A DNA stretch of 24,066 nt from positions 1 to 24,066 of IMG/VR virus record IMGVR_UViG_3300017963_000738. One strand, given 5' to 3'. The position numbers and the translations under genes are program-made. The DNA comes from a virus. Position 1 is the stretch's first letter, and the number at the start of each line of letters is the position of its first letter. Below the pieces are notes generated by a model. The model made no database searches. It saw only the letters and a list, made by a program, of their open reading frames with translations, and was not told the origin of the DNA. Shown here in pieces: positions 1 through 24,066 of this stretch.

Positions 1-2
1 GA

Positions 3-194
3 AATCCGAGACACGGGGAGAGAGTCATAAACCTAAAAAGGGCTGATGATACCCGTGGTCGGTTCAGGGGAACTGCTGGTAGACGAAAAAAGAGGGCTAC
101 AGGGAGACAAACATGGACACATCAGAAACTTATATTAAGATGTGCCGAAAGGCAAAAGAAATTCAAGAATTATGGGAGGGTTGGACAAAGATAA
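3..194 (+). CDS. possible C-terminal end of an upstream gene (partial)
   Basis: A reading frame is open from the left edge to a TAA at 192-194. It encodes about 63 very basic residues rich in Arg and Lys. No start is visible because the window begins inside it. It overlaps the next gene by 82 nt out of frame, which is long for this tightly packed genome, so it may be a chance frame. The other two forward frames close at positions 30 and 46, and either could instead be the true end of the upstream gene. No family is recognised. Confidence 0.25.
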   Translation, partial: NPRHGERVINLKRADDTRGRFRGTAGRRKKRATGRQTWTHQKLILRCAERQKKFKNYGRVGQR

Positions 195-490
195 CTGGTG
201 ATCGTACAGTATGGAAGGATGCAGAACCAGATTCTTATGGGTATAGAGATACACGTCAATCAGAGACAAACCCGACAAAGGAAGTAGAATATGAAATTAT
301 TTGGCTCCCTTGCCAAGACCAGTTGCAGGAGATGGTGAATGAGTCAATTCCCCGGCTTGATAGTATAATACCATTTTGGCACAACCACATGACCATCAAT
401 CCTGTTTCATGGGAACAACTCTGGCTTGCATTTGTGATGAAAGAAAAATACAACAAGACCTGGAATGGAGAGACGTGGAATGCTATATAG
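113..490 (+). CDS. small phage protein of unknown function (WLPxQDQLQ / EQLWLAFVMKEKY type)
   Basis: This 125-residue soluble protein starts at ATG 113 behind AGGGAG. It opens with a helical segment (YIKMCRKAKEIQELWE). A central IIWLPCQDQLQEM motif follows, and the C-terminus carries EQLWLAFVMKEKYNKTWNGE. I recognise this combination from small hypothetical proteins scattered through phage genomes; no biochemical role is known to me. Aromatic residues, especially Trp, are frequent, and no membrane segment or zinc motif is present. The gene ends in TAG and overlaps the next start by 11 nt, so translation is probably coupled. The gene is real with good confidence, but its function is unknown. 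Confidence 0.75.
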   Translation: MDTSETYIKMCRKAKEIQELWEGWTKITGDRTVWKDAEPDSYGYRDTRQSETNPTKEVEYEIIWLPCQDQLQEMVNESIPRLDSIIPFWHNHMTINPVSWEQLWLAFVMKEKYNKTWNGETWNAI

Positions 491-653
491 TTTCTTTTTA
501 GGACTCGCCAAGCTGGTGCTATTCGCAATCTTCCTGTTTCCCTCGCTTGCTCTTGAGTTCGCTTTGTTTTTGGGGTTTCCTGAAAAGGTCTATGAAGAGA
601 TTACGTTTATTGAAGCTTTGTGGGATTGGTTTAAAGAGTGGGGGCACAAATGA
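480..653 (+). CDS. small membrane protein, one or two transmembrane segments
   Basis: This 57-residue hydrophobic protein begins MLYSFFLGLAKLVLFAIF. The frame is open from an ATG at 465, but the ATG at 480 has GGAGAG at a normal distance upstream and overlaps the previous stop by 11 nt, so 480 is the better start. Residues 3 to about 32 are almost entirely hydrophobic, long enough for one membrane span or a hairpin. The C-terminal third is amphipathic and rich in Glu and Trp (EALWDWFKEWGHK). It is the first of three consecutive small membrane proteins. A lysis or holin-like role is possible but has no direct support. Confidence 0.65.
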   Translation: MLYSFFLGLAKLVLFAIFLFPSLALEFALFLGFPEKVYEEITFIEALWDWFKEWGHK

Positions 654-841
654 TGTTATGGTTTCTCAGAGGATTATTTAAGGTTCTCATGTGGGTCTCG
701 GTTGCGGTTTTTCTAGTGATGTTGGGTTTGGTCATTGCGGGTGGTTTGTATTGGCCGTACCTGTTTATACCGGCCATAATTGCGGTGATTATGCGGTTGC
801 TAATTGCCTTGTGCGATGACATAGCAGAAAAATATGTTTAG
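650..841 (+). CDS. small membrane protein, two transmembrane segments
   Basis: This 63-residue protein begins MMLWFLRGLFKVLMW. It starts at ATG 650 in an ATGA overlap with the previous stop, behind a G-rich ribosome-binding site. An earlier GTG at 638 in frame is less likely. Two strongly hydrophobic stretches (about residues 8-33 and 36-56) are separated by a short turn containing Trp-Pro. They are followed by a short charged tail (CDDIAEKYV). Two spans with a charged tail is compatible with a small holin or another inner-membrane phage protein, but nothing diagnostic is visible. It is the second of three adjacent membrane genes. Confidence 0.65.
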   Translation: MMLWFLRGLFKVLMWVSVAVFLVMLGLVIAGGLYWPYLFIPAIIAVIMRLLIALCDDIAEKYV

Positions 842-850
842 GGGGCTGAT

Positions 851-1021
851 ATGCTGACAGGACTTTCAATACTTGGTTTCTTCGGCGCAGGCGTCTTGCA
901 GGGCTTTGTCAAGTGCTTTGCCGGGCTTGAGCTGTCATGGCTCCTCTCGGTTCCGTGGTTCCTGCTGTCTGTGGCGTTCTGGGTTTTGTTCTGGTACGTT
1001 GAAAGAAATGGAATGGTGTAG
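851..1021 (+). CDS. small hydrophobic protein, probable two-span membrane protein
   Basis: A complete frame runs from ATG 851 to TAG at 1019-1021 and encodes 56 residues beginning MLTGLSILGFFGAGVLQ. A run of G at 840-845 sits upstream at SD distance. The N-terminal 20 residues are hydrophobic and glycine-rich. A second hydrophobic stretch from about residue 29 to 49 is rich in Trp, Leu and Phe, and the end is short and charged (VERNGMV). It continues the run of small membrane genes. An overlapping frame at 873-1076 lacks a ribosome-binding site and ends inside the next gene, so this frame is preferred. Confidence 0.6.
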   Translation: MLTGLSILGFFGAGVLQGFVKCFAGLELSWLLSVPWFLLSVAFWVLFWYVERNGMV

Positions 1022-1045
1022 GATACTTTACAAGTTGGAGGAGAT

Positions 1046-1264
1046 ATGGGAGACAGAATCCAGTTGGGTGACTTGACTGATCTTTACGAGGAGGATGCCA
1101 AGAAAGTTATCGGAAAAAAAATTGCTAAAATTTATGCGCATGAGTATCGTTTGGTTTTTGTATTAGATGACGGGGTGACAATAGAATCGCACGGATGTGC
1201 TTATGATGGTTGCTCTTTGGGTGTGGAGGTATATGATACCGAACAAGAATATTTAGATTCATAG
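1046..1264 (+). CDS. hypothetical acidic protein
   Basis: This 72-residue acidic protein begins MGDRIQLGDLTDLYEEDAKK. The start at 1046 sits behind GGAGGAGAT, a near-ideal SD. Its pattern of short strands (KIAKIYAHEYRLVFVLDDGVTIE) suggests a small beta-rich fold. It contains two cysteines (near residues 51 and 56) but no paired-Cys motif. It is followed after 8 nt by the next gene, which has an equally strong ribosome-binding site, so the two are probably cotranslated. No family is recognised. Confidence 0.65.
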   Translation: MGDRIQLGDLTDLYEEDAKKVIGKKIAKIYAHEYRLVFVLDDGVTIESHGCAYDGCSLGVEVYDTEQEYLDS

Positions 1265-1272
1265 GAGGAGAT

Positions 1273-1446
1273 ATGGGTAAGCGAGTGGAAATGTCGGATG
1301 ATGTTCTCAATCAGGCAATGGCTGTCGGTGTTCTAAAGTGTCCCGACTGCGGTGAGAATATGATGTTTTTGGAAGCAAAGGTAAGCAGGAAACACGAGTG
1401 GTACTGCAAAGACTGTCATCTCTCGGTTCCTGCGTTTGAAAAATGA
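1273..1446 (+). CDS. small zinc-ribbon protein
   Basis: This 57-residue protein starts at ATG 1273, preceded by GGAGGAGAT. It carries two Cys pairs, CPDC (residues 23-26) and CKDC (45-48), separated by 18 residues. That is the usual arrangement of a zinc ribbon. The Gly after the first pair and His after the second strengthen the assignment. Such tiny zinc ribbons are common in phages and may bind DNA or RNA or partner with a larger protein. The stop overlaps the next ATG (ATGA at 1443-1446), which indicates translational coupling. Confidence 0.7.
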   Translation: MGKRVEMSDDVLNQAMAVGVLKCPDCGENMMFLEAKVSRKHEWYCKDCHLSVPAFEK

Positions 1447-1640
1447 AGGTAGAACACGCATTTCTTCCAAAGGGAGAGCTGGTTCTGCTGGTTCACGTAC
1501 AGAGCGAAAAGGACCGGGACGATTTTCAATATATCTTGGACTGGGGGCAGATGAGGTTCAGCCCGCACCCGGAGTTCATGAAACCAATTAATCAAGCCCT
1601 TAATGACGCAAAAGGATTTTTTAAGGAGGAGAAAAAATGA
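1443..1640 (+). CDS. hypothetical protein
   Basis: This 65-residue protein begins MKVEHAFLPKGELVLLVHVQ. It has ATGA overlaps at both ends (1443-1446 with the zinc ribbon, 1637-1640 with the signal-peptide protein), so it is embedded in a coupled run. A beta-hairpin-like N-terminus is followed by a helical, Lys-rich C-terminus. A strong AAGGAGGAG at its 3' end serves the next gene. No family or active-site motif is recognised. Confidence 0.65.
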   Translation: MKVEHAFLPKGELVLLVHVQSEKDRDDFQYILDWGQMRFSPHPEFMKPINQALNDAKGFFKEEKK

Positions 1641-1918
1641 AGTATGCAATCATCGCAGTTCTTTTAATTTTCACGCTTAGTTTTGCACAGGACGCAGTTG
1701 CGCCTGAGACCGTACCGCTGAAGAAGTATAACGATCTCGCATCAGAATACAACAATCTGGTAAAAGTCTCCGATTCCTACATGAAGCGCATGGTCATGGC
1801 ACAGGATGCCAACACAGCCCTACGGCAGACTATCGGTGATCTCGCATCCGACCTCATGAGCCTTCAGCTTGCCCCGGTGGACTCAGTTCTTAAAAAATAC
1901 GGGATAGTGCGAAGATGA
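1637..1918 (+). CDS. exported small coiled-coil protein with signal peptide
   Basis: This 93-residue protein has a classic signal peptide: Lys at position 2, a hydrophobic core (IIAVLLIFTLSF), and a likely cleavage site after FAQ near residue 18. The mature part is mostly helical (LASEYNNLVKVSDSYMKRMV) and could form a coiled coil. The overall plan of export plus a short helix resembles small periplasmic phage proteins such as outer spanin subunits. However, the cleavage region lacks a lipobox cysteine, so I do not call it a spanin. It follows an AAGGAGGAG ribosome-binding site and overlaps its neighbours on both sides by ATGA. Confidence 0.65.
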   Translation: MKYAIIAVLLIFTLSFAQDAVAPETVPLKKYNDLASEYNNLVKVSDSYMKRMVMAQDANTALRQTIGDLASDLMSLQLAPVDSVLKKYGIVRR

Positions 1919-2076
1919 AACTTTCTGAACGTGTCGGTAAAAAAAAGTGGGATAAAGCATGGACTAATGCCATGCATAAGCACAAAATAGTTTGTTGGAA
2001 GGCTGAGTTTCCAGAAGTTGATTGGGATGTTCTCGCAAGAAAATGGGGAGTTTATGGACCCACTAAAAGAGTGTAG
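1915..2076 (+). CDS. small basic hypothetical protein
   Basis: This 53-residue frame starts at ATG 1915, overlapping the previous stop (ATGA), and ends at TAG 2074-2076. It is Lys- and Trp-rich (KKKWDKAWTNAMHKHK) and ends WDVLARKWGVYGPTKRV. The layout of two short helices with a basic face could suit nucleic-acid binding, but this is only a composition argument. The downstream gene begins inside its last 23 nt. No close family is recognised. Confidence 0.6.
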   Translation: MKLSERVGKKKWDKAWTNAMHKHKIVCWKAEFPEVDWDVLARKWGVYGPTKRV

Positions 2077-2281
2077 CGACTACTACGTTCAGGTAAGACT
2101 CTACGATCAACATGATTCTTTCACATTAAACGATCTCTACGAGTGCTTCAAAACTCAGATCAAAAAAGAACTTGAGGATGAGTTTGCGGAGATGCTCGGA
2201 AAAGCGGTTGCCTGTCCCAAGTGCCACAAGGTTCACTTCGAGTCGGGCAAGTGTGAGTGTGGATTAGAGATAGTCTGTTAG
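2054..2281 (+). CDS. small protein with C-terminal zinc-binding cysteines
   Basis: This 75-residue protein has an acidic helical N-terminus and a C-terminal Cys cluster: CPKC (54-57), CEC (67-69) and Cys75, probably a one-zinc ribbon. The frame is open from 2018, but ATG 2054 is preferred. It is the first ATG preceded by a strong SD (GGGGAG, although only 3 nt away), and it gives just a 23-nt overlap with the previous gene. It is the second of four zinc-ribbon-like genes in this early cluster. A regulatory or nucleic-acid-binding role is plausible but unproven. Confidence 0.6.
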   Translation: MDPLKECSDYYVQVRLYDQHDSFTLNDLYECFKTQIKKELEDEFAEMLGKAVACPKCHKVHFESGKCECGLEIVC

Positions 2282-2290
2282 GAGAGAGAT

Positions 2291-2509
2291 ATGGCGAATA
2301 ATCGGCTTTTATTGGTTGATACAGAAACCAATGAAAATATTGTTCTTTTAAAATCTTTTGGGGGTGGATGGAAGTTTGAACATACAATAAAAGAACTTGA
2401 GGGGTGGCTTGATTTACGAGATGGCGACGCATCTTATGGTAATTGTGATACTGGGTCGAGCACCCTCATGCTTATGTCCGAACCGCTAACGGCCGGTTGC
2501 CCTAAATGA
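2291..2509 (+). CDS. hypothetical protein
   Basis: This 72-residue protein begins MANNRLLLVDTETNENIVLL. ATG 2291 lies behind GGAGAGAT at good spacing. The sequence suggests a small mixed alpha/beta domain, with beta strands at the start and the helix TIKELEGWLDLRDGD in the middle. The tail contains two cysteines that do not form a recognisable motif. Its stop overlaps the next start by ATGA at 2506-2509. Function is unknown. Confidence 0.65.
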   Translation: MANNRLLLVDTETNENIVLLKSFGGGWKFEHTIKELEGWLDLRDGDASYGNCDTGSSTLMLMSEPLTAGCPK

Positions 2510-2682
2510 AAATCTCATTCTCATATCAGGGCAGAATCCGAAAAAGACTCGACCACGAGTTCGTCACGTTTGCCAAAAACTTGGGTATGATTGAGAACGA
2601 CAGATTCTTTGATGTACGCAAGGGCATTCGTGTGATGGTGTTCGAAGCAACCAAGAAAACTTTGAAACTCTTGGGGGAGTGA
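2506..2682 (+). CDS. small basic hypothetical protein
   Basis: A complete 58-residue frame runs from ATG 2506 (ATGA overlap) to TGA 2680-2682. It begins MKISFSYQGRIRKRLDHEF and is basic, with a helical C-terminus (VMVFEATKKTLKLLGE). No paired cysteines or membrane segment are present. The tail encodes GGGGAG, which supplies the SD for the gene starting 2 nt downstream. No family is recognised. Confidence 0.6.
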   Translation: MKISFSYQGRIRKRLDHEFVTFAKNLGMIENDRFFDVRKGIRVMVFEATKKTLKLLGE

Positions 2683-2683
2683 A

Positions 2684-2851
2684 ATGAGTTGGAAAACATG
2701 CTATCCGTCGGGTAACATGAGATACCTGAAGAAAAAAGATGGTAGTCTCGTTTTACAACAAGAAATAGTCTATCTGGAATGGTCTGGTCCTCGCAGGTGC
2801 TCGCCCCTACCATCTAAATGGTGTGATGTACCAATAGTGGAGGAGGAGTGA
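2684..2851 (+). CDS. small hypothetical protein
   Basis: A 55-residue frame runs from ATG 2684 (after GGGGGAG) to TGA 2849-2851. It has beta-rich character (SGNMRYLKKKDGSLVLQQEI) and contains the short motif WSGPRRCSPLPSKWCDVP, with two Cys and two Trp, before an acidic end. The downstream start follows immediately, and its SD (AGGAGGAG) lies within this gene's last codons. The tight coupling supports a real gene; the function is unknown. Confidence 0.6.
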   Translation: MSWKTCYPSGNMRYLKKKDGSLVLQQEIVYLEWSGPRRCSPLPSKWCDVPIVEEE

Positions 2852-3145
2852 ATGGCATCCGTTGAAATAAAATCTAAAAACAAAGACCCAGTAATTCCAG
2901 ATAAGGTTATCGTGGAATTGGATTCCAACAACTTAGTATTGTTACCGCTTTTAAAAGAGTTTAGTAGGAAAAATATTGGTGGGATTAGTGTTGGGTTTGA
3001 CAGTTCATCAAATCGCTGGCATTGTATTGTTTGGGATGACAAAGAGGTGGATAACATACAGTCATCATATAATGACGATATTGTGGATGCCATGATAAAT
3101 GGCTTGATAGAATTTAAGGTTTTGCAGATATACGGGGAGGGATAA
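2852..3145 (+). CDS. hypothetical protein
   Basis: This 97-residue protein starts at ATG 2852 directly after the previous stop, behind GGAGGAG. It begins MASVEIKSKNKDPVIPDKVI. Alternating hydrophobic strands and a C-terminal helix (DDIVDAMINGLIEFKVLQIY) suggest a small alpha/beta fold. The region is more AT-rich than its neighbours, which may mark recent acquisition. It abuts the next gene without a gap. No family is recognised. Confidence 0.65.
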   Translation: MASVEIKSKNKDPVIPDKVIVELDSNNLVLLPLLKEFSRKNIGGISVGFDSSSNRWHCIVWDDKEVDNIQSSYNDDIVDAMINGLIEFKVLQIYGEG

Positions 3146-3427
3146 ATGGCACACAAAGTAGCGGATTTCGGTGAATTTAAAGACAAAGTGACCGTCGAGC
3201 ACGAAGACGGCACTGTGTTTCATATCGAAAAAGAGAAGTTCCTTCTCATTGAGACCATTGCAAAAAAAGTATTTACGGAGGCGTATGATGGACGAAGAAA
3301 AGAGCGTGAAGGAAGAATACAGGCAATTTGTTCTGGAAACACTGCGACTGGCAAACGGGAACCAAACTCCAACCGTAAGAGTGGAGTACGCAAAGTGGAT
3401 TCCGAGGATGGTAATAGCGTATCTTGA
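3146..3427 (+). CDS. hypothetical protein, possibly frameshifted after residue 41
   Basis: The frame begins MAHKVADFGEFKDKVTVEHE behind GGGGAGGG and is open for 93 residues. The first ~45 residues look like a normal small protein. The rest (rich in Arg, Ser, Asn and Gly) lies over the next gene in another frame and reads like an overprinted tail. At 3262-3268 the message contains A AAA AAA in phase (GCA AAA AAA G). A -1 shift there would end the protein at TGA 3286-3288, exactly at the next gene's ATGATG, giving 47 residues. The 93-residue form, a slipped short form and a missing-A assembly error are all possible. Confidence 0.5.
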   Translation: MAHKVADFGEFKDKVTVEHEDGTVFHIEKEKFLLIETIAKKVFTEAYDGRRKEREGRIQAICSGNTATGKREPNSNRKSGVRKVDSEDGNSVS

Positions 3428-3452
3428 TTACTGCAAAGGAGAGAAAAAATGA
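3288..3452 (+). CDS. hypothetical helical protein
   Basis: This 54-residue protein begins MDEEKSVKEEYRQFVLETLR and ends IAYLDYCKGEKK. It is a convincing helical sequence with a normal amino-acid mix. The frame extends upstream to a TTG at 3249, but CGGAGG at 3276-3281 sits correctly for the ATG pair at 3285/3288. It overlaps the preceding 93-residue frame by about 140 nt and overlaps the following gene by ATGA (3449-3452). Function is unknown. Confidence 0.65.
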   Translation: MDEEKSVKEEYRQFVLETLRLANGNQTPTVRVEYAKWIPRMVIAYLDYCKGEKK

Positions 3453-3916
3453 GCGATGTATTTGATAAACAATGCGGTGATTGCTTTTGGTATATGAACG
3501 AAGCCATGCACGGGAATAATCAGTTTCAGGGAGGACTACTTGGTGGCGAGTGTCATGGATGCGCTCCCACTGCCGGTGTCGGATGGCCCATAGTCGCTCC
3601 TGAAACAATCGGTTGCTCTCATTGGAAACAGGGTGGTTCTGATAAAAAGGTGATAGGCCCATCGAAGCCCAAACCTAAATCCGAAGCAAAAAAACCCGCT
3701 ACCAAGACACCGCCCGTAAAGGAGAAGCCATGCCCATCTACGAATACCTCTGCGAATGTGGGGAAAGGTTCGACCATTTCTCAAAAACCAGGCGACGACT
3801 GGGTTCCACTGTCACCTGCCGATGTGGGAAAAAAGCTAAGCGAATCCCCAGTAGTTTTGGATTCTCCATCTGGGGGACCATCTACAAGGATAAACCCGAC
3901 GGAGATAAGACCGTAG
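3449..3916 (+). CDS. cysteine-rich zinc-binding-type protein with disordered tail
   Basis: The N-terminus carries CGDC (9-12), CHGC (35-38) and Cys56-x-His58, with GWPIVAPETIGCSHW. This resembles the small phage proteins in which two Cys pairs precede a WPxVxP...C motif, presumably a zinc site. Residues 65-95 are Lys/Pro-rich linker. Residues beyond 94 overlap the FmdB-type gene by 187 nt in another frame and are low-complexity Ser/Pro/Thr. An in-phase A AAA AAA at 3688-3694 could allow a -1 shift that fuses this protein to the FmdB domain. The start at 3449 has AAAGGAGAG and an ATGA overlap. The N-terminal half is confidently real; the C-terminal end is uncertain. Confidence 0.6.
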   Translation: MSDVFDKQCGDCFWYMNEAMHGNNQFQGGLLGGECHGCAPTAGVGWPIVAPETIGCSHWKQGGSDKKVIGPSKPKPKSEAKKPATKTPPVKEKPCPSTNTSANVGKGSTISQKPGDDWVPLSPADVGKKLSESPVVLDSPSGGPSTRINPTEIRP

Positions 3917-3981
3917 AGGACTTCATGACTCCCAAGGAACGGGAGATGACAAAAGCACCAACCAGAGGGTTTTTCGGATGA
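3730..3981 (+). CDS. FmdB-type zinc-ribbon protein
   Basis: This 83-residue protein starts MPIYEYLCECGERFDHFSK, the hallmark N-terminus of the FmdB/CxxC regulatory zinc-ribbon family. Metal ligands are C8/C10 and C30/C32 in CxC-G form, whereas many family members have CxxC. The C-terminal half is basic and probably disordered. An AAAGGAG lies 5-6 nt before ATG 3730. Family members are small nucleic-acid- or regulator-associated proteins with poorly defined roles. Most of the gene is covered out of frame by the previous one. The stop overlaps the ATG of a 19-codon mini-ORF. Confidence 0.8.
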   Translation: MPIYEYLCECGERFDHFSKTRRRLGSTVTCRCGKKAKRIPSSFGFSIWGTIYKDKPDGDKTVEDFMTPKEREMTKAPTRGFFG

Positions 3982-4037
3982 TGTTGGCTAACTATGTTTG
4001 GGTCACAACCCATACAGCAATATATTCGTTTCAATGA
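3978..4037 (+). CDS. 19-codon mini-ORF linking FmdB-like gene and terminase small subunit
   Basis: ATG 3978 overlaps the FmdB-like stop (ATGA), and the frame ends at TGA 4035-4037, overlapping the next gene's ATG 4034 (ATGA). The peptide is MMLANYVWVTTHTAIYSFQ. Overlaps at both ends suggest it is translated, serving to deliver ribosomes to the terminase gene, which has no good SD of its own. It may also be a decayed gene remnant. An AGAGGG lies upstream at a slightly long spacing. The peptide itself may have no function. Confidence 0.4.
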   Translation: MMLANYVWVTTHTAIYSFQ

Positions 4038-4783
4038 AATACGGCAAATACAAGGGTGTAATACACTACGTCTTTGACAACGAACATGACTTCAATAAGT
4101 GGTTCAAGGGCAACCCACCCCCTATTCGCAAAAAATGGCGTGATGGTGAGGTTGGAGACTGGGTTTGGAGTGACGACGGGCGCATTGTAGAGATTCTTAG
4201 ACGATCTCAGCCAAGGGCAAAGAAGTATCACTTCATCCTCACCATTGTGGGAACGTTTACAACCAACCCTAAAAGCTACATGGATACGGATTTCTCCAAG
4301 CATGAGTCCAGACATTCGCTAAGTGGCAAGTCCACGAAGCAGTGGGGTCGGCATGTGAACAGCCATAAGCTCACAAGGGCTGAAGTAGTCTTTGTTGCCG
4401 CTCTGGTAGCCAGTGGAAAGCCCTACGAATCCTTCAGGGCGGCTTTCCCGAAGGCAAAAAGTGAAGATTACATCTATCAAAAACTTGTTTATTTACTCGG
4501 ACAGGACAGAATAATGAACGAAATTCGTAAATCCGTTGCTGAATCGGCTGAAAAGGTCGGTTTGAACCTTGAGTGGATTTTTACAATGCTCAAAGAGCTC
4601 GGAGAAAAGGCGAAAAATGAACACGTCCGGCTTCAATCCGTGCAAACCGCTGGACATTATCTCGAAGTGGAGCCAAAAGCACAGGCTGTTCCGCAATTTC
4701 CCGTAAATAGCGGACTTATTTCAGATGCGGAAGTCGAAGAAATCACCGGAACCGAGCCAAAACAGATCGAGTCGAATAATTAG
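4034..4783 (+). CDS. terS: probable terminase small subunit
   Basis: This 249-residue protein lies just upstream of the large terminase gene. The N-terminal part (about 30-95) contains GDWVWSDDGRIVEILRR and FILTIVGTF, a module I associate with phage packaging-region proteins. A helical region follows: KLTRAEVVFVAALVASGK and YESFRAAFPKAKSEDYIYQK resemble the DNA-binding helix-turn-helix segment of terminase small subunits. A helical oligomerisation-like region to about 215 precedes a variable acidic tail. By family knowledge it would recognise the packaging site and hand DNA to the large subunit. The frame is open from TTG 3998, but ATG 4034 (ATGA overlap) is preferred. The call is inferred from fold pattern and position. 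Confidence 0.6.
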   Translation: MKYGKYKGVIHYVFDNEHDFNKWFKGNPPPIRKKWRDGEVGDWVWSDDGRIVEILRRSQPRAKKYHFILTIVGTFTTNPKSYMDTDFSKHESRHSLSGKSTKQWGRHVNSHKLTRAEVVFVAALVASGKPYESFRAAFPKAKSEDYIYQKLVYLLGQDRIMNEIRKSVAESAEKVGLNLEWIFTMLKELGEKAKNEHVRLQSVQTAGHYLEVEPKAQAVPQFPVNSGLISDAEVEEITGTEPKQIESNN

Positions 4784-4882
4784 TCTGTAATTTCAATAAT
4801 ATTCGTAATTTCACACCTATAAAACCTCAGTTCACTAAATATTTTAAAATTTCACCCCAATTCACGGGGTATGGGGTTTATT
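4784..4882 (+). promoter_or_regulatory. AT-rich spacer with repeated TTCA(C) motif and small hairpin
   Basis: This is one of only two spacers near 100 nt or longer in the window. TTCA occurs at 4792, 4810, 4831, 4851 and 4861, mostly as AATTTCAC, spaced 18, 21, 20 and 10 nt apart and so close to two helical turns. TATAAA at 4818-4823 could be a -10 box, but no good -35 is at the right distance. ACCCC (4854-4858) can pair with GGGGT (4866-4870) around a 7-nt loop. The spacer may be a protein-binding array (packaging site or operator) or a promoter; the evidence is the motif spacing alone. Confidence 0.3.
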
Positions 4883-5014
4883 ATGCCCAAAGCACTACAT
4901 AAAAAACTTGCACGTTCTGCCCGAAAGAAGGGCTTAAAGGGAAAACGCAAAGACGCCTATGTTTATGGCACGATGAAAAAGATCGAGAGGCGTAAAGGTA
5001 AGTCCAGACGGTAA
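4883..5014 (+). CDS. small highly basic phage protein (AYVYGTMKK type)
   Basis: This 43-residue protein begins MPKALHKKLARSARKKGLKG and contains DAYVYGTMKKIERRKGKS. About 40% of its residues are Lys or Arg. Similar tiny proteins with a KKGL.GKRKDAYVYGT core occur in other phage packaging regions, to my recollection, without an assigned function. An in-frame ATG exists at 4871, but 4883 has GGGG at SD distance and matches the usual MPKAL-like start. It lies between the small and large terminase genes, so a DNA-binding accessory role is a reasonable guess. It is separated from the terL ATG by 35 nt. Confidence 0.6.
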   Translation: MPKALHKKLARSARKKGLKGKRKDAYVYGTMKKIERRKGKSRR

Positions 5015-5049
5015 ATATAAACAAATTTCCCCCTCAGCAGCTTGCTCGA

Positions 5050-6634
5050 ATGGAGAAACATCTTGAGATTAGCCGGAACGACCTCATTGCGTTCGGAAAG
5101 TTGTTTCTCAAGGGAGATTTTGGAAAATCTACCACACCGGAATTTCACAGAGAGATTGCAAGGGCATATCTCGCTGATGATGCCACAAAGCAATTAGCAA
5201 TTATAATTGCAAGGGGGCACGCCTAAAACTACACTCACCAAAGCCTTTATTTTACATAAGTTTCTTTTTCATAAAAAAGGCGATCCACCTCTATTCTTCG
5301 GTTGGGTTGCGGATTCTCTCGGCAAATCATGGAGAAATGTCGAGTACATCTCTCAGCAGATCATGTACAACGAGAGGATCAAGACTTACTTTGGAGACCA
5401 GTGCGGTAAACATTTCAACAAGAAATGGACCGAGCAGGACATAGTCTTAGCCAATGACTGCACCCTTATTTCGAGATCGAACGCACGAAGTCTCAGGGGT
5501 GAGACCAAGGGTTCCGTAATCGGCGGTTCCCAAAGATACAATGTTATTATTCTCGACGATATTGAAAACGAAGAAAACACGCTCACTTTAGAATCCCGTA
5601 CCAAAATAAAACGTACCGTCACCAATGCTGTATATCCGGCTCTTGATATTCAGGATGGACGATTAATATTCAACGGTACACCCGTTCATTACGATGCTCT
5701 TTGCCAAAATATTTTAGACGGCTGGAAGAAAGCTGTCCACGACGGAACCGAGGATGACTACAGTTGGCTGGTGATTACCTATAAGGCTTCACAACCGACC
5801 ATGCCGGGCGGTGTTCTTTGGGAATCCTACATTCCCCGTAAAGAACTCGACAAGCGAAAACAGTTCTATATCGACAATAACAACCTTCCCGGATACTACC
5901 AGGAATATGAACTCGAACCGCAGGGCAATGAACACCGCATCTGGACAAGAGATCACTACATCATTCACAATGCTTCTTACATGTGGGATGATGTTGAAAA
6001 ACAAAGTTATTTGACATGGAAGAACGAAACCTTTCCGGTGAATTGTTTTTGGGGATCTGACCCGGCCACGGACATAGAAAGCCGTACATCTGACAATTCC
6101 GTGATTATGGTCATTGCGGAGGACAGCCTGAAAAGAATCTTTGTTCTTGAGTACATCTCCAAGCTTGCCATACCCCAGTTGGCACTCAGGGACGCAAGCG
6201 GTAACATGGTGGGCAAGATGGGTGTGGTGGACTATATTTTTGACCTTAATGACAAATATCACTGTTTGAACGGAACCGTGGAAGATGTCGGTATGACTCG
6301 CGGAGTCATGCAGGACATAGAGGCGGAGAAATTCAGGCGACACAGGTATGACCTCATCGCAATCCCGACGGAACCAGAGGGACGGGAGAAAATCAACAAA
6401 ATCAAGACCGGACTTAACACCATGTTTTCCTATAGGCTTATACACTACAGGGATGAACACTATACTCTCAGGGAACAGACAGAAAATTTTGGGCCGAAAA
6501 TGAAACATGATGATGAGATAGAAACTCTTCTCTTTGCGACTTTAAATATGTATCCCCCTGAATATAAAAAGAAAAGATTGAATAAATGGAATCGTATTCC
6601 TGCTAAAAAACCTAAAAGTTGGGTAGTTACATGA
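5050..6634 (+). CDS. terL: terminase large subunit, requires +1 frameshift at 5224
   Basis: This is the ATP-driven packaging motor with nuclease. The first frame (5050-5226) encodes 58 residues ending AIIIARGHA and then TAA. Skipping T5224 continues K-T-T-L and 469 residues to TGA 6632-6634, about 527 in total, a normal size. Numbering the joined product: Walker A RGHAKTT 55-61; Walker B VIILDDIE with D169/D170 and E172; nuclease acids D337 (FWGSDPATD), E411/D412 (VEDVGMTRG) and D487/D488 (HDDE). All catalytic positions are intact, so the gene looks functional apart from the shift. ATG 5050 lacks a clear SD, and the frame is open upstream to 5002. The 3' end overlaps the portal ATG. The cause is a programmed +1 shift, a mutation or an assembly insertion. 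Confidence 0.85.
5212..5228 (+). promoter_or_regulatory. candidate prfB-like +1 ribosomal frameshift site in terL
   Basis: The in-frame codons are AGG GGG CAC GCC TAA, then AAC. AGGGGG is an SD-like hexamer placed three bases before the codon that precedes the stop. This matches the spacing in the release-factor-2 gene site (AGG GGG TAT CTT TGA). A +1 slip on GCC moves the reading to AAA ACT, completing the Walker A Lys-Thr-Thr. Re-pairing of an Ala tRNA on CCT would be imperfect (first position mismatched), which is a weakness. AGG and GGG also encode the conserved Arg-Gly, so part of the match could be chance. Confidence 0.5.
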
Positions 6635-8856
6635 GCAAAAAGTTAGCTAAAGAAAATAGAGATTTATTCAACCAGTGCAAGACATCCACTTACGATAAGT
6701 GGCGCAGAGACCAGCAGAAAGCATACGACTTTGCACATTGCGACCAGCTTACCAAGAAAGAACTTAGTGATCTTGAAAGTGCCGGGATGCCCACGTTTAT
6801 CGTGGACAAGATTTCCGGCAGTGTGGATGTTCTTATATATTTTCTGACCGCCAACAATCCCAGTATACGGGTTGTGGGACGGGAGGGAAGCGACACAGAC
6901 CTTGCCTCTATCCACAACGCCCTTGTGGAGCATTGTTGGGATTTGTCGATGGGGAAAAGCGTTCATGGGCAGATTCTGAGAAATTCACTCACAAGAAGTG
7001 TCGGGTACTGGTTTATCTCTATCGACCCGAATGCCGACAGGGGAAATGGAGAGGTAGCCCTTGAGAGTCTGGATACATGGGATGTATATGTAGACCCGTC
7101 CTCGACTGACATTTTCTATCGGGACGCTTCCTTTATCATAGTAAAGAAAGACTTTATCCGAAAACAGTTAATGAACAAACTTCCCCAGTTCGCTGAGAAA
7201 ATCAAAAGGGCTTCCGGTAACGACGAACACAACACAGGCTATTCAGACAGAGATACCGTCCAATCCGAAAGCATCCAGCCTGCGGATATTTCCACCAGCA
7301 TCAACGGACAGGATTCAGACTGGCTCGACTATTACGAGAGATACGAGAAATACAAGGTCAGGTTCGTCACTGTAACGACCCGTACGGAACCATCTCAGGC
7401 CGAGATCGATCAGGTTAAACAGCGTGTGTCTGCTGAAGTCGCTCTCTTTGAGAAGAACCTCGCAACCGAGTTAAAGGACCAGGCTATCGGTCTGGAAGAT
7501 GCCTTTAACCGACAGACTATTTCCAAAGAGAGAATGAACTTCGAGATTCAGAAACTCAGAGAAGAAGCCAAACGAGCAGTCAAAGACTACGAAACAAAAA
7601 TCACAAACGATGCCATAAACAGCATAACTACCACACAGACTGTTGCGGTTACGGAAAAAGAATACGAGAAAATAAGAAAAAGCAAAGCCTTTAAAGACAA
7701 GATCGTAAGTGCTGTTCCATTCTACAGAGACAAGGTGAGGGTAATTGCTTCTATCGGGTCTGACACATTTCTCTACAAGAACGAACTCCCCGGCGAGAAT
7801 TATCCAATCATTCCCGTTCCGTGCATCTATACCGGAACACCGTTTCCCATGAGCGTGGTTCAGAAAGCCGTAGGGACTCAGCAGGAAGTCAACAAGGCGC
7901 ATCAGTTAATGCTTCACAATGCCGCTCTTGGATCGAGTCTCCGGTGGAAAGTCAAGAAGGGCGCAACGGATACAGACTTTCCCACACAAATCACTACACC
8001 TGGTGGGATCATCACCGTTCTTACTGGGAATCTGGACGACGTAAAAGAAGTTCTTCCGGCACAGCTTAATCAGGCATTTTTCAGTGTTGCTGAGAAGGGT
8101 GAGCAGATCATTGAAGAACTCATGGGAGCCAAGGCGATTCTTCACGGGGGCAAGAGCAGTCAGGAGACTTTCAGGGGTTATCTTGCCGAAGAAGAAGCCT
8201 CAACGAGAAACATCAAGGCGTGGATGGGAAATGTGGTTGAGCCTGCGCTTGAACAAGTTTTTAAAGTCTTTACGGAATATGCCCAGTTTCTCTACAAGTC
8301 CTACAAGGTATTCCGCATTGTCAACCCGGATACCGGAGATGTGAAGAAGTACGAACTCAATATCCCGATCTATCCCGACCTGTCGAGAGATGTCGAGCGG
8401 TATCACGACTATGCTTCTACGATTTTCGACATCAAGGTTAAGCCGGGCAGTACCCTTCCGGTGAACAGGTGGGCGAAGTTAGAAGAATATACAAAGTGGT
8501 TCGAAGCTGGAATCATAGATGACATAGCGTTTCTCGCAGAAACAGACGTGAAGAACAAGGAAGAAGTCATCAAGCGCAAGTCCATTTACTCTCAGCTTTC
8601 TCAGGAAAACGAAGCACTTAAAGCGGAACTGAAGAAGAAGGACGGAACCATCGAGACCTTCACGAGAGAGTTGGAACATGCAGGCATTAAGGAAAAAGTC
8701 AAAAACGCAGATGTTGAAATAGATAAGATTGTAACCAAGGTGAAGTCTGATATGAACGCCCGTGCTATGGTGCATACGGGAGCGATGAAACTCATAGAAG
8801 AAAAAGCAAAACAAAGAGAAAAACCACAGAAAGTAGAAACGAAAAAGAAAAAGTAA
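6631..8856 (+). CDS. portal protein (P22-like)
   Basis: This 741-residue protein starts at ATG 6631, overlapping the terL stop (ATGA). It should form the dodecameric ring at one capsid vertex through which DNA passes. Support includes its position after terL and its length. The segment QQEVNKAHQLMLHNAALGSS with RWKVKKGA, and PVNRWAKLEEYTKWFEAGII in the C-terminal third, are typical of P22-type portals. An unusual coiled-coil-like stretch of about 100 residues (roughly 248-353, rich in Glu, Lys, Arg and Gln) interrupts the middle. A C-terminal coiled coil from about 645 ends in a Lys-rich tail, compatible with a barrel or helical tail extension. Overlap with terL implies linked synthesis of motor and portal. 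Confidence 0.85.
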   Translation: MSKKLAKENRDLFNQCKTSTYDKWRRDQQKAYDFAHCDQLTKKELSDLESAGMPTFIVDKISGSVDVLIYFLTANNPSIRVVGREGSDTDLASIHNALVEHCWDLSMGKSVHGQILRNSLTRSVGYWFISIDPNADRGNGEVALESLDTWDVYVDPSSTDIFYRDASFIIVKKDFIRKQLMNKLPQFAEKIKRASGNDEHNTGYSDRDTVQSESIQPADISTSINGQDSDWLDYYERYEKYKVRFVTVTTRTEPSQAEIDQVKQRVSAEVALFEKNLATELKDQAIGLEDAFNRQTISKERMNFEIQKLREEAKRAVKDYETKITNDAINSITTTQTVAVTEKEYEKIRKSKAFKDKIVSAVPFYRDKVRVIASIGSDTFLYKNELPGENYPIIPVPCIYTGTPFPMSVVQKAVGTQQEVNKAHQLMLHNAALGSSLRWKVKKGATDTDFPTQITTPGGIITVLTGNLDDVKEVLPAQLNQAFFSVAEKGEQIIEELMGAKAILHGGKSSQETFRGYLAEEEASTRNIKAWMGNVVEPALEQVFKVFTEYAQFLYKSYKVFRIVNPDTGDVKKYELNIPIYPDLSRDVERYHDYASTIFDIKVKPGSTLPVNRWAKLEEYTKWFEAGIIDDIAFLAETDVKNKEEVIKRKSIYSQLSQENEALKAELKKKDGTIETFTRELEHAGIKEKVKNADVEIDKIVTKVKSDMNARAMVHTGAMKLIEEKAKQREKPQKVETKKKK

Positions 8857-9044
8857 AAAAGAATGGTGGCCAAAGGCGCTCATTGTAAATAATGAAGTTA
8901 TGTTTAATTGTGAATATGTGTAGGCACGACCTGTTGGCCAAGGCGCTTTTTAACCCAAGGGATTAATTTTAATAGATTTGACTTCGCAAGAGTACTATCC
9001 ATAAATTAGTGGACAATTGTATTTAACTAAACAAAGGAGGCAAC
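8857..9044 (+). other. 188-nt spacer with direct repeat and possible promoter
   Basis: This is the largest non-coding gap in the window. TGGCCAAAGGCGCT at 8867-8880 recurs as TGGCCAAGGCGCT at 8935-8947, 68 nt apart. A weak sigma70-like pair is present: TTGACT 8978-8983 and CATAAA 9000-9005 with a 16-nt spacer. That would place transcription start just upstream of the scaffold and capsid genes, where a late promoter is expected. A 24-codon frame at 8892-8966 lacks a ribosome-binding site. No convincing terminator with a U-tract is seen. Confidence 0.35.
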
Positions 9045-9830
9045 ATGCCAAAAACAGCGGACAACCCGAAACCGGACTCCGCAGAGATTGATTTTCCAGC
9101 TATCCCAAATGAGGGAACCTCTGCACCGGAGAACCTCGCAAAAGAGAACCTTCCTCCGCTTCCACAGCGGTATGAAGAATCGAGAAAACATGGTGTTCAA
9201 CTTGCCAAAGAAAACAAGGCAAAGGATAAAACAATTGAAAAACTTGAAGTGTTATTAGAGGAAGCCAAGAGTAAACTTGGGGACTACGATGATTATGCTT
9301 CGTTCATAAAATCTCTCAAGGATGACCCGAAGCTTGTAGAACATATCACAAGTTATTGGAAACCATCCGAGGAGGAAAATCTGCAAGACTTAGATTTAAC
9401 TGATCCTAAAGTATTTCAGGAACAGGTTGACAAAAAGGCACGAGAGATTGTAAAGACCGAACTCGCAACTTTCAAGCAAACGTCCAATCGGGAAAATGCT
9501 TTGGAAAGGCAGATTCAAACCTTTCTGAAAGATCACCCGGACAAAAGCAGAAAAGATGTTGACGGTTTAATCGCGTGGTCGAAGAACAACCCGATGACCA
9601 TTGAGCACCTTTACATGCTTCATAACCCGGAAGAATTTTCCAAGAGGGTGGCCGAGACCACCCGTAAGGACATTACTGAACAACAGCGAACGGTCCAACA
9701 AACCCCCGCAAGTCTTGCATCGGCTAACTCCTCTGGAAAGCCAGACTCGCCTATCGAGAAAATATTTCGGGAGCAACAAGCCCGAATCAACAGCACAAAC
9801 TTAAATATAGCAGTTAATGAGAGCGAGTAA
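9045..9830 (+). CDS. capsid scaffolding protein (probable)
   Basis: This 261-residue, acidic and highly charged protein begins MPKTADNPKPDSAEIDFPAI behind AAAGGAGG. Residues 1-50 are Pro/Ser/Glu-rich and likely disordered. Residues 50-85 form a coiled coil (QLAKENKAKDKTIEKLEVLL). Further helical segments follow, ending in a Gln/Ser-rich tail and a short helix (IEKIFREQQARINST). A low-complexity helical protein with a C-terminal helix, lying between portal and major capsid genes, fits an assembly scaffold that binds coat protein through its C-terminus. No protease motif is visible. The identification rests on composition, size and gene order. Confidence 0.75.
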   Translation: MPKTADNPKPDSAEIDFPAIPNEGTSAPENLAKENLPPLPQRYEESRKHGVQLAKENKAKDKTIEKLEVLLEEAKSKLGDYDDYASFIKSLKDDPKLVEHITSYWKPSEEENLQDLDLTDPKVFQEQVDKKAREIVKTELATFKQTSNRENALERQIQTFLKDHPDKSRKDVDGLIAWSKNNPMTIEHLYMLHNPEEFSKRVAETTRKDITEQQRTVQQTPASLASANSSGKPDSPIEKIFREQQARINSTNLNIAVNESE

Positions 9831-9845
9831 TTGGTGATCGGCCAT

Positions 9846-9865
9846 GCCTCGCTCCGTTAGGAGGC
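9846..9865 (+). promoter_or_regulatory. hairpin over the capsid gene ribosome-binding site
   Basis: GCCTC (9846-9850) can pair with GAGGC (9861-9865). Alternatively, CTCC (9852-9855) can pair with GGAG (9860-9863) around a GTTA loop. Both options occlude the SD AGGAGG located 5 nt before the capsid ATG at 9869. Either structure is short, so it may tune rather than block translation. Confidence 0.3.
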
Positions 9866-9868
9866 CAA

Positions 9869-11407
9869 ATGGCTACAGATACCCCATTGACCATTTCCGA
9901 TCTTGAGCAGACTGACCAAGAGACTTCCTATGGCATAGGTGATATTAGGCGTGGTTACGCCTATGGATCAAGCCGTCTTTCCAAATTAAATATCCCGGCA
10001 GACCCGTTATTCAGGATTCTTTCTGAAAAACGGACTTCTCCTGTCGCGGAAACCATATTTAAATATACCGAGGAACGCCCGTTCCTATGGAAGCGGTACG
10101 CCTATGTCGTAGGTAGCAAGACTTGGACAGGAACCGGAAATGCTCCCGTCACCGACTATAGTACGGATGACGATGCAATCGGAGTCGTTGGAATCACTCC
10201 CCAAACGCAGGGAACTTATGCTGCGTTCAAGATGGGAGCGGATTACAAGTCTTCGGGCAATCAGCAAAATGTGTACGGTAACAGCACCAACGCAATCACC
10301 ATTGGTGATACCGGTACACTCCCCACCTTTTTCATGGAAAACCAGATCGTTAGAATTTCTATGAAATCAGCAACCGGTGATCTCGTGGCAGACGATTACT
10401 TTACTATCAGAATCATGGACGTTCAGACTTCCGGCCAGTATGCTTACATCGCTGGAATCGTTGTGAAGCCCCTTGCTTCTGCAAGTAACAAGTATTACTG
10501 TTCTGCTCCGGGTGGAACCTTTCTGACTTCTACTTATGATCTGGCTCATGGACATGACGTGGGCGGAACAAAAACAATCATGGAAGCCGCAAGGTCGTAT
10601 GTGGTTGGTAATGCGTACGCGAAAGGCTCCGGCCTGCCCGATACGTATGAAACACAGCCGTATTACAACCGTTACGGTGCAACCATGATCCAGAAGCAAT
10701 CTCTCTCGATGGACAACTCCACAATGGCAACTGAACTCAAACTCGTAAAGAATGAGTACAATCGTTTGTGGGATGAGAAGACGTTGCTTCACAAGTGGGA
10801 CATCGGTAACGAGATTTATTTCTCTGATCTTTACCTTGAAACCGGCGGACCACAGCATACCCAGGGAATCGCTTCGTGGACATTGAACTATGGAAACGTC
10901 TTTGGTCTTACCACAAGTAAGAATCAGGACAACTTCCTTGAAGATTTTTCCACCCTGTTTGACCCACGGTATAATCAAATCAACAAGTGTCTCTTTGTCG
11001 TATCAACCCTGTATTACAACTGGCTTCACAAACTGGCGGGTTATCCCCTTCAGAACTTGACAACCGGTGTAATCGGGACTACGGCAACCTATTACTACTA
11101 TGATTTCGCCAAGAACGGCGGACGTAACTTGGCCGGAGCGAATCTTTTTCAGTTCGGCACTTTGTACGGCCCGATGTATGTCCTGAGAGACCCGCATTTG
11201 GATGGAACCAACATCAAAATGCTTGCTGTTCCTCTTGGACAGGTGAAATATCGTCCGTTGATCGGTAACGGAAAAAACAGAGACACCACAATTTATAAGG
11301 GTGTTCAGACAATCGAGAACACTGGAACCGATGCAACTGTAGACCTGATTCAGACTGAGTTCGGTGTTGAGCCTGCTCTGCCTGAAGCATGGGCTGTATG
11401 GAAATAA
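9869..11407 (+). CDS. major capsid protein
   Basis: This 512-residue beta-rich protein starts at ATG 9869 behind TTAGGAGG. It directly follows the scaffold and precedes two small decoration-type genes, the standard place for the coat protein. The size fits a large HK97-fold coat without an obvious N-terminal prohead protease region. Visible features are an N-terminal arm (about 1-60), a Gly/Thr/Tyr-rich beta domain (75-215) that could be an insertion or E-loop, a helical segment (SMDNSTMATELKLVKNEYNR), and a closing strand region with TTIYKGVQTIENTGTD before VEPALPEAWAVWK. The ribosome-binding site lies in a small hairpin. Fold assignment is inferred from context, not from a diagnostic motif. 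Confidence 0.8.
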   Translation: MATDTPLTISDLEQTDQETSYGIGDIRRGYAYGSSRLSKLNIPADPLFRILSEKRTSPVAETIFKYTEERPFLWKRYAYVVGSKTWTGTGNAPVTDYSTDDDAIGVVGITPQTQGTYAAFKMGADYKSSGNQQNVYGNSTNAITIGDTGTLPTFFMENQIVRISMKSATGDLVADDYFTIRIMDVQTSGQYAYIAGIVVKPLASASNKYYCSAPGGTFLTSTYDLAHGHDVGGTKTIMEAARSYVVGNAYAKGSGLPDTYETQPYYNRYGATMIQKQSLSMDNSTMATELKLVKNEYNRLWDEKTLLHKWDIGNEIYFSDLYLETGGPQHTQGIASWTLNYGNVFGLTTSKNQDNFLEDFSTLFDPRYNQINKCLFVVSTLYYNWLHKLAGYPLQNLTTGVIGTTATYYYYDFAKNGGRNLAGANLFQFGTLYGPMYVLRDPHLDGTNIKMLAVPLGQVKYRPLIGNGKNRDTTIYKGVQTIENTGTDATVDLIQTEFGVEPALPEAWAVWK

Positions 11408-11417
11408 GGAGGTAATC

Positions 11418-11849
11418 ATGGCCGGTTTAGATCGAGTATATTTCGGCAACAACTCCGATAAGTTTGTCACGAGTTCCATACGTGCTCAGGGTCTGGTTGA
11501 TTCACCGCTTATCAGTTCTGGAATCAGAATCGGAACCGCTGGAACCACTAATGCTGTTGAAATTCCTCCCTTGTCGATTGTGACAAAGGTAGGGTTGTGG
11601 AATACCGGAACCGCCATCAGTGGAGCTACGCTCTGCGTTGGTGTTGAGGGTACTATCGACAAGTTTCTCGACAGTGTAAGCACTATCGCTGCAAACGACA
11701 TCAAGATGAGTGGACTTGCCGGTGCGGTTAATGCCGATCCTGTCGGCGGAGCCTACTTCGCCAGTGGCGGGGTAATCCAACTCGGTGTCGGTGCTGGTAC
11801 AGATGACTCAACCGTTAAAGTTCTTGTGTGGTACACCGGGACAAGCTAA
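11418..11849 (+). CDS. small virion protein, probable capsid decoration protein, copy A
   Basis: This 143-residue protein begins MAGLDRVYFGNNSDKFVTSS. ATG 11418 follows AAGGAGG, and the frame's earlier possible starts lie inside the capsid gene. The sequence is Gly/Ser/Thr/Val-rich beta with almost no charged helices, typical of small capsid-surface proteins. It is about 70% identical to the next gene, with conserved blocks DSPLISSGIRI, VEGTIDKFLD, NADPVGGAYFASGGVIQL and the terminal VWYTGTS. Tandem position right after the major capsid gene supports a role in decorating or cementing the head. No enzymatic motif is visible. Confidence 0.7.
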   Translation: MAGLDRVYFGNNSDKFVTSSIRAQGLVDSPLISSGIRIGTAGTTNAVEIPPLSIVTKVGLWNTGTAISGATLCVGVEGTIDKFLDSVSTIAANDIKMSGLAGAVNADPVGGAYFASGGVIQLGVGAGTDDSTVKVLVWYTGTS

Positions 11850-11864
11850 AAGTTGGAGGTTAAT

Positions 11865-12293
11865 ATGTCAACTGACAGAGTTTATCTCGGTAACAAGAAA
11901 AACAAGTTTCAAATGAGTTCCATCAGACTTCAGGGGATGTGCGACTCTCCGCTTATTAGTTCCGGCATTCGGATTAATTCGACCGGTACTACTGACGCGG
12001 TGGAGGTTCCGCCTCTGTCAATCGTCCACAAGGTCGGCTTGTGGGTCTCTGCAACCGCTCTTGCTTCTGTAACTATCGACGTAGGAGTGGAAGGTACTAT
12101 AGATAAGTTTCTTGACGGTATCACAGATGCTGCCGCCAACGACATTATCTATAGCGGACTTGGAGGCACGGCAAATGCCGATCCGGTGGGTGGAGCTTAT
12201 TTTGCAAGCGGTGGAGTAATCCAGCTTGCTGTGGATTCCGGTACTATGGATTCCACGGTTAAAGTTATGGTATGGTATACCGGGACAAGCTAA
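11865..12293 (+). CDS. small virion protein, probable capsid decoration protein, copy B
   Basis: This 142-residue paralogue of the preceding gene begins MSTDRVYLGNKKNKFQMSS. ATG 11865 is preceded by TTGGAGG; 12 upstream in-frame bases are ignored because the SD fits 11865. Differences from copy A cluster in surface-like segments (about residues 55-75 and 85-100), while the core blocks and C-terminus are nearly unchanged. The pair might occupy different capsid positions or form hetero-oligomers. A strong hairpin follows 7 nt after its stop, so it is probably the last gene of the head transcript. Confidence 0.7.
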   Translation: MSTDRVYLGNKKNKFQMSSIRLQGMCDSPLISSGIRINSTGTTDAVEVPPLSIVHKVGLWVSATALASVTIDVGVEGTIDKFLDGITDAAANDIIYSGLGGTANADPVGGAYFASGGVIQLAVDSGTMDSTVKVMVWYTGTS

Positions 12294-12300
12294 ACATTCA

Positions 12301-12337
12301 GGGAACAGGGGTGAGTTTCGATGCTCACCCCTTTCCC
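12301..12337 (+). terminator. strong hairpin between head genes and glycosyltransferases
   Basis: GGGGTGAG (12308-12315) pairs perfectly with CTCACCCC (12324-12331) around the loop TTTCGATG. An outer GGGAA (12301-12305) pairs with TTCCC (12333-12337) across a small bulge. No long U-tract follows, so it may be a partial terminator, an RNA-processing site or a 3' stabiliser rather than a full rho-independent terminator. Confidence 0.6.
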
Positions 12338-12353
12338 GAACTATGGAGGAGAT

Positions 12354-13376
12354 ATGAAAATCACGATAGTAACAAGGCGTCCGTGCATACGGGTCGCCAA
12401 GGAGGCATTTGCCCTGAAGGGTTTGGGGCATGAGATTAATCTCGTTTCACCCACAATGGACAGTGAGATTTACAATAATGTCCTGTACTGGGGAAACCCG
12501 AAAGAACTCGAAGACGCAGTAAAGTTAATTGACAAAGAAACAGATGTGTTTGTGGTTCATAACGAACCCACATGGCCTGCTATGATAATCAGAGAGGCTT
12601 TGCCGGACGCAAAGATAGTTCTGGACTATCACGACAGTATCTACTGGTACTTTGACGCAGACGCAGAAGTTGTGGCTCCGAACGAACAGGCAAGGTGGCA
12701 CGAAGAAGATTACTCTGTTGCGATTTGCAATGGGTTCGTGGTCGGTTCTGAGGGATCGAGAAACGAACTAAAGACCAGAACCGACAGACCGATCGCCATA
12801 GTTCCACCTGCTTCATTGAGAACGGACTACCGCTATCAACAACACAATTTTCAGGGGGGATTGGTTTCTCAGGGTGGACATGCAATACCCGGACATTTTA
12901 CACGGGTTGGAGAGCATTGGAGAGACTATACACCGCTCTATAAATATCTAAGAGGACGATGCAACATCTTTGCGTACGTTCCCACAGATGAAAATGTCAC
13001 AAAATATTACAAGCAATTTACAACGAATGTAGCTTCACATCCATACGACGTTCTTTTAAATAAACTGGGTGAACATACATGGAACCTTGTTGGAAACTGG
13101 ACGGATCATGTGGTCTGGCAGTATTCCGCACCCAATAAGTTCTACGACGCCCTCGCAGCCGGAATCCCAAGTGTGGTGTTTCACATCACTTCAGTTCAGG
13201 AGATTCTCCAAGAAGACAAGATCGGTATGGTGATTTCCCATCCAGACGAGCTTATCGACAGATGGGACGAAGCCCCATACCTGAGAAAAGAACTGATGCT
13301 TAAGCGGAAAAAGTACTGCATGGAGAACTTTATCGGCAGAGCAATAGACCTCTACACGGAGGTGATCCATGCTTGA
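12354..13376 (+). CDS. glycosyltransferase, GT-B fold (GT4-like)
   Basis: This 340-residue protein begins MKITIVTRRPCIRVAKEAFA, a typical GT-B N-terminal strand-helix start. The middle has IVLDYHDSIYW and VVGSEGSRNEL. The C-terminal domain has the nucleotide-sugar signature region APNKFYDALAAGIPSVVF followed by VQEIL, as in family GT4 enzymes, with the Glu of the usual E-x7-E pattern partly replaced. GGAGGAGAT precedes ATG 12354; the frame upstream of this ATG lies in the hairpin. It should transfer a sugar from a nucleotide donor. Its place inside the structural block and its overlap with a second transferase suggest modification of virion proteins, though DNA or host glycans remain possible. 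Confidence 0.8.
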   Translation: MKITIVTRRPCIRVAKEAFALKGLGHEINLVSPTMDSEIYNNVLYWGNPKELEDAVKLIDKETDVFVVHNEPTWPAMIIREALPDAKIVLDYHDSIYWYFDADAEVVAPNEQARWHEEDYSVAICNGFVVGSEGSRNELKTRTDRPIAIVPPASLRTDYRYQQHNFQGGLVSQGGHAIPGHFTRVGEHWRDYTPLYKYLRGRCNIFAYVPTDENVTKYYKQFTTNVASHPYDVLLNKLGEHTWNLVGNWTDHVVWQYSAPNKFYDALAAGIPSVVFHITSVQEILQEDKIGMVISHPDELIDRWDEAPYLRKELMLKRKKYCMENFIGRAIDLYTEVIHA

Positions 13377-14115
13377 GCAACTCGTGATGTCGCCTCACGT
13401 TAAGTTTTTCGGTGAAACTGTAGCCAAGATATATAATCTCAAACTCGCCACTGAAGAAGACTACGATCCCAAAGCCCCAACGCTTTTTTGGGGAAACTAC
13501 ACGGGTTATGACTCTACCAGAATCGTGTGTCATACCGGAGAAGCTACGCTGGTTTGGGCAGGCAGTGATCTTCTGGATGAAAACAACATAAATCGTGTGC
13601 GCCCGAAAGAAATACGGCACATCGCTATCTCAAAATGGATAGATAAGAAATTAACATCTCGCGGAGTAGAGCATGAGTATATCGTGCTTCCGTCAACCGA
13701 CATAGATTTCTGGAAATCGGAAACACTCGGAAACAAGGTTTACGCTTACGCACCGGACATGCCTATCTACAGACGCTACCTGATAGACGAGCTTCAGGAA
13801 GAACTCCCGTTCGAAATGATAGTCACGAACAGTGCGGAAGACTTTACGAGAGAACAACTCAGGGAGATTTACAAACAATGTTTCATAGGACTCAGGTTAA
13901 CGTGGTGGGATGGATGTGCCTCAACGGTGCAGGAGCTTGGCCTGATGGGGCGCAGATCGGTATGGAACGGGGGATCGCTTCCAGCCCTTCCGTGGAAGAC
14001 CAAGCAGGATGTGATAGACCTCGTTATGCAGGAATCGAAAAACATAGGAAAGAAACAGGGTAAACTCGCAAAGTCGGTTTATAACGAGCTACGCAACGGA
14101 ATCCTCTCCAAATAA
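13369..14115 (+). CDS. second glycosyltransferase-like protein, short GT-B form
   Basis: This 248-residue protein starts at 13369 behind GGAGGTGATCC, one of the strongest SDs in the window, and overlaps the previous gene by 8 nt. GT-B C-terminal features are visible: IVLPSTDIDFW (domain boundary), KVYAYAPDMPIY, and CFIGLRLTWWDGCASTVQEL with GLMGRRSVWNG, which resembles the donor-binding helix. The N-terminal domain is short (about 95 residues), so the enzyme is smaller than most GT-B proteins and may act together with its neighbour. Role by context: paired glycosylation of virion components. Confidence 0.7.
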   Translation: MLEQLVMSPHVKFFGETVAKIYNLKLATEEDYDPKAPTLFWGNYTGYDSTRIVCHTGEATLVWAGSDLLDENNINRVRPKEIRHIAISKWIDKKLTSRGVEHEYIVLPSTDIDFWKSETLGNKVYAYAPDMPIYRRYLIDELQEELPFEMIVTNSAEDFTREQLREIYKQCFIGLRLTWWDGCASTVQELGLMGRRSVWNGGSLPALPWKTKQDVIDLVMQESKNIGKKQGKLAKSVYNELRNGILSK

Positions 14116-14151
14116 TTTTGAAATACAATTTGAAACATCTAAGGATAAATA

Positions 14152-17100
14152 ATGGCTACACTTAGCGCACAGATAACCGCTTTATCTGGAACGGTAACTG
14201 ACGCAGATGAAGTGACCACATGGGTACAAGACGGTATTAAAGATGTAATTCGCAGGCTTCAGGTATTAGGAGCACCCTTGCACAGATTTGCTCAGGAGAT
14301 AAACGTGGGCACGTCTGGTCTTGCTCTTGCCGGAACTGCTGTGATTCTGGACGTTCACCGTGGAGGCTACGAGTGTCAGGAAGTTCCGTCCTCGATGAGA
14401 CATCGTTCAGGACGATCTACGAGTCTTCACCGTGCAACCACGCAGTATCCTCATTTCTACAGACTCAACAATACACTTATCGTCTTACCGCAACCATCCT
14501 CGGCAACCAATGCAAAGGTGTCGGTGGTTGTTCCGGCTACCACGGCTGGATCGTCTTCTTCGATAACCAACTTCCCGAATGAACTCGAATACCTCGTGGT
14601 GATTTACGCTTCACTTCAGAATCTTTTAGGGAAGATTTCAGACCTTGCGCTTCCGTCAGACCTGACCCTGCCCGTGCTACCCACAATCACGTCTTTCTCG
14701 GATGTTGCCACTTCTCTACCCACCTATACAGCGGTATCGCCTGTAGTCTTGCCCAATCCCCCATCGGGAGCGAATATTGATTTTTCAGGCATAGGCTCTA
14801 CACCTTCGTATTCCGCACCCTCGGTTATTGTGCTTCCAACCCTCTCTCTTGGTTCCGACCTATCCATCTCTGCATTTACCCAATCAACCTCGGCTCCGTC
14901 TGTTCCGGTGATAGAGATAACGAATGGTACTGTGGCGTCTTTCGGTACGGCTCCGACTTTTACGGCTCCTGTACTGGCCTTGACAGATGCGGTGACGCTT
15001 GACTCTCTCGTACTTCCGGCTACTCCCCCTGATCTTGACATTACGGTTAGCCCCCCATCACCTCCTGCACTTAAAGGTTTTACAACCGGCGCAATAACCA
15101 TGACGGAAGCGTTGCCAACCTACACCTCACCCACTACGACTATCGACGGAACGGCATGGGCAGACGCTTATCCAAACTATGCTACAGAGATAACAACTGC
15201 GTTGACAGCAATAACTAACAATCTAAATACGGATACTGTTGGAAAAAACTTTCTTATATCTGGCTCACTTGACGATGACAACGGAGATTTCGAGGCAGCC
15301 GGTGCGGACGGCACGGACATAGAAACAAACACAGACTGGTCAAAAAATAACTGCTCTGCGGAGACAGACAACGAAGCTGGATCAGGTGTGAATACCTACA
15401 ATGGATCGGATTTCTGCTGCAAGATTCATACAGGTTCAGATGATAGACCTTTTATACACTTGGTATTCGGAGGAGAAAATCTACTTGTAAAGAATTGTAC
15501 TTATCAAATATCATTTGACTATAAAGTATCAAATTGTACAGATGCAAAAGTAAAGGTGCTCTCAACCGCTACAGATGTAGAACATTCAATTGATTTGGAT
15601 TCTGAATCATGGGCAACCGTTTCGGAAACTTTTATTTGTACAACCACCGGAACATCGAGCGGACGTACCAGAGTCTATGCTCATGACGGTACAGACGAAG
15701 ATGGTAACGAAGTTGTATGGATTGATAACATATCTCTGAAAAAAGTAACCACTCTTGAAGAACTTATCAAGACTCAAATAGATACAGCAGCAACACAACT
15801 TGATGAGGCTGAAATTCAGGTAGATGCCTCGGTAGATACAGCCCTTGCCGCTATCGTGACTGCCGCCGGAAGAATTAACACGGCTGTTGCTCTTGCAAAC
15901 GGAGAATTTGATAATGCGGTTCTGGAAGCCGTTGGTGCTGAAGCAGAGGTAGATGATGCTAAAATCGACACAGCCTTAGACCTTCTTAACACTCAGGTTG
16001 ATTCTGCCGTGACCAATGCCGCAAGCGGTGTCACGAGTCTTGAAGCCGCCACTACCAGAGTAGCGACTGCCAATACCGAGATAGGTCTTGCAAACGCAGA
16101 GCTTGACAAGATGGCTGCTGAAACCGAACTGGATAACGCAGAAGTCGATAAAGCAACTGCTGAAATCGCAGAGGCCGCCACACTCATAGATGCGGACATT
16201 GACACTGCCGTGGCCGCCATTACTACCGCATGTGGACGAATCAATACTGCCGTTGCGTTAGCGAACACTCAATTTGATTCCGCTGTAACTCAGGCCGCCG
16301 CTGAAGACCCTGAACTGGCAGTAAGTTACGTTCAGGCAGGACAGGGATATTTGGGCGAGGCTTCCGGCGATGCCGGTGAGGTGGATGCCTATGCGAAAGA
16401 AGTCACTTCAAGAGTAAATCAGGTCAGAGGACAGATAGAAGTTGCCAAGGGATACATTGATTCAGGCGGTGGATATTCCCGTGTGGCTCAGGGATATGCC
16501 GCAGCAGCCAAGGGTTATCTCGGAACGGCTTCTGCCTATCTCCAGGAAGTAGAGCAGGATATTAAGGTTGCTCAAAGCTACACTTCTGTTGTGAGTGCCT
16601 ATATCGCCGCCGCTCAGGGATATTCCGAAGAAGTCAAAGCAAGGCTCGGATATGCCAATGCCTTTGTGGGTACAACCCAAAACAGAATCAACACCGGAAA
16701 CGCCTTTTTAGCAGAAGCAAAAGCGAGTGCTCTTGAGGCTGAAATTTATACCAAAGAGGTTTCCGCAAGAGTAGCACAGGTTGGTGGTTATGGTGTGGTG
16801 GTGGATGGATACCTCAAATCTGCTCAGGGATACGCTACTGAGATTTCTTCCAAGATAGGGATTGCTCAGGGGTATGTGGCAGAGGTTCAGGCAAGACTTG
16901 CCAATGTTCCTGCTAAAGTCTCTGAATACAAAGCAAAGGTTGAAGATGCCCTGAATACGTTTAACCTGGAATCGACTCAGTATAAATTGGAACTCGAAAA
17001 AGAAATAGCTGAGGCCAATGCCGTTTTGTCTGAGGAAAGTGCATCCAACAGCACCACTCTTGCCAAACATAAATCAGAGGTTGATTCTTATATAGCGCAG

Positions 17101-17979
17101 GTTAATAAAGAAGTTAATGAGTATAGCTCAAAACTTGAAAAGTATCAGGCGCAGGCTAAAGCGGAAATTGAAAAATTTAACGCTGAACAACTCTCCGGCA
17201 AACAGGCCAAGTGGATCGCTCAGAGACAGACCGAGATTGCCAAGTATCAGGCTGACATTCAGGTTGCCACACAGGAATTTAACGATGCCAATGTAGAATA
17301 TCAGGCAACCATTCAGGAGAAACTGACCGAAGCTGCCAATCTTCTCGCTTCAGAGACCGAAGAAAATAGACTCAAAGTTCAGAAATATGTGAGTGCTTTA
17401 CAGAAATACCAGACTGACGTAAACACAGAGATTCAGGAGTACTTACAGAAAGACGTGCAGGCTGAACTCGCAGAGTGGACAGAGAAAAGACGTAATCTCT
17501 TGGCAGAATTTCAGACCAAATCACAGAGTGTGATTCAGGTGTTTACTCAGGAACTCGCAGAAGCCACTCAGGAATTTGACTCTGAACTGAAAAACTGGAC
17601 GACCTTGATTGAGAAAGCCGTAAAGACGTTCGAATCCGAAACAGGGTACGACCTTTCACTATTTACCTCGGACGCACAGATGACCATAGCCAAACACGCT
17701 GAGGACGTAAAGAACGAGAACACAGAATTTCAGGCGAACATGGCAAAGTATCTCGGTGAGCTTCAGAAGGTTTCGGAAGTAAACCAGAGGCTATTGAATA
17801 AATATTCCGCAGAAATCGGAGCATACGGTTCGGAAGTTCAGGCGAACATCGGACAGTTTAACGCTCTCCTACAAAAGAGACAGATAAACTACGATTGGTT
17901 TGCCAATCAATATAACAGACTCAAACAGCAGTACGAACAGGGATTCGTACCATTTGAGATTAAAGGAGAAAATCAATGA
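14152..17979 (+). CDS. large mosaic tail protein: adaptor-like head, carbohydrate-binding-like domain, helical repeats
   Basis: This is a 1275-residue protein. Residues 1-165 (DADEVTTWVQDGIKDVIRRL, YRLNNTLIVLPQP) resemble head-to-tail adaptor proteins. Residues 165-333 are Pro/Ser/Thr-rich. Residues 366-533 (LISGSLDDDNGDFE, TYQISFDYKVSN, VVWIDNISLKKV) have the layout of a CBM4/9-type jelly-roll sugar-binding domain. The remainder is almost all helix: an Ala/Thr-rich part with two related repeats about 122 residues apart, AQGY-type heptad-like repeats (about 725-925), then charged coiled coil to the end. It may join the portal or tail hub and project as a fibre that binds glycans. ATG 14152 follows AAGGATAA; the stop overlaps the next ATG. 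Confidence 0.65.
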   Translation: MATLSAQITALSGTVTDADEVTTWVQDGIKDVIRRLQVLGAPLHRFAQEINVGTSGLALAGTAVILDVHRGGYECQEVPSSMRHRSGRSTSLHRATTQYPHFYRLNNTLIVLPQPSSATNAKVSVVVPATTAGSSSSITNFPNELEYLVVIYASLQNLLGKISDLALPSDLTLPVLPTITSFSDVATSLPTYTAVSPVVLPNPPSGANIDFSGIGSTPSYSAPSVIVLPTLSLGSDLSISAFTQSTSAPSVPVIEITNGTVASFGTAPTFTAPVLALTDAVTLDSLVLPATPPDLDITVSPPSPPALKGFTTGAITMTEALPTYTSPTTTIDGTAWADAYPNYATEITTALTAITNNLNTDTVGKNFLISGSLDDDNGDFEAAGADGTDIETNTDWSKNNCSAETDNEAGSGVNTYNGSDFCCKIHTGSDDRPFIHLVFGGENLLVKNCTYQISFDYKVSNCTDAKVKVLSTATDVEHSIDLDSESWATVSETFICTTTGTSSGRTRVYAHDGTDEDGNEVVWIDNISLKKVTTLEELIKTQIDTAATQLDEAEIQVDASVDTALAAIVTAAGRINTAVALANGEFDNAVLEAVGAEAEVDDAKIDTALDLLNTQVDSAVTNAASGVTSLEAATTRVATANTEIGLANAELDKMAAETELDNAEVDKATAEIAEAATLIDADIDTAVAAITTACGRINTAVALANTQFDSAVTQAAAEDPELAVSYVQAGQGYLGEASGDAGEVDAYAKEVTSRVNQVRGQIEVAKGYIDSGGGYSRVAQGYAAAAKGYLGTASAYLQEVEQDIKVAQSYTSVVSAYIAAAQGYSEEVKARLGYANAFVGTTQNRINTGNAFLAEAKASALEAEIYTKEVSARVAQVGGYGVVVDGYLKSAQGYATEISSKIGIAQGYVAEVQARLANVPAKVSEYKAKVEDALNTFNLESTQYKLELEKEIAEANAVLSEESASNSTTLAKHKSEVDSYIAQVNKEVNEYSSKLEKYQAQAKAEIEKFNAEQLSGKQAKWIAQRQTEIAKYQADIQVATQEFNDANVEYQATIQEKLTEAANLLASETEENRLKVQKYVSALQKYQTDVNTEIQEYLQKDVQAELAEWTEKRRNLLAEFQTKSQSVIQVFTQELAEATQEFDSELKNWTTLIEKAVKTFESETGYDLSLFTSDAQMTIAKHAEDVKNENTEFQANMAKYLGELQKVSEVNQRLLNKYSAEIGAYGSEVQANIGQFNALLQKRQINYDWFANQYNRLKQQYEQGFVPFEIKGENQ
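15823..16287 (+). repeat. internal protein repeat within the mosaic tail protein
   Basis: Two related units, starting at 15823 and 16189 (366 nt apart), encode DASVDTALAAIVTAAGRINT and DADIDTAVAAITTACGRINT, each followed by AVALAN and an FD-AV motif. The bases have diverged at many third positions while the protein is conserved, so this is an old internal duplication under selection for helix packing. Confidence 0.6.
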
Positions 17980-18473
17980 GCGACACAATCAAATACTCAA
18001 TAAGTGTGGAGCCAAGAGAAGAACTGACGGATGAACAATCCAATACCCATACCGTTATTTCCGGTGAGGTAGGCAAATCTTTAGGGGGAAGCGGAACAGC
18101 GGTAGTGACAGCGTATGATGGAACCGCTGCTGCCCAGGGATACCTGAACGCCACGGTCAATTATTTGGAGTGTATCGATTCTGACGACACCACGGACATC
18201 TCATCTGAGGCTACGGCTTCGTTCGTTTATATCAGAAACACAGGCTACACTTTTTCAGACGCAACCACTCTTGGAGATGCTCTCGCAAAGTCGGTCAAGG
18301 TGATGATAGGAACTACAATGATTTCTATTCTCGATGCTGGTGAATGTCTTGTCTTAAAAGATGACAATGCAGGGATAGTCTGTACGGGAATCCATGTAAG
18401 AACAGTGGATACAGACGGGTCTGAGAATGCCTCCGCCGGTCATTTAGCAGTGGAATATTTAGTGGTGGATTAA
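17976..18473 (+). CDS. small virion-type protein, tandem paralogue 1
   Basis: This 165-residue acidic protein begins MSDTIKYSISVEPREELTDE. ATG 17976 overlaps the previous stop and follows AAAGGAG. Beta-rich segments and the conserved blocks VISGEVGK, LGGSG, ISILDAGECLVLKDDNAGI and GSENASAGHLAVEYLVVD are shared with the next gene. Position between the long fibre-like protein and the nozzle gene suggests a tail or collar component present in many copies. No enzymatic residues are recognised, and the family is unknown to me. Confidence 0.65.
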   Translation: MSDTIKYSISVEPREELTDEQSNTHTVISGEVGKSLGGSGTAVVTAYDGTAAAQGYLNATVNYLECIDSDDTTDISSEATASFVYIRNTGYTFSDATTLGDALAKSVKVMIGTTMISILDAGECLVLKDDNAGIVCTGIHVRTVDTDGSENASAGHLAVEYLVVD

Positions 18474-18474
18474 A

Positions 18475-18984
18475 ATGAGTGATTCAATCAGATACAAAAT
18501 AAACGTCGAGCCAAGAGAGGAATTGACCGACGAACAAGGTAATACGAAAAACGTCATCTCTGGTGAGGTTGGGAAAAGGCTTGGCGGAAGTGGTGTTGCG
18601 GTAGTGACGGATTATGCCGGGGGCAATTCAGCACAGGGATATAAGGATGGTTCTGTTTATTATCAAGAAATTCATGACAGTACGTATAATCAATCTACTG
18701 GTGGCGGAGCTGAAATAACCGCATCTTTTATGTTTATTAAAAACACCGGTCATACCTATTCATCGGCTACAGTACTTGGTGAACCATTAAATAAAGCCCT
18801 CGGTGTTTATCTGAATCCTGGGACTACAACAATTTCCATTCTTGATCCTGGCGAATGCCTTGTTTTTAAAGATGATAATGCCGGTATTGACCCCACAGAT
18901 ATTGTACTTAGAACTGTAGATTTAGATGGCTCTGAAAATGCTTCAGCCGGTCATCTTGCTCTTGAATTTTTAGTGGTAGACTAA
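18475..18984 (+). CDS. small virion-type protein, tandem paralogue 2
   Basis: This 169-residue paralogue of the previous gene (about 60% identical by eye) begins MSDSIRYKINVEPREELTDE. The start lies 2 nt after the previous stop with only a weak GTGG-type SD, implying coupling. The middle (HDSTYNQSTGGGAEITASFM) differs and is longer. Its base composition is clearly more AT-rich than copy 1, as in the following gene. Its stop overlaps the next ATG by one base (TAATG). Confidence 0.65.
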   Translation: MSDSIRYKINVEPREELTDEQGNTKNVISGEVGKRLGGSGVAVVTDYAGGNSAQGYKDGSVYYQEIHDSTYNQSTGGGAEITASFMFIKNTGHTYSSATVLGEPLNKALGVYLNPGTTTISILDPGECLVFKDDNAGIDPTDIVLRTVDLDGSENASAGHLALEFLVVD

Positions 18985-21539
18985 TGCCTCGAAACTTTAA
19001 AAACATTCCTTTCAACGGCGGTCTCAACAACGCCAAAGACCCACGAGACCTGACGAATGAAGTTTCTGATGTCTCTAATGTGCAGTTCGTTAAAGACGGT
19101 GTGCTTCAATCGGACGGAAGTCTTGTTGCGCCTACGGGAGTCTCAACAGTATTCGCCTCGATGACAGGTATTAAAAACTATGGACTTTTCACATTTGGTG
19201 CTGATTGGGATATGCCGTCTTATGGATCAATAACGGGTGTAGCAAATACTGGTGGAATTGGTGGTGTGGGAGATGCCCGGTACACCACTTCAGACAATCA
19301 TGGACTTGCCACGGGTGATCGGGTTTTTCATTACGGATTTACCACAACAGCTTATAATGGATATAAAACCATAGAAGTTGTCACGGCCACGACCTATGAT
19401 ACTACAGATACCTACGTAGATAACATCACTGGAAGTTACGTAGAAGTTTCCGAAGCAACCAACACCTCCAATGAAAAATACATTGCTTTAGCAGATGGGG
19501 ACACAAGTGCGGCAATAGACATTATGCCCGTTACCGACGATGTGGTTCACAGGGGAATGATTTCTCTTGGTGGAAGTGCCGCTGGAAGCAGGGCGGTTTT
19601 TTACTACATAGACGGGGCTTTGAGGGTATGTGATGTAATATTTAGAACCGGTAATGTGCGGAAGTGGTTCGGGTATATTAAAGGTAATCACTTCACTTGT
19701 GGTGATGCAAAAGAAGATGTCTTGGATGGTTGGTATTCTAAAGATGCCGCGATAACAGCCCCTACTCATGGGATTGTCGGAGGTGGTGTACTCGCTAATG
19801 GAGATGGTGATTCTACCGCTACCATACTAAAATCTGATGGGAATTATGAAGATTACGACATAGATGGAACAGAGAAATATGTCGCAATTCATATAGTAGC
19901 TGAAAAGGCACGAGCAATAACCGCTCAGGGGGCGGGTCCTGATTACGAGATTACAACCGATGATTTGGGTGGTGCTGACACATGGATTGGTACTGGTGTT
20001 CTTTGCCCCCCAGAGGGGGCAGGGTTTACACTCGGACTTACGAGTGGTGCTGGTGTCGGCACATGGACCGCAGATGAACTTGAGTTTGCTCAAACATTTA
20101 TTTATGATGGTGTTCAGGAATCTTTACCAAATATCATGAAGGGTACTTTCACACCCACGGCAAGTAAAGAAATCTATGGTCAGATTTACGCAACGAAGTC
20201 GTACAATGAACGACTTACGGGTGCAAGAATATATTACAGGGAAAGTGGCCCGCGGGGTGACTGGAAATTATTTTTAGATATTTCCTTTGAAAAGGGTGTA
20301 AGGGTTGACCCCACAGAAGAATTTATGTCCGACGAACATCCGTGGACATACAGGGGGGCACTGACTGGTTCCGGTGATGCTCCAACCGATGCTTATTTCT
20401 ATGCCGGACTTGCAATTTATTGGTATGATCCCCCTACGACTCTTACCTATGAAAATTTAACGGGAATTTCTCAGAGTACAATTAGTTTAGAAGCTAAGTT
20501 TAGGTGTGCTGCAACCCTGAACAGACGAACATGGATAGCAAATGTAAAGGTCGCGAATGAGGCTGGTGATGATGTAATTCATGGGGATAGAATTATGTAC
20601 TCACCAGTGAATTGTTTTGACTCATTCCCAAATACATTTTATCTCGATGTAGGGATTAATGATGGTGATGAGTTCACCGCCCTTCAAGGATTTAATGATA
20701 GGCTCTTAGCCTTTAAGTCAGAGACACTCTATATCATCAATGTGGCACAGGGTGAAGATACGGGCTGGTTCCTTGAATCTACCAATCCATACATGGGTGT
20801 GGAAACCCCATCGGCAACCTACAAAACAGACATTGGGATCGTGTGGGTAAACAAAAACGGGTGTTATTACTACGACGGGAACAAGATTTACAACCTCATA
20901 GAAGATGCTCAGGGAAATAAGATTCTCGATGGTTCTACATGGGATTCTGATATTCATGCCGATGTTCTTATTGGATATGAACCTCTTGAGAAACAGGTAA
21001 TCGTAGTGTGTGATGCTAATGCTACAGCAGGTAAGACTTACATCTATGACTTCTCTACGAAAACATGGACCTATAATACTTCTTTTTCTCAGTCTTCCGG
21101 TGATAACATGACAAACTTTGCCCCACTTGAAAATGAGCTTATCGTTGGGAGATACGACTCTGGCAATCAGACCACCATAAAGAAATGGGACCCAACACCG
21201 GTAGCCGGAACAGGGTGGGTGACGTTTAAAGATGAAGATTTTGGAAATCCACACCAGGTAAAAAGAATCTATGGGTTCTCAATTACCTATAAAGCATCCG
21301 TCAAAATTAACATGAATGACCTGGTGACTTATGCCTTAGACGGTGGAACGTCTTTTGTGAACACCTATATTCCAGCCACAGAGCTTCCGGTAGCAGCTAC
21401 ATGGAATATGGCATACATCGAACTCTCTACTCCAATTTCAGTCCAGAGTATCAGGGTTAAGGCGGCATGGACATCCAATCTTGTTAGGGTAAACGATATA
21501 GCTGTAGAGAATAGACCCATTCATAAGGAATTTACCTAA
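18984..21539 (+). CDS. tail nozzle/hub-like protein (T7 gp12 / P22 gp10-like role)
   Basis: This 851-residue beta-rich protein begins MPRNFKNIPFNGGLNNAKDP and continues RDLTNEVSDVSNVQFVKDGV, the pattern of podovirus tail-tube/nozzle proteins (FxGGLN near the N-terminus, then a list of data points). Downstream segments such as FTALQGFNDRLLAFKSETLY and the region around NKNGCYYYDGNKIYNLIED resemble beta-propeller blades of such proteins. By family role it would form the hexameric tail tip below the adaptor. ATG 18984 overlaps the previous TAA by one base. The identification is from these motifs and gene order. Confidence 0.7.
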   Translation: MPRNFKNIPFNGGLNNAKDPRDLTNEVSDVSNVQFVKDGVLQSDGSLVAPTGVSTVFASMTGIKNYGLFTFGADWDMPSYGSITGVANTGGIGGVGDARYTTSDNHGLATGDRVFHYGFTTTAYNGYKTIEVVTATTYDTTDTYVDNITGSYVEVSEATNTSNEKYIALADGDTSAAIDIMPVTDDVVHRGMISLGGSAAGSRAVFYYIDGALRVCDVIFRTGNVRKWFGYIKGNHFTCGDAKEDVLDGWYSKDAAITAPTHGIVGGGVLANGDGDSTATILKSDGNYEDYDIDGTEKYVAIHIVAEKARAITAQGAGPDYEITTDDLGGADTWIGTGVLCPPEGAGFTLGLTSGAGVGTWTADELEFAQTFIYDGVQESLPNIMKGTFTPTASKEIYGQIYATKSYNERLTGARIYYRESGPRGDWKLFLDISFEKGVRVDPTEEFMSDEHPWTYRGALTGSGDAPTDAYFYAGLAIYWYDPPTTLTYENLTGISQSTISLEAKFRCAATLNRRTWIANVKVANEAGDDVIHGDRIMYSPVNCFDSFPNTFYLDVGINDGDEFTALQGFNDRLLAFKSETLYIINVAQGEDTGWFLESTNPYMGVETPSATYKTDIGIVWVNKNGCYYYDGNKIYNLIEDAQGNKILDGSTWDSDIHADVLIGYEPLEKQVIVVCDANATAGKTYIYDFSTKTWTYNTSFSQSSGDNMTNFAPLENELIVGRYDSGNQTTIKKWDPTPVAGTGWVTFKDEDFGNPHQVKRIYGFSITYKASVKINMNDLVTYALDGGTSFVNTYIPATELPVAATWNMAYIELSTPISVQSIRVKAAWTSNLVRVNDIAVENRPIHKEFT

Positions 21540-21721
21540 TGAGTAGAGAACTTCGCAATCTTCAGCACAACAAACCAGAACGCGCCACGTTTTCAGATGT
21601 TCAACCTTCTAAAGACAGCATGAGAAATGGTGAACAGAGATATTGTCTGGTGAATGGGACTTTAAGACTTTACACAAAACAGCGCGGTAAGCTTTACTAC
21701 ATAAATTTTACAGGGGTATAG
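21539..21721 (+). CDS. small protein after nozzle gene, possible tail component
   Basis: This 60-residue protein begins MSRELRNLQHNKPERATFSD. It starts in a TAATG overlap with the nozzle gene, behind AAGGAA. The N-terminal half is polar; the C-terminal half is a beta-hairpin-like stretch (VNGTLRLYTKQRGKLYYINF). Similar short proteins ending in RGKLYY follow tail genes in other phages as far as I recall, with unknown function. It ends one base before the next ATG. Confidence 0.6.
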   Translation: MSRELRNLQHNKPERATFSDVQPSKDSMRNGEQRYCLVNGTLRLYTKQRGKLYYINFTGV

Positions 21722-21722
21722 C

Positions 21723-22265
21723 ATGGCTATAAAACGTACTGGATCACTTTTCAAGGGACTTGGCTCTGCATACAGCAAGTTTTCAGGAATGCAACGAGAG
21801 ACTTATGACCTTGCTCCCAAGATCGCAGAGATTAAAAAGAACATGGAAAAAGATAGAATCGCACGAGAGCAGAGAATGAAAACATTCAATGCGGCAGTCA
21901 GTCTTTTTTCAACCGGAATGCAGAACCTTGAATCTCAAAAAGGCATTGATATTGGTCAGACTCTAACCCAAGGAACTACACCCGACAGAAATTTCATGGA
22001 TAATCTTAACGTCTTTTTCGGTGGACCTTCTGGTGATCCTATGGGACAATTCGGTGCTGTTGGTCAGGCCGCCGGAAATCAAAACGAACTTGAGAAATTA
22101 CTGGAAATATTTGGAAATAAGGGTACTATTCCAAATAAACCCGATCTTGCTCCCGAAAGAGAAATTTTGCCGACTTCTGAAAGCAAGAAGAAGATAGAAG
22201 ACCTGAAAAAGATTTTTGAAGAACAGGAAGAATTTAGTGATTTCAGGTTTAGCATTTTTAATTAG
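21723..22265 (+). CDS. probable internal virion or tail-associated protein
   Basis: This 180-residue protein begins MAIKRTGSLFKGLGSAYSKF behind AGGGG. A basic, Gly/Ser N-terminus leads into a long helical, charged region (EIKKNMEKDRIAREQRMKTF). A glycine-rich stretch (FFGGPSGDPMGQFGAVG) and an acidic helical tail (IEDLKKIFEEQEEF) follow. The composition resembles ejection or internal core proteins encoded after tail genes in podoviruses. No catalytic motif is visible. Confidence 0.6.
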   Translation: MAIKRTGSLFKGLGSAYSKFSGMQRETYDLAPKIAEIKKNMEKDRIAREQRMKTFNAAVSLFSTGMQNLESQKGIDIGQTLTQGTTPDRNFMDNLNVFFGGPSGDPMGQFGAVGQAAGNQNELEKLLEIFGNKGTIPNKPDLAPEREILPTSESKKKIEDLKKIFEEQEEFSDFRFSIFN

Positions 22266-22273
22266 GAGTTATC

Positions 22274-22795
22274 ATGGGTAAGTATACCGAGTGGCAACAA
22301 CAGGTATCTCTATATAATTTACTTGGCGAACAGCTTGAAAAATATCCTGAGATGAAGCAGGGACTTGAGGATGTATTCAACAAGCAAAAAGATTTGTTTC
22401 AGGCTCAGTATTCCAATCGGGCGGAGGACCTCAGTTTTCAAACAAGCGGGTCTATCTACGACTTTATGACCAAGTATCGAGGTGCTCAGAGTAAGTCTGG
22501 ATTCGGTGGATCGGGTGCGCTCGAAAGAGGCCGTGAACGAGGAACCGGGCGAATTCAGCAGAGTCACGAGTTTGGAATGCAGAATCTTTTTGATAGTTTC
22601 CAAGAACGCAAACTTGGAGCACAAAAAGAATACCTAAGCGGTTTAACAGAACTTGAAAAATTTAAATCCGATCTTCTTGCACAAATGGCAAGCATGGACA
22701 TTGACCCGCCTACTGTTTGGGAGATGGGATGGCAGGCTATTTCTGATCCGGCTTCTGCGTGGGAAGACATTGGTGAAGCAAGCAAAGAGTTTTAA
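22274..22795 (+). CDS. probable internal virion or tail-associated protein
   Basis: This 173-residue protein begins MGKYTEWQQQVSLYNLLGEQ behind TAGGAG, 8 nt after the previous gene. It is helical, Gln/Glu/Lys-rich, and has a central GFGGSGALERGRERGTGRIQ segment. Such glycine/arginine loops between long helices occur in phage internal proteins. The C-terminus has several Trp (PPTVWEMGWQAISDPASAWE). It is likely part of the same virion-internal set as its neighbours. Confidence 0.6.
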   Translation: MGKYTEWQQQVSLYNLLGEQLEKYPEMKQGLEDVFNKQKDLFQAQYSNRAEDLSFQTSGSIYDFMTKYRGAQSKSGFGGSGALERGRERGTGRIQQSHEFGMQNLFDSFQERKLGAQKEYLSGLTELEKFKSDLLAQMASMDIDPPTVWEMGWQAISDPASAWEDIGEASKEF

Positions 22796-22812
22796 ATAAT
22801 TGAGGTATCTAA

Positions 22813-24066
22813 ATGGCTCGCGGTGAAGGTTTAGGCAATATACTCACTTTGTTCGAGAAGATTCAGGGTGAACAAAGAAAAAAACAGGAGAGACAGGAGG
22901 ACAGAGCTTACCGTTCCGGCATGGCAAGGTGGATGGAAGAAGCACGGGCGCAGGAAGGCAGGCAACAGGCTGAACTGAAATTTATGTTTGAACAAATGGG
23001 AAACCTTGAAAAGCAATACACAGCAGAACAGGAGCGTATTGCCACGCTTGGCCTATTGACAACCGATGAAGATACTTCCGAAGGAATGAAAAAACTCATA
23101 TCCGATTCCATGACAAGTGTGCAGAAAAGAGCCAACACGCTATCCGGCAGAATGAAACAGCACTCCACTCAGATGGAACGCCTCATGGGTGTTATGAGCA
23201 CGCAACGGGCACGGATCGGGAAAGCCAAGGAAACTTACGGAAGTTACCAGAAAGGCTTCACTGACGATGCTCTCGCTGCCTCCATTTATGAGATGGGGAA
23301 ATTTACCGAAGGTGAAAAAGCTGGAAGCATTGAGGCTTTACGGCTTGATAAGTCAGGTGCAGAGGACGCCCTCAAAAAACTCATGCCTGACATAGACCCC
23401 ATTACCGGGAAGGGAGCCATTGCACGAGCTATGCAAATTAGCGATAAAGGTGTCAAGCAGGAATTAGATTTAAGGTCTATTCAGGCACGGGAGAAACAGG
23501 TTGAGGCTTACAGGGCCAGAACCACCCAACGAAAAGACGATGCAACAATCGCTCTAAGAAAGGCCTATTTGGATGCGATGAAAATTGCTAACGATACCGG
23601 TGATAAAAAAATGTATCTCAAGGCGAAAGAAGCATACAACAAGTTACTCCCATTCAGCATTATGGGTGGGAAAACAGAAGATATTCTTGATATGCCACAA
23701 AGTGTGATTGATTCAATTATAGACGCAGCGAGCGGACCCAACCCGGAAGATGTTTCTTTTGGCAAGCAAAGTATATGGGACCCATATTCCCCGAAACCAA
23801 GGCGAAAAGAAGAAGCAAGGCTTAGAAAACAGCATGATCGTGTTACGAAAGAAGCAAATAAAATGCTTAACAGGCTTATTAAGGCTGAGGCTGTGAGTAA
23901 GCGAGACCTTATGCCATCTGAAAAATTCATGCAATTTACTATGGAGCGAGCGAAAAGTACTCCCGGAAAGGATGCAACGCCTGAAGAAATTCAAAACATA
24001 CAAGATGCTGTAGACGCGGTATTTATGTGGGAAGATAAGGAATACTTTAAATATCTTGACAAACCC
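22813..24066 (+). CDS. large helical protein, C-terminus beyond window (probable internal/ejection protein)
   Basis: The frame is open from ATG 22813 (after GAGGTATC) to the last base with no stop, giving 418 residues so far, so the gene is cut by the window end. It begins MARGEGLGNILTLFEKIQGE and is nearly all helix, rich in Lys, Arg, Glu, Met and Gln. A Pro/Gly interruption lies near residues 308-328 (SGPNPEDVSFGKQSIWDPYS). No lysozyme or transglycosylase motif appears in the visible part. Position and composition fit a podovirus internal core or ejection protein; the rest of the sequence is needed to judge. Confidence 0.65.
   Translation, partial: MARGEGLGNILTLFEKIQGEQRKKQERQEDRAYRSGMARWMEEARAQEGRQQAELKFMFEQMGNLEKQYTAEQERIATLGLLTTDEDTSEGMKKLISDSMTSVQKRANTLSGRMKQHSTQMERLMGVMSTQRARIGKAKETYGSYQKGFTDDALAASIYEMGKFTEGEKAGSIEALRLDKSGAEDALKKLMPDIDPITGKGAIARAMQISDKGVKQELDLRSIQAREKQVEAYRARTTQRKDDATIALRKAYLDAMKIANDTGDKKMYLKAKEAYNKLLPFSIMGGKTEDILDMPQSVIDSIIDAASGPNPEDVSFGKQSIWDPYSPKPRRKEEARLRKQHDRVTKEANKMLNRLIKAEAVSKRDLMPSEKFMQFTMERAKSTPGKDATPEEIQNIQDAVDAVFMWEDKEYFKYLDKP

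What the first reader, a model, noticed from the sequence alone, without database searches (positions are those of the whole stretch)
5200..5240. Terminase large subunit split by TAA inside the Walker A motif, at a prfB-like +1 frameshift site
Seen: one frame ends ...ARGHA-TAA at 5224, and the +1 frame continues K-T-T-L with all later terminase motifs intact. The join falls inside the ATP-binding loop, so neither half alone can be a motor. The codons AGG GGG CAC GCC TAA match the spacing of the release-factor-2 site (AGG GGG TAT CTT TGA): SD-like hexamer, three bases, slip codon, stop. Known: in prfB this arrangement drives high-level +1 shifting. Inference: the phage may ration motor synthesis, or sense termination efficiency, by +1 shifting. 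I know of no described +1 shift at this position in a terminase, but could not search. Weak points: GCC re-pairs poorly after slipping, and AGG GGG also encodes the conserved Arg-Gly. A one-base insertion remains a serious alternative.
Basis: partly seen in the sequence, partly recalled or inferred. Interest (0 to 1): 0.85.

Follow-up and report, generated by a model that had tools for sequence, protein, structure and literature searches.

The report
Conserved +1 frameshift inside phage terminase
Two clearly different environmental phages can make their DNA-packaging motor only if the ribosome skips one base in the middle of the ATP-binding loop, at the spot where their relatives carry self-splicing inteins, which looks like a translation trick that lets the phage keep a mutation that may block those mobile elements.

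Summary
The terminase large subunit (TerL) gene is open to GCC-TAA (5221-5226) and continues one base on as KTTL to 6634. A second phage contig (L002) with 20% nucleotide divergence in terL and near-saturated synonymous sites has the identical 30 bases (5200-5229), stop and frame switch included. Both halves are under purifying selection (dN/dS 0.10 and 0.02), and the phase of substitutions flips at the site. About 95 other related loci run straight through, so the extra base is a derived, retained insertion. The site has prfB geometry: AGGGGG, 3 nt, P-site codon, stop; the phage's genes use Shine-Dalgarno starts. The slip codon GCC_U and stop UAA are not prfB's; GCC_U re-pairs like antizyme UCC_U. 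Best reading: functional SD-stimulated +1 ribosomal frameshifting makes TerL. Inferred origin: an indel in an intein homing site, tolerated through recoding, analogous to T4 gene 60. No expression data exist. New variant of a known kind.

The parts
5050..5226 (+). 5' part of terL (58 codons from ATG 5050, ending ...LAIIIARGHA, then TAA 5224-5226); the frame is open from 5002
   Evidence: matches phrog_38 positions 267-317
5212..5217 (+). AGGGGG, internal Shine-Dalgarno-like hexamer, also codes Arg-Gly of the P-loop
   Evidence: identical in L002; AGG GGA or other codons in in-frame relatives
5218..5220 (+). CAC, 3-nt spacer between SD-like hexamer and shift codon (spacing reported for +1 sites)
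   Evidence: PMC5009743, PMC12421855
5221..5223 (+). GCC, proposed P-site shift codon (GCC_U)
   Evidence: identical in L002, GCG in L003
5224..5226 (+). TAA stop in the first frame; 5224 is the base absent from in-frame relatives
5204..5206 (+). TAA closing the +1 frame upstream, so the shift window is 5207-5223
5225..6634 (+). 3' part of terL (+1 frame): KTT of Walker A, Walker B, C-motif, nuclease domain
5227..5228 (+). point equivalent to the Lys^Thr intein insertion site of L003/L004 and L005
6631..8856 (+). P22-like portal protein gene, overlapping the terL end
   Evidence: Pfam PF16510 E=6e-46
4883..5014 (+). 43-codon ORF just upstream of terL, conserved in L002 and L003

Best explanation
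terL of this phage and of L002 is decoded by +1 ribosomal frameshifting. Ribosomes reach GCC in the P site with UAA in the A site. The AGGGGG three bases upstream pairs with the anti-Shine-Dalgarno of 16S rRNA and strains the mRNA. Peptidyl-tRNA-Ala slips to CCU (second and third positions pair), and decoding resumes at AAA, giving an intact ...ARGHAKTTL... P-loop and a full TerL of about 527 residues. Ribosomes that do not shift make a 58-residue or slightly longer peptide with no motor. Shown: the split reading frame, its conservation, selection on both halves, the prfB-like geometry, and SD use by the phage. Inferred: that the shift happens on the ribosome, at GCC, with useful efficiency. 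Likely origin (inferred, about 0.35-0.4): an insertion in the homing site of a P-loop intein, kept because it makes terL a poor target while frameshifting supplies enough TerL.
For: An identical 30 bp site in a second contig with dS above 1 in both halves, and dN/dS 0.105 (N half) and 0.018 (C half). Phase flip of substitutions at the site, and a 17-nt shift window bounded the same way in both. Only the join at GCC gives ARGHAKTT, which aligns gap-free with uninterrupted relatives. In a model of the uninterrupted relative L006 the join lies in the P-loop, just after strand beta1 (47-52) and at the start of its helix (56-71), and that fold matches phage terminases (8dgc E=2.5e-19, T4 gp17 E=1e-15). 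AGGGGG, 3 nt, shift codon, stop is the prfB layout, and 64% of the window's genes have an SD match of 5 or more bases against 6.5% background. No start codon lies downstream of AGGGGG at SD distance. For the origin: unrelated inteins with LAGLIDADG domains sit at the same Lys^Thr point in L003/L004 and L005.
Against: No expression, proteomic or read-level data. Only two independent sequences carry the site. GCC_U is not a known bacterial +1 site, its first anticodon position mismatches after slipping, and UAA-A is not the weak UGAC stop of prfB. No downstream RNA structure (z about 0), though prfB needs none. The identical tract is only modestly unusual: P=0.0016 for those nine codons, but one longer and one equal identical-codon run occur elsewhere in terL. 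L002 groups weakly with the in-frame, intein-bearing L003 (87/86), so the site was either lost in L003 or moved between lineages.
Confidence: 0.74

Rival explanations
1. Split TerL: the two halves are made as separate chains (the second from TTG 5207 or by re-initiation) and assemble into a working motor, as with endonuclease-split phage genes.
For: TTG 5207 opens the +1 frame in both phages. Split NrdA of phage Aeh1 and split gene 43 of phage 25 work as two chains (PMC2988022).
Against: The break is inside the P-loop, between beta1 and the body of its helix. There is no SD before TTG 5207, AGGGGG lies downstream of it, and the same TTG arises from Ile-Ala codons in the uninterrupted L003. The chain would start MQGGTPKTTL, without beta1. 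No co-folding evidence.
Confidence: 0.1
2. Leaky rescue: an indel with no evolved stimulator, rescued by low spontaneous +1 slippage, of which little is needed.
For: Known 'savior indel' cases (PMC5009743). GCC_U is not an optimal shift site and there is no RNA structure.
Against: AGGGGG at exactly the prfB distance has about a 2.5% chance given Arg-Gly and is kept in both phages while in-frame L003 has AGGGGA and others use other codons.
Confidence: 0.09
3. Pseudogene: terL is inactivated in these phages or contigs (defective elements).
For: A one-base insertion absent from about 95 related loci.
Against: dN/dS 0.018 over 469 codons beyond the break, no other terL in the window, neighbouring portal intact, and the same break kept across near-saturated synonymous divergence.
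Confidence: 0.03
4. Sequencing or assembly error.
For: Single metagenome-derived contig, 24 kb, no reads available.
Against: The same inserted base in L002, a different metagenome and about 20% different sequence; no long homopolymer at the site.
Confidence: 0.01
5. Transcriptional slippage or RNA-level removal of a base makes in-frame mRNA.
For: Would also restore the frame; G5 and A4 runs are present.
Against: The runs are far shorter than usual slippage tracts (general knowledge) and no splicing or editing element was seen.
Confidence: 0.03

Closest known systems
prfB (release factor 2) programmed +1 frameshift
   Same: SD-like AGGGGG, 3-nt spacer, P-site codon, stop in the A site, short useless zero-frame product (PMC12421855, PMC5009743)
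   Different: Shift codon GCC_U not CUU_U; stop UAA-A not UGA-C; phage motor gene, so no evident RF2 feedback; seen in only two phages
Antizyme +1 frameshift (UCC_UGA)
   Same: The slip leaves only the first anticodon position mismatched (XCC_U to CCU), with a stop in the A site (PMC10885494)
   Different: Eukaryotic, with polyamine control and an RNA pseudoknot; here an internal SD would be the stimulator
T4 gene 60 translational bypass
   Same: A phage gene carries an out-of-frame insertion that the ribosome crosses, and the insertion may protect from a homing endonuclease (PMC5009743)
   Different: 50-nt hop with nascent-peptide and hairpin signals, against a one-base shift with an SD-like signal
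Streptomyces phage Hau3 terminase, proposed bypass
   Same: Recoding proposed inside a terminase gene, with an SD-like sequence 5' of the site (PMC5009743)
   Different: Short bypass at a UUA codon, suggested regulatory; not a +1 shift in the P-loop
TerL1-a P-loop inteins of mycobacteriophages
   Same: Same Lys^Thr position in Walker A as the inteins of L003/L004 and L005 (PMC5050341)
   Different: Window and L002 have no intein there, only the extra base three positions upstream
Siphophage and lambda-type tail-chaperone or major tail protein frameshifts
   Same: Structural-module phage genes using programmed frameshifts, some +1 (Listeria phage PSA)
   Different: They make two products from one gene; here the unshifted product has no evident use

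Membership tests
prfB-type SD-stimulated +1 frameshift site | SD-like hexamer, consensus AGGGGG | tested here: met
   AGGGGG 5212-5217 in window and L002
prfB-type SD-stimulated +1 frameshift site | 3 nt between SD-like sequence and shift codon | tested here: met
   CAC 5218-5220; spacing from PMC5009743 and PMC12421855
prfB-type SD-stimulated +1 frameshift site | Stop codon readable by RF2 in the A site | tested here: met
   UAA, but not the near-invariant UGA followed by C
prfB-type SD-stimulated +1 frameshift site | Shift codon CUU_U (rarely UUU_U) | tested here: not met
   GCC_U
prfB-type SD-stimulated +1 frameshift site | Encodes RF2, which acts back on the site | tested here: not met
   Gene is terL
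Programmed +1 frameshifting (general) | Frame switch conserved with both frames under selection | tested here: met
   two independent sequences only
Programmed +1 frameshifting (general) | Trans-frame protein made in vivo | not testable with these tools
   No expression, ribosome profiling or proteomic data
Terminase large subunit | Walker A, Walker B and nuclease acidic residues in one product | tested here: met
   Shifted product carries ARGHAKTT, IILDDIE, and conserved D337, E411-D412, D487-D488; phrog_38 4e-49
Terminase large subunit | TerL fold | tested here: met
   Model of uninterrupted relative L006 (not of the window product): best matches are phage terminases
P-loop intein in the window | Splicing blocks or remnant at the site | tested here: not met
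   Only one extra base relative to uninterrupted relatives

The most novel reading that the evidence does not exclude
Recoding as protection from a mobile element: a phage lineage keeps a one-base insertion that destroys the homing site of P-loop inteins in its essential packaging motor, and has acquired or exploited an RF2-like +1 frameshift signal, encoded by the conserved Arg-Gly of the same loop, to keep making the motor.
Probability: 0.33. Interest if true: 0.85.

Novelty: new variant of a known kind. Interest (0 to 1): 0.72.

Why it matters
SD-stimulated +1 frameshifting with this geometry is known from prfB. I found no described +1 shift in a terminase, and none placed inside an ATP-binding loop, in the papers that could be searched. 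If it works it widens the set of usable bacterial shift codons, shows that an essential motor can depend on a recoding event in its catalytic loop, and gives a testable case of recoding used to escape an intein. It also shows that terL genes called broken in metagenomes may be intact.

Tried and rejected
Pattern scans for the same shifted site (GGNCAYGCNTAAAACNAC and the AAG variant) across IMG/VR returned 65 stretches; only L002 is a terL. Phage records gave no DNA match, and protein matches only at about 25% identity. No tRNA in the window. RNA structure around the site is not better than shuffles in either phage. Pfam gave no hit for either TerL half, and a PDB sequence search gave none, hence PHROGs, NCBIfam and fold search. 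Considered and dropped: alternative code (the frame changes, so stop reassignment cannot help), and slippage at AGG_G or GGG_C (gives ARGTPKTT, which breaks the P-loop consensus).

Full report
What is there. The window is a 24 kb virus record of unknown host with a packaging and head module on the + strand: a 43-codon ORF (4883-5014), terL (5050-6634 in two frames), a P22-like portal (6631-8856, Pfam PF16510 E=6e-46) and further structural ORFs. The terL reading frame runs ...LAIIIARGHA to TAA at 5224-5226, and the +1 frame reads KTTLTKAF... from 5225 to 6634. The +1 frame is closed by TAA at 5204, so a ribosome must change frame between 5207 and 5223. Joined at GCC, the product is a complete terminase: phrog_38 E=4e-49 over residues 6-490, against 3e-38 and 3e-3 for the halves. 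It aligns without a gap at the join to uninterrupted relatives, with Walker A, Walker B and the nuclease acidic residues present. A model of the uninterrupted relative L006 has strand beta1 at 47-52 and the P-loop helix at 56-71, with the join (residues 57/58) in the loop at the start of that helix (moderate confidence, mean pLDDT 75). Its best fold matches are phage terminases: PhiV-1 8dgc E=2.5e-19, T4 gp17, HK97.

Not an error and not decay. L002, a contig from another metagenome, carries the same break. Over the 527 shared codons the two genes are 79.5% identical in nucleotides and about 90% in protein. Synonymous divergence is above 1 in both halves, while dN/dS is 0.105 in the 58-codon 5' part and 0.018 in the 469-codon 3' part. 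Differences fall on third positions of the first frame upstream (8/5/25) and of the +1 frame downstream (3/6/45 in 300 nt). The 30 bases 5200-5229 are identical in both. That tract is suggestive rather than decisive: nine identical codons at that place have P=0.0016 by permutation, but one longer and one equal run exist elsewhere in the gene.

The extra base is derived. None of the 20-odd TerL relatives at 38-66% identity and none of the other 79 loci found with the N-terminal part has the break, and DNA pattern scans found no third example. So it is an insertion in the lineage of window and L002. A protein tree puts L002 with the in-frame L003 at modest support (87/86) and a DNA tree leaves the three unresolved. 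Loss in L003, transfer of a short tract, or simple descent cannot be told apart.

The shift signal. AGG GGG CAC GCC TAA has the prfB layout: a survey of more than 12,000 genomes gives AGGGGG, then CTTT three nucleotides downstream, then the stop (PMC12421855), and three nucleotides is the spacing reported for +1 sites (PMC5009743). The phage's genes use Shine-Dalgarno starts (64% with a match of 5 or more bases against 6.5% of random positions), so the host anti-SD should be usable. AGGGGG is not the ribosome-binding site of any start codon, since none follows at the right distance. Arg-Gly is conserved in the family, but AGG plus GGG has only about a 2.5% chance from codon usage; L003 has AGG GGA and others CGT GGT and the like. 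Two elements differ from prfB: the shift codon and the stop. GCC_U leaves only the first anticodon position unpaired after slipping, which is the same situation as UCC_U in antizyme (PMC10885494), and yeast GCG sites shift with no re-pairing at all (PMC5009743). UAA-A is a better terminator than UGA-C (general knowledge), so efficiency may be modest. There is no stimulatory RNA structure, and prfB has none either.

The intein connection. The two inteins show no significant BLASTP similarity. The L003 intein starts with Cys and resembles DnaB-type inteins. The L005 intein starts with Phe, ends CIAIESNDHLYVTKDFLLTHN and matches the DnaB intein chain 6bs8, which makes it look like a class 3 intein (the class assignment is from general knowledge). 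So this point has been invaded at least twice. Lys^Thr is the classic P-loop site, TerL1-a, in mycobacteriophages (PMC5050341). The extra base in window and L002 lies three bases upstream of it, within the reach of a LAGLIDADG recognition site (general knowledge; not tested). T4 gene 60, whose bypassed insert may protect from a homing endonuclease, is the nearest precedent (PMC5009743).

Judgement. I take functional SD-stimulated +1 frameshifting as most likely (0.74). Split chains (0.10) and unassisted leakiness (0.09) are the main rivals; pseudogene, sequencing error and RNA-level repair are unlikely. The homing-escape origin is a reasoned inference (about one in three), not shown. Regulation of motor supply is possible but nothing here tests it. 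Recoding in terminase has been proposed before (Hau3, a bypass at UUA; PMC5009743). A +1 shift in the P-loop of a terminase was not found in the papers that could be searched, which is a limited library.

Noticed in passing
window 5002-5050: The terL start is unclear: similarity to relatives (FNITxPPxQLxxEE) extends upstream of ATG 5050 as NINKFPPQQLARM, with no ATG, GTG or TTG there and no SD before 5050; an ATA at 5017 is conserved in window, L002 and L003.
   Followed up: partly
L003:3507-4697 and L005:887-1906: Two mutually dissimilar inteins with LAGLIDADG domains at the same TerL Lys^Thr site; the L005 one begins with Phe and looks class 3, the L003 one begins with Cys.
   Followed up: partly
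L003 about 2240-3160: An extra ORF resembling UDP-GlcNAc 2-epimerase lies upstream of terL in L003/L004, absent from window and L002 (judged by eye from the translation).
   Followed up: no
window 12354-14115: Two adjacent ORFs inside the structural module, the first weakly glycosyltransferase-like (PF13439 E=6.5e-4, below its cut-off).
   Followed up: no
window 14152-17979: A 1275-codon ORF with long coiled-coil-like repeats and no specific family (only weak SMC-type matches).
   Followed up: no
window 11417-12293: Two consecutive similar ORFs (about 145 codons each) after the putative capsid gene, and a similar pair at 17976-18984: apparent tandem duplications of small structural proteins.
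   Followed up: no
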